Source: an uncultured Bacilli bacterium | Lineage (GTDB): Bacteria; Bacillota_I; Bacilli_A; RF39; UBA660 | NCBI GenBank assembly: GCA_947589735.1 | Contig: CANQCR010000009.1 | Location: forward strand, 1 to 64,000 | Reading direction: 5' to 3' | Length of the DNA stretch: 64,000 nucleotides | Shown: piece by piece, positions 1-64,000 of the stretch | Numbering within the stretch: the first letter of the stretch is position 1 | Layout of the letters: every line of letters starts with the position of its first letter | Position numbers and translations under genes: made by a program | The notes under the pieces: generated by a model | What the model was told of the DNA's origin: nothing | Database searches by the model: none | Seen by the model: the letters and a program-made list of their open reading frames with translations, nothing else

Positions 1-107
1 TTATAGTTTTTTCCTTTAATAGATTTATTTTGAATATTATTTGTATTAATAAAGATATTTTTATCTTCAATATTTAGTAAATTTAGTATATAATTATTTA
101 TAGACAT
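1..107 (-). CDS. ISL3-like transposase, N-terminal fragment (runs off the window)
   Basis: A minus-strand reading frame starts with ATG at 107-105 and stays open to base 1, giving 35 residues that begin MSINNYILNLLNIEDKNIF. The pattern LLNIEDKNI followed by a Lys/Gly turn (SIKGKNY) resembles the N-terminus of ISL3-family transposases, which precedes their zinc-finger and HTH region. An AAAGGA ribosome-binding site lies upstream on that strand. The start codon and the ribosome-binding site are enclosed by an inverted repeat (102-117 with 149-163). Only the N-terminus is visible, so whether the copy is intact, and the family itself, are tentative. Confidence 0.45.
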   Translation of the reverse strand, partial: MSINNYILNLLNIEDKNIFINTNNIQNKSIKGKNY

Positions 108-163
108 AAGTTTTGATCCTTTCTATGTTTTTTCGATAATTACATTGTATCAAACTTATGTCT
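102..163 (-). repeat. Inverted repeat enclosing the transposase start codon
   Basis: Bases 102-117 and 149-163 form 15-bp complementary arms with one bulged base and a 31-nt loop. In the minus-strand transcript the distal arm includes the ATG of the transposase and the loop holds the ribosome-binding site. Transcripts entering from outside would fold this hairpin and hide the start. Such hairpins are known in other IS elements as protection against impinging transcription. Its role here is inferred. Confidence 0.55.
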
Positions 164-175
164 TTTTATGAAATA

Positions 176-211
176 AAATAGTGTCAGTGATTTTTCTCAC
201 CAACACTATTT
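176..211. repeat. Two-part stem-loop
   Basis: AAATAGTGT (176-184) pairs perfectly with ACACTATTT (203-211), and GTGA (187-190) pairs with TCAC (197-200) inside it. Two mismatches separate the stems and the loop is six bases. It may be the end of the IS element or a bidirectional terminator; the sequence does not decide between them. Confidence 0.5.
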
Positions 212-223
212 ATAATACAACCT

Positions 224-250
224 AAAAAGTAATGATACATTACTTTTTTT
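224..250 (+). terminator. Intrinsic terminator upstream of the hrcA operon
   Basis: AAAAAGTAAT (224-233), a five-base loop and ATTACTTTTT (239-248) are followed by a run of T. No plus-strand gene is visible upstream, so this may be an orphan of the gene that preceded the transposase insertion. Confidence 0.65.
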
Positions 251-318
251 GTTTAGAAAAAAGAAAAGTTAATCATAATGAGGATAGGTGATAAATATAA
301 TTTTTTAGCAGATAGTGA

Positions 319-378
319 TTGACAGTGCTAAAGAAAGATGATATACTTGTTTTAGCACGACCGGGTTAGGAGTGCTAA
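319..378 (+). promoter_or_regulatory. Sigma-A promoter and CIRCE operator of the heat-shock operon
   Basis: TTGACA (319-324) and TATACT (342-347) are separated by exactly 17 bases. Downstream, TTAGCACGA (352-360), nine bases and GAGTGCTAA (370-378) match the CIRCE inverted repeat TTAGCACTC-N9-GAGTGCTAA, with two mismatches in the left arm only. HrcA bound here would block transcription near the start site, giving autoregulation of hrcA-grpE-dnaK. Confidence 0.93.
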
Positions 379-391
379 AAGAGGTGGTAGT

Positions 392-1378
392 TTGTTAACC
401 GGACGACAAAAAGAATTATTTAAAATAATTGTTGAGGAATATATTCAAACGGCTAAACCTGTTGGCTCAAAATCTATTTGTGAGCGTTTGAACTGTTCTA
501 GCGCAACCGTTCGCGCGGAGATGAGTAATCTTGAAGAATTAGGTCTATTAGAAAAAACGCATATTTCAAGTGGCCGTATTCCAAGTGAGAAAGGTTATCG
601 CTATTATGTCGATAATATTATGGAGCCTAAAGAATTATCTGGTGAAGATATGCTTAAACTTCAATGTATTATGGATAATAAGTCGTTAGCGCTTACGGAT
701 GTCATTACTAAGAGTATGGAAATCGTTGCTGAGATGACTAATTATACGGCGGTTATTTTAGGAAAGTCATCAAAGGATAACTTAATTAGTAAAGTTGAAG
801 TAATTCCCATTGATGATAAGAAACTTGTTGCCATTGTCGTAACTGATAAGGGCCATGTTGAACATCGTAATCTATATTTAGAGGGTAAAGTATCAAGTAT
901 GGATATTGCTAAAACAGTTGAATTAATTAATCGTTTGATTGCCGGAACACCGATTGATGAAGTTGGATCATTCTTGGAGTTCCAAGTTAAGCCAATTATT
1001 TCAAACTATGTTGAACGTCATGAGATTTTATACAACGCTTTTTATAATGCCTTTAACGATTTTACAAATGGGCATGTTAATATGGCGGGACGTGTTAATA
1101 TGTTAAAGCAACCAGAGTTTAGTGATGCTGATAAGATTCGTGAGATTGTTAACAAGTTTGAAGATAAGGATATTGTTAATCATATCAAAGAAGAAGGCAA
1201 TGGCGTTAATATCTACATTGGTAGTGAGAATAACTTTGATGATGATGTAACGGTTATTAAAACCAAATACACCATTGATGGTGAAGAGGGTACAATTGCT
1301 TTGATTGGTCCTAAAAGAATGGATTATGACCGCGTTATCGCTCTTTTAAACTATATAAATGAAAACATTAATAAGTAG
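392..1378 (+). CDS. hrcA: Heat-inducible transcription repressor HrcA
   Basis: This is the HrcA repressor, which binds CIRCE elements and is kept active by GroEL/ES in studied Bacilli. The 328-residue length is typical. The N-terminal winged helix carries the conserved region VGSKSICERLNCSSATVRAE, then the segment GLLEKTHISSGRIPSEKGYR, followed by the GAF-like dimer domain. The start is TTG, placed directly after the GAGGTGG ribosome-binding site (381-387); no better ATG exists. It is the first gene of the operon, eight bases before grpE, with a CIRCE site just upstream, so it represses itself. Identification is firm. Confidence 0.96.
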   Translation: MLTGRQKELFKIIVEEYIQTAKPVGSKSICERLNCSSATVRAEMSNLEELGLLEKTHISSGRIPSEKGYRYYVDNIMEPKELSGEDMLKLQCIMDNKSLALTDVITKSMEIVAEMTNYTAVILGKSSKDNLISKVEVIPIDDKKLVAIVVTDKGHVEHRNLYLEGKVSSMDIAKTVELINRLIAGTPIDEVGSFLEFQVKPIISNYVERHEILYNAFYNAFNDFTNGHVNMAGRVNMLKQPEFSDADKIREIVNKFEDKDIVNHIKEEGNGVNIYIGSENNFDDDVTVIKTKYTIDGEEGTIALIGPKRMDYDRVIALLNYINENINK

Positions 1379-1386
1379 GAGGGATT

Positions 1387-1995
1387 ATGAAAGAAGAAAT
1401 AGAAAAAGAACTTCCGAAAGAGGAACAGGCTAGTAATGATGCCCAAAAGGCGCTAGAAAGTAAACCAAATGAACCTTTAAAAGAGGAAAAACATAAGGTT
1501 CACGAAAATAAAAAAGTTTCCAAAGAAGATAAACGTCATCTTGATAAATTAAATGAAGCTTTTAATAAGATTAGCGAATTAGAAGATAAATTGATTAGAA
1601 AAGATGCGGAACTTATTAATTACCGTAAGCGTAAAGAAGAAGAAACAAATCGTATGCTTAAGTTCTGTAATGAAGATTTAATTAAAGAATTACTACCAAT
1701 ATTGGATAACTTTGAACGAGCTATTCAAGAAGATGATACGAACTTAACCGAAAGCGAAAAGAACTACTTAACTGGCTTTAAGATGATCTATAGCCATTTA
1801 GTTAATGTAATGGAAAAATTTGATGTTAAACCTATCGATGGCTCTAATAAGCCATTTGATCCGGTTTATCATAACGCTATTATGTTAGAGAAGAAAGAAG
1901 GGGTACCATCTGGTATGGTAATTGAAGTATTACAAAAAGGATACTTACTAAAAGATAAAGTAATTCGTACAGCTATGGTACGAGTTAGTGAATAG
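1387..1995 (+). CDS. grpE: Nucleotide exchange factor GrpE
   Basis: GrpE releases ADP from DnaK and so drives the chaperone cycle. The 202-residue protein has a highly charged N-terminal extension (about residues 1-55), a long coiled-coil (to about residue 95), then the beta-domain with the conserved stretch around FDPVYHNAIM and the end segment GYLLKDKVIRTAMVRVS. The ATG is preceded by GGAGGG. It lies between hrcA and dnaK, with 15 bases before dnaK, as in most Firmicutes. Confidence 0.96.
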   Translation: MKEEIEKELPKEEQASNDAQKALESKPNEPLKEEKHKVHENKKVSKEDKRHLDKLNEAFNKISELEDKLIRKDAELINYRKRKEEETNRMLKFCNEDLIKELLPILDNFERAIQEDDTNLTESEKNYLTGFKMIYSHLVNVMEKFDVKPIDGSNKPFDPVYHNAIMLEKKEGVPSGMVIEVLQKGYLLKDKVIRTAMVRVSE

Positions 1996-2004
1996 GAAAG
2001 GTGA

Positions 2005-3834
<1,830 letters not shown>

Positions 3835-3837
3835 GCG

Positions 3838-3872
3838 AAGTTCTAGGTAACTAGAACTTTCCTTTTATAGAT
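3838..3872 (+). terminator. Terminator between dnaK and pepF
   Basis: AAGTTCTAG (3838-3846), a GTAA loop and CTAGAACTT (3851-3859) form a perfect 9-bp stem. The tail TTCCTTTTAT is an imperfect T-run, so termination may be incomplete. Confidence 0.75.
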
Positions 3873-3882
3873 AGGAGAATAT

Positions 3883-5670
3883 ATGGAAAAAACACGCATA
3901 GAAATTGATGATAAGTATAAGTGGGATTTAAATGCTTTGTATGATAGTGAAAAAACTTATGAAGATAGTTTCTCAAAATTGGATGAATTATTTAAAGAAA
4001 CACTAGCTTTTAAAGGGAAGATTATGGAGAGTAGTGATACTTTATATAATTTTTATCAAGCTTATGAGAAAATGGAACGCTTAGCTTTAAAGATGTTTAT
4101 GTATGTTAATTTACTAGCTGATACTGATACAACGAATACACATTATCAAGAATTGAAGATGCATTTTGTTAAGATTTACGAGGATATGGAAACAAGTTTA
4201 TCTTTCATTGTTCCTGAAATGTTAGAAACGCCATATGATAAGGTTTTAGAAATGATTGCTTCAGATGATCGTCTTAAACCATATAAGTTTGATTTAGAAA
4301 AAACTTTTAGATATAAAGATCATACCTTAAGTCGTGAGGAAGAAGAGATTGTATCAAAAGCTAGTAGTGCGTTTGGAACTGGTGATGACGTTTTCTATAA
4401 CTTTAATAATGCTGATGTTAATCTAGGTACCATTAAAGATGAAAATGGCATCGAAGTAACTTTAACACATGATAATTATATTAAGTATATGAATAGTCCT
4501 AAAAGAGAGGTACGAATTGATGCTTTTAATAAGATGTATGCTTATTTTAAGAATTTTAAAAATACTTTAGCAGCCTCTTTAAAAGGTAATATTAAAGAAG
4601 ATTTCTTTAGTAGTGAGGTAAGACATTTTGAGGATCCTCTAAATGAAAGCTTATATGCTGATAATATTGAACCTAGTGTTTATCATAGTTTAATTGATGC
4701 TGTTCATACCTCTTTACCATATATGTATGATTATATGGCTTTAAGAAAAAAGGTTTTAGGATTAGATGAGGTGCATATGTATGATATATATGTTGATATC
4801 GTTTCTGCTCCTCAATCAGATATACCTTTTGAAGAAGGTAAGAAAATAGCTTTTGAAGCATTAAAACCTTTAGGAGAAACTTATTTAAATGATTTAAAGA
4901 AAGCATTTGATGAAAGATGGATTGATGTATATCCAAGTCTTGGTAAAAAGTCTAGCGCTTATAGCTGGGGATGTTATGATTCATATCCATATTTACTTCT
5001 TAACTATAATAATTCGATGGATGCTGTTAGTACAATGGTACATGAATTAGGCCATTCTATGCATAGTTATTACTCTAATAAGAAGCAACCATACATTACG
5101 AGTAATTATCCTATCTTCTTAGCTGAGATAGCATCAACAGTTAATGAAGTCTTATTAAATGACTATCTTTCTAGTCAAGCTAAAACGAAGGAAGAAAAGA
5201 TTTATTATTTAACAGAGTTCTTAGAGAAAGTAAGAACGACAATATATCGTCAGACGATGTTTGCTGAATTTGAAATGCTTATGCATGATAAATATCGTGA
5301 TACCGGCGCTCTTACAGCTGATGATTTTAGTTCAACTTATTATGATTTGAATAAACTATATTATGGCGATGGCGTTGTTAGTGATGATGATATTCGTTAT
5401 GAATGGTCAAGAATTCCCCATTTCTATTCCGCATTCTATGTCTATAAATATGCGACAGGCTTATCTAGTGCTCTAGCGATTGCGGGAGAAATATTAAAAG
5501 GTAATACCGAAGTTCGTGATGCTTACTTAGAATTATTAGCGAGTGGTGGCGCTGATTACCCATTAGAGTTATTAAAGAAAGTGGGCGTTGATATGACTAG
5601 TAGTGAGCCTATCTTAAGAGCCCTTACGATGTTTAAAGATAAATTAGACGAATTAAAACAATTGATTTAG
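3883..5670 (+). CDS. pepF: Oligoendopeptidase F (M3 zinc metallopeptidase)
   Basis: This cytosolic M3B peptidase hydrolyses oligopeptides. The 595-residue length fits PepF of lactobacilli and bacilli. The zinc site HELGH is near residue 387 (AVSTMVHELGHSMHSYY), with the third ligand Glu in the following helix (FLAEIASTVNE). The C-terminal region has the family-typical segment FYVYKYATGLSSALA. The start has an ATAGGAG ribosome-binding site. Its position between dnaK and dnaJ is unusual and suggests co-expression with the chaperones, perhaps to clear peptides released during proteolysis; that role is inference. Confidence 0.93.
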   Translation: MEKTRIEIDDKYKWDLNALYDSEKTYEDSFSKLDELFKETLAFKGKIMESSDTLYNFYQAYEKMERLALKMFMYVNLLADTDTTNTHYQELKMHFVKIYEDMETSLSFIVPEMLETPYDKVLEMIASDDRLKPYKFDLEKTFRYKDHTLSREEEEIVSKASSAFGTGDDVFYNFNNADVNLGTIKDENGIEVTLTHDNYIKYMNSPKREVRIDAFNKMYAYFKNFKNTLAASLKGNIKEDFFSSEVRHFEDPLNESLYADNIEPSVYHSLIDAVHTSLPYMYDYMALRKKVLGLDEVHMYDIYVDIVSAPQSDIPFEEGKKIAFEALKPLGETYLNDLKKAFDERWIDVYPSLGKKSSAYSWGCYDSYPYLLLNYNNSMDAVSTMVHELGHSMHSYYSNKKQPYITSNYPIFLAEIASTVNEVLLNDYLSSQAKTKEEKIYYLTEFLEKVRTTIYRQTMFAEFEMLMHDKYRDTGALTADDFSSTYYDLNKLYYGDGVVSDDDIRYEWSRIPHFYSAFYVYKYATGLSSALAIAGEILKGNTEVRDAYLELLASGGADYPLELLKKVGVDMTSSEPILRALTMFKDKLDELKQLI

Positions 5671-5682
5671 AGGTGAAGCAGT

Positions 5683-6813
5683 ATGGAAAAAAGAGATTAT
5701 TATGAAGTATTAGGTGTATCTAAAGATGCTGATGATAAAGCTATTAAAAGTGCTTTTCGTAAATTAGCTAAGCAGTATCACCCCGATGTTAATAAAGCGC
5801 CTGATGCGGCCGAAAAGTTTAAAGAAGCCCAAGAAGCTTATGCTGTTTTGAGTGATCCAGATAAACGTCGTCAATATGATCAATTTGGTCATGCCGCTTT
5901 TGATAGTATGAATGGTGGCGCTGGATATGATTTTTCTGATTTTGACTTTAGTGATATCTTTAGTGAAATCTTTGGCAGTGGTTTTGGCTTTGGTTCTTCG
6001 CCATTCGGAGGGTCATACTCAAGCCGTGGTGGCTCACGTCGCCGTAAAGGTGCCGATAAATTAATGCGCGTTAATTTAACTTTTGAAGAAGCTGCTTTTG
6101 GTACTAAAAAAACGATTACCGTACCGGTTGCGCATGATTGCCCTAGTTGTGATGGCGAGGGTGGACATGGCAAGAAGACTTGTCCAACATGTCATGGTAG
6201 TGGTGTGATGACGACAGAACAACGTACGATGTTTGGAACCTTCGCCTCTCGTACGACTTGTTCAAGATGTGATGGTAAAGGTTCTATCTATAGCGAGGTT
6301 TGCGGTAAATGTCGTGGTAAAGGAACGATTACGAAGGATACCGATATTGAAGTTAAAGTGCCAGCTGGGGTTGATGATGGTAACCAACTTCGGGTTCCTG
6401 GTAAGGGAGAAGCCGGTAGTAATGGTGGACCTAATGGCGACTTATATTTAGAGTTCTACGTTAAAAAGCATGAATTATTTATGCGCGATGGCGATGATAT
6501 CTATCTTGAAATACCAATTACACTTACGGAAGCTGTCTTAGGATGCAAAAAAGATGTACCAACTTTATATGGTAATGTTAAATTAACAATCCCTGAAGGT
6601 AGTGAAAGTGGTGATAAACACCGCTTAAAAGGTAAGGGTATTGAAAATGTCCGGAGCGGTATTAAAGGTAATATGTATGTTATCTTAAGAATCGTTGTTC
6701 CTAAAAAATTATCTCGTGATCAGAAGAAATTATTTGAAGAACTATCTAAGACGGATTTAGAAAGCGGTAGTGAATTTAAAAAGTTAAAAGACTATGTTAA
6801 GAAAAATGCATAG
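5683..6813 (+). CDS. dnaJ: Chaperone protein DnaJ (type I Hsp40)
   Basis: DnaJ delivers unfolded clients to DnaK and stimulates its ATPase. All type I parts are present in 376 residues: the J domain with the HPD motif (QYHPDVNK near residue 33), a Gly/Phe-rich region with a Ser/Gly/Arg-rich stretch (about 75-122), four CxxCxGxG-type zinc motifs ([32 protein letters not shown]) and the two C-terminal beta domains. It starts 12 bases after pepF with an AGAGGTGA ribosome-binding site, so it probably shares pepF's transcript. Its terminator overlaps the stop codon. Confidence 0.96.
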
Positions 6814-6825
6814 TCTTTTCTTTAT
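6787..6825 (+). terminator. dnaJ terminator overlapping its stop codon
   Basis: AAAGACTATG (6787-6796) pairs with CATAGTCTTT (6809-6818). The TAG stop (6811-6813) lies in the 3' arm. A TTTTCTTTAT tail follows. Confidence 0.8.
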
Positions 6826-6873
6826 AATATAGGGAAAAACCTAGAAAAAATAAGAAAAAAATCCAAAAAGATA

Positions 6874-6923
6874 TTGCTTTTCTAATTTAGATATGGTACC
6901 ATTAAAATGTAAGCAAGATAGCT
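6874..6923 (+). promoter_or_regulatory. Probable hup promoter and 5' leader
   Basis: TTGCTT (6874-6879) with TACCAT (6897-6902) at 17-base spacing is a plausible weak-consensus sigma-A promoter. The -10 overlaps a 10-bp palindrome, ATGGTACCAT (6893-6902), which could be a protein-binding site. A small stem GCAAG/CTTGC follows in the leader. Confidence 0.45.
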
Positions 6924-6946
6924 TGCAATTATAGGAGGTAAACAAA

Positions 6947-7219
6947 ATGACAAAACAAGATTTAGTTAACCATATTGCAGAAGAAACTGGTTTAACGAAA
7001 GCTGATGCTACTCGCGCATTAGATGCTATGATGAGCGGAGTTATCAAAGGATTAAAGAAAGAAAAGAAAGTTGCTTTAACAGGTTTCGCTACTTTCACAG
7101 CTAAGAAGAAAGAAGCTAAGAAAGGACGTAACCCAAGAACTGGTGAAGTTGTAAATATTCCTGCTAGAGTAGCAGTTACAATAAAAGCTGGATCTAAATT
7201 AAAAGATGCATTAAATTAA
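6947..7219 (+). CDS. hup: DNA-binding protein HU
   Basis: HU is the abundant small nucleoid protein that bends DNA without sequence specificity. The 90-residue length and family features are all present: the N-terminal helices (MTKQDLVNHIAEETGLTKAD), the GFATFTAKKKEAKKGRNPRTGE arm region and the basic end (VAVTIKAGSKLKDALN). A very strong ribosome-binding site (ATAGGAGGT) precedes the ATG, consistent with high expression. It is a single-gene unit between two terminators. Confidence 0.97.
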   Translation: MTKQDLVNHIAEETGLTKADATRALDAMMSGVIKGLKKEKKVALTGFATFTAKKKEAKKGRNPRTGEVVNIPARVAVTIKAGSKLKDALN

Positions 7220-7236
7220 TTTTAATGCTTTTTTTA
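7208..7236 (+). terminator. hup terminator
   Basis: GCATTAAA (7208-7215) pairs with TTTAATGC (7221-7228), followed by seven T. The TAA stop codon of hup is in the loop. Confidence 0.9.
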
Positions 7237-7265
7237 TTTATAAAGTATACAAAATGTTTCTTTTA

Positions 7266-7274
7266 TGTTATAAT
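7266..7274 (+). promoter_or_regulatory. Extended -10 promoter
   Basis: TGTTATAAT (7266-7274) is a full extended -10, 29 bases before the ATG at 7304. No clear -35 is seen. Confidence 0.65.
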
Positions 7275-7303
7275 TTATAATAGGTAGCCAAGGAGTGATT
7301 AGA

Positions 7304-9328
7304 ATGATAGGATTATGGCGAGATGATGAAATCGAAGTAATCGATGGTAAGGAATGGTTAAATACTGCAGCAACAGAGCGTTTCTTTAAGGTATATCCTG
7401 ATTATGCCCCTGAAGAAAAAACAACGGGTATTTCTGTTGATCAAGCAAGAAAAATTGTTGTAAGTGATCGTGTTAGTAAAGTTTTAGGTGGTATGAAGTT
7501 TGAGAGTGAGGAAGAAATTTATGAGTTTTTAGCTTATGATTTCGTAAGACTAACGGCTCTTCCACCTAAACAAATGCGTACGGCTGATTACTTTGAATAT
7601 GGTGATTCTTTAGCTGAATCTAATTTAGGACATGCAATGGATCACGATGCTTTTATGGAATATATCAAAGGAAAAACTGTTGTAGCTACTAGTAAGAGTA
7701 TTGAAGAACTTTTATCTAAAACAACAAGTTTGGACGAGGTATTCTACTATATTACTTACTATCAAAAAGAGTTTGCTAGAAAGAAATTTGATAAAGAAAA
7801 AGTATGTACAGCTGTTATAGATTATATTCATGGAAAGGGATATGATGTTGCAACCGGCGAACAAGCTAAAGAATTAGCTGAGTTTATCTCAAATATTCTT
7901 ACTGCTGACGATACTTATAGTATTGTTTCTCTTTTAACGCAAGGTTGTGATTTAACTAATCAACAAATCTTTAATGGTTTAAATGAAGGTAAATCATTCT
8001 TAGAATTAGTTGATCCTAAAGCCTATGAAGCATATCAAGAAAAGGAAGAAGCTAAACGTTTAGCTTTAGAATTAAGTAGTTTATCAGCAGCTGAAATAAC
8101 TGATCGTATTATCAAGAAAGATAAAGATTTAATCATTAGTCAATTAGATAAATTTTATGATGTTTTACCTGAAGAAAAGTGGAATGAAGTTGAAGAATAT
8201 TTAACAAATTTTGTAGCTACTGTCTTTGGTAAGGTGTCATTAGATCCTAATAATGAAAAAGATTTAAATAAGATTGGTACTATTTTGGCAACTATTTGTA
8301 AGTTCCAAGAAGATACTAAATCTCAATTATTTAATAAAATTGCTGAAAGATTAGGATTAAGTTTTGAAAGCTTACGTGATATATCTGCAGCCTATGCCTT
8401 TGGTACAGGTTATAAAGGTATGGTAGGGCAAATTCAAAATCTCGTTAGCGAGTTAGCTTCTAAAGGTGATTATAAAGAGATTGCTAGAGTTTTAAGTATA
8501 TATAAAGATAGTGAAGATGTCTTATTTAATGATGACTTTTATCATCAATTAAATGTCTCACCAGCCGTGTTTAGAGTTAAATTAACGGTTGCTAGGTTAG
8601 ATGGCCATATTCCAATGCCAGCTAAAGATTTAGAAAAATTATTAGTTGCGCTTCAACATTGTAATAGTGAAAATGATGTTAAAAACGTTATTAAAGATGC
8701 CGATCTTCGTTCATTATTAATTATTCTTCCATATCTAGATCAAAAAGAAGCATACTATAATTATTATTTAGCTGCTTTAGCTAATTTCGAACGTCCTAAA
8801 GATGAAATTGATGAGATAATAGCTGAAGTTAAGGGTGAACCTAGTGATGAAAAAGCAAAAGGAGAAACTACGGAACAACCAAGGAAAGCCACTAGTAAAC
8901 CTGAAGAAGAGTTAGAAGAAGTTGAGGTTGATTCACTTGATGAAGATGAAAGAAAACCTCTTCGCATTCAGGGACGTCGTAAACCAAAAACGGCTCACGA
9001 TAAGAAAAAAGTTATTTATGGTGTTGTTGCCGGTGTTGGTATTATATCATTAATCTTTATGACTCACGTTTTACATCAAGGACCAACAAGAGTTGTTCAA
9101 GAATGTGCTTCAACCTTTGGACGCTTACTACATAGTAATGCTAGTTTAGGCGAATTGATGGGTAAATTAGGTAATTTAACAGCTTATTTTGGTAGTGCTT
9201 TGGCAGCTTTCATCGGTGGTCGAAAATTAGGTAAATCTTTCCGTGAAGAAGATATTGATTTTGATGCTCTAGATGAGATTGATGCTGAAGAAATCGAAGA
9301 TGAGCATGAACAACATAAGGTAAGATAA
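7304..9328 (+). CDS. Unrecognised large protein with a C-terminal membrane region
   Basis: I do not recognise this family. The 674-residue product is soluble and mostly helical for about 490 residues, then has a charged Glu/Lys-rich linker (about 500-555), a hydrophobic segment (KKVIYGVVAGVGIISLIFMT, about 568-587), and a second weakly hydrophobic segment with a Gly-rich turn (GSALAAFIGGRKLG), ending in a very acidic tail. A tail-anchored cytoplasmic domain is the simplest topology. The ATG at 7304 is chosen because AAGGAG (7290-7295) sits eight bases upstream; the GTG at 7295 overlaps that site. It is followed closely by the small gene at 9348. Confidence 0.8.
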   Translation: MIGLWRDDEIEVIDGKEWLNTAATERFFKVYPDYAPEEKTTGISVDQARKIVVSDRVSKVLGGMKFESEEEIYEFLAYDFVRLTALPPKQMRTADYFEYGDSLAESNLGHAMDHDAFMEYIKGKTVVATSKSIEELLSKTTSLDEVFYYITYYQKEFARKKFDKEKVCTAVIDYIHGKGYDVATGEQAKELAEFISNILTADDTYSIVSLLTQGCDLTNQQIFNGLNEGKSFLELVDPKAYEAYQEKEEAKRLALELSSLSAAEITDRIIKKDKDLIISQLDKFYDVLPEEKWNEVEEYLTNFVATVFGKVSLDPNNEKDLNKIGTILATICKFQEDTKSQLFNKIAERLGLSFESLRDISAAYAFGTGYKGMVGQIQNLVSELASKGDYKEIARVLSIYKDSEDVLFNDDFYHQLNVSPAVFRVKLTVARLDGHIPMPAKDLEKLLVALQHCNSENDVKNVIKDADLRSLLIILPYLDQKEAYYNYYLAALANFERPKDEIDEIIAEVKGEPSDEKAKGETTEQPRKATSKPEEELEEVEVDSLDEDERKPLRIQGRRKPKTAHDKKKVIYGVVAGVGIISLIFMTHVLHQGPTRVVQECASTFGRLLHSNASLGELMGKLGNLTAYFGSALAAFIGGRKLGKSFREEDIDFDALDEIDAEEIEDEHEQHKVR

Positions 9329-9347
9329 AAAGAAGGGGTGGCTTGAG

Positions 9348-9599
9348 ATGTTAGAACAAGGAGAAATATTAAATCTATCTAATGATAAAGAATATGTTGT
9401 TGTTTCATCTGTTGAATATGAAGGCAACAATTATGTTTATATCATAGATACTGACACTTATAAAGACTATCGGTTGTGCAAGTATGAAGATGAAACTTTA
9501 AAAGAAGTTAAAGACGCTGAACTATTAAAAGTTTTAATCACAAAGTTTAATACCGATTTAAAAGAACATTTAACTGAAATTATCAGTGAAAATCAATAA
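9348..9599 (+). CDS. Small DUF1292/YrzB-like protein
   Basis: An 83-residue acidic protein. The N-terminal part (GEILNLSNDKEYVVVSSVEYEGNNYVYI) reads like the short DUF1292/YrzB beta-domain, in which a few strands are followed by a variable acidic end. Function is unknown in that family too. The ribosome-binding site GAAGGGGTGG supports the ATG. It is 19 bases after the preceding large gene and probably co-transcribed; a terminator follows. The family assignment is tentative. Confidence 0.75.
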   Translation: MLEQGEILNLSNDKEYVVVSSVEYEGNNYVYIIDTDTYKDYRLCKYEDETLKEVKDAELLKVLITKFNTDLKEHLTEIISENQ

Positions 9600-9627
9600 A
9601 AAAAATATGTTATACATATTTTTTTTA
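9597..9627 (+). terminator. Intrinsic terminator
   Basis: AAAAATATGT (9601-9610), a TAT loop and ACATATT (9614-9620) run into eight T. The upstream A-run extends the stem. Confidence 0.85.
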
Positions 9628-9643
9628 TATTATAGGAGGTAAA

Positions 9644-10699
9644 ATGCACTCGAATGTTAAAGAAGTTTTACATATCCTTAAGGAGCATGGCTATGAAGGT
9701 TATATCGTTGGGGGATATGTCCGCGATTATCTATTAAAACGGAATAGTAATGATTATGATATCTGTACTAATGCTACACCTAATGTTTTAAAAGAATTAT
9801 TTCAAAACTATTCCTTACGCCAGCATTATGGGACAATTACGCTATTATTTAATGATTTTAAGATTGAGATTACGACTTATCGTAAGGAACTTAAATATTA
9901 TAAAAGAAAACCAGTTCAGTATCTTTTTACGGATAGTTTAACAGAAGATCTAAAACGTCGTGATTTTACAATTAATACGATATGTATGGATGAAAATGAA
10001 AATATTATTGACCTGTTAGATGGTAAGAAAGACTTAAAACGAAAAATTATTCGGTGTGTGGGTGATGTTGATCAAAAATTAAGTGAAGACCCCTTAAGAA
10101 TCTTAAGAGCAATTCGTTTTAAAGCTTATCTTAATTTTGAGATTGATGCGCCGCTATCATCGGGTATTCAAAAGTATAAACATCTATTAAAAGAATTATC
10201 CTATGAACGTAAAAAAGAAGAAATAAATTACTTGATAAAAAAGCGTTCTTTAAAAATATTAGATGATTATCATCTCACTCAAGAATTAGAATTAAAACTA
10301 TCTGATATTAAATATTATGATGATGAACTTTTAACTTGGTATACTATTGATCCTAAAGGGAACTATCTTTTTAGTCACTATGAAGAAATGTTAGTGCGCT
10401 CTTTAAGCCATTTTATTGCCTCTGCTAAAACACCATATGATTTATATATAGCGGGTGATAAAATTGCGCGCTTAACTGATGAATTATTAAATACTAATTA
10501 TACTTACCAGTATGCTAATCTACCTATTAAAAGGAGGCAAGATATAAAGATTAGTAGTGTAGAGTTAATTCGCCTTTTTCCTAATCAAAAGATTGGAAAA
10601 TTATATAGCCTTTTAGAAGAAGAAATCCTTAATCATTCACTATCGAATCAAAAAGAGGCGATAATGTCTTATTTAAATAATTTGAAGCATACCCTTTAA
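9644..10699 (+). CDS. cca: CCA tRNA nucleotidyltransferase (class II)
   Basis: This enzyme adds or repairs the 3' CCA of tRNAs. The class II nucleotidyltransferase head has GGYVRDYLL near residue 22 and the DYD metal-binding motif a little after, then RRDFTINTICMD near 103 and the EDPLRILRAIRFKAYLNF motif near 150. The 351 residues are slightly short, with a compact C-terminal tail. ATAGGAGGT precedes the ATG. The tmRNA and tRNA-Gln in this window both encode CCA, so a repair role is likely for those. The cca-dnaD-nth neighbourhood resembles that of Bacillus. Confidence 0.95.
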   Translation: MHSNVKEVLHILKEHGYEGYIVGGYVRDYLLKRNSNDYDICTNATPNVLKELFQNYSLRQHYGTITLLFNDFKIEITTYRKELKYYKRKPVQYLFTDSLTEDLKRRDFTINTICMDENENIIDLLDGKKDLKRKIIRCVGDVDQKLSEDPLRILRAIRFKAYLNFEIDAPLSSGIQKYKHLLKELSYERKKEEINYLIKKRSLKILDDYHLTQELELKLSDIKYYDDELLTWYTIDPKGNYLFSHYEEMLVRSLSHFIASAKTPYDLYIAGDKIARLTDELLNTNYTYQYANLPIKRRQDIKISSVELIRLFPNQKIGKLYSLLEEEILNHSLSNQKEAIMSYLNNLKHTL

Positions 10700-10709
10700 T
10701 GGGTGAGGT

Positions 10710-11294
10710 ATGCGCAAAATAATCCTTATTATTGTCCTTTTACTATTTAACTTTTGTATTGTTTATGCTAAAATAAAGAGTAAGAATTTAGATAAGGTGG
10801 ATATTAGACTTGAAGATGATGAATTAGGGGTTGCTATTATCCTGTTAGATAATAGTACTTCCTTACTTTTGAAATATCAAGGTAAATATATCTTTTATTT
10901 AGTTGATTACTTAAACGATAAAGACCTTACTAGTAATATTAAAGTCTTTACTAATGATTTAAATAATGTCTATATGGCTTTTAATTATAATTATGATGCC
11001 CAAATCTTAAAACATAAAGTTATCGGCGATTTAACATTAAGTCCAAATCGCATTAAATATAAAGACTATAATATTTGTCTAAATTATAGTCATGACTGCG
11101 ATATTGTTATAGCCTTAAAAGATGATATTTTACTAAATAAAGATATTAGCGCTATCATATATCGGACGGATTTAGATGATGCTTATCTTGATTATATCGA
11201 TAGCTTTTGGATTGATAAATATCGTCTGACACGCGAAAGCTATACGATTATAACTTTAGGTGATGAGTTTAGTATTGAAAGTATTAATAAATGA
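10710..11294 (+). CDS. Unrecognised exported protein
   Basis: A 194-residue protein with an N-terminal signal sequence or anchor (MRKIILIIVLLLFNFCIVYA), then a soluble domain of alternating strands and helices. I do not recognise the family. It sits ten bases after cca and close to the dnaD-like gene, so it is probably part of that operon. The ribosome-binding site GGTGAGG is very close to the ATG, but no alternative start preserves the signal sequence. Confidence 0.75.
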   Translation: MRKIILIIVLLLFNFCIVYAKIKSKNLDKVDIRLEDDELGVAIILLDNSTSLLLKYQGKYIFYLVDYLNDKDLTSNIKVFTNDLNNVYMAFNYNYDAQILKHKVIGDLTLSPNRIKYKDYNICLNYSHDCDIVIALKDDILLNKDISAIIYRTDLDDAYLDYIDSFWIDKYRLTRESYTIITLGDEFSIESINK

Positions 11295-11320
11295 TTTAAT
11301 ACATTTAGGTGGTGAAGAGA

Positions 11321-11968
11321 ATGAATCAAATTGTGGAAGTATTAAAAAGGAAAGATATTCATCTACCATATTTATTACTTACAAATTATCGAAAGATGAA
11401 ACTAACGGAATTAGAATTAGTCGTTTTAATCTATCTAATTAATAATGATAGTTCAACTTATAATCCTAAAGATATAAGTAAAAACTTATATTTAAAAATT
11501 AATGATGTCTTAGAGATTATTAATAATCTAACTGAAAAAGGTATTATTAGTGTTGATATTGTTAAAGTAAATAATCTTCGAACAGAAGTTATTAACCTTG
11601 ACTTATTATATGAAAAACTAGCTTTTATTGCGATGGGTAAAAATGATAAAAGAAAGAATCAAGGTGATTTGTTCTCTAAGTTTGAAGAAGAATTAGGCCG
11701 GGGATTAACCGGAATGGAATATGAAATTGTTCAAGGATGGCTTGAATTAGAATATAGTGAAGAACTAATTTTATGTGCGTTAAAAGAAGCTGTTTATAAT
11801 GGTGTTTCTAATTTCCGATATATTGATCGCATTTTACTTGAATGGCATAAAAAAGGTGTTAAAACGAAAGAGGATGTTGAAAAAAATAGACAGGAGTTTA
11901 AAAAATCAAAGAGTTCTAAAAAGGAATTGTTTGATTATGATTGGTTAAATGATAAATCAAATAGTTGA
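11321..11968 (+). CDS. dnaD: DnaD-like replication initiation protein
   Basis: DnaD acts with DnaA/DnaB in loading the replicative helicase in Firmicutes. The 215-residue protein has an N-terminal winged-helix part (about 1-110) and a C-terminal DnaD/DnaB2 domain around residues 120-185. The latter has the diagnostic FRYIDRILLEWHKKGVKT segment (the YxxxIxxxW motif). The ATG at 11321 follows AGGTGGTG; an upstream in-frame GTG overlaps that site and is less likely. It overlaps the start of nth by 20 bases, the same pair as in Bacillus subtilis. Confidence 0.88.
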   Translation: MNQIVEVLKRKDIHLPYLLLTNYRKMKLTELELVVLIYLINNDSSTYNPKDISKNLYLKINDVLEIINNLTEKGIISVDIVKVNNLRTEVINLDLLYEKLAFIAMGKNDKRKNQGDLFSKFEEELGRGLTGMEYEIVQGWLELEYSEELILCALKEAVYNGVSNFRYIDRILLEWHKKGVKTKEDVEKNRQEFKKSKSSKKELFDYDWLNDKSNS

Positions 11969-12602
11969 TTACTTGGATAAACTTTTTCCTAATCCTCGCT
12001 GTGAGTTAATTTATACTAAAGATTATGAACTTTTAATGGCCGTTATGTTAAGTGCGCAAACAACCGATAAAAGAGTTAATATGGTAACTAGTGTTTTATT
12101 TGAAAAATATCCTACTTTAAGTGATTTAGCAGAAGCTAAGTATGAAGATGTTGTTGATATTATAAGACCTGTTGGAACTTTTCAAAGAAAAGGCGCTAAT
12201 ATTATTGCTATTGCCAAAGCTCTTCTAAAAGATTGTGATGGTAAAGTACCTAATGATCGAACTTATTTAGAGGCCTTACCTGGTGTTGGACGAAAAACAA
12301 CTAATGTTGTTTTGGCTAATCTTTTTGATGAAGATTGTATGGCCGTGGATACGCATGTCGCAAGAGTTAGTAAAAGACTAGGTCTTGCTGAAGTGAATGA
12401 CGACGTTCTTAAAATTGAAAAGAAATTGACTAAAAAGATACCTAAAAACCGTTTAGGTAGGTCCCACCACCAACTCGTTTTATTTGGTCGTTACTTTTGT
12501 AAAGCCAAGGCACCTTTCTGTGAAATATGTGAACTAAAAGGCATCTGCAAGTTCTATCAAAAAAATCAAAAAGCCTTAAAAAACAAGGCTAAAACACGTT
12601 AA
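11949..12602 (+). CDS. nth: Endonuclease III (DNA glycosylase/AP lyase)
   Basis: Nth removes oxidised pyrimidines and cleaves the resulting abasic site. The helix-hairpin-helix LPGVGRKTTNVVLA near residue 110 contains the catalytic Lys, and AVDTHVARVS near 131 contains the catalytic Asp. A complete 4Fe-4S loop is present as C-x6-C-x2-C-x5-C (CKAKAPFCEICELKGIC). The 217-residue length is normal. Translation is probably coupled to the overlapping dnaD-like gene. Confidence 0.96.
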   Translation: MINQIVDYLDKLFPNPRCELIYTKDYELLMAVMLSAQTTDKRVNMVTSVLFEKYPTLSDLAEAKYEDVVDIIRPVGTFQRKGANIIAIAKALLKDCDGKVPNDRTYLEALPGVGRKTTNVVLANLFDEDCMAVDTHVARVSKRLGLAEVNDDVLKIEKKLTKKIPKNRLGRSHHQLVLFGRYFCKAKAPFCEICELKGICKFYQKNQKALKNKAKTR

Positions 12603-12606
12603 AAAG

Positions 12607-12632
12607 AACACTAAAAAAATTAGTGTTTTTTT
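12607..12632 (+). terminator. nth terminator
   Basis: AACACTAA (12607-12614) and TTAGTGTT (12620-12627) flank a five-A loop and run into a T-tract. Confidence 0.9.
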
Positions 12633-12644
12633 CATCCTTTTTTA

Positions 12645-12673
12645 TTTACAAAGGTATTAAATTGTACTATAAT
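12645..12673 (+). promoter_or_regulatory. lon promoter
   Basis: TTTACA (12645-12650) and TATAAT (12668-12673) are 17 bases apart. No CIRCE or CtsR-like repeat was seen. Confidence 0.8.
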
Positions 12674-12704
12674 AAAAACCAATATCTTAATTTGGAGGTG
12701 CATA

Positions 12705-15014
12705 ATGATTAATACCGAATTACCTGTTATCCTATTAAAAAAGTCTGTTTTGCTCCCTCATAACGAGTTAAGATTAGAACTTGATGAAGATAATAAAAAG
12801 ATTATCATAGATGCTGCTAAAAGGCATAATGATAAGGTTTTAGTTGTTACGCAATTAGATCATTTAGAAGAGAACACAATTATTGAAGATTTGCCAATGG
12901 TTGGTGTTATCGCTAATTTAAAAAAGAAAATAACTTTACCTAATCATCGGACACGGATTGTTTTAGATGGCTTAATGAGAGCTATTGTAACATCATATGC
13001 GAAAAATGATACTTATCTTGTAGCGATTGTAACGGAGATGGAAAAGGTATCTGTTAAAGATGAAGTTAATATTGCTGTTGTCCGAAAATTAAAAAAAGAG
13101 ATTGAACACTATATTAAAGTTGTTCCCTATATTAGTAATAGTGTTATCTCGCATATCGATGATTCTTATAGTCTTGATGCCCTAACCGATATGATTGTTA
13201 GCCAACTAGAAGTATCTATTGATCGCAAATTAGAATATGTTGGTTGCCCAGATCCCTTAAGACGAACGAAGATGGTCTTAGAAGACATCTATAAAGATGA
13301 AAAATCTTATGAAATTGAAACAAGATTAGATTTTTTAGTTCAAGAAGAATTAGATAAAAACCAAAAAGAATATATTTTAAAAGAAAAATTACAGCTAATA
13401 AAAGCCGAATTAGGCGATGTAAGTCTAAAGGATTCGGAGATTTTTGAACTCCGTAAAAGAGTAGCTAAATTAGATGCTAATCAAATAGTTAAAGATAAAC
13501 TATCATACGAAATCGATCGCTATGCGGCTCTACCTAATACATCATCTGAACTTGGAATGGTAAGAGAATATATTGAATGTTTGCTTTCTTTACCATGGAA
13601 TAAAAAGACTAAGGAAAATACCGACTTAAAGGCCATCCGTGAAAGTCTTGATAAATCACATTATGGTCTTTTAGATGTTAAAAATAGAATTATTGAATAT
13701 CTAGCTGTCCGCACAATTAGTGATAAAATAAAAAGTCCAATTATATGTTTAGTAGGCCCACCGGGGGTTGGTAAAACAACACTTGCTAAAAGCATTGCCG
13801 AAAGTTTAAACCGGGCGTTTGCTAAAATATCTGTGGGTGGTATGAGTGATGAAGCAGAAATCAGGGGACACCGCAGGACTTATGTAGGTGCTTATCCTGG
13901 GCGTATTATTACCAGTTTAAAAAATGCTCATAGTAGTAATCCTGTCATCTTAATCGATGAAGTTGATAAAATGGAAAAGGGTACCCAAGGAGATCCGGCG
14001 AGTGCGCTTTTAGAAGTTTTAGATCGCTCACAAAATGCTAATTTTAGAGATAATTATCTAGATCTTGATTATGATATATCGGATGTCATGTTTATCTTAA
14101 CGGCTAATGATTTAGAAGCTATTCCTTATGTGTTATTAGATCGGTTAGAAATAATTAGGTTATCTGAGTATACGGAATATGAAAAATGTGACATCGCCAA
14201 AACCCATATCCTTCCTCGGTTATGTGATGAACATAATTTAGATAGTATAACTTACGACGATGATTTAATTATGAATGTCATTCGTAATTATACAGAAGAA
14301 GCTGGAGTCAGAGAGTTAGAAAGATGTCTTACCACTATTATTCGTAAAATTGTAACAAAGATGGTTATGAAAAATGATTATCAACCCGTCATCAATTTAA
14401 ATGAACAAGACCTAGACAAATATTTGGGCCGTATGAAGTTTAAACCAATGACTAGTAAATATGAACAAGTTGGCGTTGTAAGTGCTTTATCATATACCCC
14501 ATATGGTGGCGAAATTATGCCAATTGAAGTTAATTTTTATGCGGGAAATGGCAATTTAACATTAACAGGTTCTTTGGGTAATATTATGAAAGAAAGTGCG
14601 ACAATTGCCTTAAGTTATATTAAATCAAAAGCTAGTTATTTTGGCATTCATTTTAGTGATTTAGTTCATAACGATATTCATATTCATTTACCAGCCGCAT
14701 CGATAAGTAAGGATGGCCCAAGTGCTGGGGTTACCTTAGCTACTTCTATTATCAGTGCGTTTAAAGGAATTAAGTTTGCAAGTGATGTTGCTATGACTGG
14801 GGAAATTACTTTAAGAGGACACGTTTTAGCGGTCGGTGGTATTAAAGAAAAATGCATTGGCGCTATTAAAAATAATATTAAGAAAATTATTGTGCCATTA
14901 GATAACAAAGATGATGTGGATGCTCTACCACTAGAGATTAAAGATCAACTCGATTTTATCTTTGTTGATGATTATAAACAAATATATGATTATCTAATGC
15001 ATACAAGTAGATAG
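12705..15014 (+). CDS. lon: ATP-dependent protease Lon
   Basis: Lon unfolds and degrades damaged and tagged proteins. The 769 residues hold an N-terminal LAN domain, a coiled-coil middle, the AAA+ module with Walker A GPPGVGKTT near residue 350 and Walker B VILIDEVDKM, and the C-terminal serine protease domain. The Ser is in KDGPSAGVTLA near residue 672 and the Lys in GGIKEKCIGAI near 714. TTGGAGGTG precedes the ATG. The unknown gene at 15022 starts seven bases later and is probably co-transcribed. In Mollicutes Lon can take over degradation of tmRNA-tagged proteins, which may be relevant here. Confidence 0.96.
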   Translation: MINTELPVILLKKSVLLPHNELRLELDEDNKKIIIDAAKRHNDKVLVVTQLDHLEENTIIEDLPMVGVIANLKKKITLPNHRTRIVLDGLMRAIVTSYAKNDTYLVAIVTEMEKVSVKDEVNIAVVRKLKKEIEHYIKVVPYISNSVISHIDDSYSLDALTDMIVSQLEVSIDRKLEYVGCPDPLRRTKMVLEDIYKDEKSYEIETRLDFLVQEELDKNQKEYILKEKLQLIKAELGDVSLKDSEIFELRKRVAKLDANQIVKDKLSYEIDRYAALPNTSSELGMVREYIECLLSLPWNKKTKENTDLKAIRESLDKSHYGLLDVKNRIIEYLAVRTISDKIKSPIICLVGPPGVGKTTLAKSIAESLNRAFAKISVGGMSDEAEIRGHRRTYVGAYPGRIITSLKNAHSSNPVILIDEVDKMEKGTQGDPASALLEVLDRSQNANFRDNYLDLDYDISDVMFILTANDLEAIPYVLLDRLEIIRLSEYTEYEKCDIAKTHILPRLCDEHNLDSITYDDDLIMNVIRNYTEEAGVRELERCLTTIIRKIVTKMVMKNDYQPVINLNEQDLDKYLGRMKFKPMTSKYEQVGVVSALSYTPYGGEIMPIEVNFYAGNGNLTLTGSLGNIMKESATIALSYIKSKASYFGIHFSDLVHNDIHIHLPAASISKDGPSAGVTLATSIISAFKGIKFASDVAMTGEITLRGHVLAVGGIKEKCIGAIKNNIKKIIVPLDNKDDVDALPLEIKDQLDFIFVDDYKQIYDYLMHTSR

Positions 15015-15021
15015 GAGATTT

Positions 15022-15744
15022 ATGCTAGAAGAAAACGACGACACAACCCAATATTTTTATGCTAAAGCTTTACTAACCCTATTATTCACAGATGAGTTTC
15101 CAATGGAGCTAGAAAGGATTAAAGGCTTTATTCCAATTGATAGTATTGATACTATTCATGCATTAAAGAATATGGTTGAAACATATCAGGATGTCTTTGA
15201 TGAACAGATGAAGAAAAATGTTTTAGCGTTTGTTCAGTACTTAAGATTTGATTATGCTACACGTCATCCTGATGAGAAAGAGGAAATTTATAATACGGCT
15301 AATGAAATTATTACAATATTAAATAATTGTAGTGGTAAGGCTATCCCACAGTTTGTTTTATCGCAAACCCGCCATCGCCATTACGGCTTATCGACGACTT
15401 TAGGTACTATTTTTGTTGCTAGAGATATGTTTAAGTGTATTAAGTTTGCCAATGTTGTTGATTTTAATATTTTAGTTACTCATTCAATTATTGTTGATGA
15501 TGAACAATTTGAAGAAGAATCGGATATCTTTTCAGATGTGGATATCGATTATACAACTAATTTACGAGCTATTTTATTTGAATGCCCCGAACTTTTGGAT
15601 GATGAGCTTTTCATTAGAAGGACTAAGAAAGTTCTTGATAAATTAGGAGAAAAAATGCGTGAAACTGATCCAAAAGAGATATCGCATTTTGGTGATGTTA
15701 AAAGAAATTATCAATATTGTATTCGTCATGTTAGTAATATTTAA
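15022..15744 (+). CDS. Unrecognised cytoplasmic protein downstream of lon
   Basis: A 240-residue soluble protein, mostly helical in the first 130 residues, with an acidic stretch (DDEQFEEESDIFSDVDIDY). No signal sequence or membrane segment. I do not recognise a family. It starts seven bases after lon with an AGGAG ribosome-binding site and ends at a strong terminator, so it shares lon's transcript. A role related to proteolysis is only suggested by that. Confidence 0.78.
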   Translation: MLEENDDTTQYFYAKALLTLLFTDEFPMELERIKGFIPIDSIDTIHALKNMVETYQDVFDEQMKKNVLAFVQYLRFDYATRHPDEKEEIYNTANEIITILNNCSGKAIPQFVLSQTRHRHYGLSTTLGTIFVARDMFKCIKFANVVDFNILVTHSIIVDDEQFEEESDIFSDVDIDYTTNLRAILFECPELLDDELFIRRTKKVLDKLGEKMRETDPKEISHFGDVKRNYQYCIRHVSNI

Positions 15745-15747
15745 TAT

Positions 15748-15770
15748 AAACTGCTTCGGCAGTTTTTTTT
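15748..15770 (+). terminator. Terminator of the lon operon (UUCG loop)
   Basis: AAACTGC (15748-15754), TTCG and GCAGTTT (15759-15765) are followed by a T-run to 15770. The UUCG tetraloop makes this the clearest terminator in the window. Confidence 0.95.
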
Positions 15771-15773
15771 GTG

Positions 15774-15800
15774 ATATTCAATAGGCCATATTCATAATAT
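15774..15800 (+). promoter_or_regulatory. Candidate sigma-E-type sporulation promoter of spoVID
   Basis: ATATT (15774-15778), exactly 14 bases, then CATAATAT (15793-15800) fits the Bacillus sigma-E pattern (ATATT-N14-CATACAnT) at 5/5 and 6/8 positions. No TATAAT with a -35 is seen here. B. subtilis spoVID is sigma-E controlled, which agrees. The match is by eye in AT-rich DNA and could be chance. Confidence 0.5.
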
Positions 15801-15820
15801 TAAATGATAGGAGAGATAAA

Positions 15821-16432
15821 GTGAAGAAAGTATATACATTTAAAAAAGATGTTTTATTCAAGAATAATATTTATGAGATATTAAGTATTGCGCTTGATAA
15901 AACTTTTAGCGTTGATGGTTATACCATTAGGGGCGAGTTTAATATATCAGGAGATTATTTAATTAAGGAAAATGAGCAAGATACATTTAATATTAATATA
16001 CCTTATTTAAATTATATTGAGGATGTTTATGATGTGTCTAATATTACAGTTGATATTGATGATTTTTACTATGATGTGAAAGATGATAACCGTTTATGTG
16101 TTAATATTGATGTTTTAGTTGATGGTTTGGAAGAAAAAGAAAATCGTGATTTTATTGAAGAAGTAGAAGCAAAGGGCGAGTTAATTGAGGATGATGATGA
16201 CGATGATGATTTAGAATTAGCTTCCTTAAGTAATGACCGGCCTAATCATTATTTTAGTAGTGATGAAGATAGCGCATTTATAACTTATAGAGTATGTATT
16301 GTAAGAGAAGGGGATACCCTAGATAGTATTACGAATAAATATGCTGTATCTCTTGATACTTTAAAGGAATATAACATCATTAATGAAATTAATCCTGGTG
16401 ATAAACTAATTATTCCATATGAACGCGATTAA
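15821..16432 (+). CDS. spoVID: SpoVID-like spore coat morphogenetic protein (SPOCS + LysM)
   Basis: SpoVID anchors and encases the spore coat around the forespore. The N-terminal 110 residues (VLFKNNIYEILSIALDKTF, YTIRGEFNISGDY) resemble the SPOCS domain of SpoVID/SipL. A very acidic linker (DDDDDDDLEL near 130) follows, then a C-terminal LysM domain (about 152-201: YRVCIVREGDTLDSITNKY ending GDKLIIPY). At 203 residues it lacks the long acidic middle of the B. subtilis protein. The start is GTG after AGGAGAG. It overlaps the YsxE-like gene by 14 bases, the same order as spoVID-ysxE in Bacillus, which strongly supports the call. Confidence 0.85.
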   Translation: MKKVYTFKKDVLFKNNIYEILSIALDKTFSVDGYTIRGEFNISGDYLIKENEQDTFNINIPYLNYIEDVYDVSNITVDIDDFYYDVKDDNRLCVNIDVLVDGLEEKENRDFIEEVEAKGELIEDDDDDDDLELASLSNDRPNHYFSSDEDSAFITYRVCIVREGDTLDSITNKYAVSLDTLKEYNIINEINPGDKLIIPYERD

Positions 16433-17282
16433 TGAACTATTAAAACGGCAACATATTCATAGTACCCGCTATGAGCAAAGAGGTAAGTGTATGATTGCTA
16501 CTGGTGATGATAAAGTCGTCATTAAACCACATAAAACGGATATCTATGCCTATTTAGATTATCGTAATTTTAATCATTATCCTGCTTTTCAGATCGATGA
16601 TGGATATGAGATATCCGAATATATTGAAGATGTGGATATTCCAAGAGAGCAAAAAATGATTGACCTCATCACCTTAACAGCTTCATTACATAAAAAAACA
16701 ACGTACTATAAGAAAATAGGTACGTTTGAAATTAAAGATATCTATGAAGACCTTAAAGCTGAGATAAATGATGTTCGTTATTTTTATGATAACTTAATGA
16801 ATGAAATTGAAAGTACTATTTATATGGCGCCATCAGCTTACCTTTTAGCGCGTAATATCAGTTTTGTCTATCAAATGCTAGATTACGCTAATCATCATCT
16901 TGACTTATGGTATGAAAATATTAAAAAAAGTGATCGGGTTAGAGTTGCTATTATCCATAACAATCTATCTTTAGATCATTTTTTAAATAATACTTTAATC
17001 AGTTGGGATAATGCTAAAATTGGTTTGCCGATTATTGATTTATATAAGCTATACAAAAGCGCCTATAATGAATATGATTGGAATGAACTTCTAGATATTT
17101 ATAGTGAGACCTTTCCTTTAAAAGAAGATGAAATATTTTTATTTAAAACACTAATAGCTATTCCCCTTAAAGTAAAGCTTACTAGTATTGAGATTGATAA
17201 TGTAAGAGAAGTTAATGAAAAACTTAATTATCTAAAATTAACGAGCCTTTTTCTTACCAAAAAATCCGAAACAGAGAAATAA
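16419..17282 (+). CDS. ysxE: YsxE/CotS-like spore coat kinase-fold protein
   Basis: YsxE is a coat protein needed with SpoVID for later stages of coat encasement. The 287-residue protein has a small N-lobe-like part and a helical C-lobe resembling the aminoglycoside phosphotransferase/CotS fold. The usual catalytic-loop motif HGDLxxxN appears as HNNLSLDHFLNN near residue 187 and the metal motif as SWDNAK, so the catalytic Asp is missing and it is probably a pseudokinase, as YsxE itself appears to be. The identification rests mainly on this fold and on its overlap with the SpoVID-like gene. Confidence 0.75.
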   Translation: MNAINELLKRQHIHSTRYEQRGKCMIATGDDKVVIKPHKTDIYAYLDYRNFNHYPAFQIDDGYEISEYIEDVDIPREQKMIDLITLTASLHKKTTYYKKIGTFEIKDIYEDLKAEINDVRYFYDNLMNEIESTIYMAPSAYLLARNISFVYQMLDYANHHLDLWYENIKKSDRVRVAIIHNNLSLDHFLNNTLISWDNAKIGLPIIDLYKLYKSAYNEYDWNELLDIYSETFPLKEDEIFLFKTLIAIPLKVKLTSIEIDNVREVNEKLNYLKLTSLFLTKKSETEK

Positions 17283-17424
17283 AGAAAAGAAAGAAAAAGA
17301 AAAATAAAAGGAAGACATTAAAACGGGTCACAATAAAAAAAGTAATGATTAATTGATAAAAAATAATTATAAAAAAGATAAGAGAAAAGACATACCAAAG
17401 ACCTCTTTTACGCCACCAATGCAT
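17254..17424 (-). CDS. Possible small membrane protein (56 residues)
   Basis: A minus-strand frame starts at ATG 17424-17422 with a ribosome-binding site ATAGGTGAT four bases upstream. It encodes MHWWRKRGLWYVFSLIFF followed by two hydrophobic segments very rich in Phe and Ile. It fills the otherwise empty space between the YsxE-like gene (29-base tail overlap) and yabG. The positive, Trp-rich start and good ribosome-binding site favour a real gene. The purine-rich plus strand could create a Phe-rich frame by chance, so it remains uncertain. Confidence 0.4.
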   Translation of the reverse strand: MHWWRKRGLWYVFSLIFFIIIFYQLIITFFIVTRFNVFLLFFFFFLFFISLFRIFW

Positions 17425-17469
17425 AGTATCACCTATAATAATATATGAGTATAAAAAGATATGTTGCCT

Positions 17470-17477
17470 CATATAAT
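17470..17477 (+). promoter_or_regulatory. Candidate yabG promoter (-10)
   Basis: CATATAAT (17470-17477) matches the sigma-E/sigma-K -10 form CATAnnnT, with ATAAA (17451-17455) 14 bases upstream as a poor -35. It also contains TATAAT, so a sigma-A promoter cannot be excluded. It ends 15 bases before the yabG start. Confidence 0.4.
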
Positions 17478-17492
17478 TAAGTGGGTGATAAA

Positions 17493-18272
17493 ATGAATAT
17501 CGGTGATATGGTTACACGTAATTCCCATAATAATGATATTGTTTTTACAATTGTTGATATTGATGATGATATCTATTATTTAAAAGGTATTAATGTCCGG
17601 TTATATGCTGATAGTACGCTTGATGATCTAGTTAAATATGATAATAATGAAGATATTGAGGATGAAAAAGATTTTCAAGAACGACTTAAAGAAGACGATG
17701 TGGACAGAAATAGTGAATATTTTTATTTACCAGGTAAGATTCTTCATATTGATGGCGACCGTGACTATCTAAAAAGATGTTTAAATTACTATGAATCAAA
17801 AAATATTGCGGCTATTGGGTTTACGAAAAAAGAAGATGAAATAGCTAATGATATATATGCTTTATTAGAAGAGTATCAACCCAATATTTTAGTTATAACA
17901 GGTCATGATGCTTACTATAAGAAAAAAGGTGGCTATGAAGAAGCATCGGCTTATAAGAATAGCAGTTTATTTATCGATGCGGTTAAAGAGGCTAGACGGT
18001 TTGAAAGTAGTCATCAAAAACTAATTGTCATTGCCGGTGCTTGCCAGTCTAACTATGAAGCTTTAATTAAAGCGGGAGCTAACTTCGCCTCATCGCCTAA
18101 AAGAATTAATATTCATGCCCTAGATCCAGCTATTATTGCTGCCCATATGAGTCTTGCTGATACAAATAAAGATATCAATTTAAAGGATATTATTGAACAT
18201 ACAAAATATGGCTCTGAAGGTATGGGGGGAATTATTACTAAAGGAACAATGTATACGGGGTATCCAAGATGA
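17493..18272 (+). CDS. yabG: Sporulation-specific protease YabG
   Basis: YabG is a cysteine peptidase that processes spore coat proteins during sporulation. The 259-residue product follows the family closely: a short N-terminal barrel (GDMVTRNSHNNDIVFTIVDI), then GKILHIDGDRDYLKRCLNYY, LVITGHDAYYKKKGGYEEA, the cysteine segment LIVIAGACQSNYEALIKAGA and ANFASSPKRINIHALDP, ending MGGIITKGTMYTGYPR. The ATG at 17493 follows GTGGGTGAT. The stop overlaps the start of veg (ATGA), the same yabG-veg order as in B. subtilis. Confidence 0.95.
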   Translation: MNIGDMVTRNSHNNDIVFTIVDIDDDIYYLKGINVRLYADSTLDDLVKYDNNEDIEDEKDFQERLKEDDVDRNSEYFYLPGKILHIDGDRDYLKRCLNYYESKNIAAIGFTKKEDEIANDIYALLEEYQPNILVITGHDAYYKKKGGYEEASAYKNSSLFIDAVKEARRFESSHQKLIVIAGACQSNYEALIKAGANFASSPKRINIHALDPAIIAAHMSLADTNKDINLKDIIEHTKYGSEGMGGIITKGTMYTGYPR

Positions 18273-18496
18273 ATGTCTATCAAATCAAAAAGTATTTAAA
18301 AAATAAAATTGGCGCTAAAGCTAAAATAAAATGTAATTTAGGCCGAAATAAATATGAAACATATATTGTAACTTTAGATAAGCTTTATGATAATGTCTTC
18401 ACTGTCATTGAAGAAAAGGAATATGGTCCGATTGTTAAGTGCTTTTCATATAATGATATTATGATGCACCTGATTAGGATTGATTTTCATATTTAA
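18269..18496 (+). CDS. veg: Veg protein
   Basis: Veg is a small conserved Firmicutes protein that in B. subtilis affects biofilm matrix gene expression. The 75-residue sequence keeps the family pattern: a helix with IKKYLKNKIGAKAKIKCNLGRNKYE, then VTLDKLYDNVFTVIEEKEYGP and a conserved SYNDIMMHLIRIDF end (Bacillus SYSYADVLTETVEL). It overlaps the yabG stop by four bases, so translation is coupled. The tmRNA promoter lies across its 3' end. Confidence 0.9.
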   Translation: MNVYQIKKYLKNKIGAKAKIKCNLGRNKYETYIVTLDKLYDNVFTVIEEKEYGPIVKCFSYNDIMMHLIRIDFHI

Positions 18497-18532
18497 ATGT
18501 GCTATAATCTTGTTACTTGAAAGATTTCAAGT
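18480..18532 (+). promoter_or_regulatory. tmRNA promoter and leader hairpin
   Basis: TTGATT (18480-18485) and TATAAT (18503-18508) have a 17-base spacer, with TGC before the -10. The -35 overlaps the end of veg. ACTTGAAA (18515-18522) and TTTCAAGT (18525-18532) form a short hairpin just before the mature 5' end at 18539, which could assist RNase P processing. Confidence 0.8.
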
Positions 18533-18538
18533 AGTAAT

Positions 18539-18876
18539 GGGGTCGTCTAGTTTCGACGGATTTACTGGTACTTAGATGGCAAGTCGGAGGTACACGTTAA
18601 GTACAACCCAAAAATAACTGGAAACAGATTTAATTTAGCCTTCGCTTAATAATTAGCAGGCGCTTCTTATAATCCTTCTCCCACGAGGAATATAAGAGGC
18701 TCAACTTTGTGGGATATATCATTATTATGCCTAAGGTAATGATGAATAAGTAGGCTCGCTAAAAATTGGGTTGTTAGTTACTAACAATTTTTAGGACTTT
18801 TAATAACTAACTAAACTTGTAGAAGTCTAGGGGTTGGTATTTTCGGACATGGGTGCGATTCCCATCGACTCCACCA
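18539..18876 (+). ncRNA. ssrA: tmRNA (ssrA)
   Basis: tmRNA rescues stalled ribosomes and tags the unfinished protein for degradation. The 5' end GGGGTCG pairs with CGACTCC before the encoded ACCA end, and GTTTCGACGG follows the 5' strand as in all tmRNAs. The T arm (ATGGG/CCCAT) is near the 3' end. The tag frame begins at GGA in TAACTGGAAACAGA and reads GNRFNLAFA then TAA, so the complete tag would be A-GNRFNLAFA, ten residues. Paired blocks matching tmRNA pseudoknots occur between. Length is 338 nt, single-piece. Confidence 0.96.
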
Positions 18877-18886
18877 GTTTGCTAAC

Positions 18887-18916
18887 AAACTCTTATAAAA
18901 TAAGAGTTTTTATTTT
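18887..18916 (+). terminator. tmRNA terminator
   Basis: AAACTCTTA (18887-18895), loop TAAAA and TAAGAGTTT (18901-18909) are followed by TTATTTT. A second weak GTACT/AGTAC stem follows at about 18931-18955. The rest of 18917-19061 holds nothing I recognise. Confidence 0.85.
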
Positions 18917-19061
18917 ACTTTAAGTTTTTAGGTACTATTTAAGTACTATTTTTTAATAATTTTGATTAATTTTTATGCTGAAATGCATTTTAAAGTATTT
19001 ATCGAGGTATTCAATTTTGCCGTGGTAAGTGCTCTTTTTTTACTACTTAAATTTTTAATTA

Positions 19062-19070
19062 TGTTATAAT
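19062..19070 (+). promoter_or_regulatory. Extended -10 promoter of the APH-like gene
   Basis: TGTTATAAT (19062-19070). A five-codon reading frame (MESRK, 19083-19100) with AGGTGA before it lies between this and the gene at 19102. Confidence 0.7.
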
Positions 19071-19101
19071 ATAGGTGAATTAATGGAGAGTAGGAAATGA
19101 T

Positions 19102-19878
19102 ATGAAGTTTAATTATGATTTAACAGCTAACGTATCTTCCTTTTTAGATAATAGTGCATTAGAAGAAATCGGGATTGGTTGTTCTTCATCACAGGTTATT
19201 AAGATTACGAAAGATACGGAAGAATATTATTTGAAGATGGCTAAGAAAGGATTGCTTACTAAAGAGTATGAAAAATTAAAATGGCTTGCTGGCAAATTAG
19301 ATGTTCCCCAAGTTATTTTATATGAAACGAGTGAAGATGTTGAGTTTTTAATAACGAAAGCGATACCAAGACAAATGGTATGTGATGATTATTTTCTTAA
19401 GAATCCCAAATTAGGCCTTAAAGTTATTGCTGAAGCTTTTAAGAAAATCTATAGCGTTGATATAACAAATTGTCCTTTTGATACATCGATTGATTATAAA
19501 TTAGCGTTAGTTAATGATAATGTTAGGAAGGGGCTTATTAAGGAAGAAAATATCAAGAAAGAAGTTTTAGAAAAATATGGTAGTATCGATAACATTTTAA
19601 GTTATTTAAATACTAATAAGTTTTATGAACCATTATGCTTTTCTCATGGCGATACAAGCTTACCTAATATTTTTGCTTTAAATAATCATTTTAGTGGCTT
19701 TATTGATGTTGGTGAATGTGGAATGGCTGATAAATGGTTTGATCTTGCTATTTGTGAAAAATCTATTAGAAGAAACTATGGCGATGAATATGTTAAAGCC
19801 TTTTATCAAGAATTAGGTATTACTCCTGATCAAGATAAGATTGATTATTATCTATTAATGATGGAATTATATTTATAA
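19102..19878 (+). CDS. APH(3')-like aminoglycoside/small-molecule phosphotransferase
   Basis: The family transfers phosphate from ATP to a hydroxyl, in the known cases inactivating kanamycin-type aminoglycosides. The 258-residue protein aligns along its length with APH(3')-III types: the phosphate-loop region GCSSSQVIKI, the ATP-binding Lys in YYLKMA, the catalytic loop CFSHGDTSLPNIF near residue 187 (Asp and Asn intact), then FIDVGECGMADKWFDLA near 206, and a C-terminal Leu-rich end. It looks active and chromosomal, with no mobile-element signs nearby. Actual drug resistance is not shown by sequence. It is a single-gene unit between terminators. Confidence 0.85.
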   Translation: MKFNYDLTANVSSFLDNSALEEIGIGCSSSQVIKITKDTEEYYLKMAKKGLLTKEYEKLKWLAGKLDVPQVILYETSEDVEFLITKAIPRQMVCDDYFLKNPKLGLKVIAEAFKKIYSVDITNCPFDTSIDYKLALVNDNVRKGLIKEENIKKEVLEKYGSIDNILSYLNTNKFYEPLCFSHGDTSLPNIFALNNHFSGFIDVGECGMADKWFDLAICEKSIRRNYGDEYVKAFYQELGITPDQDKIDYYLLMMELYL

Positions 19879-19903
19879 AGTATCATTAGGTACTTTTTTT
19901 TAT
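19877..19903 (+). terminator. Terminator of the APH-like gene
   Basis: AAAGTA (19877-19882) and TACTTT (19891-19896) with an eight-base loop, then a run of T. The stem begins in the TAA stop codon. Confidence 0.75.
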
Positions 19904-19906
19904 TTA

Positions 19907-19915
19907 TGCTATAAT
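19907..19915 (+). promoter_or_regulatory. Extended -10 promoter with ultra-short leader
   Basis: TGCTATAAT (19907-19915) lies directly after the preceding T-run and 17 bases before the ATG at 19932, so transcription would start at the ribosome-binding site. Confidence 0.75.
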
Positions 19916-19931
19916 GAAGATGGAGGAGAAT

Positions 19932-21539
19932 ATGAAAAATAAAAAGATTTTTAGAAGAATTGTTTTACCAATTTTAGTAACACTTATTTTAGGTGCTTTA
20001 TTATATTATGTTTTTTTGCCACCTATTAATGTCCATAGTTTTGGCTTTTGGAGTTTTTTAGTAACTTTAATCATTATTTATATGTTGACATCTTTTTTAG
20101 CTAGTTACACGAAAAAGATTATTGTTAATGTTAAAGATACTCCAAAATTTTTAAGTATCAGTGCTCTTTTAATTATGGGAATTATTTTAGTTAGTACAAT
20201 TGTTAATATCTGTGTCTCACCACTATTTAATTCCAAGAGTTATGCAAGCCGGATAACCATTAATGAAGATACCGAGTTTGAAGATGATGTCAAAGAGGTT
20301 GATTTCAGTAAAATACCACTTCTTGATAAAGATTCAAGTCAAAAATTAGGAGACCGGGTTATGGGTGAAATGCCAGAGTTAGTCTCACAATTTGATGTAT
20401 CTGACCTTTATACACAAATAAACTATAATGATGAGATTATGCGGGTTACACCTCTTGAATATTCAGGCATTATTAAATATTTTTCTAATCGTAAAAATGG
20501 TGTTAAAGGCTACATTACGGTTAATTCTGTAAATGGTAAAGCCGAATTAGTTAAGTTAGATAAAGGTATGAAATACATGCCAAGCGCAATGTTTAATGAA
20601 AATTTAAATCGTAAATTGCGCTTTAGCTATCCAACAGAAATATTTGGTGAAGCATCATTTGAAATTGATAATGATGGTAAACCATACTGGATTGTTCCAA
20701 CTCTTTCTTATTCTGGCGTTGGTATGAAAGAAAAAGTCACGGGCATCGTTGCTTTAGATCCAATTACCGGTCATAGCAAGAAATATGCCTTGGATGAAGT
20801 TCCTAGTTGGGTAGATCACGTGTATAGTGCTTATTTAATTATTGAACAAGTTGATGACTGGGGTCAATATCGTGGTGGTTTCTGGAACTCTATTTTTGGT
20901 CAAAAGAATGTGGTTGCGACAACTGAAGGCTATAATTATCTAGTTATGGATGATGATGTTTATCTATATACAGGTATTACATCAACCTTAGCTGATGAAT
21001 CCAATATTGGCTTTATCTTAACCAATATGCGAACGAAAGAAACGCATTACTATGCCGTACCGGGAGCTGAAGAATATTCGGCTATGGGTAGTGCGGAAGG
21101 ACAAGTTCAACAGATGTCTTACATTGCTACTTTCCCATTACTTATCAATTTAAAAGGTAAACCAACCTATCTTGTCTCTTTAAAAGATAATGCTGGTTTA
21201 GTTAAGATGTATGCCTTTATCGATGTTCAAGACTATCAAAATGTCGTTGTTACAGACTATAAAGAAGGTATTGAAAAAGCCGCTGAAAACTACTTAAATA
21301 ATTTTAAAGGTGAAAAAAATACTGATAGTGATAAAGAAGCTAAAGTTACGATTACTAATCTAAAAGAAGTCACTATCGATGGTAATACCTATTATTATTT
21401 TGAAAGTGATGAAGATAAGTACCGCGTATCTATTAAAGTAAATCCATCTCTTTTACCATTCATTAAAGATGGCGATGAAGTTAATATCTTCTACAGTGAA
21501 GGTAATGTAAGAGAAATTAGTAAGATTGAGATAGTTTAA
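19932..21539 (+). CDS. Unrecognised membrane-anchored protein
   Basis: A 535-residue protein with three predicted membrane segments in the first 105 residues (about 10-30, 36-58, 75-98) and then a large domain of about 430 residues, probably outside the cell. That part is beta-rich and includes a repeated pattern of YWIVPTLSYSG and GIVALDPITGHSKKYAL. The family is not one I can name. The ATG at 19932 is chosen for its GGAGGAG ribosome-binding site; two upstream in-frame ATGs lie in or before that site. Single-gene unit. Confidence 0.8.
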   Translation: MKNKKIFRRIVLPILVTLILGALLYYVFLPPINVHSFGFWSFLVTLIIIYMLTSFLASYTKKIIVNVKDTPKFLSISALLIMGIILVSTIVNICVSPLFNSKSYASRITINEDTEFEDDVKEVDFSKIPLLDKDSSQKLGDRVMGEMPELVSQFDVSDLYTQINYNDEIMRVTPLEYSGIIKYFSNRKNGVKGYITVNSVNGKAELVKLDKGMKYMPSAMFNENLNRKLRFSYPTEIFGEASFEIDNDGKPYWIVPTLSYSGVGMKEKVTGIVALDPITGHSKKYALDEVPSWVDHVYSAYLIIEQVDDWGQYRGGFWNSIFGQKNVVATTEGYNYLVMDDDVYLYTGITSTLADESNIGFILTNMRTKETHYYAVPGAEEYSAMGSAEGQVQQMSYIATFPLLINLKGKPTYLVSLKDNAGLVKMYAFIDVQDYQNVVVTDYKEGIEKAAENYLNNFKGEKNTDSDKEAKVTITNLKEVTIDGNTYYYFESDEDKYRVSIKVNPSLLPFIKDGDEVNIFYSEGNVREISKIEIV

Positions 21540-21556
21540 AACTATCTTTTCTTTTC
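21529..21556 (+). terminator. Terminator containing the stop codon
   Basis: AGATAGTT (21529-21536) pairs with AACTATCT (21540-21547); the TAA stop is the loop. Tail TTTCTTTT. Confidence 0.8.
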
Positions 21557-21601
21557 GTTAAAAATGCGTTATAATAGTTAACAACATTTTGAGGTGATAA
21601 T

Positions 21602-23131
21602 ATGTTAAAGTTTCGTGATTTTTACTTAGGAGGCAAAAAAGAAGCACTTGTCTTATTTAAAAAATCATATGAAGATATAGCTGATATTACAAATGCTAAT
21701 GGCTATAAATTAATGTTACGAAAGGAAGTTGGCAAACGTTTCCTTTTAGATGATACATCAACACATCAAGGCTATGCCTTATGTACGATGGGTCCTTTTC
21801 AAGGTGTCCCATTCATTGCTGGTCTTGTTTTAATCGATTTATCTGATGACCATAAAGACTTAGATGTTACAGTAGAGTTTACTGAGACTATACCATATGA
21901 TATACCAAAATCGGAGCATATCAAATTATTAGCGAGTGATTTAGGTTATATGGCTAATGAATTGGGTTGTTATTTTTATGATGCTGAAAGGATTCATTTA
22001 CATCTTTTAAATGATATTCCATTTAATAAAAAGGCTGTTGAATTAAAACCTAAAATGAAGATTGCTGGGGTTAAAAAGAATTATGTTATTCCAAATCCTT
22101 ATCATACTTATATGCCTCTTTTAGTAAAAGAAATGGATGCCTTTGATAGTTATTATCAAGATGGCGTTAAAGTCTTTAAAAGGGTAGATCAAAATGTGTT
22201 AAGTCAGTCTAATGCTATATCGGATGCAACAATTGAAGAATATAGACAAGGCCTTGTTCCTAATAGTGAAATATTTAATGATGTTACTAGTGTTGTCTTT
22301 GATAAAGAGTATGGTGATAGACCAGCTAATATTATTTTTACAAGTAATGGTGAAGTTGTCTATAATCATTATAAAAGAGTTGCTGATGAATTAAATGATG
22401 GTGATTATCATACAATTGATACACATATCTACTCTAGAATATTAGAAGATGATGTGACTGTTCAAATATCTAGTACAGGTCATGGCGAGCTTGCAATGTT
22501 TGAAACGGCTTCAACACCTATTAAAAAGACGAAGAGAGGACTTGACCTTGAAACAGATTATTTCCCTGATGGTGATGATGCTATTGTTAATTTTACGTAT
22601 GATGCGAAGACGGGTAATCGGTTTTACCGCGGACGAGCTCGTTGCGGCTTTAGTACTTTCTCAACAGAAGTTTGCTATCAAGTTGACTCTAACGGGGAAA
22701 TTAAAAGCTGCAATGTTGACTTTAATGATCATAAAGAGTTTGAAACTAGACAAGAACGGGTTCGGGGTAGCTATATGTTAAGAATTAAACCGGATAGTGT
22801 TAAGTTATTCTATGCGCATCGTCGTGGTCAACATGATGTGTTTGATACAAGCTCTATCACACCTTTATTAAGTGCTGATGGCGTAATAACATCATCGATG
22901 ATTGATGGTATTATTGCTAAAGCCATAGAGATTATTAATGAAAGAGAAAATGGTTATGCTATATTAGATCACCCATCAATTTTAAAACTTGATACGATAA
23001 CGGCATCTATTACAAGAATTAATGATATTCTTAGTGATTTAAGAGCTAACTTACCAGAATCACACTTAAAAGATGTATTAGATAAAACAGCTTATGACTT
23101 AGAACCAGGAAAGAAGAAAACGTATAATTAA
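21602..23131 (+). CDS. Unrecognised protein, paralogue of the gene at 23354
   Basis: A 509-residue cytoplasmic protein. The first 150 residues (KFRDFYLGGKKEA, GLVLIDLSDDHKDLDVTVEFTETIPYD, then a helix and LHLLNDIPF) look like a GNAT-like alpha/beta fold in which a conserved EFTE segment follows a strand. The rest is beta-rich, with the segment RVRGSYMLRIKPDSVKLFYAHRRGQHDVF near 385, and ends helical. The gene at 23354 has the same order of segments, so they are paralogues. Function unknown. RBS GAGGTGAT. Confidence 0.8.
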   Translation: MLKFRDFYLGGKKEALVLFKKSYEDIADITNANGYKLMLRKEVGKRFLLDDTSTHQGYALCTMGPFQGVPFIAGLVLIDLSDDHKDLDVTVEFTETIPYDIPKSEHIKLLASDLGYMANELGCYFYDAERIHLHLLNDIPFNKKAVELKPKMKIAGVKKNYVIPNPYHTYMPLLVKEMDAFDSYYQDGVKVFKRVDQNVLSQSNAISDATIEEYRQGLVPNSEIFNDVTSVVFDKEYGDRPANIIFTSNGEVVYNHYKRVADELNDGDYHTIDTHIYSRILEDDVTVQISSTGHGELAMFETASTPIKKTKRGLDLETDYFPDGDDAIVNFTYDAKTGNRFYRGRARCGFSTFSTEVCYQVDSNGEIKSCNVDFNDHKEFETRQERVRGSYMLRIKPDSVKLFYAHRRGQHDVFDTSSITPLLSADGVITSSMIDGIIAKAIEIINERENGYAILDHPSILKLDTITASITRINDILSDLRANLPESHLKDVLDKTAYDLEPGKKKTYN

Positions 23132-23150
23132 GACGTTTTCTTTTATTTTT
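23114..23150 (+). terminator. Terminator containing the stop codon
   Basis: AAGAAAACGT (23114-23123) pairs with ACGTTTTCTT (23133-23142); the TAA stop (23129-23131) is in the loop. T-rich tail. Confidence 0.85.
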
Positions 23151-23155
23151 AAATG

Positions 23156-23164
23156 TGTTATAAT
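23156..23164 (+). promoter_or_regulatory. tRNA-Gln promoter
   Basis: TGTTATAAT (23156-23164), 22 bases before the tRNA, extended -10 type. Confidence 0.75.
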
Positions 23165-23185
23165 GATAGTGCTTATGTGTTATAT

Positions 23186-23260
23186 TGCCCAATAGCCAAG
23201 CGGTAAGGCAGTGGACTCTGACTCCACGATGCGTTAGTTCGAATCTAACTTGGGCAGCCA
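23186..23260 (+). tRNA. tRNA-Gln (anticodon CUG)
   Basis: The acceptor stem TGCCCAA pairs with TTGGGCA, with discriminator G and encoded CCA. The anticodon stem GTGGA/TCCAC encloses the loop CTCTGAC, giving anticodon CUG for CAG codons. The T loop is TTCGAAT. It is a lone tRNA with its own promoter and terminator between the two paralogues. Confidence 0.96.
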
Positions 23261-23268
23261 AGGCTTAT

Positions 23269-23293
23269 AAATACTAGTTTACTAGTATTTTTT
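23269..23293 (+). terminator. tRNA-Gln terminator
   Basis: AAATACTAG (23269-23277), loop TTTA and CTAGTATTT (23282-23290) with a T-run. Confidence 0.9.
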
Positions 23294-23295
23294 CT

Positions 23296-23324
23296 TTGCT
23301 TTTTTATAGTAAAAGTGCTATCAT
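23296..23324 (+). promoter_or_regulatory. Promoter of the second paralogue
   Basis: TTGCTT (23296-23301), 17 bases and TATCAT (23319-23324), preceded by TGC. Confidence 0.7.
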
Positions 23325-23353
23325 AGTGATATTGTTTTATTCAGGAGGTCGCT

Positions 23354-24811
23354 ATGATCAAATTTAGAAATTTTAGTATTGATGAATTACGATTTGTAAA
23401 ATATGCTGATTGGTGTAATGAATATTTTAAAGGATGCCATCATGAGATAAAACTATTACCAATGGTTAGAAATGCTTCTAAACTTTATAGTGAAGAATCA
23501 GAAGAACAAGGATATGTTATTGGTTTAAATGATGTCGGTATGGATATTATTGGTCTTGCCAGAATTGGGACTTCTGCTAGTGAAGAAGATTTAGAAGTAG
23601 CATTAGAGTTTACTGAAGGCGATACTGACACGAGAAGATATTGGGTTCAAAAAATTATTCATAGTCTTGAAGCTTTAAATTATGATAAAAAGAAAATTCA
23701 TATTTCACTTTATAACAAGGACGTTGAACTTAATAATGTTTTCTTTAAAAGATGTTCTTCTTCGCCAATCACAATTGACTATGTAAAAAGTAACGATAGT
23801 TATCCGGTGATGGGGCGTGTTATTAACGAAATGCAAAGTTATGAGGAAGAATTAACTAAAACGGGTCGTTATTGGATGGAATATGCATCTTTAAGACCTA
23901 ATTATCGTGATGATATAAAACTTAATCAAGCTCTTTTAAAGCATGATATTCCAAGTGATGATATTTTCACTTATGCTGATAAAGTGGCTTGGAAAGATAT
24001 TAAAGGTAGCGGTAAGTATACCGATCATATTGGCTTTAAAGCTGATGGTACAGTCATTTATCGCCGGGGTCTTCGCAGTTTCAAAGAACCTAATAACTAT
24101 ACAACTTTCAGCTTAAAATATAGTGTGGCTAGTTCTTGCTTTGGTTTAAAGGCTTTTAGTTCTAATAAAAATGGTAAAATTAGATTTACAACCAATAGCG
24201 ATGTTAGAAATGGTTACATTTTAACTGATACTTTTGTTGATGATAACTTACATATCTTATCTAAAAAGATTGGTTCTAATGATGCGATAAGAACTTTTAC
24301 AAGTGTCAGTACTGGAGTTGATACTAAGACATCTATTGCTTTAGCTTTTAAAGAAAATGGTACATTTGACTATTGTTATGTCGATTTTGATTCTTATAGT
24401 AATCGTCGTCATCAAAACAAAAGATTAGTTAATGGTACTTATATGTTAAGAATTAGAAGATGGGGACGTAACGCTATTAAGGCTAATTTTTATTTCACTA
24501 AGCGCGATGGCAAGCACGAGTCTTTATTTACTAATCCTAATGCTGAAATACCCTTTGATGATTTAACGTCACTTCCTTTACTTCAAAGAATGATTGATGA
24601 GGTTCTTGCGATTGTTAATCACCGGGAAAGCGCTAAGGGTTATAATTATACAAGACCAATGCCACTTAGAAAAATGCTTAAGGTAGCTAACCGGGTTGAT
24701 GAAGTAACAACGTCTATTCAAACAAATATAGCTGGCCCATATATTAAAGATAGTATGGATGAACAACAAATTGTGGCTGATAGTATTAAGGAGAAAATTT
24801 TAAAAGTGTAG
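23354..24811 (+). CDS. Unrecognised protein, paralogue of the gene at 21602
   Basis: A 485-residue protein sharing its layout with the gene at 21602: an N-terminal KFRNFSIDE start, DLEVALEFTEGDTD near residue 80, a helix then IHISLYNKDVELNN, a large beta-rich middle, and near residue 365 the segment RLVNGTYMLRIRRWGRNAIK with FYFTKRDGKHESLF. It ends in a helical segment. No signal or membrane part. RBS CAGGAGGT. The two genes probably arose by duplication, with tRNA-Gln between them. Function unknown. Confidence 0.8.
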   Translation: MIKFRNFSIDELRFVKYADWCNEYFKGCHHEIKLLPMVRNASKLYSEESEEQGYVIGLNDVGMDIIGLARIGTSASEEDLEVALEFTEGDTDTRRYWVQKIIHSLEALNYDKKKIHISLYNKDVELNNVFFKRCSSSPITIDYVKSNDSYPVMGRVINEMQSYEEELTKTGRYWMEYASLRPNYRDDIKLNQALLKHDIPSDDIFTYADKVAWKDIKGSGKYTDHIGFKADGTVIYRRGLRSFKEPNNYTTFSLKYSVASSCFGLKAFSSNKNGKIRFTTNSDVRNGYILTDTFVDDNLHILSKKIGSNDAIRTFTSVSTGVDTKTSIALAFKENGTFDYCYVDFDSYSNRRHQNKRLVNGTYMLRIRRWGRNAIKANFYFTKRDGKHESLFTNPNAEIPFDDLTSLPLLQRMIDEVLAIVNHRESAKGYNYTRPMPLRKMLKVANRVDEVTTSIQTNIAGPYIKDSMDEQQIVADSIKEKILKV

Positions 24812-24829
24812 GTAAACTACACTTTTTTT
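24802..24829 (+). terminator. Terminator overlapping the stop codon
   Basis: AAAAGTGTAG (24802-24811) pairs with CTACACTTTT (24817-24826); the TAG stop is in the 5' arm. Confidence 0.85.
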
Positions 24830-24837
24830 GTTATAAT
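24829..24837 (+). promoter_or_regulatory. Extended -10 promoter
   Basis: TGTTATAAT (24829-24837) starts within the preceding terminator's T-run and ends 15 bases before the ATG at 24853. Confidence 0.75.
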
Positions 24838-24852
24838 AAAGATGGTGATAGA

Positions 24853-25749
24853 ATGCGATATATTATAATAGAAATAGGATCAACCAATACTAAAGCCTCA
24901 TTATATGATAACGGGGTTATAACAGATTTAGGTTATGAGACCATTGAGTTTAAAAATCATTATAAAAAAGAAGGTCACATTAGCTTTGAAGATAAAGAAG
25001 CACTATTTAACTATATTGCTAAATTAAAAGATATTGATGAACATATCTATATATATGGAACAAGTATTTTTAGAAACCTAAAAGATGACGAACAAATAGC
25101 TTGGCAAAAAGAGTTTAAGGATGTGACTAATCTTACTTTTAATGTTGTCTCACCCGATGAAGAAAATGAATATACGGTCTATGGCGCTATCAGTGAGATT
25201 AACACGGATGATGTTATTGCCGTTATGATTGGTGGTGGCGGTTCAACGGAACTAGCCCTTGTTCAAAATAAAAAAATTATTGAAAAAATCAATTATCCTT
25301 TTGGAGCGATGGACATCTCTGATGCCTATCCTGATTTAAGAGGAGATAAAGCTACTACTCCTTTAGATAAGATGTTAAAAGAAACCAAAAAAGATATGGA
25401 AGTGCCACAACATAAAGCCGATCTTTTAATCTTGGCTGGCGGGGATTATATTATGTTTTATGAAACCCTAAATTATCCTGTTTCTAAAAATACTTTTTAT
25501 GATGACGTGAAAGCTCCTTATATGCTAGATACAAACACGATGTGTTCTTTAGATAATAACTTTTTATATGAATTATCTTTAGAGAAAATCATTGCCGAAA
25601 ATGGTAGTGATGGTTGGTGGAGAGGCGCTAGAGGAATGCGCATATGTGTCCAATCTTTATGTGACCTATTAGATACTAAATATATCATTCCAACAAGAAT
25701 TAATATGCTATATGGTATTATTGAAAAAATAAACAAAAAAGAGTTTTAA
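24853..25749 (+). CDS. Ppx/GppA-like phosphatase (ASKHA fold)
   Basis: The family hydrolyses polyphosphate or pppGpp. The 298-residue protein has the phosphate-1 loop at its start (MRYIIIEIGSTNTKASLYDNG) and the second loop near residue 128 (VMIGGGGSTELALV), with an acidic TSIF...E segment between. It matches the catalytic core length of about 300 residues without the C-terminal HD domain found in larger members. GSTNTK replaces the usual GSNS, so substrate is uncertain. RBS GGTGAT. Confidence 0.72.
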   Translation: MRYIIIEIGSTNTKASLYDNGVITDLGYETIEFKNHYKKEGHISFEDKEALFNYIAKLKDIDEHIYIYGTSIFRNLKDDEQIAWQKEFKDVTNLTFNVVSPDEENEYTVYGAISEINTDDVIAVMIGGGGSTELALVQNKKIIEKINYPFGAMDISDAYPDLRGDKATTPLDKMLKETKKDMEVPQHKADLLILAGGDYIMFYETLNYPVSKNTFYDDVKAPYMLDTNTMCSLDNNFLYELSLEKIIAENGSDGWWRGARGMRICVQSLCDLLDTKYIIPTRINMLYGIIEKINKKEF

Positions 25750-25758
25750 CTCTTTTTT
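25735..25758 (+). terminator. Terminator overlapping the stop codon
   Basis: AAAAAAGAGTT (25735-25745) and AACTCTTTTTT (25748-25758) form a long stem; the stop codon is within it. Confidence 0.85.
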
Positions 25759-25830
25759 ATCATCAAAAACTCTTCAAAATTACACCAATATTTCACAAAA
25801 ATATATTAAGATGAACTGGTGAGGTGAACT

Positions 25831-27408
25831 ATGTATATTATAAAGAATGCCTTTATTAGTATTTTTCGTAATAAAGGAAGAAATATTTTAGTAGGTATTA
25901 TTATTATGGTTATCGCATCATCTTGTGCGATAACGCTAGCTATTAGATCATCAGCGGATAAGATTGTCACATCGTATGAAAATAAGTATCCGGTTACAGT
26001 AACGATTGGGATGAACCGCGCTAATCTAACGAAATCATTTAAAGAAAATGCCTCTTCCCAAGAAGAGATGATTGAAAACTTCAATGAAATTGAACCTTTA
26101 ACCATTGAAGATATTGATGCCTTTGGTGATAGTGATTATGTATCAAAATATAACTATACCTATAGTGTCAGTTTAAATGGTAAGGATATTGAAGAAGCGA
26201 CCGATAGTTTAGTAAAAGAAACAACGACAACGAAAACAGAGACCGAAACGAAGACAGAAACCTTTACTAATCCAGCACCATCAAGAGGCGATTATATGCC
26301 ACCTTTTGGTGGAGATAATGGCGGTAGTACGGAGACAAAAAAGAGTACAACCCAAAGAAAAACGACGACAACCCAAGTTGAAAATATCCGTAATGAACGA
26401 GCTAGTAAGGGTGTCTTTACTTTACAAGGTTATAACTCTTATGAAGCGATGAGTGAGTTTATTAGTGGTAATTATACCATTACTGATGGTGAGGTTAGTA
26501 GTGATTTTACTAGTAATAATTGTGTTATTAGTGAAGAATTAGCTACCTTAAATGAATTAAAAGTAGGGGATACAATTACATTAGTAAGCCCTGATGATGA
26601 AAGTATTACTTATGATTTAAACATAACCGGTATTTATAAAGAAAATACGGAAGAAGCAAGTGATATGCGAAGTATGTTTTCTAACTCTGTTAATACCATC
26701 ATCACAAATGTAACGACTGTTAAAGATGTTGTTAGTAAAGATGAAGATTTTAATCCGACAGTTAGTCCAACTTATATTTTAAAAGATAAAGATGATATTG
26801 AGGCCTTTGAAAAGGAAGTTACGGACAAAGGCTTAAGTGAATATTATATGTTAAGTGACAACATTGAGACAATTGAAAATGCCACTAAATCAATTATAAG
26901 TGTCAAATCATTTGCGACGACATTCCTTATTATTACCCTTATTATTGGGGCTGTTGTCTTACTTGTTATCAATATGATTAACATTAGAGAACGTAAATAT
27001 GAGATTGGCGTTTTACGGACGATTGGCATGCGTAAGTCACTAGTAAGTTTACAGTTTATGTTTGAATTATTAGTTGTATGTATTGTTTTCCTATTAATAG
27101 GAGCCGGTATTGGCGGTTTAACTAGTGTTAAAGTATCTAATAAGTTATTAGCTAATGAAATTGAGAATGCCGAAACAGATATGGATGCTATCAACGATAA
27201 CTTCGGCGGTAAAATGCGTGATTTCCGTCCTGAAGAGATGGGCATAACTCAGTTAGAGTCTATTGAGACAATGGATGCTATTGTCGATATTAAAGTTTTA
27301 GGTGAATTACTTCTAATCGGAGCTGGCCTTACCATCGTTGGTAGTATTGCTAGCATGGTTAGTATATCTCGTTTCTCACCACTTACAATATTAAAGGAGC
27401 GTAGTTAA
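25831..27408 (+). CDS. FtsX/MacB-type ABC transporter permease
   Basis: A 525-residue permease with one membrane segment at the N-terminus (about 16-36), an extracellular domain of about 330 residues, and three membrane segments at the C-terminus that form the FtsX domain (near 365-395, 410-435 and 485-515). The segment YEIGVLRTIGMRKSLV is typical. Inside the extracellular domain, about residues 130-190 are low-complexity and rich in Thr/Lys/Glu, followed by a Pro/Gly-rich piece (PAPSRGDYMPPFGGDNGG). Paired with the ATPase one base downstream. Substrate unknown. Confidence 0.88.
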   Translation: MYIIKNAFISIFRNKGRNILVGIIIMVIASSCAITLAIRSSADKIVTSYENKYPVTVTIGMNRANLTKSFKENASSQEEMIENFNEIEPLTIEDIDAFGDSDYVSKYNYTYSVSLNGKDIEEATDSLVKETTTTKTETETKTETFTNPAPSRGDYMPPFGGDNGGSTETKKSTTQRKTTTTQVENIRNERASKGVFTLQGYNSYEAMSEFISGNYTITDGEVSSDFTSNNCVISEELATLNELKVGDTITLVSPDDESITYDLNITGIYKENTEEASDMRSMFSNSVNTIITNVTTVKDVVSKDEDFNPTVSPTYILKDKDDIEAFEKEVTDKGLSEYYMLSDNIETIENATKSIISVKSFATTFLIITLIIGAVVLLVINMINIRERKYEIGVLRTIGMRKSLVSLQFMFELLVVCIVFLLIGAGIGGLTSVKVSNKLLANEIENAETDMDAINDNFGGKMRDFRPEEMGITQLESIETMDAIVDIKVLGELLLIGAGLTIVGSIASMVSISRFSPLTILKERS

Positions 27409-27409
27409 G

Positions 27410-28084
27410 ATGAATAAAAAAGCTAACGTTGTTTTAAGATTAGAAGATGTCTCATATCGCTATAAAGATGCTAAAAAAGATGAATATGTTTTTAAAGGCC
27501 TTTCCTATGCGTTTGAAGAAGGTAAAGTATACGCTATTAAAGGGAAAAGTGGTAGCGGTAAAACAACTTTGTTATCTCTTATCAGTGGTTTAGAAAAAGG
27601 GTATACGGGTAAGATCTATTATCGTGATAAAGATTTAAGTAAAGTAAAACTAGATAAATATCGTAATTCTGATATTGGAATTGTCTTTCAAAGTTATAAT
27701 CTTCTTGTGCATTTAACAGCAGGGGAAAACATTTTACTATCAATGAATATTAATGGTATGAAGGAGCATCATAAAAAAGAATATGTCAATTCTTTACTAG
27801 AACAAGTTGGACTTACTAAGGAACACGCTAAAAGGAGAGTTTTAAAATTATCGGGTGGTGAGCAACAAAGAGTCGCTATTGCTCGTAGCTTGTCATATCA
27901 TCCCGATATCATTTTAGCTGATGAACCAACCGGAAACTTGGATAAAGAAACCGAAGATGATATTCTTAAAATCTTTAAAGATTTAGCCCATAAAGAAAAT
28001 AAATGCGTCATTATTGTAACGCATTCAGATAATGTTGTTAAAGCATCAGATGAAGTATTTGAATTAAAAAACAAAAAATCCTAA
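27410..28084 (+). CDS. MacB/LolD-type ABC transporter ATP-binding protein
   Basis: A 224-residue nucleotide-binding subunit that powers the permease encoded just before it. Walker A GKSGSGKTT near residue 44, Q-loop VFQSYN, signature LSGGEQQRVA near 142, Walker B DIILADEPTGNLD and the H-loop VTHSD are all intact. It ends at an intrinsic terminator into which a 190-bp element has inserted. Confidence 0.93.
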   Translation: MNKKANVVLRLEDVSYRYKDAKKDEYVFKGLSYAFEEGKVYAIKGKSGSGKTTLLSLISGLEKGYTGKIYYRDKDLSKVKLDKYRNSDIGIVFQSYNLLVHLTAGENILLSMNINGMKEHHKKEYVNSLLEQVGLTKEHAKRRVLKLSGGEQQRVAIARSLSYHPDIILADEPTGNLDKETEDDILKIFKDLAHKENKCVIIVTHSDNVVKASDEVFELKNKKS

Positions 28085-28097
28085 ATAAGGATTTTTT
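28073..28097 (+). terminator. Terminator hairpin, left duplicate beside the 190-bp element
   Basis: AAAAAATCCT and AGGATTTTTT pair around a five-base loop. The first 22 bases recur at 28288-28309 on the other side of the element. Terminates the ABC operon. Confidence 0.85.
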
Positions 28098-28287
28098 CTG
28101 GCCGTTGACAAAGTCGGTTTTTCAAACCGGCTTTGTCAATCGGCTTTTTTGGTTCCCCACTTTAGTATTAAAAAAAGAGTTAATTTGGGTTTTTAATATC
28201 AAATAACACTCATTTTTAAACTTTTGTCTCCACTTTTAAATTTTAAATTTTTGTTTTTTTCCAAGAATGTAGTTTGTCAACAGTCTG
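28098..28287 (+). mobile_element. 190-bp MITE-like element, copy A
   Basis: The element starts CTGGCCGTTGACAAAGT and ends with the imperfect inverse of that (its right end read inward is CAGACTGTTGACAAACT; 13 of 17 match). It is flanked by duplicated terminator hairpins (28073-28097 and 28288-28309, 22 of 25 bases equal). It has no usable ORF. Copy B at 38238-38427 is its exact reverse complement by eye over 190 bases. The left end holds its own terminator hairpin (28101-28150). An autonomous partner is not visible here, so mobilisation would be in trans. Confidence 0.85.
28101..28150 (+). terminator. Terminator carried within element copy A
   Basis: GCCGTTGACAAAGTCGGTTT (28101-28120) pairs with bases 28124-28144 around a TTC loop, with one G-U pair and one bulged T, then six T (28145-28150). 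About 20 base pairs, far stronger than the terminators it is inserted beside. Confidence 0.8.
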
Positions 28288-28309
28288 AAAAAATCCTAAA
28301 TAAGGATTT
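28288..28309 (-). terminator. Terminator hairpin, right duplicate beside element copy A
   Basis: The same hairpin as 28073-28097 without the last three T. Read leftwards it ends the minus-strand gene at 28334, with a T-run on that strand. Confidence 0.75.
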
Positions 28310-28333
28310 AAAATATTTAATCATAAATACATC

Positions 28334-28843
28334 CTAATTATTTTTAACATTTAAGCATATATTTTTTTCAAATATATTTTGTAATACTGGGTTGATTATT
28401 GCTTTAGAATCTTTTGTTCCATATGTTGATTTAATTTCAATAGATACTTGATTTTTTTCACTCACCAATGTTGCACACCTCATTGCTGAATATGCATCTC
28501 TTGGTACGTACACAATTAAAGATTTATCTTTTGTAGGCTCTGATCCAACAATTGCCCATTCAATGAAAGGTTGTGAAGTAATTTCCTCAGTTAATAAATC
28601 TGAGCTTCCATTAACATAAATGTCTACGTAATCATTGGGATGTAAATCATTATCAGAAGTATCACTATAATAAATATTTATTGGTAGATAGCCTTCGCTT
28701 ACATATTTGTCAACAATATTTTCATTGCTATTTTTTTCTTTATTGTTATTATTTTGTTTTTGCCAAATTAAAAGGCCGCTCATAACAACTCCAGCGATAA
28801 TTAAAACAATGATTAAAATTATTATTAATTCTTTCTTTTTCAT
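28334..28843 (-). CDS. Small exported protein, possibly CpaB/SAF-like
   Basis: A 169-residue protein with an N-terminal signal anchor (about residues 5-27: IIILIIVLIIAGVVMSGLL), an Asn/Lys-rich spacer, then a domain with LPINIYYSD and LHPNDYVDIYVNG. The latter resembles the LxPGDxVDV pattern of RcpC/CpaB-type Flp pilus proteins, which have an SAF domain. No other pilus genes are nearby, so the assignment is weak. It follows the gene at 28885 (41 bases) on the same strand, probably as one operon. Confidence 0.65.
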   Translation of the reverse strand: MKKKELIIILIIVLIIAGVVMSGLLIWQKQNNNNKEKNSNENIVDKYVSEGYLPINIYYSDTSDNDLHPNDYVDIYVNGSSDLLTEEITSQPFIEWAIVGSEPTKDKSLIVYVPRDAYSAMRCATLVSEKNQVSIEIKSTYGTKDSKAIINPVLQNIFEKNICLNVKNN

Positions 28844-28884
28844 AAAAACCTCTTTCTAAATATAAACTTTATTCTTTAATATTT

Positions 28885-29619
28885 CTATACTTCAATATCA
28901 ACTCCTCCCATTTGGTCGTAGAATTCTTTCGACGTTTCGGAAAATGCAAAAACATGACCATATCCATTCCTTGAAAATGTATAATCTTTACTAATACTTA
29001 GAGATGAAGTTTTGCTAGCATGTTGATAACTAGCATAAATATGACCACCTTTTTTTATTTCAAAACTTTGGATGATTGCTATATTCTTTTCAGTTGGCAA
29101 TTTGAATGACACGCCAAAACCATTATTAGCCTTTTTGATATCTGTTGGATATGAACTAGAAGTTTGGCTATAAACAGTTGTAATTGGTGTGCTAATTAAT
29201 TGAGTGTTTTCTAAATATGCACCCATAACATCATAACTTCTAATAATTGGTTCAATTTTCCAAGTGAGAGTAACAATTATATCACAGGTTGTATTGCAAG
29301 CCTTTGCTATTTTCAAATGTTTTCCACTTGTTATATGTTCAGAATCAAGTAAACCTAAACTATTAATTTGAAAAGATTCTTTATAATCAATTTGACTATT
29401 TATAAAGTTAGAATTTTTGAATTTTTGATAGTCATCTAATGTCATATATTCTTGATATCCGTCCCAATATATTAATGACAAAATGTTATATTCTTTTTTA
29501 GATAATGATACACCATATTTATTGTTATAATAATTTGACATTGCATAAGTATTTTGATAACCAACTATAAAAGTTAATAACAAAAATATAAATATAAAAA
29601 TTTTTCTTTTGCTAAACAT
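28885..29619 (-). CDS. Unrecognised secreted protein
   Basis: A 244-residue protein with a cleavable-looking signal peptide (MFSKRKIFIFIFLLLTFIVG, with YAM near residue 25). The mature part has a Tyr-rich helix, a Cys pair (KACNTTCDI near 110) that could form a disulphide, and a beta-rich C-terminus. I do not recognise the family. RBS GGAAGGTGG. It and the exported gene at 28334 are next to a membrane-anchored HTH regulator on the same strand. Confidence 0.72.
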   Translation of the reverse strand: MFSKRKIFIFIFLLLTFIVGYQNTYAMSNYYNNKYGVSLSKKEYNILSLIYWDGYQEYMTLDDYQKFKNSNFINSQIDYKESFQINSLGLLDSEHITSGKHLKIAKACNTTCDIIVTLTWKIEPIIRSYDVMGAYLENTQLISTPITTVYSQTSSSYPTDIKKANNGFGVSFKLPTEKNIAIIQSFEIKKGGHIYASYQHASKTSSLSISKDYTFSRNGYGHVFAFSETSKEFYDQMGGVDIEV

Positions 29620-29663
29620 TAATATTTACCACCTTCCTAATTTTATTGTACCAAGAAGTTTGC

Positions 29664-29688
29664 AAAAAAAAAAGAAAGTATCTCTTTC
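29664..29688 (-). terminator. Minus-strand terminator
   Basis: On the minus strand GAAAG, loop AGATA and CTTTC are followed by ten T. A further inverted repeat, TCACTATA (29693-29700) with TATAGTGA (29710-29717), precedes it. Confidence 0.7.
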
Positions 29689-29720
29689 CCCCTCACTATA
29701 GAGAAGTAATATAGTGAAGA

Positions 29721-29747
29721 AAAACTATGATAAAATATCATAGTTTT
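29721..29747 (-). terminator. Terminator of the HTH regulator gene
   Basis: A perfect 12-bp stem (29721-29732 with 29736-29747) with a three-base loop. It overlaps the stop codon at 29746-29748 and has a T-rich tail on the minus strand. Confidence 0.8.
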
Positions 29748-30858
29748 AAGAATTTAAATACTTATAAACATATTTTTTGAACATCTCTACATATTTATAT
29801 TTTTCGTCTTCTTGATTTATAGTTTGAAGTGACAGTGATAATCTTTCATCATTATCTTGTCGCGGATATTTGCTAACTTGGAGTTCTTCGTAATTAGCAT
29901 AATATTCAAACATTAAATTATTTTTTTTATCAGTAATTTTCAATATCTTTATTTCTTCACTCATATCAAAGTAAGAAATAAAAAGATCTTCATTATCAAT
30001 AGTTAATGTACATGAATCATTTTCGCAAAACATTTTTTTTGTTGAAAATGGTATAATATAATTGTCATGTTTTGTGGAAGTTGTTTTTCCATCACCAATT
30101 CGCTTTTTCTTGTTAATAAAAAAGGATTTGTTTGTATATTCTTCAACGAATTCAATTTTTGTTTCCTCCTTTTCATTATCATCGAAAATAATGCGAATAT
30201 AAAGATGATTAGTTATATATTTCATATTATCAATGTCAAAAAATTCATTATAACCATAGGTATCTTTAATAAAAACATCATTGGTGTCTTTTTGATAAAT
30301 CAATGTTTCTTTATTATTGTCTAAATAATATAATTGGACATACTTAATCTTTTTGTTATTAAGTATGTCGATGTTACCTAGTCGAAAGAAAATGTCACTT
30401 TTGGAGGTAATAAATAATCCTTCGTCAATTTCAAATGAGTCACTTCTAGCATACATTGTATATACTTTAATGGAATTATAGAATGATATGAAATAGTAAA
30501 GTAAAAAGGCAAATGAAACAATAAGCGATGTTGCTGTAGCAATAAGGAAAGCCTTTTTTAATTTTTTAATTTTAACCATTTTTTGTTCATTTTCTTGTAG
30601 TATGCTTATAGTTATGTTGTTAAAATCCTCATTAGAATTAAGCAAACTTTCTTTTTTGCCAATAAGTATTTCGTTAATTGATACATTAAATAAATTGCTT
30701 AAGTCTTGCAAAGCTTCTAAATCAGGAGTGTTAATTCCTCTTTCCCATTGAGAGATAGCCTGCCTAGAAACGTTTATTTTGTCTGCTAATTCATTTTGAC
30801 TTAGCTCATTTTCTATTCGAAGTTGTTTTATGAAAGAACCAATTTTTTCCTTATTCAT
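29746..30858 (-). CDS. Membrane-anchored XRE-family HTH regulator
   Basis: A 370-residue protein. Residues 1-60 are a Cro/C1-type HTH (FIKQLRIENELSQNELADKI, NVSRQAISQWERGINTPDLE). After a charged linker there is one membrane segment (about 97-120), then an outer domain of about 245 residues of mainly beta type with no family I can name. The design suggests direct sensing outside and DNA binding inside. The ATG at 30858 has GGGTGG upstream; a GTG three codons earlier lies in that site. Upstream of two secreted-protein genes on the same strand, which are candidates for its targets. Confidence 0.85.
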   Translation of the reverse strand: MNKEKIGSFIKQLRIENELSQNELADKINVSRQAISQWERGINTPDLEALQDLSNLFNVSINEILIGKKESLLNSNEDFNNITISILQENEQKMVKIKKLKKAFLIATATSLIVSFAFLLYYFISFYNSIKVYTMYARSDSFEIDEGLFITSKSDIFFRLGNIDILNNKKIKYVQLYYLDNNKETLIYQKDTNDVFIKDTYGYNEFFDIDNMKYITNHLYIRIIFDDNEKEETKIEFVEEYTNKSFFINKKKRIGDGKTTSTKHDNYIIPFSTKKMFCENDSCTLTIDNEDLFISYFDMSEEIKILKITDKKNNLMFEYYANYEELQVSKYPRQDNDERLSLSLQTINQEDEKYKYVEMFKKYVYKYLNS

Positions 30859-30925
30859 AATATCCACCCATTAAACATTTTAATAATATTACATTGATAT
30901 ATAAAAGTCAAATCATTATAAAAAG

Positions 30926-30950
30926 AAAAGGATTAATAATTAATCCTTTT
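30926..30950 (-). terminator. Terminator of the LCP gene
   Basis: AAAAGGATTA (30926-30935) and TAATCCTTTT (30941-30950) with a five-base loop; T-rich on both sides, so it could act in both directions. Confidence 0.85.
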
Positions 30951-30951
30951 T

Positions 30952-32976
30952 TTAGTTACCATCAGATTCAGCCACTTGCGAATTACTATTAGATGCTGCA
31001 TTAGAATTACTATCACCTGTATCAGTTTCTTCATCACTAGTAGATCCTGTGTCTGGATCAGTTGGCGTTTCTGGTTCAACCGGAGTTGGCTCTTTAACAG
31101 ATCCAATATAAGTAATCGTTAGAGTTCTTTCACTACCTTTTAAGTTATCTAAATCAGTTCTTTCACCAATGCTTTGTTTTGTAACCCGGCCTAACACACT
31201 ACCATAAGAACCTTCAATGGAGTTTTCAACAAGAGTGATATTATTAGCTGATGCCCAGCTCCTTACATAGTCAATTGTTCTTTTATCACTTACAAAATCT
31301 GGCATTAAATTAAGTGTTTTACTTCCGGTTGTATTACCAATAACCGGTTCAGTGTATGTATTTTTAATATTGAAATTAAATGTTTTAATTGGTGTTAAAG
31401 AGGCAAGACCAAGATTTTGTTTCATTGCCTGAATAACGGCTGTTTTAGAACTCTCATAAATTGGATAGTTATATAAGATTAGATTACCAAAACGAATCAT
31501 CGCATTATATCCTGTAAGTTTAAGTCTTTGCATATTGAAAGCTTCATCAGCACTAGCTGATTTCTTTAAGATATTTTTACCCATCTTATATAATTCTGAT
31601 AGATTATCAGTAGGGAAGTTTGTATAGATATTATCACCTAAGATATCTAGAATATCCATAACTTGTGAGAAGCTATCAATATCTTTAAACTTCTTTAATA
31701 ATCCCTTAATAATGGCTTGTTGGTTTTGACCTCTGACAAAGTCATTCCAATAACTACCATGTTGGGTATAAGTTTTACCACAATAATTAACCATATACTG
31801 CGTTACCTTACGGTGGCGGGCAAAAGCAAGAGCTTGCTCACCATTTAAGGTTTGTTTACCAGCTTTAACAAAGACGGTATTTTTACCCCATTTACGCATA
31901 CTATTTTGTTCACAGAAGGCGTATGGAACATCAACTTCAACGCCACCTAGTTTATCAACTAATTTAACAACGGCGGCAAAGTTAACTTTAATATAGTAAT
32001 CAATTTTTATATCAAAGAAGTTTTGGATGGAGTTTCTGATACAAGAGTCACCACCTAAACCTCCGGCATCTGTTATTTTCCTACTTTTGTTATTATTACA
32101 AGAAATAGGCATATAAGTATCTCTTGGAATACTTAAAATAGTAACATTGGTTGTCGTTGGATTAAAGGTTGCTAAAATTAAGGCATCACCTTGAGCCCGT
32201 AAGTTTTTAACAGGGGCTGTCATTTGAGCTTTAGTCTCAGGAGCAACACCCATGATTAAAACGGTAAATGGTTCATTTAAACTTTTCTTTTCAACTGGTT
32301 CTTCAAGTTTAACTTTTTGCTTATCTTCTTTCGTATAAATAATTTTCGTTTTATTTTCTAAATCGTCAATCCCACTATCTTCACCATATCTAGCGACATA
32401 GTTGGTTGGAACAACAGCGAAACCAATTTTACCATCAACGACATCTTTAATTAAAGTAATGGCATCTTCATAATATAAGACATTTTTACGATCAATACCA
32501 TTTTTATCAATAATAAGGTTAGCTAGGCTATAAAGTTCATAGTCATCTTTATCGGTATTAACCATACCAACTTTACCTTTTTTAGCATCTTCAATATCTT
32601 TGGCCGTTGATTCTTTTTTGACAATAATACTAGTTGAATAAACTTCTTCAGCTTCTTCGGATGACATTTTATCAATGGCTGAATAAACACGGGTTAGAGC
32701 ATAAGCGCCATAAGATAAACCACTTCCATAACCGATACTGATAAGGCTTAAGATAAGAAAGACGGTTACTTTAAGCTTCTTTTTAAACTTAACAAGTAAA
32801 GTTAGTAAAAGAAATGACGCTACAAATAATGTTAAGCACCCAACTAGGCGAATCTTCGTTTCAATACCTTTATATAAAATAACAGCAAATGTTAAATATA
32901 GGGTACTAAAAAGAAGAAAAACCATTAGGATCATTAATAACATATTTTTCCATTTTTTCTTAAAAAATCTTTTCAT
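30952..32976 (-). CDS. LytR-CpsA-Psr family protein with extra domains
   Basis: LCP enzymes attach teichoic acids or capsule to peptidoglycan. The 674-residue protein has three N-terminal membrane segments (about 12-36, 43-62, 70-92), a region of about 100 residues resembling a periplasmic-binding-protein lobe (113-215), and the LCP domain (about 233-470: FTVLIMGVAPE, ILATFNPTTTNVTILSIPRD, LVDKLGGVEVDVP, ALAFARHRK with the catalytic Arg). A PASTA-like domain (about 565-635: MPDFVSDKRTIDYVRSWA) and an acidic Ser/Asn-rich tail follow. Promoter TTGTTA-17-TATAAT at 33012-33040 on the minus strand. Confidence 0.92.
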   Translation of the reverse strand: MKRFFKKKWKNMLLMILMVFLLFSTLYLTFAVILYKGIETKIRLVGCLTLFVASFLLLTLLVKFKKKLKVTVFLILSLISIGYGSGLSYGAYALTRVYSAIDKMSSEEAEEVYSTSIIVKKESTAKDIEDAKKGKVGMVNTDKDDYELYSLANLIIDKNGIDRKNVLYYEDAITLIKDVVDGKIGFAVVPTNYVARYGEDSGIDDLENKTKIIYTKEDKQKVKLEEPVEKKSLNEPFTVLIMGVAPETKAQMTAPVKNLRAQGDALILATFNPTTTNVTILSIPRDTYMPISCNNNKSRKITDAGGLGGDSCIRNSIQNFFDIKIDYYIKVNFAAVVKLVDKLGGVEVDVPYAFCEQNSMRKWGKNTVFVKAGKQTLNGEQALAFARHRKVTQYMVNYCGKTYTQHGSYWNDFVRGQNQQAIIKGLLKKFKDIDSFSQVMDILDILGDNIYTNFPTDNLSELYKMGKNILKKSASADEAFNMQRLKLTGYNAMIRFGNLILYNYPIYESSKTAVIQAMKQNLGLASLTPIKTFNFNIKNTYTEPVIGNTTGSKTLNLMPDFVSDKRTIDYVRSWASANNITLVENSIEGSYGSVLGRVTKQSIGERTDLDNLKGSERTLTITYIGSVKEPTPVEPETPTDPDTGSTSDEETDTGDSNSNAASNSNSQVAESDGN

Positions 32977-33011
32977 AAAACACCTCGCAAACCTACGATA
33001 ACACTTTAAAT

Positions 33012-33040
33012 ATTATAACGCAAAATAAGCTAGATAACAA
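33012..33040 (-). promoter_or_regulatory. Promoter of the LCP gene
   Basis: On the minus strand TTGTTA (33040-33035) and TATAAT (33017-33012) are 17 bases apart. Confidence 0.75.
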
Positions 33041-33041
33041 T

Positions 33042-34298
33042 CTAAGACTTCATTTTTCTGTAAATTGGTCCTAAAACTTTATAGGCTTTATACATTAGTT
33101 TATTTGTAATGAAATCAAACTCCCCAATAAACTCAGTATATTCGCCACCTAATCTTTTCTTAAAAGAATGAATGCCATAAATAGGATTAGATTTATCAGG
33201 GTTAGCTATACCACAAGTACCAAAGCAATCAAAGACTTTATAACCGTCATTATAGGCATCTTGCATAATTGTATAATAAAGTAAATAATTAGCGTTTAAT
33301 CCCATTAGTTTATTACTATTCCCACCATGAACTGTCCAAATAGTTTTACCATATTTGGCGGTAATGATAGAAGATAGGACTAATTCTTCTTCTTTGATTT
33401 CTTTAATTTCATCTAAATCTTTTTCTAATTTAGCTAATTGATTATTTAAATCACTAATTTTATTTTGGGCTTTTCCTTTATTTTTATGCTTTTCATCACT
33501 TAAATTAGCTATTTCATCCTTAACACTATTAATCTTATTTTCAAATGTTTGAATTAATGATGGAATATTTACTTTGACAACATAAATATCACTTAAACCA
33601 TCTTTATGAAATAAAGTATAAAAGGCGCGGTAATAATCAAGTGAAGCTTGATATAACCTATCTCTTTTAGCTGTTTCTAACATTGTAAAATAAAAGGCAT
33701 CAAGGTCTTTTTCATCACCTTTATAAATATTTAGATTATGCTGATTACCTTTATTAAGAATCTTTCTCGTCGTCGGATGCATCCCGTTATATATTTCATC
33801 CCAAGGTCTATCTAGATTAATTCGAAAAGTAAACCGTGGTTCTTCTTTCTCAAAACCTAGATTAAACCCCATATGTTTATAACCTAGTTTTTTTAAATTA
33901 TCAATGACATCGAAGTTATTCTCATCACCTATGATGTTGCCATCAGGATCAAGATTATGTAGTTTTAGGGCTGGATCTATTTTAATAAAAATAGCTTTAT
34001 TACTTTTCGCATAAGTTTTAAGACTTTTCGTAAAAGCTTTAACTAATTCTAAATTATGAAAATCAATGACATAGCCTCTTGGAGCATAAAAGTATGAGTA
34101 ACCTAAAAATAATTTCTTTTCTAGTAATAAAGTTGCACAAATTAATTTTCCTTCATCTTTAAGACCGACATAATGGGGGATAAAACCCTTACATTCTCTA
34201 ATTTTACCAAACGTATAACTTTGCATAAAATGGCCATTAGGACTATTACTTACAAATGTTTCATATTCATCTTTGGATATATTAGTTACAAATTCCAT
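33042..34298 (-). CDS. FemABX-family peptidyltransferase
   Basis: FemABX enzymes add amino acids from aminoacyl-tRNA to lipid II to form the peptidoglycan cross-bridge. The 418-residue protein has two GNAT-like halves (HFMQSYTFGKIRECKGFIPHY near the start and TIWTVHGGNSNKLMGLNANYLLYY near 315), with a helical coiled-coil arm of about 60 residues (about 240-300) as in FemA/FemX. The end GIHSFKKRLGGEYTEFIGEFD is typical. The ATG at 34298 follows GAGGTG; the upstream in-frame GTG overlaps that site. It shows that the organism makes a cross-linked wall. Confidence 0.92.
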   Translation of the reverse strand: MEFVTNISKDEYETFVSNSPNGHFMQSYTFGKIRECKGFIPHYVGLKDEGKLICATLLLEKKLFLGYSYFYAPRGYVIDFHNLELVKAFTKSLKTYAKSNKAIFIKIDPALKLHNLDPDGNIIGDENNFDVIDNLKKLGYKHMGFNLGFEKEEPRFTFRINLDRPWDEIYNGMHPTTRKILNKGNQHNLNIYKGDEKDLDAFYFTMLETAKRDRLYQASLDYYRAFYTLFHKDGLSDIYVVKVNIPSLIQTFENKINSVKDEIANLSDEKHKNKGKAQNKISDLNNQLAKLEKDLDEIKEIKEEELVLSSIITAKYGKTIWTVHGGNSNKLMGLNANYLLYYTIMQDAYNDGYKVFDCFGTCGIANPDKSNPIYGIHSFKKRLGGEYTEFIGEFDFITNKLMYKAYKVLGPIYRKMKS

Positions 34299-34375
34299 TT
34301 TGTTATACACCTCATTATAGTTATACCATAATTTAACAAATATATCTATTAAAGCACAAAAAAAATTATGTTAAA

Positions 34376-36148
34376 TTATTTTGTTTTAACATAATTTTTA
34401 TGACAAGTAATGCGAGCTGTTGGTGTTACTTCTTTATTAACAATTAAAGGAATGAGCATAATTCGGTGAATACCGGCTTCAACAAATATTTTAACGTGAT
34501 AAGCGTTACAACCATTAGTACTTTTAAGAGATGGAATGGCTACAAAGGCTTGCGTTAAATTAATTCCACTGGGTCCGGTTGTACCGATAAAGTCTAAGAA
34601 AGACTCGTTTCTCTTAGCTAAGGAGCCATGATAATATTCATTTAAATAATCATTGATGCCATCCGATGACGTATTTGCCGTCGTCGCAAAAAGATTAATT
34701 TTATGATTATTCCCACCGGGGATAATTAGTGATGAGGCATTATATCCTAAGTTGATGAAGTCATTACGATGGGAACATAATTTATCAATAGCACTGATAC
34801 CCATTTTAAAACCAAATTGATCGCTATGGCCACCTTGAAGAAAATTGACAATTTGACTATCGTATGGATAGTCAGTAATCGCTTTATGGATTAACTGGCG
34901 GTATTTATCAATATGTGCGAGATTATATTTTTGTCTTGGCTTAGCCCAGAAGAAACTACCTAAACTTACAATATAGTGAATATTATTTTTAGTGCAGTAA
35001 TCATATATTAAAGATAGTAAATCTTTAGTTTTATCATCACTATTGGTACGATATAATGGGTTAGATATGATAATCATTTCAATAATCTCACCACTATTAG
35101 CTTTAAAAGCCCATTCTTTTTTAGGAGGTACTTCTTCATTAATTCCTATAATAGGAGAGAAGGCACTTACGCCTTTAGTTGTAACTCTTAAATGTCTTTT
35201 AATCCTATGTAGGTGAGCATTTAAATCAATTTCATCTAAATCAACACCAAGACGCACTAAATATTTCTTTAAGTCTTCGATAGAACAATCGTTTTTAAGG
35301 AGAAATCTAATAATGTGATTATCAACTTCATAACGACTTTTCCATAAGGCATCATTTTGATTGCGTCCAGCTTTGATTTCTTCTAGTTCTCTAATTCTTT
35401 TTTGCAAACTTTCAATTTGCCCTTTTTGCTCAGCATTATTTTTGTTATAGACATCGTTTACAAATTGGCATCGCTTTTCTAACTCTTCAATTTTAGCCTT
35501 AAGACTAAGGATGATATCATCTTCCTCTTGTATTTTGCCCTGTAAGACAGCAAAATCTTTTTTAGCTTTAGCTAGTGCCTTATTTAAACTATCTATTTCA
35601 GTTTGGGCTTTAGATAGAGCTTGCGTTTTATCTTGGAGTTTATGTTTATCGCTTTCGGCTTGCTTTCTTAATTTTTCAATCTCTTCGCCCATTGCATCTA
35701 ACTGCTTCCGCATTTCCGTTAATTTCTTATCGGTCTCATGATCTTTTAAGCGCTCATCCATATCAGCGGGTTTTCTTTTATCAATCATTTCTTTGATTTC
35801 CTCAAAGTAGTGAGAAACTTCCGCATCATCTTTATCAGGATGTTCTTTGATGAAATCTTGATATGTAAGATATAAATCATTAAAAGCTAAAATGGCATCA
35901 AGGCATAAGTCATCATCTAAAACTTTATTCATAAACATACTGGTATGGTATAAAATACGCGCCACAATTTTAGGTGTATATTCACCCTTAAAGCGCATAT
36001 TAATATCATCCATCATATATAATAGGACATCTAAAGCTTGATATTGCGCTTTTTTTCTTCCCATAAAAAAGTTAGCATAAACAACATTTTGGATAGGTTG
36101 CTTAAAAAGTGCTTGTATGTTTTTCTTATCCATTGGAGTTAAAGCCAT
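34376..36148 (-). CDS. Coiled-coil protein with a degenerate phosphoesterase-like domain
   Basis: A 590-residue protein with three parts: a helical N-terminus (1-130), a long coiled coil (about 135-275) and a C-terminal domain (about 350-590). The last has the strand order of calcineurin-like metallophosphoesterases, but the metal motifs are changed: IISNPLYR where DxH is expected, VSLGSFFW for GDxxD, and LQGGHSDQFG for GNHD. Hence it is probably a pseudoenzyme. Alternatives are an unrelated alpha/beta domain. Cytoplasmic; no signal. Last plus-to-minus boundary gene of the minus-strand block. Confidence 0.78.
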   Translation of the reverse strand: MALTPMDKKNIQALFKQPIQNVVYANFFMGRKKAQYQALDVLLYMMDDINMRFKGEYTPKIVARILYHTSMFMNKVLDDDLCLDAILAFNDLYLTYQDFIKEHPDKDDAEVSHYFEEIKEMIDKRKPADMDERLKDHETDKKLTEMRKQLDAMGEEIEKLRKQAESDKHKLQDKTQALSKAQTEIDSLNKALAKAKKDFAVLQGKIQEEDDIILSLKAKIEELEKRCQFVNDVYNKNNAEQKGQIESLQKRIRELEEIKAGRNQNDALWKSRYEVDNHIIRFLLKNDCSIEDLKKYLVRLGVDLDEIDLNAHLHRIKRHLRVTTKGVSAFSPIIGINEEVPPKKEWAFKANSGEIIEMIIISNPLYRTNSDDKTKDLLSLIYDYCTKNNIHYIVSLGSFFWAKPRQKYNLAHIDKYRQLIHKAITDYPYDSQIVNFLQGGHSDQFGFKMGISAIDKLCSHRNDFINLGYNASSLIIPGGNNHKINLFATTANTSSDGINDYLNEYYHGSLAKRNESFLDFIGTTGPSGINLTQAFVAIPSLKSTNGCNAYHVKIFVEAGIHRIMLIPLIVNKEVTPTARITCHKNYVKTK

Positions 36149-36213
36149 TTTATCACCCTCAGGTCTAATATTTTAATATGTTGTAAGATTAATGTCAACC
36201 ATCTTTTTATCCG

Positions 36214-36242
36214 TTGCAATTATCGCATTTATAGTGTATACT
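36214..36242 (+). promoter_or_regulatory. Sigma-A promoter
   Basis: TTGCAA (36214-36219), 17 bases and TATACT (36237-36242). Confidence 0.8.
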
Positions 36243-36282
36243 ATATATAGTAGTGGGTAGAGATATGGAGGCTTATACTGAT

Positions 36283-36891
36283 ATGGAATATAAAAAGATT
36301 GATTTGATGGATATTGTCAAAGATCGCAAAGATATTTTATCAAAGAGAATGTTAACTTTTGCTTGCTTAGGTATTTTAACCATTTTAATTATTGCTTTTT
36401 GGTTTCCTGAGGAAGCTAAGATATGGGTTTTAATTGGTGTTATTGCCATATATTTAGTTATTATTGGTGTTCAAGTAAAAGAGATAGTCACAATTACTAA
36501 AACTGCCAATAAGAATGCTGTTACTATTCAACCATACTTAGACGAGACGATTTTCTATAGTAAAGCTCGTTATGTTGTAACAAAAAATGCCGTTGTTAGT
36601 ATCGATAGTGCTTTTGCGGTTGTTGATTATGAAGACATCATTTTAATGAATAAAGAAACCGGTGCGAAAGTACGTAATAGTGTCTCTAAAGAAGATATCG
36701 TTTTAGAAGTATGGTGTAAAGATAGTAGTTACTATTGGTTTTATGTATCTGTTGAAAACTCTGAAAAGCATGGTTTTGAGACATATGACTTTAGTGATTT
36801 AATCAAAGAAAAGAATCCTCGTTGTTTTGTTGGTAAAACGAGAGAAAATATCGAAGCTGTATACGATAAATATGGTGTTAGAATAAGTTAG
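36283..36891 (+). CDS. Unrecognised membrane protein with two N-terminal membrane segments
   Basis: A 202-residue protein with two adjacent membrane segments (about 23-43 and 47-66) and a soluble beta-rich C-terminal domain of about 130 residues, probably facing the cytoplasm. It resembles YcxB-type proteins in layout but I cannot confirm the family. The ATG at 36283 has GGAGG 11 bases upstream. ATG 36265 and GTG 36253 in the same frame are alternatives. Confidence 0.72.
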   Translation: MEYKKIDLMDIVKDRKDILSKRMLTFACLGILTILIIAFWFPEEAKIWVLIGVIAIYLVIIGVQVKEIVTITKTANKNAVTIQPYLDETIFYSKARYVVTKNAVVSIDSAFAVVDYEDIILMNKETGAKVRNSVSKEDIVLEVWCKDSSYYWFYVSVENSEKHGFETYDFSDLIKEKNPRCFVGKTRENIEAVYDKYGVRIS

Positions 36892-36910
36892 TAGCTCTGC
36901 TACTTTTTTA
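36890..36910 (+). terminator. Terminator at the stop codon
   Basis: GTAGC (36891-36895), TCT and GCTAC (36899-36903) with six T. Confidence 0.85.
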
Positions 36911-36939
36911 TTGCCTGTTTATTTAGGTTGTGCTATAAT
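36911..36939 (+). promoter_or_regulatory. Promoter with extended -10
   Basis: TTGCCT (36911-36916), 17 bases and TATAAT (36934-36939), with TGC before the -10. Confidence 0.8.
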
Positions 36940-36966
36940 AATAAGCATATCGTTTAGGAGGATTAT

Positions 36967-37638
36967 ATGCTTACAAGAGCTAAATATACAGTACCAAGAG
37001 AAAGCGTTTATGTTGGACAGGTGGCAAGAATTGGCGATACTTATGATGCCTTAAAAGCGACAGGTTATGTCACAAAAGGTGTTAGTTTCCGCTTATTACT
37101 TCCAACCTCCATCCTTTTAAGAAGTATGCTATTTACGATTGATAAAAATGGACTTGCTCATGATTTATTATATGAATCGCCTAGATATCCGGTGATGGAT
37201 TGGGCTAATCCAGATAGTGTTAATGCGAAAAATCATAACAATAATGGTATTATTATTCAAAACCTATGTCATTTAGATCCCTTATTAAAGTATTATCAAT
37301 ATAGTCAATTACTAAAATATCCTAATATTGAAGAGATTAGAAGAAAATTTTTCAATGGCCATTTCGCCTTAAAACATTATGATTTATTTGGCTATAAACG
37401 TATTAAAAATCCAATAAGGGCTAAAATAGACGCGCTAAAGACTTTTGATGATGATAGCGTTATTAGAAAATGCTTTGTGATAGATGAAGAAGCGTCCTAT
37501 ATCTTACCACCAGAATACTTAGAACTTTTAGATGATTATGGTAATCTATCACCTATTAAATCTTTTGTTAGTGGAAGACCTATGCATGCTTTTACACCAT
37601 CTGATTTAGAGGGAAAAATTAAAAAGTTATTACCTTAA
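36967..37638 (+). CDS. Unrecognised cytoplasmic protein
   Basis: A 223-residue soluble protein without recognised motifs. It starts with a beta-rich part (RESVYVGQVARIGDTYDALK), has an Asn/His-rich stretch near residue 90 (NAKNHNNNGII), and a helical second half. RBS TAGGAGG. Own promoter and terminator. No family assigned. Confidence 0.72.
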   Translation: MLTRAKYTVPRESVYVGQVARIGDTYDALKATGYVTKGVSFRLLLPTSILLRSMLFTIDKNGLAHDLLYESPRYPVMDWANPDSVNAKNHNNNGIIIQNLCHLDPLLKYYQYSQLLKYPNIEEIRRKFFNGHFALKHYDLFGYKRIKNPIRAKIDALKTFDDDSVIRKCFVIDEEASYILPPEYLELLDDYGNLSPIKSFVSGRPMHAFTPSDLEGKIKKLLP

Positions 37639-37664
37639 AAAGAAGTATCAATTTTACTTCTTTT
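37637..37664 (+). terminator. Intrinsic terminator
   Basis: AAAAGAAGTA (37638-37647) and TACTTCTTTT (37655-37664) with a seven-base loop; a TATAAT at 37669-37674 follows for the next gene. Confidence 0.85.
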
Positions 37665-37694
37665 GTTTTATAATGAATATAGGAGGAAGATATT

Positions 37695-38213
37695 ATGGAA
37701 TTTGAAAAAGTAATTAAAGAGCGTTTTTCCGCAAGGAAGTTTAAGCCTGATACCTTACCTGATGAGGTTATAAATAAAATATTAGAAGCAGGACGTCTTG
37801 CGCCAACGGCTAAGAACTATCAACCACAATATATTTATGTTATTAAATCAGAAGAGGGTTTAACTAAATTAGATAAGGCGACAAGATGCCGGTATAATGC
37901 CCCGGTATGTTTTTTAATATGTGGCAATATGAAGGAAGCTTTTCTTAAAATCCAACCCCGGGGAAATCATTCAACTTACGAGATGGATGCGTGCATTGTC
38001 GCTACGCATATGATGTTAGAAGCAACGAATTTGGGTGTTGATAATATTTGGGTTGAATTATTTGATGAAGAGATTTTAAGGGAAGAGTTTGATATCCCAG
38101 AACACATTATTCCGGTCTGTCTTCTTAATATGGGCTATAAAACTGATGATTGCCCAGTTAGTCCTCTTCATTATGCTAGTAAAGATTTAAAAGATATGGT
38201 TACATATCGTTAG
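37695..38213 (+). CDS. Nitroreductase-family flavoprotein
   Basis: FMN-dependent oxidoreductases of this family reduce nitro-compounds, quinones or flavins with NAD(P)H. The 172-residue protein has the family start RFSARKFKPDTLPDEVINKILEAGRLAPTAKN (FMN phosphate-binding Arg and Ser), the central YEMDACIVATHMMLEATNLG helix and the end LLNMGYKTD. RBS TAGGAGG. Its stop codon is directly followed by a terminator hairpin duplicated by insertion of element copy B. Confidence 0.92.
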   Translation: MEFEKVIKERFSARKFKPDTLPDEVINKILEAGRLAPTAKNYQPQYIYVIKSEEGLTKLDKATRCRYNAPVCFLICGNMKEAFLKIQPRGNHSTYEMDACIVATHMMLEATNLGVDNIWVELFDEEILREEFDIPEHIIPVCLLNMGYKTDDCPVSPLHYASKDLKDMVTYR

Positions 38214-38237
38214 AAGTAAACAATAATTTGTTTACTT
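38214..38237 (+). terminator. Terminator hairpin, left duplicate beside element copy B
   Basis: AAGTAAACAA pairs with TTGTTTACTT around TAAT. The identical 24 bases recur at 38428-38451. Here the T-run is lost because the element follows directly. Confidence 0.85.
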
Positions 38238-38427
38238 CAGACTGTTGACAAACTACATTCTTGGAAAAAAACAAAAATTTAAAATTTAAAAGTGGAGACA
38301 AAAGTTTAAAAATGAGTGTTATTTGATATTAAAAACCCAAATTAACTCTTTTTTTAATACTAAAGTGGGGAACCAAAAAAGCCGATTGACAAAGCCGGTT
38401 TGAAAAACCGACTTTGTCAACGGCCAG
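38238..38427 (-). mobile_element. 190-bp MITE-like element, copy B
   Basis: The reverse complement of 28098-28287, identical at all 190 positions as read by eye. It starts CAGACTGTTGACAAACT and ends with the inverse of CTGGCCGTTGACAAAGT. It lies between two perfect 24-base copies of the nitroreductase gene's terminator hairpin. The right-hand duplicate keeps the original T-run. Its internal terminator hairpin (38375-38424) points leftwards. Confidence 0.87.
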
Positions 38428-38456
38428 AAGTAAACAATAATTTGTTTACTTTTTTA
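38428..38456 (+). terminator. Terminator hairpin, right duplicate beside element copy B
   Basis: Identical to 38214-38237 and followed by the T-run TTTTT, so it keeps the complete original terminator. Confidence 0.85.
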
Positions 38457-38494
38457 TGTAACGTAACTTATTTGTAACATAAACCCATTATAAT
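38457..38494 (+). promoter_or_regulatory. Promoter region with TGTAAC direct repeats
   Basis: TGTAAC occurs at 38457-38462 and 38473-38478 (16-base period), then TATAAT at 38489-38494. No good -35 is at the right spacing. A response-regulator-activated promoter is plausible since a two-component system follows the transporter. Confidence 0.5.
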
Positions 38495-38513
38495 CAAGAT
38501 AAGAGGTGAGAAA

Positions 38514-39185
38514 ATGGAAATTTTAAGAGTTGAAAATTTAACCAAAGTTTATGGTAAAGATGCGACGAAAGTAACGGCTTTAGATAATGTCTCCCTTAGC
38601 ATTAATAAGGGTGAGTTTGTGGCTATTATCGGCGCATCAGGTAGTGGGAAAAGTACTTTGCTTCATCTTATTGGTGGGGTAGATCGTCCAACATCGGGCA
38701 AGGTGTTTATTGATGGCGAGGATATCTATAATTTAAGTGATGATAAATTAGCTATCTTTAGAAGAAGACAAGTGGGACTTATCTATCAATTTTATAATTT
38801 AATTCCCATTTTAAATGTTGAAGAAAATATTACTTTACCAATGGCTTTGGATAACCGTTCTGTCGATAATGAGGACTTAACGGACCTACTTGATTTACTG
38901 GGGTTACTTAAAAGACGTAATCATTTACCTAATGAATTAAGTGGTGGGGAGCAACAAAGAGCGAGTATTGGCAGGGCCTTAATAACGAGGCCATCAATTA
39001 TTTTAGCTGATGAACCAACGGGTAATTTAGATTCTAAAGCTAGTGATGAAATTGTGGCTATCCTTAAGAAGACTAACAAAGAGTTAAAACAGACAATCGT
39101 TATGATTACCCATAATTTAGAGATTGCTAAATGTGCTGATCGGATTATCAAATTAGAAGATGGTCATATTGTTAAGGAGGGATAA
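38514..39185 (+). CDS. MacB-type ABC transporter ATP-binding protein
   Basis: A 223-residue nucleotide-binding subunit. Walker A GASGSGKST near residue 40, Q-loop LIYQFYN, signature LSGGEQQRAS near 142, Walker B IILADEPTGNLD and H-loop ITHN are intact. It lies one base upstream of the large permease and in front of a response regulator and a histidine kinase, a common arrangement for antimicrobial-peptide or envelope-stress exporters. RBS AGAGGTGAG. Confidence 0.93.
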   Translation: MEILRVENLTKVYGKDATKVTALDNVSLSINKGEFVAIIGASGSGKSTLLHLIGGVDRPTSGKVFIDGEDIYNLSDDKLAIFRRRQVGLIYQFYNLIPILNVEENITLPMALDNRSVDNEDLTDLLDLLGLLKRRNHLPNELSGGEQQRASIGRALITRPSIILADEPTGNLDSKASDEIVAILKKTNKELKQTIVMITHNLEIAKCADRIIKLEDGHIVKEG

Positions 39186-39186
39186 A

Positions 39187-41778
39187 ATGAACTTACTTAA
39201 CACTTTCATCATCAAAAATTTGAAGCTTAATAAAAAAAGAACGATTGTAACAATCATTGGTATTATTTTATCGGTCGCTCTTATTTGTGCGTTAACATCA
39301 TTATATGTTAGTGCTGTATCGTCTTTTGCTAAATATGAGACGGATATTAGAGGTGATTTTCACTATGCCTTCTTTGATGTTGACGTTAAAGACTTAGACC
39401 TTTTTGATGATAATATCAAAATTAACTCATACTATGTAATGCAAAATATTGGATATACAGCTTTAGAAACATCTAATGAATATAAACCATATGCTTTAAT
39501 TAAGGCTTTATCTGATGAAGCTTTAGCGTCATCTTCGATTCATCTATTAGAAGGACGCTTCCCTAAAAATGCTAATGAAATAGTTATTCCTAGTCATTTA
39601 AAAACGAACGGTCATGTTGATTATCAGGTTGGAGATGAAATAACGTTAAAGGTTGGTGCGCGAGTTAATCTTGACGGAACTATTTTAAATCAGACGATGG
39701 ATTATCAAAAGGATGAAGAAAAAATTATCAATACTAAGACTTATACTTATAAAATTGTCGGTATTATCGAACGCCCTGCACCTAGTATTGAACCTTATTC
39801 CGCACCGGGTTATACTTTTATTACATACATTCCTAAAGGCAAAATGACAGGCTTAGTTGACGTTTATGCCAAGTATACAAAAGCTGGTGTTAAAAAACAT
39901 TATGAGGTTACTGCCGGTATTTTAGGTATCGATGCGAAAACTTATTCCTTAATAGATCAACCAAGTATGAGTAAAGAAGAAGTTGAAGATTATAATAAAG
40001 AGATGAGTAAAGCGCGCTATCAAACAGAAAATAATAGTTATCTAATTACCTTAGAGACTAATCCTTTAAAGGATGGTGCTTTAGGTGGATTAGGTAGTGT
40101 ATGTATTATTGTCGCTATCATTATTGTCTTTACATCTGTATTTTGTATCAAAAATAGTCTTGATATATCAACGACGGAAAAGATTAAACAATATGGAATG
40201 TTAAGAAGTGTTGGGGCAACTAAAAAACAGATTAGACATAATGTCTTTTATGAGACAACCATTTTAGGTTTAATTGGTATTCCACTTGGTATCTTATGTG
40301 GTCTTCTGGCAGCTTTCATTTTAATAATTGTTAGTAATTATTTTTTAAGTAGTGGGATTGCTTCTTTAAAACTTCAGTTTGCTTTTTCTTTTGTATCTAT
40401 TATAATATCTATTGTTATAGGAATGCTTACCTTATACTTATCATCAATAAGGAGCGCTAGAGCTGCATCTAAAGTCTCACCAATCGTCTCAATCCGAAAT
40501 AGTGCTGATATAAAAATTAAAGCTAAGAAATTAAAAACACCAAAAGTTATTACTAAATTATTTGGTATCGGTGGGGATATATCTTATAAAAACTTTAAAC
40601 GCAATAAAAAGAAATATCGAACGACAATAATCTCGATAGCGGTATCAGTAACGATTTTTATTTCTTTAACATACTTTATGAGTTTAGCTTTTGCTTCTTT
40701 CGATAATGAACTTGTAACGTATGATTATAATTTGAGTTTAACGTTACCTTTAGATGATAATATCACTTATGAAACAGCCACGTCTTTAACTGATTTTCCT
40801 GAGATTAAAGATTACGCTATAAGAAGAAGATACACGGTAGATATTGCTAATCCTAATTTTAATCCGGATTATCTTAAAGTAATGGATGATGATGGAGCAT
40901 CTATCATTATCTTAGCGTTAGGTGATCATCAATATCATAAATACGTTAAAGAATTAGGACTAGATGATGGTGCGATTATTTTAAATGATATTATTAAATT
41001 TAATTTATCTCGTGATGGTAAAGAGGAACAATATCGGATGCGACTACTTAACTATCAAGCATCGGATGAGCTTAGTTTAAGCTTTGAAGATAAGACTGTT
41101 AAATTAAAAGTAACGGGTGTAACTGATCAAAAACCATTTGCGATGCTTAATGATACATCTAATCAACCATATCTTATTGTCAGTGATAAAATGTTTGATA
41201 AACTTATTAAGGAAAATACCAAACAAGACCTAGAGAATCTCGATTTAACAATCTATTATGATGCGACTGATGCTAACGCGCTCGAGAAGAAAATTGATGA
41301 TGCGTTAAAAGGGGAAGATTATAACATTAACAATATTGCAGCGACGGCTAAAATTATGCAGAATATATATATTCTGATTGGTATTTTCTTATATGGCTTT
41401 ATTATTGTTATTTCTCTTATTGGTATAACAAATATTTTTAATGCTATTACAACAAATATGTACCTTCGTCGGCAAGAGTTTGCGATGTTAAAATCGATTG
41501 GTATGACCAATGCTGAGTTCAAGAAAATGATTCGGCTTGAGAGTATCTTTATGTGTCTTAAAGCTCTTTTTATTGGCATTACTTTAGGAATAATTTTGAC
41601 AATCATAATGTATAAGACGCTAGACTTTGAAAACGTTATTAGCTATACGCCACCAATTATGGCTATTATAATCGCTATTATCATTGTCTACTTATTAATA
41701 AACATTTTGATGCGTTATTCTTTAAAAAAGATCAATAAAGAAAATACGATTGAAACGATTCGCAATGAAAACATTTAA
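39187..41778 (+). CDS. Large FtsX-domain ABC transporter permease
   Basis: An 863-residue permease with two FtsX modules. A first membrane segment (about 20-42) precedes an outer domain of about 250 residues. Three segments follow (about 310-335, 360-390, 405-430), then a second module with a segment near 490-510, another outer domain of about 215 residues, and three final segments near 735-760, 785-810 and 825-845. Segments YGMLRSVGATKKQIR and EFAMLKSIGMTNAEF mark the two modules. The ATG at 39187 follows AAGGAGGGAT. Works with the ATPase before it. Confidence 0.92.
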   Translation: MNLLNTFIIKNLKLNKKRTIVTIIGIILSVALICALTSLYVSAVSSFAKYETDIRGDFHYAFFDVDVKDLDLFDDNIKINSYYVMQNIGYTALETSNEYKPYALIKALSDEALASSSIHLLEGRFPKNANEIVIPSHLKTNGHVDYQVGDEITLKVGARVNLDGTILNQTMDYQKDEEKIINTKTYTYKIVGIIERPAPSIEPYSAPGYTFITYIPKGKMTGLVDVYAKYTKAGVKKHYEVTAGILGIDAKTYSLIDQPSMSKEEVEDYNKEMSKARYQTENNSYLITLETNPLKDGALGGLGSVCIIVAIIIVFTSVFCIKNSLDISTTEKIKQYGMLRSVGATKKQIRHNVFYETTILGLIGIPLGILCGLLAAFILIIVSNYFLSSGIASLKLQFAFSFVSIIISIVIGMLTLYLSSIRSARAASKVSPIVSIRNSADIKIKAKKLKTPKVITKLFGIGGDISYKNFKRNKKKYRTTIISIAVSVTIFISLTYFMSLAFASFDNELVTYDYNLSLTLPLDDNITYETATSLTDFPEIKDYAIRRRYTVDIANPNFNPDYLKVMDDDGASIIILALGDHQYHKYVKELGLDDGAIILNDIIKFNLSRDGKEEQYRMRLLNYQASDELSLSFEDKTVKLKVTGVTDQKPFAMLNDTSNQPYLIVSDKMFDKLIKENTKQDLENLDLTIYYDATDANALEKKIDDALKGEDYNINNIAATAKIMQNIYILIGIFLYGFIIVISLIGITNIFNAITTNMYLRRQEFAMLKSIGMTNAEFKKMIRLESIFMCLKALFIGITLGIILTIIMYKTLDFENVISYTPPIMAIIIAIIIVYLLINILMRYSLKKINKENTIETIRNENI

Positions 41779-41794
41779 GGGCTTAAGCCCTTTT
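41776..41794 (+). terminator. Terminator overlapping the permease stop codon
   Basis: AAGGGC (41777-41782), TTAA and GCCCTT (41787-41792), then T. The tail is short, so read-through to the response regulator is possible. Confidence 0.7.
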
Positions 41795-41795
41795 A

Positions 41796-41804
41796 TGGTA
41801 TAAT
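41796..41804 (+). promoter_or_regulatory. Extended -10 promoter of the two-component system
   Basis: TGGTATAAT (41796-41804), 14 bases before the ATG. Confidence 0.7.
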
Positions 41805-41818
41805 GAGGTAGGTGAGTT

Positions 41819-42475
41819 ATGCATATTTTATTAGTTGAAGATAATATAACAATCATTAAAGGCCTTTCTTATGCTTTAGAAATGAATAATTATGAGGTTG
41901 ATAGTAAGATTAACATCAAAGATACAATTGCTTATTTAGAAAGTAATCCCTTCATTGATTTAATTGTTTTAGATGTTACTTTACCTGATGGGAATGGCTT
42001 TGATCTTTTCAGCAACTATATTAAAAAAAGGAATATTCCAACAATCTTTTTAACAGCTAAAGATAGTGAAGAGATGATTGTCAAGGGCCTAAATATGGGT
42101 GCTGAAGATTATTTAACGAAACCTTTTAGTACCAAAGAATTACTGGCTAGAATTAATAAAATTCTTTTACGTAACCAACGGGTTCAACTTCTTAAGGTTA
42201 AAGATATAACTTTTGATTTAGATAAAATGCTTGTTTTAAAGGGTAGCGCTACCTTGCCTTTAACACCCATTGAATTAAAGATATTACATCTTCTTTTTAG
42301 TAATTTAAATAGAGTGGTAAGAAGAACGACGATTATAGATAAAATATGGGAGTGGACGGGTAATGATGTAGATGATCATACTGTTACCGTCTATTTAAAA
42401 AGGTTAAGAGAAAAACTAGGTACGGATATTATCGTAACAGTTAAAGGGTTAGGATACCGGATTGATGCCGAATAA
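41819..42475 (+). CDS. OmpR/PhoB-family response regulator
   Basis: A 218-residue DNA-binding response regulator. The receiver domain has the acidic pair (LLVEDN) at the start, phospho-acceptor Asp in LIVLDVTLPDGNG near residue 50, Thr in IFLTAKD and Lys in YLTKPFS. The C-terminal winged helix has TPIELKILHLLF and VTVYLKRLREKLG. It overlaps the kinase gene by 11 bases. Probable targets are its own locus and the ABC transporter upstream. Confidence 0.95.
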   Translation: MHILLVEDNITIIKGLSYALEMNNYEVDSKINIKDTIAYLESNPFIDLIVLDVTLPDGNGFDLFSNYIKKRNIPTIFLTAKDSEEMIVKGLNMGAEDYLTKPFSTKELLARINKILLRNQRVQLLKVKDITFDLDKMLVLKGSATLPLTPIELKILHLLFSNLNRVVRRTTIIDKIWEWTGNDVDDHTVTVYLKRLREKLGTDIIVTVKGLGYRIDAE

Positions 42476-43664
42476 AAAGCACTTTCATCGCTATTTATAT
42501 CTAGCGCTTCTTTTAACCATTATTCTAACTATTTTGTTAGGTGTAATTAATTATTTAGAATATCGTACTTATCGCCATAATTTTAATCAAAAGATTGAAA
42601 ATATTGTTAATGTTGTTGTAGAAAAATATCCAGATATTACCGAAAAAGATGTTATAAAAATCTTAAATGAGCCCTCTCTTCGTCACCCTTTAAGGCAATA
42701 TGGCTTTTTAGAAGAAGATGATTTGATTAAGACAAATCATGATTATCACATTCGTTTTCTTATCATCAACGTATCTTTCATCTTTTTATCATTACTTATT
42801 ATCATCGCTTTATTTTTAAAGTATAATCACCATATGGACATTGAACTTGCATCGATTACAAAGTATATCGAAGAGATTAACAAAAAAAATTATACTCTTA
42901 AAATTGATGAAATATCCGAGGATGAATTATCCATTTTAAAAAATGAAATATATAAAGTAACTGTTATGTTAAAAGAAAGCGCTGAAAATGCTCAAAAAGA
43001 TAAGAAGGAATTAAAGCAAGCCTTGGAAGATATTTCTCATCAGATTAAAACCCCGTTAACATCGATTTTAATTATTTTAGATAATATTTTGGATAACCCT
43101 GATATGCCATTAAATATTAGAGAGGATTTTATCAGCGATATTAAAAGAGAAGTTGGTAATCTTAATCTTTTTATTCAAGACATTTTAAAACTATCAGCTT
43201 TTGATGTTAATACCATAACTTTTCATTCGAAAACTGTTAAACTAAAAAGTGTTATAGCTGATGCTCTTAAAAAAGTAGAACCTTTATGCGATTTAAAGAA
43301 TGTTAAGGTTGAGCTTGATGTACAACCTAATATAACGCTAAAGTGTGATCGCTATTGGGAAGTAGAAGCTTTGATGAATATTATTAAAAATGGTATTGAA
43401 CATTCTTCTAGTCACCTTAAAATTGAAGCTAAAAGTAATCAAGTTTATACTATGATTACTATTAAAGATGATGGTATGGGCATCGCTAAAAAAGATATGC
43501 CTCATATCTTTGAACGCTTTTATAAAGCTAATCTTAATAATAGTGATGGTAGTGGGATTGGTCTTGCTTTAGCTAAAAAAATTATTGAAAAAGATAATGG
43601 TACTATCAGTTTAGAAAGTACCAAAGATGGAACAACTTTTATCATTAAATATTATAATTTTTAA
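42465..43664 (+). CDS. Membrane sensor histidine kinase
   Basis: A 399-residue kinase with two membrane segments (about 10-30 and 103-123) and an outer sensor of about 70 residues between them. The H-box is LEDISHQIKTPLTSIL near residue 188, the N-box MNIIKNGIEHSS near 305, with DDGMGI and GSGIGLALAKKII after. The outer loop is too long for the intramembrane-sensing BceS type, so it probably reads a ligand or the envelope directly. The ATG at 42465 lies within the regulator gene; coupled translation. Confidence 0.94.
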   Translation: MPNKKHFHRYLYLALLLTIILTILLGVINYLEYRTYRHNFNQKIENIVNVVVEKYPDITEKDVIKILNEPSLRHPLRQYGFLEEDDLIKTNHDYHIRFLIINVSFIFLSLLIIIALFLKYNHHMDIELASITKYIEEINKKNYTLKIDEISEDELSILKNEIYKVTVMLKESAENAQKDKKELKQALEDISHQIKTPLTSILIILDNILDNPDMPLNIREDFISDIKREVGNLNLFIQDILKLSAFDVNTITFHSKTVKLKSVIADALKKVEPLCDLKNVKVELDVQPNITLKCDRYWEVEALMNIIKNGIEHSSSHLKIEAKSNQVYTMITIKDDGMGIAKKDMPHIFERFYKANLNNSDGSGIGLALAKKIIEKDNGTISLESTKDGTTFIIKYYNF

Positions 43665-43690
43665 AGATGTCTTTTAAGATATCTTTTTTT
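43663..43690 (+). terminator. Terminator of the two-component system
   Basis: AAAGAT (43663-43668) pairs with ATCTTT (43681-43686), extended by a G-T pair and TC/GA, then seven T. Confidence 0.8.
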
Positions 43691-43715
43691 CTTGTATAAT
43701 GGTAGTGGTGATAAG

Positions 43716-44348
43716 ATGAAGAAGTTTTATGATGCATACTTAAATGAAAAACCTGACTTTGATAAACTTACCCATATTGGCATTATCGCCCTAATGGTCG
43801 TTATTGCCGGCGTGTTTGGTTGGGTTTATGAATATATTTTTTATTTTTTTAATGGTGGTATGAAAGAGTTCTACTGGCGTGGTGGTAATTTCTTACCTTG
43901 GATTAATATCTATGCTTACGGCGCTATTCTAATTTATTTTCTTATCTTTCGCTATCGTAAGAATCCCTTTAAAGTCTTTATTCTAGGTCTTTTAATATGT
44001 GGCGTGTTAGAGTTTGTATCAGGATACGTTATGTATACTTTCTTTGATGGTTGGCGATGTTGGGACTATAATACCGAAATATGGAACTTTGGTAATATTG
44101 GAGGTTTTGTTTGCTTAAGAAGTGTTACTTTCTTTGGTGCCTCTGGCTTACTTTTAATATACGTTATTATGCCTTTATTATATGCGATGGCAAGAAAACT
44201 AAATAAGAAAGTCTTTCTTATTATTGCTTTTACTTTACTTAGTATCATTTTAATTGATGACTTATATAATTTAATTTTCGCTCGTTTATTACACACCCCA
44301 AGGGCATCAACTGTCTATAAGCATCTAGGTTTGAAATTTGTTGAATAG
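43716..44348 (+). CDS. CmpB/PF06541-type membrane protein (ABC-transporter type IV)
   Basis: A 210-residue protein with about five membrane segments. GVFGWVYEYIFYFFNGG near residue 30 and LICGVLEFVSGYVMYTFFDGWRCWDY near 95-120 are typical of the family named putative ABC-transporter type IV. Its transport role is unproven. A second member is encoded at 47799. The ATG at 43716 follows GTGGTGAT; an upstream in-frame ATG overlaps the -10 region (TATAAT at 43695-43700). Confidence 0.83.
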   Translation: MKKFYDAYLNEKPDFDKLTHIGIIALMVVIAGVFGWVYEYIFYFFNGGMKEFYWRGGNFLPWINIYAYGAILIYFLIFRYRKNPFKVFILGLLICGVLEFVSGYVMYTFFDGWRCWDYNTEIWNFGNIGGFVCLRSVTFFGASGLLLIYVIMPLLYAMARKLNKKVFLIIAFTLLSIILIDDLYNLIFARLLHTPRASTVYKHLGLKFVE

Positions 44349-44371
44349 TAAATATTAATTTACTATTTTTA
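44344..44371 (+). terminator. Terminator at the stop codon
   Basis: AATAGTAAA (44344-44352) and TTTACTATT (44359-44367) with a six-base loop and T-rich tail; TAG stop in the 5' arm. Confidence 0.85.
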
Positions 44372-44407
44372 TTTATTAATAAATGATATAATAATATTGG
44401 TGATGAT

Positions 44408-45022
44408 ATGAGAGCTGTTAAAGTTACCTTGTTTATTTTAATTGCTTGCTTGTTAATGATTATTATTGACACTTTGCAAGCCCGATTTCTAAAAAGTAGT
44501 CCCATCATTCATTGGCAAGAAGATTTGGGTGGGAATAGCTATGTCGATAAGGGCTTTCTTATGGATACTTATTATTGCGCTAAAGAAGATGATGTCGAAA
44601 TGCACTGGGAATTTAAAACATCAAAGTTTTCATGCCCTATGTATGCCATCCATAAACCGGAAGAAATTGAAGGCCTTACGATGACTATTAAAGATGGAAC
44701 CTTAACAAATACTGGGGCCACCATTATCATTAAAGATGAATCAGAATTAAAACATGTCTTTGGGGAACCATTTTATATTGATAAATTAGAAGGTGAAGAC
44801 TGGGTAACTTTAAAGCCTAATGAAAATGCAGCCTTTAATTTGCCAGCTTATTCGGTTGATGAAAATGATACTTTAGAGTTAACGTGTAATTGGAGTTATC
44901 TATATGGCGCGTTAAAACCGGGAACATATCGTCTTGTTAAAGATACCTTTTTAGAAGATGATACACCGATAACGGAAGAAGATAAAAAGTATTTTGCCGT
45001 TACTTTCAAAATAGAGGAATAG
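44408..45022 (+). CDS. Exported protein with bacterial Ig-like (Big_14-type) domain
   Basis: A 204-residue protein with an N-terminal signal anchor (about 5-22) and a C-terminal domain of about 110 residues: LTMTIKDGTLTNTGATIIIKD, FGEPFYIDKLEGEDWVTLKP, LELTCNWSYLYGALKPGTYRLVKD. That pattern matches the Ig-like domain often found in Firmicutes exported proteins. Between is a Cys-containing segment (YYCAKEDD, FSCPMYA). Binding partner unknown. RBS GGTGATG. Confidence 0.8.
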   Translation: MRAVKVTLFILIACLLMIIIDTLQARFLKSSPIIHWQEDLGGNSYVDKGFLMDTYYCAKEDDVEMHWEFKTSKFSCPMYAIHKPEEIEGLTMTIKDGTLTNTGATIIIKDESELKHVFGEPFYIDKLEGEDWVTLKPNENAAFNLPAYSVDENDTLELTCNWSYLYGALKPGTYRLVKDTFLEDDTPITEEDKKYFAVTFKIEE

Positions 45023-45034
45023 GAGAGAGATTTG

Positions 45035-45394
45035 ATGATGAATATTGAACCATTAGTTGATTTTAAGGGCGGTAATGGAGATGGATGCTTTGTTTCTGAT
45101 ATGATTATAAGTCACGGCTATAAAGTCGGTTTAATGTACCGGGAAGAACCTGATGAGGGTGTACCTGATAGCGGTTGGCGTTTCTTATTGGGAACCGAAG
45201 AAGATGATTACCTTAATAATCCAGATAATATCCATCTTGTCGATATCAATACGCTATGTAATTATGACGTATGCGTTATACCTTATTTGAATGCGCCATA
45301 TGGTAGTAGTTATATAAGAGTTGATGATAAAGAATTCGCCCTAGACGATGGTGAAAGAGAAATATATATTGCTAAAAGAGATGCGAATAAATAA
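45035..45394 (+). CDS. DUF2185-family protein
   Basis: A 119-residue cytoplasmic protein. The centre, VPDSGWRFLLGTEEDDYLNNPDN followed by LVDINTLCNYDVCVIPYL and APYGSSYIRVDD, is characteristic of DUF2185, found in many bacteria and in some cases as an immunity-type protein. No toxin gene is adjacent. The ATG at 45035 follows AGGAGAG; TTG three bases earlier is also in frame. Confidence 0.85.
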   Translation: MMNIEPLVDFKGGNGDGCFVSDMIISHGYKVGLMYREEPDEGVPDSGWRFLLGTEEDDYLNNPDNIHLVDINTLCNYDVCVIPYLNAPYGSSYIRVDDKEFALDDGEREIYIAKRDANK

Positions 45395-45395
45395 T

Positions 45396-45425
45396 AAATG
45401 TAGATGTGCTAAATCTACATTTTTG
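45396..45425 (+). terminator. Intrinsic terminator
   Basis: AAATGTAGAT (45396-45405) pairs with bases 45413-45422; T-run continues into the next promoter. Confidence 0.85.
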
Positions 45426-45432
45426 TTATAAT
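45424..45432 (+). promoter_or_regulatory. Extended -10 promoter of the sirtuin gene
   Basis: TGTTATAAT (45424-45432), directly in the preceding terminator's T-run. Confidence 0.75.
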
Positions 45433-45450
45433 GATATAAAGGAGTAACTT

Positions 45451-46200
45451 ATGAAAGAGAATCAAGAACTTAAGGATGAAGATAAATATCAAAAACTAAA
45501 TGATATGATTAAAGAATCTCATAATATCGTTTTCTTTGGTGGGGCTGGTGTCTCAACCGAAAGCGGTATTCCGGACTTTCGAAGTAAAGATGGATTATAT
45601 AACCAGCACTACAAGTATCCACCCGAAGAGATATTAAGTCATACATTTTTTATCGACCATATGGATGAGTTTTATACCTTTTATAGAGATAAATTAAATA
45701 GTTTAAAGTATGAACCTAATATAACGCATTATAAATTAGCTGCATTAGAAAAGAAGGGTAAGTTAAAAGCGGTTATAACCCAAAATATTGATGGTCTTCA
45801 TCAAAAAGCGGGATCAAAGGTTGTTTTTGAACTTCATGGTAGTGTCTTAAGAAACTACTGTACAAAGTGCCATAAGTTCTATGATGCTTCTTATGTTTTT
45901 GACGGCAAAGGTATTCCTAAATGTTCTTGTGGTGGGATTATTAAACCAGATGTCGTTCTTTATGAAGAAAGGTTAGATGATGAAGTAGTAAGTGGCGCTA
46001 CAAAGGCGATTAAAAAAGCGGATATGTTAATTGTTGCGGGTACGTCTTTGATGGTTTATCCTGCTAGTGGCTTAATCAATTACTTTAATGGTAAGTATCT
46101 TGTTTTAATCAACCGTTCAGCAACACCATATGATTATTTAGCCAATTTAGTTATTCATGATTCTTTAGGTAATGTATTTCAAAATATTTTAGATGATTAG
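45451..46200 (+). CDS. cobB: Sir2-family NAD-dependent protein deacylase
   Basis: Sirtuins remove acyl groups from lysine using NAD. The 249-residue protein has GGAGVSTESGIPDFRS near residue 30, the catalytic segment TQNIDGLHQKAG near 108 with His in ELHGS, a Cys4 zinc site (CTKC then CSCG near 130-155) and VAGTSLMVYPASGL near 195. All catalytic residues are intact. It begins a likely operon with the MBL-fold and pentapeptide genes (eight to eleven base gaps or overlaps). Confidence 0.95.
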   Translation: MKENQELKDEDKYQKLNDMIKESHNIVFFGGAGVSTESGIPDFRSKDGLYNQHYKYPPEEILSHTFFIDHMDEFYTFYRDKLNSLKYEPNITHYKLAALEKKGKLKAVITQNIDGLHQKAGSKVVFELHGSVLRNYCTKCHKFYDASYVFDGKGIPKCSCGGIIKPDVVLYEERLDDEVVSGATKAIKKADMLIVAGTSLMVYPASGLINYFNGKYLVLINRSATPYDYLANLVIHDSLGNVFQNILDD

Positions 46201-46211
46201 TAGGTGATATG

Positions 46212-47084
46212 ATGGAATTAATTAAAGTTGGGGATAAAACTTATTATCTTAAAAATCCCACAAATATAGGTATATATAAAGTTGATGATAAAAGTGTCTA
46301 TCTTATTGATTCAGGAAATGATAAGGATGCGGGTAGAAAAATATTGCATCTTATGGAAGATGAAGGATGGAAGATAAAGGGTATCATTAATACCCACTCT
46401 AATGCTGATCATATTGGTGGGAATAAAATTATCCAAGACCGGACCAACTGCGATATTTTAACGCACCAAATAGAAGATTGTTTTACCAGTTATCCTATTT
46501 TAGAGCCATCATTTCTTTATGGTGGATATCCTTTTAAAGATCTTAAAAATAAAACTTTACTAGCTAAAGAATCTTCGACCATACCCCTTAAAGATAATTT
46601 ACCGGAAGGATTAGAATATTTCTCTTTAAAGGGACATTTCTTTGATATGATTGGTATTAAAACAAGTGATGATGTCTATTTTTTAGCTGATGCCTTATTT
46701 AGTGAAGAGACGATAACGAAGTATCATTTATTCTTTATCTATGATGTCAGTGAATATCTAAAAACACTAGATTATCTTGATACTTTAGAAGGTAAATTAT
46801 TTATTCCATCACATGCTTCAGCTACCACATCAATTACATCTTTAGTTAAACTTAACCGGGATAAAATTGAAGAAATTACTAATAAAATATATCAGATATG
46901 CTCATCTGGTAAGACTTTTGAAGAAATCTTAAAAACTATTTTTGATGAATATAACTTAACGATGAATCTTAATCAATATGTTCTTGTCGGTAGTACTGTT
47001 AAATCCTATCTATCATATTTAGCTGATACGGGTAGATTAGGTTACACCTTTAAAAATAATGAAATGTTGTGGTACCAACTATGA
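46212..47084 (+). CDS. Metallo-beta-lactamase-fold hydrolase
   Basis: A 290-residue MBL-fold protein. The metal motif reads NTHSNADHIGGNK near residue 62, i.e. HxNxDH, where Asn replaces the second His of HxHxDH. A later His (GHFFDMIG near 140), an Asp (FLADALF) and a further His (IPSHAS near 200) complete the site. The variant is shared with a known subgroup, so it may bind a single metal or differ in substrate. The C-terminal 80 residues are helical. Follows the sirtuin gene closely. ATG 46212 preferred over 46209 for spacing. Confidence 0.88.
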   Translation: MELIKVGDKTYYLKNPTNIGIYKVDDKSVYLIDSGNDKDAGRKILHLMEDEGWKIKGIINTHSNADHIGGNKIIQDRTNCDILTHQIEDCFTSYPILEPSFLYGGYPFKDLKNKTLLAKESSTIPLKDNLPEGLEYFSLKGHFFDMIGIKTSDDVYFLADALFSEETITKYHLFFIYDVSEYLKTLDYLDTLEGKLFIPSHASATTSITSLVKLNRDKIEEITNKIYQICSSGKTFEEILKTIFDEYNLTMNLNQYVLVGSTVKSYLSYLADTGRLGYTFKNNEMLWYQL

Positions 47085-47707
47085 AAATAGAAAAACCTAA
47101 AGTTCAAAATTATCCCGAATATAGTTTAAGTATGGCCGTTAAAGAAAATAGTTTTCAGTATCATACTTATCTTGATACCCCTAAAGAAAACTTAAAAATA
47201 GGAGATGTAACCTTTGATAGTTGTCTTTTTAAAGGAATTGATTTTAGTAATATTTCTTTAAATGATGTCGATCTTATTGATGTTGTTTTTGAAGATTGTG
47301 ATTTATCAAACCAAGTTTTTGATAATCATCTTTTAAGACGTGTTCGTTTTAAAAATTGTCGCCTTTTGGGAGTATCATTTTTAGGCTCTTTAATTCGAGA
47401 CGTTGAAATTATTGAATGTAAGGCTAATTATATCAATTTAGCTACAGCTAAAATAAATAAGTTAGTTACTATAGATAGTGACTTTAGTGAAATGACTTTA
47501 TTAGATACAATGATTAAAAATTGGGAGGTTGATAATGTCAATTTCTCATCCTCCGAAATTATGACAACACCCTTAAAAGGGATTGATTTTTCAACATCTA
47601 AGATTACTAATATTCGAATTGATCATAAGTCACTAGCTGGTATGATTATTGACCGGATGCAAGCGGATGAACTTGTTAAAATGCTTGGTGTTACATTTAA
47701 AAGCTAA
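47081..47707 (+). CDS. Pentapeptide-repeat protein
   Basis: A 208-residue protein built largely of A(D/N)LxX-type repeats (CLFKGIDFSNISLNDVDLID, VFEDCDLSN, RFKNCRLLGVSF, DSDFSEMTLLD, VNFSSSEI, IDFSTSKI), expected to fold as a right-handed quadrilateral beta-helix. Members include Qnr-type gyrase protectors, but most have no known role. Its ATG overlaps the stop of the MBL-fold gene (ATGA), so it is translationally coupled. Last gene of the sirtuin operon. Confidence 0.85.
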   Translation: MKIEKPKVQNYPEYSLSMAVKENSFQYHTYLDTPKENLKIGDVTFDSCLFKGIDFSNISLNDVDLIDVVFEDCDLSNQVFDNHLLRRVRFKNCRLLGVSFLGSLIRDVEIIECKANYINLATAKINKLVTIDSDFSEMTLLDTMIKNWEVDNVNFSSSEIMTTPLKGIDFSTSKITNIRIDHKSLAGMIIDRMQADELVKMLGVTFKS

Positions 47708-47737
47708 AATACTTATCACATCTTTGATAAGTATTTT
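47705..47737 (+). terminator. Terminator of the sirtuin operon
   Basis: AAAATACTTATCA (47705-47717) pairs with bases 47724-47736: 13 bp, then more T. Confidence 0.9.
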
Positions 47738-47798
47738 TTTGAGTATCAACTATTGAATAAAAATAGATTTCGTACTAATATATTAATAGGTGAGTAAG

Positions 47799-48443
47799 TT
47801 GAAAAGTAGTAAGAAGGAAAAAGTAAGTTTTTATAGTATGTTTTGGCTCTTTATTTTTGGCTCTTGTTTTGGCTGGCTTTATGAAGTTATTTTTAGCCTT
47901 GTTGTTCATGGCGTTTTTATAAACCATTCGGCTTTAGTTATTGGCCCCTTTAATATTTGCTACGGAATTTGTGCTTGTGCGCTAACTTTTTTACTATATC
48001 GCTTTAAAGATAAAGGTATTATTCCCTTATTTTTGATAAGCTTTTTCTTAGGATCATTATTAGAATATATTATGAGTTGGGGAATGGAACTAGTCTTAGG
48101 CTTTTCGGCTTGGGACTATAGTGATATGTTTTTAAACATCAATGGCCGGGTATGTCTTGTTATGTCAACCCTTTGGGGAATACTTGGTATTGTTTGGATA
48201 AAATATATTTATCCTGTGATTGAAAAAATTATTAATAAGATACCTAAAACTTTAGGTGATAAATTAATAATTGGTTTATCAATTTTCTTAGTCTTTGATC
48301 TGGCATTAACGATTAGTGCGGTTATTAGGGCTAAAGAATGTGATGATGGGGTTGAGCCAAGAAATGCTTATGAAAGCTTTTTAGATAACACTTTCAACCG
48401 CGATTATTTATATAATATGTTCAATAATAGTTGGAGTGAGTAG
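47799..48443 (+). CDS. CmpB/PF06541-type membrane protein, second copy
   Basis: A 214-residue protein with five membrane segments. SCFGWLYEVIFSLVVHGVFINH near residue 28 and FFLGSLLEYIMSWGMELVLGFSAWDYS near 85 mark the same family as the gene at 43716, to which it is related in layout. The start is TTG at 47799, four bases after AGGTGAG; GTG 47790 overlaps that site. One base separates it from the GT28 glycosyltransferase gene, so they form an operon. Confidence 0.83.
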   Translation: MKSSKKEKVSFYSMFWLFIFGSCFGWLYEVIFSLVVHGVFINHSALVIGPFNICYGICACALTFLLYRFKDKGIIPLFLISFFLGSLLEYIMSWGMELVLGFSAWDYSDMFLNINGRVCLVMSTLWGILGIVWIKYIYPVIEKIINKIPKTLGDKLIIGLSIFLVFDLALTISAVIRAKECDDGVEPRNAYESFLDNTFNRDYLYNMFNNSWSE

Positions 48444-49523
48444 ATGAAAGTATTAGTACTATCTTGTAATACTGGTGGGGGACATAATTCGTGTGCTAAA
48501 TATATTAAAGAAGAGTTTAATCAAAATGGAATTGCTTGTGATTTTGTTGATTATTTTAGTATTTTAGGTGATAAACTATCTAAGAGGGTTGAAAAACTAT
48601 ATTTAAAATCAACCCATGGCAAAGGTAAACTTTTTAAAGGTGTTTATAAGCTAGGGGAAACTTATAGTAAAGTGGGGATTACAAGCCCCGTTTATGAGTT
48701 AAACAAACTCGCTAAAAATAAAATCCGCGACTATATTGAAAACAATCATTATGATGTGGTAATTTGCCCACATTTATTTCCATCAATGGCTGTTACATCT
48801 TTAAAAAAAGATGGCTATGATATTAAACTTATCAATGTCGCTACCGACTATACCAATATTCCTTTTTGGAATGAAACAACTCCTGATTATTTTGTTATTC
48901 CGCATCCTTCTTTGAAGGAAGAGTTTACAAATAAGGGTATTTTAGAAGAAGTGTTGTTGCCTCTTGGTATGCCGATATCAACCCGTTTTATTAAGAGTGA
49001 ATCTAATCTTTCTTTAAACTATGATAAACCAAATATCTTAGTTACATCAGGAAGTATGGGCTTTGGTAATTTAAAAGATGTCGTTAAAGCGCTTCTTAAA
49101 AACATTGATGCTTATATTATTGTTATTTGTGGTAATAATGAAAAATTATATCGTAAGCTTAGTAAGATAAAAAATGCTAATTTAATTGTTAAAGGTTTCG
49201 TAGATAATATGGACGCTTATATTAAATCTTGTGATGTCATCTTAACCAAACCAGGTGGTCTTACGAGTAGTGAAGTTGCGGTTTTAAATAAACCGATGAT
49301 TCATATTATGCCTATTCCTGGGGTAGAAAACTATAATGCTAATTTCTTTAAAAAATATCATCTAAGTTTAGTATCCAATACTACTAAAGAAATCATCGAT
49401 AATACTAAAAGATTATTAACTGATGATAAGTTAAAAGAAGAAATGCTTGCTAATCAAAACAAAGTTATATCAAAGACGGCTGCTGCTGATTTAGTAAAGT
49501 TTATAGAAGGAAAAATAAAATAA
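48444..49523 (+). CDS. MGDG-synthase/UgtP-type glycosyltransferase (GT28)
   Basis: A 359-residue GT-B enzyme of the type that moves glucose or galactose from the UDP-sugar to diacylglycerol. The N-terminal half starts with VLVLSCNTGGGHNSCAKYI, followed by the family's helical acceptor part (KSTHGKGKLFKGVYKLGE). The C-terminal half has VTSGSMGFGNLKDVV near 200 and the nucleotide-sugar site KPGGLTSSEVAVLNKP near 270. Probably makes glycolipid for the membrane and lipoteichoic acid anchor. Cotranscribed with the membrane protein before it. Confidence 0.92.
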   Translation: MKVLVLSCNTGGGHNSCAKYIKEEFNQNGIACDFVDYFSILGDKLSKRVEKLYLKSTHGKGKLFKGVYKLGETYSKVGITSPVYELNKLAKNKIRDYIENNHYDVVICPHLFPSMAVTSLKKDGYDIKLINVATDYTNIPFWNETTPDYFVIPHPSLKEEFTNKGILEEVLLPLGMPISTRFIKSESNLSLNYDKPNILVTSGSMGFGNLKDVVKALLKNIDAYIIVICGNNEKLYRKLSKIKNANLIVKGFVDNMDAYIKSCDVILTKPGGLTSSEVAVLNKPMIHIMPIPGVENYNANFFKKYHLSLVSNTTKEIIDNTKRLLTDDKLKEEMLANQNKVISKTAAADLVKFIEGKIK

Positions 49524-49544
49524 AGCGATGAAAATCGCTTTTAT
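49522..49544 (+). terminator. Intrinsic terminator (GAAA loop)
   Basis: AAAGCGAT (49522-49529), GAAA and ATCGCTTT (49534-49541). Confidence 0.85.
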
Positions 49545-49560
49545 AGTGTCAAAAGATGCG

Positions 49561-49589
49561 TTGACAATTATCTTGTTATTCCCTAAAAT
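49561..49589 (+). promoter_or_regulatory. Sigma-A promoter
   Basis: TTGACA (49561-49566), 17 bases and TAAAAT (49584-49589). Confidence 0.85.
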
Positions 49590-49606
49590 ATAGTAAAGGT
49601 GATTAT

Positions 49607-50077
49607 ATGAATATATATGATATTTTAAATGAACTTCATATTGTGTATGAAGAAGTTAGTCACAAAGCCGTTTTTTCATCAGAAGAATCGCAACACATTA
49701 AAGAATTGATTAAAGGTGTTGGTGTTAAAAATATTTTCTTAACCGATCACAAAGGACATTATTATCTTTATTTATTTGATGATATGAAACGCGCTAATAT
49801 CAAAAATGTTAGTAAAGAGGCTAGTGCCGGTCATTTATCTTTTGCCAGCCCTGACGAATTAAAAGAAATCTTAAAATTAGATCTTGGTAGTGTCACACCA
49901 CTTGGAATTATTAATGATAAAGATAATGTCGTAACAATTATTATTGATGAAGACTTAAAAGGTAAACGTTTGTTGATGCACCCTGATACCAACACGAAGA
50001 CTTTAGCGCTTTCTTATGATGATTTAATTAAGTTTATTGAATATGAACATCATCAATATTTACTTATTAAAAATTGA
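49607..50077 (+). CDS. YbaK/PrdX-type aminoacyl-tRNA deacylase
   Basis: A 156-residue free-standing editing domain related to the ProRS INS domain. The family hydrolyses mischarged tRNA, for example Ala-tRNA(Pro). GVKNIFLTDHKGHYYLYLF near residue 38 contains the conserved Lys, and ASPDELKEILKLDLGSVTPLGI near 85 the Gly-x-x-x-Pro segment. The end matches PrdX/ProXp-type proteins. RBS AGGTGAT. First gene of a short operon with the YjbR-like gene and a membrane protein. Confidence 0.88.
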   Translation: MNIYDILNELHIVYEEVSHKAVFSSEESQHIKELIKGVGVKNIFLTDHKGHYYLYLFDDMKRANIKNVSKEASAGHLSFASPDELKEILKLDLGSVTPLGIINDKDNVVTIIIDEDLKGKRLLMHPDTNTKTLALSYDDLIKFIEYEHHQYLLIKN

Positions 50078-50087
50078 GGTGTTATAA

Positions 50088-50750
50088 ATGGAAGAAGAAA
50101 TATTTAAACGAAGTAAGATTCTTTATGATAAATTAATTCCTTATGGCTTTAAAAAAGAAAATGATACTTACATAATGACTAAACTAATTTTAAATGATAC
50201 TTTTAAAGTTGAGGTTAAAGTAGAAAAAGATAGGGTTAAAGTAAGTGTTTATGATTTAGATTATGGCGCTGAATATACTAATTATCGCCTTGATCATCCT
50301 AATTCTTTTGCTTATCAAGTTAAAGAAGCTGTTGATAGTATTTTAGTTGATATTAAAAATAAATGTACGATGCCAAGAGCTTTTATAAGTGATCAAGCTA
50401 ATGAGATTGCGCGTTTAATTTTTGAAGAATACGGGGATCAACCTAACTTTGAATGGGCTGATGCTCCCGGGTATGCCACTTTTCATCACAATGATAATCA
50501 TAAGTGGTATGCTATTATTATGAATATTGATAGAAGTAAACTAGAACCCAAGAAGAAGGGTATGATTGAGATAATTAATGTCAAACTAGATCCCTTAAAG
50601 ATTACGGATTTATTAAGAAAAGAAGGCTTTTATAAGGCTTATCATATGAATAAGAAAAACTGGATTTCCCTTATTTTAGATGGAACGATTAAAGACCAAG
50701 ATATTATGGCTTTAATTTATGAAAGCTATAATCTAACGAAAAAGAGGTAA
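50088..50750 (+). CDS. MmcQ/YjbR-family protein
   Basis: A 220-residue protein with two parts. The C-terminal 110 residues carry the YjbR pattern HKWYAIIMNIDRSKL, EIINVKLDPLKITDLLRKEGFYKAYHMNKKNWISLILDG, DIMALIYESYNLT; the family has a CyaY-like fold and is thought to bind DNA. The N-terminal half (about 1-100) is a beta-rich part often found fused to it. Ten bases after the deacylase gene. Confidence 0.87.
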   Translation: MEEEIFKRSKILYDKLIPYGFKKENDTYIMTKLILNDTFKVEVKVEKDRVKVSVYDLDYGAEYTNYRLDHPNSFAYQVKEAVDSILVDIKNKCTMPRAFISDQANEIARLIFEEYGDQPNFEWADAPGYATFHHNDNHKWYAIIMNIDRSKLEPKKKGMIEIINVKLDPLKITDLLRKEGFYKAYHMNKKNWISLILDGTIKDQDIMALIYESYNLTKKR

Positions 50751-50752
50751 AG

Positions 50753-51124
50753 ATGAATAATAAGATTAATCTAATAGCGACTGTCCAAAGAATAATGACG
50801 GCAATAATCACGATGATAATTCTTCTTTGGGCAAGCCTTAAAAATGGTTTAATGGTTCAAATATTCATTTTGCCTTTTCTTATTTGTACAATTGCTTATC
50901 TTTTCGAAAATATTTTTTTCTTACTAAAGAAAGATAAACTTACGAAAATAGCTCATAAAATATTTGCGATAAGCATCTTTAGTTATGCGCTTGGCTTTTT
51001 AATCTATGCCATATACGATATTATTAAAAATAGAAATTATTCTTTTATTATCATTGTTTTAATTGATGTTATGATTTTAAGTTATATGATAAAAAAGACT
51101 TTTTTTAAGAAAAAGACGAAATAA
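50753..51124 (+). CDS. Small four-helix membrane protein
   Basis: A 123-residue protein with four hydrophobic segments (about 10-27, 31-50, 68-87, 93-112) and a basic end (KKTFFKKKTK). I cannot name a family. Two bases after the YjbR-like gene, so co-transcribed; the ribosome-binding site AAGAGGTAAAG lies in the preceding gene's end. Confidence 0.75.
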   Translation: MNNKINLIATVQRIMTAIITMIILLWASLKNGLMVQIFILPFLICTIAYLFENIFFLLKKDKLTKIAHKIFAISIFSYALGFLIYAIYDIIKNRNYSFIIIVLIDVMILSYMIKKTFFKKKTK

Positions 51125-51175
51125 TATCCTCGGATATTATTTTTTTTGTTATAATTAGTTATAGAAGGTGATGAT

Positions 51176-51883
51176 ATGAAACGTAATGTTATAAGTGTAG
51201 TTATTATTACATTACTTGTGATTGGTTTAGGAATTAGTGTTTTCTTTAATTTAATGCCTACAGAAACTAAAAAAGAAGAATTGCCTACTTTACCTAAACC
51301 AGAATTAGCTGAAGGCTTAAGAGGTAAACAATTTGGTATTGATAAAAATATTGATGAAACGACAATTGATAAATATCTAAATCGTCCTGATAGTGTTTAC
51401 CGGGATATGCGAATGTTAAAAGATCCTGGTAATTATGAAGCTATTGGTGGAGACTCATACCTATCTGGCTTTATTAAAGGCTTTGAAGTTGTACCTTATC
51501 CACTTTTAGTTAATGTAAGTGGTTTACCTGAAGAAGTAGGGGATAGCTATACTGGTAAAACTTTATATACGGAAAAAGATGGTAAATATACCCCTAACTA
51601 TGAAGAATCGTTAAGTATTTTAGAGTATTATTTTCCAAAGGATAAAAATATTTTCTTAATTTGTGGCGGTGGCGGTTACGCTGGTATGACAAAAAATATG
51701 CTTATAAGTTTAGGTTGGGATGAAGATAAACTTTATAATATTGGTGGTTATTGGTATTATGAAGGCGATAATAAAGTTCAAGTTAAACGTGAAAAAGATG
51801 GCAAAGATGTTTATGATTTTTATAAAGTCATATATCATGATATTGACTTTGATAATCTAACGGAGATTAGCGATGAAGAATAA
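51176..51883 (+). CDS. Exported rhodanese-like protein
   Basis: A 235-residue protein anchored by one N-terminal segment (about 5-25). The rest contains a rhodanese-like domain: VSGLPEEVGDSYTG near 118, and the active-loop segment NIFLICGGGGYAGMTKNMLISLGWD near 160, with the Cys retained but the usual charged loop replaced by Gly. It may bind rather than transfer sulphur. The next gene, an exported thioredoxin-fold protein, overlaps it by 11 bases, suggesting a joint extracytoplasmic thiol function. RBS GAAGGTGATG. Confidence 0.8.
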   Translation: MKRNVISVVIITLLVIGLGISVFFNLMPTETKKEELPTLPKPELAEGLRGKQFGIDKNIDETTIDKYLNRPDSVYRDMRMLKDPGNYEAIGGDSYLSGFIKGFEVVPYPLLVNVSGLPEEVGDSYTGKTLYTEKDGKYTPNYEESLSILEYYFPKDKNIFLICGGGGYAGMTKNMLISLGWDEDKLYNIGGYWYYEGDNKVQVKREKDGKDVYDFYKVIYHDIDFDNLTEISDEE

Positions 51884-52373
51884 AAAAGTATTAATCGCAA
51901 TCATTACTATCATAGTTATCTTAGTAGCTGGTCTTGTAATATTTATCTTAACACGCCCTGAAAAACCTATTAAAGAAGATTATACTGGTGAACAGTTTAC
52001 TTTAGATGCTGCCTATTATAATAAAGGTGAGTATCTTGAGAAAGATAAAGATGAAGTTTTAAAACTCTTAGAAGATAAAGCTAGTTTCTTACTTTTTACG
52101 CATAACGATTATTGTACGATGCCGATACCTAGTGATACGATTTTTCAAAAGACGATGGATAAATATGATATCGATGTTATAAAACTATCTTTTGCCGAGT
52201 TTAAAGAAACACCTCTTTATGATACTGTTAAATTAGCGCCATCCTTTATTCTTATTGAAAATGGTGAAATTAAAAGCTATTTAAGAGCTGATAAAGATGA
52301 AGACTATGACCGTTATCAGAAGGAAGCTAACTTTGAAAGTTGGTTAAGTAGTTATGTCAATTTAACTAAATAG
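51873..52373 (+). CDS. Exported thioredoxin-fold protein with a modified active site
   Basis: A 166-residue protein with an N-terminal anchor (about 5-26) and a thioredoxin-like domain. The active-site position reads FLLFTHNDYCTMPIPSD near residue 78, i.e. Cys-Thr-Met-Pro in place of CxxC, so only the first Cys remains; the cis-Pro segment (KLAPSFILIENGEI near 130) is kept. A redox-active disulphide is therefore unlikely, but mixed-disulphide or isomerase activity is possible. Coupled to the rhodanese-like gene. Confidence 0.8.
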   Translation: MKNKKVLIAIITIIVILVAGLVIFILTRPEKPIKEDYTGEQFTLDAAYYNKGEYLEKDKDEVLKLLEDKASFLLFTHNDYCTMPIPSDTIFQKTMDKYDIDVIKLSFAEFKETPLYDTVKLAPSFILIENGEIKSYLRADKDEDYDRYQKEANFESWLSSYVNLTK

Positions 52374-52402
52374 AGTAGATTATGAAAATAATCTACTTTT
52401 TA
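52374..52402 (+). terminator. Intrinsic terminator
   Basis: AGTAGATTA (52374-52382) and TAATCTACT (52389-52397) with T-tail. Confidence 0.85.
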
Positions 52403-52404
52403 TA

Positions 52405-52434
52405 TTGACAAAAGTTATATAGTGTTATATAGTG
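52405..52434 (+). promoter_or_regulatory. Promoter and tandem repeat before the GntR-ABC operon
   Basis: TTGACA (52405-52410), 17 bases and TATAGT (52428-52433). TTATATAGTG is repeated directly at 52415-52424 and 52425-52434, covering the -10; a likely binding site for the GntR-type repressor encoded next. Confidence 0.7.
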
Positions 52435-52452
52435 TTATGTGTGAGGTGCATT

Positions 52453-52827
52453 ATGCGAATAATTGTAAGTAATAGTAGCCCCGTTCCTATCTATGAACAG
52501 ATTAAAAAGGCCATTATGGATCAAATTATGAATGATGAGTTAAAAGAAAATGAGCCTTTACCATCAATTAGGGCCTTAGCTAGGGATATTAAAATTAGTG
52601 TTATGACCATTAAAAAAGCTTATGATGAATTAGAAAGTGAAGGCTATATTAAAGTTGTCCAAGGTAAGGGAACTTTTGTTAGTCCTAAAAATCCTGATTT
52701 GGCTTTAGAAAATGCCCAAAAGGAAATTGAAAAGCATCTAGAGGAAGCTTTAAATATTGCTAGTAGGTATGATATATCCAAAGAAGATTTAAAAGAATTA
52801 ATTGATATTTTAGGAGGCGAGGCATAA
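52453..52827 (+). CDS. GntR-family regulator (YtrA subfamily)
   Basis: A 124-residue repressor: N-terminal GntR winged helix (PIYEQIKKAIMDQIMNDELKENEPLPSIRALARDIKISVMTIKKAYDELESEGYI) and a short helical dimer part, as in YtrA, which controls its own ABC operon. The ATG at 52453 follows GAGGTG; the upstream in-frame ATG lacks a ribosome-binding site. Its stop overlaps the ATPase start (TAATG). Confidence 0.93.
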   Translation: MRIIVSNSSPVPIYEQIKKAIMDQIMNDELKENEPLPSIRALARDIKISVMTIKKAYDELESEGYIKVVQGKGTFVSPKNPDLALENAQKEIEKHLEEALNIASRYDISKEDLKELIDILGGEA

Positions 52828-53675
52828 TGGATGCTATTAATGTTAAAGATTTAGTTAAAGAATATCGTAATTTTACTTTAGGTAGTTTAAATGTTACGAT
52901 TCCATCTGGTTATATTGTTGGTTTAATCGGAGAAAATGGGGCTGGAAAAACAACCTTCATTAAGTGTTTGTTAGAAATTATTAAACCAACGAAAGGGACA
53001 ATTAAACTTTTAGGACAAGATATTAAAGATGCCAAAGAAGATATTGGTGTTGTCTTAGATGATATGTTTTTTCCAGAAATATTACAAGTTAAAGATATAA
53101 GTGCCGTTATGAAAGGCATTTATCAAAAATGGGATGAAGAATTATTCTTTAAATATTTAAAAGATTTTAATTTAGACCCTAATAAAATTATTAAGACATT
53201 ATCTAAAGGTATGCATAAAAAACTAGAAATAGCAACCGCTTTAGCGCACCATCCGAAACTTCTTATTCTAGATGAACCAACCGAAGGCTTAGATCCGGTT
53301 GTTCGAAGTGAAGTTTTAGATATCTTTTTAAACTTTATTCAAGATGAAGAACATAGTGTTTTATTATCAACCCACATTACGAGTGATTTAGAACATATTG
53401 CTGATCGCATCATTTTTATTGCTGATGGAAAAATCTTAATGGAAAAAGACCGGGATGAGTTATTAGATAATTATGGTATCTTAAAAGTTAATGTCGATGA
53501 GATTGATAAGATTGCCAAAGAAGACATCATCGCTTGTCTTAAACATCGCTATGACTATGAAATTCTTGTCAGTGAGAAAGATAAGATAAGTAAAAAGTAT
53601 CCTAACTATATTGTTGATAAGATAACTTTAGAAGAATTGATGGTTTTAATGATTAAGGGGGAAAGACAATGTTAG
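52827..53675 (+). CDS. ABC transporter ATP-binding protein (YtrB-like)
   Basis: A 282-residue nucleotide-binding subunit of an ABC-2 exporter. Walker A GENGAGKTT near residue 36, signature TLSKGMHKKLEIA near 130 (LSKGM as in the YtrB/BcrA groups), Walker B LLILDEPTEGLDPV and H-loop LSTHI are intact. The C-terminal 70 residues are the extension found in that group. Flanked by its regulator and its permease with overlaps on both sides. Confidence 0.93.
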   Translation: MDAINVKDLVKEYRNFTLGSLNVTIPSGYIVGLIGENGAGKTTFIKCLLEIIKPTKGTIKLLGQDIKDAKEDIGVVLDDMFFPEILQVKDISAVMKGIYQKWDEELFFKYLKDFNLDPNKIIKTLSKGMHKKLEIATALAHHPKLLILDEPTEGLDPVVRSEVLDIFLNFIQDEEHSVLLSTHITSDLEHIADRIIFIADGKILMEKDRDELLDNYGILKVNVDEIDKIAKEDIIACLKHRYDYEILVSEKDKISKKYPNYIVDKITLEELMVLMIKGERQC

Positions 53676-54301
53676 GTTTTATTAAAAAAGATTTATTAAC
53701 GATTAAAAGTAATTATAAGATTTTAATTGTCTATTTAATTTTTGTGCTTGTCTTCACTTTTCAAAATAATGCCTTTATCACGTTTTTACCACCTTATTTA
53801 AGTGCGATGCTTCTGATGTCGACGTTTGGCTATGATGAAAAGAATCACTGGGATGCCTATGCCGCTACTTTCCCTAAAGGTCGTATTAATGTTGTTAGAG
53901 CTAAATATTTAGCTACCATTTTAATTACGTTTATTGTTTCACTTTTAGTTTTTATCATAGCTTTGGGGTTATCATATTTAGGTGATGATAAGTTTGATAT
54001 GTTAGAGACGATTGTGACTTTACTTGCCACTTTTGGGGTGACTATTATTTTCATTTCTTGTATGTATCCTGTTTTCTTTAAATATGGCGCTGAAAAATCC
54101 CGTTTGGTTATTCTTGTTGTAATCGTAGCTATGGTTGGATTATTCTATGGGATTATTAAGCTAGCTTCACTTAAAGCTTTAGCTGGGGTTGTAACATTTA
54201 TTGGAAAACATATTATATTATTTATGATTCTTGCCATTGTCTTAATCACTTATATATCTTATATTATTTCTAAGAAAGTTTATTTAAAAAGGGAGCTTTA
54301 A
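53669..54301 (+). CDS. ABC-2 type permease (ABC2_membrane_5-like)
   Basis: A 210-residue membrane protein with six hydrophobic segments. The N-terminal FIKKDLLTIKSNYKIL and the loop FGYDEKNHWDAYAATFPKGRINVVRAKYL are typical of the small ABC-2 permeases found beside YtrA/YtrB-type genes. It probably works as a dimer with the ATPase encoded before it. Substrate unknown. Overlaps the ATPase gene by seven bases. Confidence 0.9.
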   Translation: MLGFIKKDLLTIKSNYKILIVYLIFVLVFTFQNNAFITFLPPYLSAMLLMSTFGYDEKNHWDAYAATFPKGRINVVRAKYLATILITFIVSLLVFIIALGLSYLGDDKFDMLETIVTLLATFGVTIIFISCMYPVFFKYGAEKSRLVILVVIVAMVGLFYGIIKLASLKALAGVVTFIGKHIILFMILAIVLITYISYIISKKVYLKREL

Positions 54302-54331
54302 AAAGTAAGTCTTTAGGATTTGCTTTTTTTA
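54302..54331 (+). terminator. Terminator of the GntR-ABC operon
   Basis: A 10-bp stem with two G-T pairs (AAAGTAAGTC with GATTTGCTTT) and seven T. Confidence 0.75.
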
Positions 54332-54363
54332 GTGTATAATTAAAAATAGAAAGAAGGTATATT

Positions 54364-55338
54364 ATGTGTACAGCAGTTACTTACTACACTAAGGACCATT
54401 ATTTTGGTCGTAATTTAGATTTGGAGTATTCTTATAATGAAACGGTTACGATAACGCCTCGCAATTATGTTTTTAATTTCCGTAAGATGGGAGAAGTTAA
54501 AACGCATTATGCGATGATTGGTATGGCTTATGTAGCCGGTAATTACCCTTTATATTATGATGCCGTAAATGAAAAAGGCTTAGGCATGGCAGGATTAAAT
54601 TTCCCTAAAAATGCTTGTTATAAAGATGTTGATGAAGAAAAAGATAATGTCGCACCCTTTGAGTTTATTCCTTATATCTTAACGCATGCGGCCACAGTTA
54701 GTGAGGCAAGAGAATTACTTAAAAATATTAATATCGCAAGTATTGATTTTAGTGAAGAATTAAAGGCTTCACCATTACACTGGATTATTGCGGACCAACA
54801 TGAAGCCATTACGGTTGAAGCCGTTAAAGACGGTGTTAAAGTATATGATAATCCAGTAGGTGTTTTAACAAATAATCCAACTTTTGATATGCATATGTTT
54901 AACTTAAATAATTATATGTCTTTATCTATCGAACCACCGCAAAACACTTTCGCACCTAACTTAGAATTAGATACATATAGTAGGGGTATGGGTGGCTTAG
55001 GCTTACCAGGTGATTTATCTAGTGCTTCACGTTTTGTTAAAGCAACTTTTACCAAGATGAACTCTTTATCTGATGATAGTGAAGAAGGAAGTATTAGTCA
55101 GTTTTTCCATATTCTAGAATCTGTATATCAGCAAAGAGGTTGTGTTCATATGGGAGAAGGTAAGTATGAGATAACTATTTACTCATCTTGTGTCAATATG
55201 GATAAAGGTATTTATTATTATAAGACTTATGACAATAGTCAAATAACGGGTGTTGATATGCATAAAGAAGACCTTGATGGATCTTTACTTGTTAGTTATG
55301 ACCTTGTTAAAGATGAACATATATTAATGCAAAACTAG
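54364..55338 (+). CDS. Choloylglycine hydrolase / bile salt hydrolase family
   Basis: Ntn-hydrolases of this family cleave the amide bond of conjugated bile salts or of penicillin V. The 324-residue length is standard. After Met removal the N-terminal nucleophile Cys2 is exposed (MCTAVTYYT). Other active-site residues are present: Arg16 and Asp19 (FGRNLDLE), Asn79 (MAGLNF), Asn170-171 (LTNNPTF) and Arg223 (SSASRFVKA). Sequence alone does not settle bile salt versus penicillin V preference. Suggests life in an animal gut. Single gene with an adjacent hydrolase gene downstream. Confidence 0.94.
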   Translation: MCTAVTYYTKDHYFGRNLDLEYSYNETVTITPRNYVFNFRKMGEVKTHYAMIGMAYVAGNYPLYYDAVNEKGLGMAGLNFPKNACYKDVDEEKDNVAPFEFIPYILTHAATVSEARELLKNINIASIDFSEELKASPLHWIIADQHEAITVEAVKDGVKVYDNPVGVLTNNPTFDMHMFNLNNYMSLSIEPPQNTFAPNLELDTYSRGMGGLGLPGDLSSASRFVKATFTKMNSLSDDSEEGSISQFFHILESVYQQRGCVHMGEGKYEITIYSSCVNMDKGIYYYKTYDNSQITGVDMHKEDLDGSLLVSYDLVKDEHILMQN

Positions 55339-55349
55339 GGATGACGATA

Positions 55350-56519
55350 ATGGCAAATATTAATGATTATCTTATTTGGCGTGGTGATATCCCAATAAGT
55401 CGTGATTTTCCTTTTAATGAATTAGATGGGGTCGTTTTAGCGCGTTTATCATACCTTCTTTTTGATAAGATTAAACTTGATAAGGAAGAAACAATTTTAA
55501 GTATCTATCAAAAGATGATAAAACTTAGTCCTAGTTCTTTTATTAGAGAAGAAGATTATGATTTAATTAGAAACTTAGGACAATCTAGGCGCTTTAAAGA
55601 TATGCTTGTAACCGATTATGAACAAGATAACGACAAGGACTTAGAAAAACAATTCCGAGCAATTACGATTCATCTTTCGTCTAAAGAGATGTTTATCTCT
55701 TTTATGGGAACCGATGCGACAATTACCGGGGTTAAAGAAGACCTTAATATGTCCTTCTTGGATAATGTGCCTTGTCAAGAAAAAGGATTAGAATATTTAA
55801 AAGAGTGTGCTTATCACTATCCTTATAAAAAGATTAGATTAGGGGGTCACTCTAAAGGTGGGAATGTCGCTATTTATGCCTTATTAAGAGCGTCTAAAGA
55901 TATTCAAAGACGGATTATGAAAGTGTATAATTATGATGGACCAGGATTTACTAATAATATTTTAAGAAAATATGCGAAGGATAAAATTATTAATAAAATC
56001 GAAACGTTTATTCCCCAAGATTCGATTATTGGTCGGATGTTAAATCATCAAGAAAAAATGACTATTATTTATAGCGATGATACCCTAGCTTCCCAACACA
56101 ATGTCTATTTATGGCAAGTTCAAACGGACCATTTTATCAAATTAGATCATCTTCGGGATGTAAGTGATAATATCGATATGACACTATCAACTTGGTTAGA
56201 AGAGACAACGCCATATCAACGTCAAGTCTTGGCTGATACGATTTTTGAGTTATTTAAAGCAACTGGCGAAGATAAGTTTCGAGATATATCCCATAATTTA
56301 ACTAGTAATATTCCTAAGATTTTAAAGAAATATACGGAAATATCTCCTGAAGATAAGAAAATAATGACAAGGTTAATCAAAAAACTTGTCAGTGTTAATG
56401 CTAAAGTAATGAAAGAAAAAGAAACACTAAAATGGCATCAAATGAAGGACACTTACCTTGAAAAAGGTAAATTAAAGATGCACGAATTAAATGATAAATA
56501 TTTACATAATAAAAATTAG
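55350..56519 (+). CDS. Mbeg1-like (DUF2974) alpha/beta hydrolase
   Basis: A 389-residue cytoplasmic protein of the DUF2974/Mbeg1-like group. The start NINDYLIWRGDIPISRDFPFNELDGVVLARLSYL is diagnostic; the nucleophile elbow is GGHSKGGNVA near residue 170, preceded by an oxyanion-type segment FMGTDATITGVKEDL. The C-terminal 120 residues are helical and charged. Substrate unknown. The ATG at 55350 matches the family start better than ATG 55341. Follows the choloylglycine hydrolase gene by 11 bases. Confidence 0.88.
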   Translation: MANINDYLIWRGDIPISRDFPFNELDGVVLARLSYLLFDKIKLDKEETILSIYQKMIKLSPSSFIREEDYDLIRNLGQSRRFKDMLVTDYEQDNDKDLEKQFRAITIHLSSKEMFISFMGTDATITGVKEDLNMSFLDNVPCQEKGLEYLKECAYHYPYKKIRLGGHSKGGNVAIYALLRASKDIQRRIMKVYNYDGPGFTNNILRKYAKDKIINKIETFIPQDSIIGRMLNHQEKMTIIYSDDTLASQHNVYLWQVQTDHFIKLDHLRDVSDNIDMTLSTWLEETTPYQRQVLADTIFELFKATGEDKFRDISHNLTSNIPKILKKYTEISPEDKKIMTRLIKKLVSVNAKVMKEKETLKWHQMKDTYLEKGKLKMHELNDKYLHNKN

Positions 56520-56527
56520 GAGGATTT

Positions 56528-57091
56528 ATGAAGAAAGAAATTAAAACAACAGAAGCAATTTTCCCTATGCCCGTTTTGATGATTGCTACCTATAATGAAG
56601 ATGGTAGTGTGGATGTTATGAATGCCGCGTGGGGTGTGATGTTAGATCGTGACATCATTGGCCTTAATTTAACTGAAACTCATAAGACTGTTCAAAATAT
56701 TAAAGCAAGAGGAGCTTTTACGGTTAGTATTGCTGATGCCGCTCATGTTAAAGAAGCCGATTATTTTGGCGTTGTATCAGCTAATAATACACCTGATAAG
56801 TTTGAACGTAGTGGTCTTACGACAACGAAATCGAATCTTGTTGATGCTCCTATTATTAATGAGTTTCCAATAACGATGGAATGTATGTTTATTGAATACC
56901 AAGATAGTGAATATGGCATTGGTGTTGTGGGTAAAGTCGTTAACACATTAGTTGATGAAGAAGTGATGACGGATGGTAAGGTTGATATATCTAAAGTAAA
57001 TGCCATTGCTTTTGATCCTTATACGCACGGCTACTATAAAGTAACAGAAAGGGTTGGCAATGCTTTTCAAGATGGTTTAACATTAAAATAA
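56528..57091 (+). CDS. Flavin-reductase-like FMN-binding protein (flavoredoxin type)
   Basis: A 187-residue protein of the flavin reductase/flavoredoxin group. The start FPMPVLMIATYNEDGSVDVMNAAWG, then LTETHKTVQNIKARGAFTVSIADAAHV near residue 50, and the short GVVGKVV strand near 135 are typical of the split-barrel FMN-binding fold. RBS TAGGAGG. Eight bases after the DUF2974 gene; the operon ends here at a terminator. Confidence 0.9.
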   Translation: MKKEIKTTEAIFPMPVLMIATYNEDGSVDVMNAAWGVMLDRDIIGLNLTETHKTVQNIKARGAFTVSIADAAHVKEADYFGVVSANNTPDKFERSGLTTTKSNLVDAPIINEFPITMECMFIEYQDSEYGIGVVGKVVNTLVDEEVMTDGKVDISKVNAIAFDPYTHGYYKVTERVGNAFQDGLTLK

Positions 57092-57118
57092 AAATAAGTA
57101 TTAATTTACTTATTTTTT
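57091..57118 (+). terminator. Terminator at the stop codon
   Basis: AAAATAAGTA (57091-57100) pairs with TACTTATTTT (57107-57116), then T. Confidence 0.85.
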
Positions 57119-57173
57119 GTTGCTTATTTAGCTAATAAATGTTAAAATGAAAAGGCAGTTTGGATGTGATAAG

Positions 57174-57923
57174 ATGAACTATACTTTTAAAGATGTCTTT
57201 TTAGCGCTTCGTGAAGAATATAAAAAAACGAATCAAGATGTTATGTCTTTATTAGAAACTTTAAAATTAGGACCTAAAGCTACTTATCATCATTTTGATT
57301 TAGATAAAATGCAGTGGGAAGAGGGATGTCGCCTTTTTCTAGGTATCCGCCATTGTACAGGTATATCATTAGGTGGACACTTCCATTTAGGTAATTATCC
57401 TGGTGATATAACAGAGTTTAATCTTGATGATGATGGTCATGATGATACCATCTATTTTCCTAGAACCAAGCAAGTTGCTTATACGATTGTCGATCATGAC
57501 GCCTTTAGGGAAAAATTAAAAGCAATTAAGGAAAGTGCTTTCGCTAAAAATATAACGACGGGAACCATTATTGTTAATAATGGTAGTGAAGAATTGATGT
57601 TACTAATTAGTGTTAATGGTATTCATCTATTAAAAGATGGTTTCGTAAGGACAATAGACTATGTTGGTTCGATGGATATGATTATGCTAAAAGGTTATGC
57701 TGCGGAAGCGTTAAACTATTTTAAAGGAATTCTTGATTTGCCTTTAGATATTAATTATTTAAGCGATTATCATCAACAAGTTATTACTTCTTATGAACCT
57801 AAAGAACTAGTCTTTGATGAAGAAACACCAACTGATAGTATAACTTTTGGGTTTGTTGAAAAAACTAAAGAACTAGTCCTAAAAGGAACAAATAAAGCTG
57901 GTTATCATATTGATTTATTATAA
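57174..57923 (+). CDS. Unrecognised cytoplasmic protein
   Basis: A 249-residue soluble protein. The segment CTGISLGGHFHLGNYPGDITEFNLDDDGHDDTIYF near residue 62 is rich in His and Asp and could bind metal; otherwise no motif is recognised. The rest alternates strands and helices. The ATG at 57174 has GGATGTGAT upstream; an ATG nine codons before is in frame but lacks a site. No separate terminator follows, so its transcript would run into the RNA leader at 57963. Confidence 0.72.
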   Translation: MNYTFKDVFLALREEYKKTNQDVMSLLETLKLGPKATYHHFDLDKMQWEEGCRLFLGIRHCTGISLGGHFHLGNYPGDITEFNLDDDGHDDTIYFPRTKQVAYTIVDHDAFREKLKAIKESAFAKNITTGTIIVNNGSEELMLLISVNGIHLLKDGFVRTIDYVGSMDMIMLKGYAAEALNYFKGILDLPLDINYLSDYHQQVITSYEPKELVFDEETPTDSITFGFVEKTKELVLKGTNKAGYHIDLL

Positions 57924-57926
57924 AAT

Positions 57927-57954
57927 TTGACAATAATAAAAAAAGATGTATAAT
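57927..57954 (+). promoter_or_regulatory. Promoter of the first structured leader
   Basis: TTGACA (57927-57932), 16 bases and TATAAT (57949-57954). The same arrangement precedes the third copy at 62741. Confidence 0.88.
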
Positions 57955-57962
57955 ACGAAGTT

Positions 57963-58063
57963 AAGTGAGGAGATATAAGCATATTTGTGAGCTATCTCGG
58001 GTTTGCCTACACAATTATAAAATAATTGGAGTCACGAAATAAAAACGATTCGTGGCTTTTTTT
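57963..58063 (+). promoter_or_regulatory. Structured RNA leader, copy 1: candidate riboswitch with terminator
   Basis: P1 is GTGA (57965-57968) with TCAC (58032-58035). P2 is GAGATA (57970-57975) with TATCTC (57993-57998), capped by the conserved TAAG and GAGC. P4 is CAATTAT (58012-58018) with ATAATTG (58022-58028), preceded by TACA. The terminator stem (58031-58038 with 58049-58056, then seven T) uses the same GTCAC that closes P1, so P1 and terminator exclude each other. I could not assign it to a known riboswitch class. Confidence 0.75.
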
Positions 58064-58078
58064 GTAGTTGCGAAAAAA

Positions 58079-58185
58079 ATAGTGAGTATGTATAAGTTTC
58101 ATCGAGCTACATAGAGATTAATTCTTACACGTGAATCACGGAGTCACTATCAAGTTTACACATTGATTTTGTCAACGTGATTTTT
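58079..58185 (+). promoter_or_regulatory. Structured RNA leader, copy 2 in tandem: candidate riboswitch
   Basis: The same skeleton with different stem sequences: P1 ATAGTGA (58079-58085) with TCACTAT (58144-58150), P2 TATGTA (58087-58092) with TACATA (58108-58113) around TAAG and GAGC, then TACA and P4 CGTG (58130-58133) with CACG (58137-58140), then GAGTCAC. A weaker terminator may form from GTCAC (58143-58147) and GTGAT (58177-58181) with a T-run. The compensated stems support a conserved RNA. Confidence 0.68.
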
Positions 58186-58219
58186 AGTTTACGTAAATAC
58201 GGTAATGCCAAAGAAAGTA

Positions 58220-58228
58220 TGTTATAAT
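58220..58228 (+). promoter_or_regulatory. Possible internal promoter after the tandem leaders
   Basis: TGTTATAAT (58220-58228) is an extended -10 located 36 bases before the ATPase start. If active it gives expression independent of the leaders. Confidence 0.55.
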
Positions 58229-58264
58229 TTTGTTAAGTAGACCTAAATAGAGGATGGTGATTTT

Positions 58265-59248
58265 ATGGCCGTAATAGAAGTAAAAGGGTTATCAAAAACG
58301 TTTAAAGTAAAACTTAAAGATAAAGGCTTTAAGGGTAGTTTAAAAGCGATGGTAAAACCTAAGTATAAAACTGTTAATGCCGTTAGGGATATCAGCTTTA
58401 CAGTTGATAAGGGAGAGATTATTGCCTTTATTGGGCCAAATGGTGCCGGTAAAAGTACAACTATTAAAATGATGACAAGCATTCTTTTTCCTGATAAAGG
58501 CTCAATTAAAATATTAGACTTTGATCCTAAAAAAGATCGCAAGAAATTATCTTATGAAATTGGAACTGTCTTTGGTCAAAAAGAACAACTATGGACACAT
58601 TTAACCCCTTACGATAATTTCAAGTTTTTTGGCGCTATCTATGATATTCCTGAAAAAGCGGTTGAAAAGAAAATTGACGAATTAAAGATGCTTTTTGAAC
58701 TCGATGAGTTTATAAACACACCGGTTCGAAATTTATCTTTAGGTCAAAGAATAAGATGTGAAATTGTTGCTTCTTTAATCCATAATCCGAAGATATTATT
58801 TTTAGATGAACCAACGATTGGTTTAGACCCGGTTGTTAAAGAAAATATTCGTTCTCTTATCAAAAGAATGAATAAAGAGTATAAAACAACTATTTTCTTA
58901 ACAAGCCATGATGTTGGCGATATCGAAAAGTTATGTAAAAGAGTTATCATTATTAATAATGGCCAAATTGTTTTGGATGATTCAATGGACAATTTAAAAT
59001 ATCATTATTTAAATAAAAAGATTGTTGAAGCTAAGATGAAAGAGCGAGTTAATCTTGATGATGAAGATGGCATTACTATTTTAAAAGACAAAGGATACAA
59101 TTTAAAAATTGAAGTTGATACAACTAAAAGAAGTGTTGCCGATGCGATTAAATTATTAAACCCCGATAATATTATTGATATTAATATTTCTAATATCCCT
59201 CTTGAGGATATCATCAGTAGTATTTATCAAAATAAGGATCAGTTATGA
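58265..59248 (+). CDS. ABC-2 exporter ATP-binding protein (COG4586 type)
   Basis: A 327-residue nucleotide-binding subunit. Walker A GPNGAGKST near residue 60, Q-loop VFGQKEQLW, signature NLSLGQRIRCEI near 160, Walker B ILFLDEPTIGLDPV and H-loop LTSHD are intact. The N-terminal stretch (KVKLKDKGFKGSLKAMVKPKYKTVNAVRDIS) and the C-terminal extension of about 80 residues are typical of COG4586, always paired with two ABC-2 permeases as here. RBS GAGGATGGTGAT. Preceded by tandem RNA leaders that probably control the operon. Confidence 0.93.
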   Translation: MAVIEVKGLSKTFKVKLKDKGFKGSLKAMVKPKYKTVNAVRDISFTVDKGEIIAFIGPNGAGKSTTIKMMTSILFPDKGSIKILDFDPKKDRKKLSYEIGTVFGQKEQLWTHLTPYDNFKFFGAIYDIPEKAVEKKIDELKMLFELDEFINTPVRNLSLGQRIRCEIVASLIHNPKILFLDEPTIGLDPVVKENIRSLIKRMNKEYKTTIFLTSHDVGDIEKLCKRVIIINNGQIVLDDSMDNLKYHYLNKKIVEAKMKERVNLDDEDGITILKDKGYNLKIEVDTTKRSVADAIKLLNPDNIIDINISNIPLEDIISSIYQNKDQL

Positions 59249-60036
59249 AAAAGTATTGGTTTATAATTAAAACAGAGATAATGAGTAATTTACAGTACAG
59301 ATTTGATGTTATATTTGGCTTTGTTAGTTACTTTATTTTGTTATTTATTTTATTTAATTTATGGCGATACCTATATAGTGATACAAGTGGACTTATCAAT
59401 GGCTATAGTATGTCCCAAATGATGTGGTATGTCGTTATGACAGAAATACTTTGGATGACTTTAGGTGGTCGAAAGTTTAATACGAAAATATGTAATGATG
59501 TTAAAACGGGTAATATAACATACAACATTAATAAACCTTATAGTTATATTGGTTATTCATTATCGATGCATTTAGGCGATATATTAGTTAAGGGTGTTCT
59601 TTATGTTTTAATTGGTATGCTTATCGGCTTTATCTTTTTAGGTCACTTTCCAAGTTTAAGTATTATAGAAATAATAGTTGTTATTATCGCATCACTATTA
59701 GCTACAATTATTAGTATCTTTATCATTATGGCTTTAGGCTTAATATCGTTCTTTATTGAGGATGCAACACCTTTTTATTGGGTATATAGTAAATTAATTT
59801 TAATATTGGGAACCATTTTCCCAATCGAATATTTTCCAACTGTTTTACAAAAAGTTTTAAACTTTAGTCCGATTTATGTTGTAAGTTATGGCCCAGCTAA
59901 ACTATTTGTCGATTTCTCATGGGATAAGGCTATCACCATTATTGGTGCTCAATTAATTTATCTAGTTATTACTTATGGAATTTGTAAATTAATCTATCAG
60001 AAAGGGGTGAAGAGGATAAGTGTTAACGGCGGTTAG
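59245..60036 (+). CDS. ABC-2 family permease, first subunit
   Basis: A 263-residue membrane protein with six segments. The start KKYWFIIKTEIMSNLQYRFDVIFGFVSYFILL and the segment MSQMMWYVVMTEILWMTLGGR are typical of the ABC-2 permeases that go with COG4586 ATPases. It overlaps the ATPase gene by four bases and the second permease by 17 bases, so the three are made together. Confidence 0.9.
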   Translation: MKKYWFIIKTEIMSNLQYRFDVIFGFVSYFILLFILFNLWRYLYSDTSGLINGYSMSQMMWYVVMTEILWMTLGGRKFNTKICNDVKTGNITYNINKPYSYIGYSLSMHLGDILVKGVLYVLIGMLIGFIFLGHFPSLSIIEIIVVIIASLLATIISIFIIMALGLISFFIEDATPFYWVYSKLILILGTIFPIEYFPTVLQKVLNFSPIYVVSYGPAKLFVDFSWDKAITIIGAQLIYLVITYGICKLIYQKGVKRISVNGG

Positions 60037-60814
60037 AAATCAATGTAAAGTCATTTTTTTATCAATAAAGTATGCCTTAATGCGAGAATTACTTAATAAG
60101 ACAACTTTTATTTCGAATATTATATTTATGATATTAAATAATTCTAGTATGATTGTTCAATGGATTGTGTTATTTTCAATTAAAGATAATTTTGGTGGCT
60201 ATACTCTAAAACACGTTATTTTATTAATTGGGATATCTTCAAGCCTTTATGGATTTGCGCATTTCTTCTTTGAAAAAAGTTTTAAATTGTCCGAGACAAT
60301 TAATTCGGGTAAGTTAGATGCTTATATTGTTCAGCCTAAAAATATATTGTTATCAACGATAACATCAGATATTCAAGTTTCCGCTTTAGGTGATTTAACA
60401 TTTGGCTTAATTGCTTATTTCATCTATGGTTTTACTATTCGAGGCTTTATTCTTTACTCTCTTTTCACCATAACTGGTGGCATAATACTAGTATGCATTT
60501 CCGTTATCCTACATAGTTTGAGCTTCTGGTTTAGTAATGCTGATGCTGGTGCGGATACTTTTAATGGTATGATGATTAATATATCAACCTACCCCGATAG
60601 TATTTTTAAAGGGATAGTTAAGTGGCTATTATTTACAATTATTCCTGTTGGTATTGCTAACTATATTCCTGTTAAGGTAATGGTTTCATTTAATCCTTAT
60701 CTTCTTTTAATTAATGTCGGTGTATGTTTACTATTTATTCTTCTTGCCTTCACCATCTTTTATCGAGGACTAAAAAGATATTCTTCAACGAATTTGATGG
60801 CTGCTAGAGTTTAG
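60020..60814 (+). CDS. ABC-2 family permease, second subunit
   Basis: A 264-residue membrane protein with about six segments, of the COG3694 kind: KYALMRELLNKTTFISNIIFMILNNSSMIVQWIVLF near the start and GKLDAYIVQPKNILLS near 90. It probably forms a heterodimer with the other permease. The start is GTG, inside the preceding gene, after GAGGATAA. Substrate unknown; related systems export lipophilic or cationic compounds. Confidence 0.9.
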   Translation: MLTAVRNQCKVIFLSIKYALMRELLNKTTFISNIIFMILNNSSMIVQWIVLFSIKDNFGGYTLKHVILLIGISSSLYGFAHFFFEKSFKLSETINSGKLDAYIVQPKNILLSTITSDIQVSALGDLTFGLIAYFIYGFTIRGFILYSLFTITGGIILVCISVILHSLSFWFSNADAGADTFNGMMINISTYPDSIFKGIVKWLLFTIIPVGIANYIPVKVMVSFNPYLLLINVGVCLLFILLAFTIFYRGLKRYSSTNLMAARV

Positions 60815-60841
60815 AATGAGATGATGTAATCGAGGTATAAA

Positions 60842-61570
60842 ATGAAGAAAATATTTTTAACAAGTGATATGGGATGTAGTAAGAAAATTAATAACCAAAG
60901 ATATGCAACCCCATTGGATAATCGAAATGGGATTGTTGAACATTTAAAAAAGGTTTTACGACGTGAGAAAAACTTTGTGTTTTTTGTTAGTGATCCTAAT
61001 GATTATGAAAAAAGTTATAGTTATGCGAAACTCACGTTTGAAAGTTTTAAAATGAGCGGTTTTAACTTTGCTTCTTTTATAATTGTTGATGGTAAATATG
61101 ATGGCAATTTAAAAGAAGATGTTCTTAATGCCGATTTAATCTTTTTGACCGGTGGGAAAACTCTTACGCAAATGCGCTTTTTTGAGAAAATTAATTTAAA
61201 AGAATTATTAAAATCTTATAATGGCGTCATTATCGGCCAAAGTGCCGGATCTATCAATCTTGCTTATAAAGTTATTTGTCCTCCTGAGGAAGAAGGGGAA
61301 ATTGGTACTAATTATATTTGGCAAGGCTTAGGCCAAACCCAGGTTAATGTCATTCCTCATTTTAAATTAGAAGTAAATGAAGACCTTGATAAAAAGTTAA
61401 GAAATGAATTACTCAAACTATCTTTTGATAATATTTTATATGCTATTAGTGATGGCGCATATATTTTTGCTGATGGGGAGTATAAGATAGTATATGGGAA
61501 ATCTTACTTAATTAGCCAAGGTCATATTGAAAAGATATGCAATGATGGGGAATCAAAAAGGATGGAATAA
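60842..61570 (+). CDS. Peptidase E-like protein (S51 family)
   Basis: S51 peptidases cleave Asp-containing dipeptides or related substrates. The 242-residue protein has LIFLTGGKTLTQM near residue 98 and the nucleophile segment VIIGQSAGSINLA near 130 (Ser in GQSAGS), followed by a His/Asp-containing region (VIPHFKLE near 175). The N-terminal MKKIFLTSDMG start is as in the family. Follows the ABC operon without terminator, and is followed by two acetyltransferases. Confidence 0.88.
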   Translation: MKKIFLTSDMGCSKKINNQRYATPLDNRNGIVEHLKKVLRREKNFVFFVSDPNDYEKSYSYAKLTFESFKMSGFNFASFIIVDGKYDGNLKEDVLNADLIFLTGGKTLTQMRFFEKINLKELLKSYNGVIIGQSAGSINLAYKVICPPEEEGEIGTNYIWQGLGQTQVNVIPHFKLEVNEDLDKKLRNELLKLSFDNILYAISDGAYIFADGEYKIVYGKSYLISQGHIEKICNDGESKRME

Positions 61571-61571
61571 T

Positions 61572-62150
61572 ATGAAAAATAATATTGTCATAGAAACAAA
61601 AAGATTAATTTTAAGACCTTGGCAAATAGAGGATGCCGATGCACTTGTCGATGGCCTTAATAATATTAATGTTAGTAAATATCTTGCGGGAGCGCCTTAT
61701 CCATATACTTTAGACGATGCTAAAAACTTTATAACTAAAACAATTGAAGAAGGTTTATATAATTTTGCTATTATATTAAAAGATACTAACGAAGTTATTG
61801 GTGGTACCCAAATATCTAATATCAGTTATGCTAATAAGACGGCTGGTGGCGGTATTTGGATAAACGAAAGATATCAAGGAAAGGGTTATGGTTCAGAAGC
61901 TTTTAAAGCTAGAATTAAATATGCTTTTGAAGTTTTAAATTTAAGAAGATTAGAAAATGGTTATTTTAAAAATAATGAGAGAAGCCATCAAATGCAATTA
62001 AAATTCGGCTATCAAGATGAGGGAGTACGAAGGCAAAGATTTATCTCCAAGGCAACCGGTAATATTGAAGATGAATATATTACAGGATTATTAAAGAGTG
62101 AAGTAAGAGGCCTTGAAGAGTTTGATTTTAAAGTAAAAGAATTGAAGTGA
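61572..62150 (+). CDS. GNAT acetyltransferase (RimJ/RimL type)
   Basis: A 192-residue acetyltransferase: ETKRLILRPWQIEDADALVDGL at the start and the acetyl-CoA loop ERYQGKGYGSEAFKARIKYAFE near residue 98, then LRRLENGYFKNNERSHQMQLKFGYQDEG. Substrate unknown; RimJ-type members acetylate protein N-termini or small molecules. The ATG at 61572 follows AAGGATGG; upstream in-frame ATGs lie within the preceding gene. Part of the ABC-peptidase-GNAT operon. Confidence 0.9.
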   Translation: MKNNIVIETKRLILRPWQIEDADALVDGLNNINVSKYLAGAPYPYTLDDAKNFITKTIEEGLYNFAIILKDTNEVIGGTQISNISYANKTAGGGIWINERYQGKGYGSEAFKARIKYAFEVLNLRRLENGYFKNNERSHQMQLKFGYQDEGVRRQRFISKATGNIEDEYITGLLKSEVRGLEEFDFKVKELK

Positions 62151-62154
62151 TAAA

Positions 62155-62730
62155 ATGGAAGAATTCATATTTATAAGACCAACTAAAGAATATGAACAAC
62201 AAGCCTTTGATTATATTCAAGAATTTAAAGATTATAATTCTAATATTAATGGTGTTGGAGGCTTACGTCGTTATATTGGCGATTATGATGGCTGGTTAAA
62301 ACATTTAGAAGAAGATCGCTCAAGAACAATGGATGATGATCGTGTTCCTGGGGAAACGTTTATGTTAATAAGGAAAAGCGATAATAAATTAATTGGTCTT
62401 GCTAATATAAGATTAAGATTAGATGATCATTTATTGATGTATGGCGGTCATATCGGATATGGTATTCGTCCAACAGAAAGAAAAAAGGGCTATGCTTCTT
62501 ATCAGCTTTATTGCGCTTTAAAGTTTTGCCAAGAAATAGGTTTAGAAAGAGTCTTAGTAACTTGTGATAAAAATAATTTAGGTTCAGCTAAGACCATTCA
62601 AAATAGTTTTGGGGTTTTAGAAAATGAAGTAATCGATGATAATGGTGAAGTTCTTCAAAGATATTGGATTGATGTTAACGATGCTATTCAAAAATTGCAA
62701 GCCAAATATGAACATCAAAAAAACTTATAA
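62155..62730 (+). CDS. GNAT acetyltransferase
   Basis: A 191-residue acetyltransferase of a different subgroup from its neighbour: LIGLANIRLRLDDHLLMYGGHIGYGIRPTERKKGYASYQLYCAL near residue 80 carries the acetyl-CoA site (RPTERKKGYA), followed by LERVLVTCDKNNLGSAKTIQNSFGVLE. Five bases after the other GNAT gene. Last gene of the operon; the RNA leader at 62777 follows. Confidence 0.88.
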   Translation: MEEFIFIRPTKEYEQQAFDYIQEFKDYNSNINGVGGLRRYIGDYDGWLKHLEEDRSRTMDDDRVPGETFMLIRKSDNKLIGLANIRLRLDDHLLMYGGHIGYGIRPTERKKGYASYQLYCALKFCQEIGLERVLVTCDKNNLGSAKTIQNSFGVLENEVIDDNGEVLQRYWIDVNDAIQKLQAKYEHQKNL

Positions 62731-62740
62731 AAGGTCTAAT

Positions 62741-62768
62741 TTGACATATTTTAAAAAGAGTGTATAAT
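62741..62768 (+). promoter_or_regulatory. Promoter of the third structured leader
   Basis: TTGACA (62741-62746), 16 bases and TATAAT (62763-62768), as before the first copy. Confidence 0.88.
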
Positions 62769-62776
62769 ACAGTGCC

Positions 62777-62889
62777 AAGTGAGGAGATATAAGCAATTTG
62801 TGAGCTATCTCGGGTATTTAAAAAGGGGCTAAATACTTACACAATTAATAATTGGAGTCACGAATAATAAAATATTCGTGACTTTTTTT
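62777..62889 (+). promoter_or_regulatory. Structured RNA leader, copy 3: candidate riboswitch with terminator
   Basis: P1 GTGA (62779-62782) with TCAC (62858-62861); P2 GAGATA (62784-62789) with TATCTC (62806-62811) around TAAG and GAGC; an extra hairpin P3 GTATTT (62814-62819) with AAATAC (62831-62836); TACA; P4 CAATT (62842-62846) with AATTG (62850-62854). The terminator is a perfect 10-bp stem (62857-62866 with 62873-62882) and seven T, and shares GTCAC with P1. Confidence 0.78.
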
Positions 62890-62917
62890 CACGAATAAAA
62901 AGAAAGGGATGAAGAAA

Positions 62918-63697
62918 ATGACATTAGAACATCTTCTTGCCGAAGAAGTAATGCCAGATAGAGCCCAAGAATTTAGACAATATGCTAGCGATAATAAGGC
63001 GGTATCAGCTAAGGATGTTGAAACACTATTAGAAAGTTATACCGGAAGGGATGCTGGGTTAGTTTCTCGCACTTTAGAGTATGTGAAGAATCATCTTAAT
63101 TCTGAACTTGAACCAATGGTTTATAAGACAGCGGGTTATGATGAAGAAGCTTTAAGTTATCAAGATGAAATTAATAGTGGTAAATCTTTAATATTAGATA
63201 TGCCGACTGGTTATCGTTGCCGGTATAGTGATATAAAATTATTATCCGTTGCTAAAATTAAAAAGTCTTTAGCCCATACCACAATATATGGTGAAAACTT
63301 ACTATTGCATTACCGGAAAATGGGTGAAAGTTGTTTGCCACAAATTAAACTAGCTCTAGCCCTTTTTGAAGAGCAAATAAAAAGACAAGCAAAATTAACT
63401 GATCGCCGCGATATCAACTTATTTACTCTTGATTATGATGCTCGGGCGGAAATTGTTTGGAACAATTACGCTGAAATTATTGCTTACTTGTTATACCATA
63501 CTAAAGAAACTTTAGTTTGGGGTGAATTAACGGAAGCACAAAAGAGATTATATCTACTTTCTGTTATTAATTCCCAAGGTAATAATCAAACTAAAACTCA
63601 TATTGTTCAGAACATTGCAAGTTATACAACTTTACCAGAATTAGAAAAAGTTGAGAAACATAATCTTAGAGTATTAAAACGGTTTATCGTTAAATAA
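62918..63697 (+). CDS. Unrecognised protein controlled by the structured leader
   Basis: A 259-residue soluble protein, mainly helical. A segment in the middle, GYDEEALSYQDEINSGKSLILDMPTGYRCRYSDIK near residue 75, precedes basic helices. No catalytic motif, signal or membrane segment is seen, and I do not recognise a family. The ATG at 62918 is favoured by spacing from GAAAGGG; ATG 62909 is too close to it. It stands alone behind the same RNA leader as the ABC-2 exporter, so they probably answer to the same signal. Confidence 0.75.
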   Translation: MTLEHLLAEEVMPDRAQEFRQYASDNKAVSAKDVETLLESYTGRDAGLVSRTLEYVKNHLNSELEPMVYKTAGYDEEALSYQDEINSGKSLILDMPTGYRCRYSDIKLLSVAKIKKSLAHTTIYGENLLLHYRKMGESCLPQIKLALALFEEQIKRQAKLTDRRDINLFTLDYDARAEIVWNNYAEIIAYLLYHTKETLVWGELTEAQKRLYLLSVINSQGNNQTKTHIVQNIASYTTLPELEKVEKHNLRVLKRFIVK

Positions 63698-63721
63698 CAA
63701 TGTCTAAAGACTTTGGACTTT

Positions 63722-63752
63722 AAAAGGAAGATTTTTAAAATCTTCTTTTTAC
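63722..63752 (+). terminator. Intrinsic terminator
   Basis: GAAGATTTT and AAAATCTTC pair around TA, with A-rich and T-rich flanks. Confidence 0.8.
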
Positions 63753-63854
63753 TTGTCATTTCATTTGTTTTACTATTTTAAATCAATATTTAAACTTGGT
63801 AATTAAAAATTTAAACGATAATTATTATGATATAATAAAGATGTAGGTGGTATT

Positions 63855-64000
63855 ATGATTAAATTAGAAGGTCTTGATGAAGAACTTCAAAAAGAAATGT
63901 CTCAATATATTAAAAATATGACATGGTATTTACCAATTGAAAATAGACTAAGAGATTTAAAGCGAGCTGGTAAAACTCTAGATGAGATAAAATCTATATT
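63855..64000 (+). CDS. Unknown protein, 5' fragment (runs off the window)
   Basis: The frame starts ATG at 63855 after TAGGTGG, with TATAAT at 63830-63835 before it, and remains open to the end for 48 residues (MIKLEGLDEELQKEMSQYIK then a Trp/Tyr segment and basic helix). Too short to assign. Confidence 0.65.
   Translation, partial: MIKLEGLDEELQKEMSQYIKNMTWYLPIENRLRDLKRAGKTLDEIKSI

Follow-up and report, generated by a model that had tools for sequence, protein, structure and literature searches.

Why should one short RNA occur three times, twice in direct succession, among the exporter and acetyltransferase genes of an uncultured Bacilli bacterium? The window, a stretch of 64,000 nucleotides of contig CANQCR010000009.1 in which all features discussed lie on the forward strand, has the order RNA, RNA, ABC ATPase, two permeases, S51 peptidase, two GNATs, RNA, orphan protein. 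Sequence comparison establishes the structure of this RNA, its conservation, the strand that it shares with a terminator, the position of its promoter and its association with particular genes.

In the leader RNA four stems, P1 to P4, meet in a junction; the stems covary strongly, the loops are near-invariant, and the window has three copies of the RNA, A, B and C. Copy A (57961-58035; 79.5 bits with covariance model R1) follows a promoter at 57927-57954 whose -35 and -10 boxes are both perfect (TTGACA at 57927-57932, 16 nt, TATAAT at 57949-57954). Its P1 pairs 57965-57968 with 58032-58035 and its P2a pairs 57970-57975 with 57993-57998, followed by a UAA/GAGC internal loop, P2b and P3; the 3' half consists of a UACA junction, P4 (58012-58028) and a GAG junction. 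The assignment is supported by covariation and by an MFE structure that agrees with the comparative one. The intrinsic terminator at 58030-58063 has UCAC in common with P1, and its T run occupies 58057-58063 (-9.8 kcal/mol, z -4.9). Copy C (62775-62861; 77.9 bits, E 1e-17), a close paralogue of copy A at a distance of 4.8 kb, has a longer P3, an MFE structure that likewise agrees with the comparative one, and a P1 in which GUGA/UCAC pairs 62779-62782 with 62858-62861. Its promoter (62741-62768, with TTGACA at 62741-62746, 16 nt, and TATAAT at 62763-62768) is also perfect, and its intrinsic terminator (62856-62889, T run 62883-62889; -13.9 kcal/mol, z -6.8) again has UCAC in common with P1. Copy B (58078-58151; 74.9 bits, E 8e-17), which is absent from the first-pass annotation of this DNA, is a diverged second aptamer in tandem within the copy A leader, 39 nt 3' of copy A and ahead of the ABC genes, and it has no promoter of its own; copy C sits 4.6 kb 3' of it. 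The copy B terminator (58133-58185; -14.7 kcal/mol, overlap 2 nt) has the P4 3' strand, GGAG and part of UCAC in common with the aptamer, and with its shorter T run it is a weaker case than the terminators of A and C.

Behind copies A and B lies an ABC-2 exporter, consisting of an ATP-binding protein (58265-59248; PF00005, with drrA, the nearest NCBIfam model, below its cut-off), permease 1 (59245-60036; ABC2_membrane_3 below cut-off, assigned from operon position and an order kept in relatives) and permease 2 (60020-60814; PF06182 ABC2_membrane_6, E 7e-34). The operon continues with a peptidase family S51 protein (60842-61570; PF03575, E 2e-12) and two GNAT-type acetyltransferases (61572-62150 and 62155-62730), both of which cluster with GNAT proteins. 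The orphan protein behind copy C (62909-63697) belongs to a cluster of 6 members (cluster 6) whose family recurs behind the RNA in other genomes; it has no Pfam match, and its predicted fold is unusable at pLDDT 43.

The same kinds of genes recur elsewhere. Overall, the RNA precedes GNAT acetyltransferases, the three-gene ABC exporter, peptidases, methyltransferases and proteins of no known type. With genes in the relatives called by a simple longest-ORF script, the first five genes behind 104 leaders include an exporter ATPase in 41 cases and a GNAT-cluster protein in 41. Pfam assigns 58 of 91 operon proteins to GNAT, four to S51 peptidases, three to nucleoside phosphorylases and two each to S66 peptidases, dCTP deaminases, methyltransferases and NUDIX proteins, in a sample hand-picked outside the exporter, with Clostridia included, whose counts are not frequencies. 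Exporter and RNA were both searched for in 57 relatives, and their co-occurrence is 10 of 10 with and 1 of 47 without (agreement in 56 of 57; Fisher p 3e-10, an optimistic value since the genomes are related). The exporter permease is found in 12 of 81 relatives, and the RNA accompanies all 12 operons, directly in nine and with an extra gene between in three. Direct tandems like that of A and B in the window number 17 in the family's loci. In ten loci there are also extra RNA copies behind the first gene or genes of the operon, ahead of ABC or other genes and mostly lacking a promoter; from their placement, the promoterless ones look as if they act as internal attenuators.

Some downstream genes are of other kinds. 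In many operons the first gene after the RNA encodes a small protein of one group (L191, 1355-1936, and 22 related proteins). The members tested have no convincing Pfam match, and the predicted fold (pLDDT 80) matches the Spo0A DNA-binding domain (1lq1, 1fc3; probability 1.00, TM 0.78 on target, E 0.02), seemingly with no receiver domain. In three loci of the Clostridia set the RNA lies ahead of a gene of glutaminyl-tRNA synthetase type, which is not what one would expect next to a detoxification switch, and in three Bacilli members it lies ahead of a 2-isopropylmalate or homocitrate synthase type gene.

Homologues were collected by way of a window-derived pattern, relatives in the same taxonomic family, a 14-copy alignment and, from it, covariance model R1, and they comprise 121 copies in 81 genomes, all from a single Bacilli family, and 21 more mainly from Clostridia. 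R1 finds the RNA in 60 of 386 genomes in one draw from the window's family and in 55 of 385 drawn from the order, the two draws overlapping, while among 346 genomes of the class it matches only members of the window's own family. All 121 copies (fetched loci and window) score above 38 bits, and there are no weaker matches down to E 0.1. A DNA pattern scan of named genomes together with model searches places the same RNA in 16 of 341 genomes drawn from the Clostridia, and its culturable carriers there include Alkaliphilus transvaalensis, Thermoanaerobacterium saccharolyticum, Tissierella simiarum and Clostridium senegalense. Three pattern matches on viral contigs were not confirmed by the covariance model.

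We inspected these alignments for support of the junction. In the first, with 14 copies, 98.5% of cells are paired and 11 of 19 pairs show two-sided changes; with 121 copies the same 19 pairs have 96.5% of cells paired, and 16 show two-sided changes. None of 500 shuffles is as high on both measures, and slid controls reach 28-40%, in an alignment that was fitted to the structure and with shuffles that ignore relatedness. For these two reasons the diverged set of 21 sequences, mainly from Clostridia, is the more independent support: there 98.5% of cells are paired, and the base pairs in P2 and P4 differ from the window's. The unpaired core is identical in both sets, with a G after P1, UAA facing GAGC in P2, a G before P3, UACA between P3 and P4, and GAG before UCAC. 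Across the two classes, some 16 bases in the junctions and loops are unpaired and near-invariant. Covarying stems combined with invariant unpaired bases make the structured domain that a riboswitch would have. A UUGUG/CACAA pseudoknot, possible in copy A, is not conserved, being missing from locus L003 and from second copies.

How this domain might control the genes behind it is suggested by the strand that P1 and the terminator share. Transcripts of A and C that end with the aptamer (at 58035 and 62861) fold as the comparative structure, closed by GUGA/UCAC. When they are lengthened to the U run, P1 alone dissolves, and the fold with the terminator is more stable, by 8.6 and 10.7 kcal/mol, than the best one that keeps P1; these are equilibrium values, and the proposed switch is co-transcriptional. 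The first-pass annotation had located GTCAC at 58031-58035 and 62857-62861, correctly and each within a hairpin followed by seven T, and had taken it to close P1. That is right for TCAC, but the leading G lies outside P1, as part of the terminator and of the P4-P1 junction. Its description of the terminator as strong agrees with the hairpin energies and z values given above. It had further argued from two independent copies with terminators that differ outside GTCAC. Copies A and C are close paralogues, however, and their terminators, both GTCACGAA...TTCGTG, are more alike than claimed, so that independent evidence has to come from the homologues. There, under a rule requiring -9 kcal/mol or better and a 5' arm that pairs at least two of the four UCAC bases, 110 of 121 copies have a terminator whose 5' arm takes the 3' strand of P1; once the sequence that separates UCAC from the T run is shuffled, 0, 3 and 5 remain. 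In the Clostridia set 18 of 20 copies have a terminator overlapping P1, and the remaining two fail the T-run rule only. The P4 3' strand and GGAG join the terminator arm as well in many copies. Terminator sequences vary widely among the homologues while the sharing is kept, and on this comparison such variation is a better carrier of the argument than the window's two near-identical copies. Sequence and folding energy together describe a mutually exclusive aptamer and terminator with the aptamer on the antiterminating side, present in the window as first proposed and conserved across two classes of Bacillota, and it follows that stabilisation of P1 should switch the downstream genes on. One diverged copy (L074, 2001-2079) has no terminator, and its junction GGAG occupies the place expected for the next gene's ribosome-binding site, which suggests translational control.

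What stabilises P1 could in principle be an RNA-binding protein and not a small molecule. Such a protein-responsive antiterminator would hold the junction together and block termination, strand sharing would look identical, and the small proteins with the Spo0A-like DNA-binding fold, often first behind the RNA, could in principle feed back on it. The protein-antiterminator sites known so far are mostly short hairpins. The present RNA differs from these in having its many near-invariant unpaired bases in two classes, and no single protein family goes with it, the first genes belonging to many clusters. We regard a protein partner as unlikely. Highly improbable is a constitutive partial terminator that merely sets basal expression beneath a decorative upstream fold: the predicted terminators are strong and the RNA has no known ligand, as this would have it, but invariant loops, stems that covary in both Bacilli and Clostridia and the kept strand sharing would have no reason to persist where nothing switches.

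The start of the transcript bears on a further alternative. Under a rule allowing at most 3 of 12 mismatches, 89 of the 93 copies that stand first or alone have a -35/-10 pair ending a few nucleotides 5' of P1, typically at a distance of 8 to 11 nt; among control stretches 69 of 407 have such a promoter. Copies that directly follow another have a promoter in 8 of 17 cases, none of them perfect, and those behind a gene of the same operon in 2 of 10. Judged from these positions, the transcript should start at or within a few nucleotides of P1. Given this placement, copies A and B would lie on one transcript, and the RNA is predicted to be the 5' leader of the genes it would control, with the promoter upstream and same-strand genes downstream. 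If the transcript starts at P1 as predicted, there is also no space ahead of it for the leader peptide needed in ribosome-mediated attenuation, such as that induced by antibiotics that inhibit translation. The regulated genes do resemble drug resistance genes, which are often under such control, and in the aptamers of 43 of 142 copies a GTG frame runs through without a stop. Most copies contain stops, however, aptamer lengths fall in all three frames (52/50/40), and the changes in the stems are compensatory and not codon-like; no translated leader ORF overlapping the alternative hairpins was found, and we consider this mechanism extremely improbable. Hardly credible, finally, is a tRNA-sensing leader, a compact analogue of the T-box, which the glutaminyl-tRNA synthetase type and 2-isopropylmalate or homocitrate synthase type genes would favour: Rfam scans place no T-box match on the RNA (RF00230, with its stem I, specifier loop and antiterminator bulge, occurs elsewhere in the same loci), the other operons have no amino-acid theme, and the RNA, only about 75 nt long, has no specifier loop at a constant position.

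On the strength of the conserved, pocket-like core, the transcript start, the strand sharing and the detoxification genes, we think it likely that all the copies act as transcriptional ON riboswitches and represent a class outside Rfam, one that is often arranged in tandem and probably senses a toxic compound. RNA polymerase would start at P1, and the nascent RNA would fold into the four-stem junction, with the near-invariant unpaired bases (the G after P1, UAA/GAGC in P2, UACA between P3 and P4, and GAG between P4 and P1) as the binding pocket. If no ligand is present, the next 25 to 30 nt would capture the 3' strand of P1, and in many relatives that of P4 also, into the terminator, and transcription would stop. 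A bound ligand would hold P1 closed and block the terminator, and the exporter, peptidase and GNAT genes would be transcribed. Copies A and B in series would form a double gate, which should sharpen the response. We infer direct ligand binding, ON polarity in cells and the type of ligand; that a ligand acts as the stabiliser of P1 is suggested by the near-invariance of the unpaired core, by how widely the RNA is distributed and by the detoxification-type genes. Such a ligand is probably toxic, a compound exported or modified by the products of the regulated genes. One objection to this reading is that P1 has no more than 4 bp and is predicted to be far less stable than the terminator; switching must then depend on folding kinetics and on the ligand, which is beyond proof by energies alone. 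Against a ligand, the conserved core could also be explained by a protein partner, and the diversity of the genes points to no single ligand.

More tentatively, the RNA might be a direct sensor of an antimicrobial family or of related toxic metabolites, such as nucleoside-like or aminoacyl-nucleotide compounds, the type of compound being a guess from enzyme classes. If this were true, a single aptamer class, in gut Bacilli and Clostridia alike, would govern a resistance regulon made up of acetyltransferases, peptidases of families S51 and S66, nucleoside phosphorylases, methyltransferases and exporters. With unusually clear comparative evidence behind it, the RNA seems to be an orphan riboswitch class not yet catalogued. 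Its carriers include culturable Clostridia in addition to the uncultured Bacilli of the gut, and its ligand, once identified, would point to the substrates of the ABC exporter that recurs with it and of numerous GNAT enzymes with no assigned function.

Searches of the window and Clostridia copies against Rfam 15, at gathering and relaxed thresholds, gave only chance-level scores, and the open-licence main texts describe similar systems but not the present RNA, which may have been described earlier under another name. The trpB motif (RF04312) is a riboswitch candidate that likewise has a terminator, and the right shoulder of its P1 contains an antiterminator strand (PMC11109978); the present RNA scores 21 bits against its cut-off of 59, and fold and genes differ. 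Guanidine-IV and Gd4v, the latter an orphan variant, mostly from gut bacteria, whose ligand is unknown, share with the present RNA a short Bacillota leader, a terminator-based ON switch, and GNAT and multidrug exporter genes (PMC9788692). As published, however, a pseudoknot joins their two hairpins, of which the second serves as terminator (PMC9788692), whereas the present RNA has a four-stem junction backed by covariation and a separate competing terminator, and that description sets it apart from both. The histories of the yjdF and ykkC orphan riboswitches offer a parallel in which a complex aptamer precedes an eclectic set of efflux and modification genes, with a sequence and structure different from those of the present RNA, which matches no Rfam family (PMC7266159). 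In pseudo-cooperative tandem riboswitches, as in the tandems described here, two complete homologous aptamer and terminator units are arranged serially in one leader (PMC9481103); the present RNA differs from them in placing further copies between the genes of one operon.
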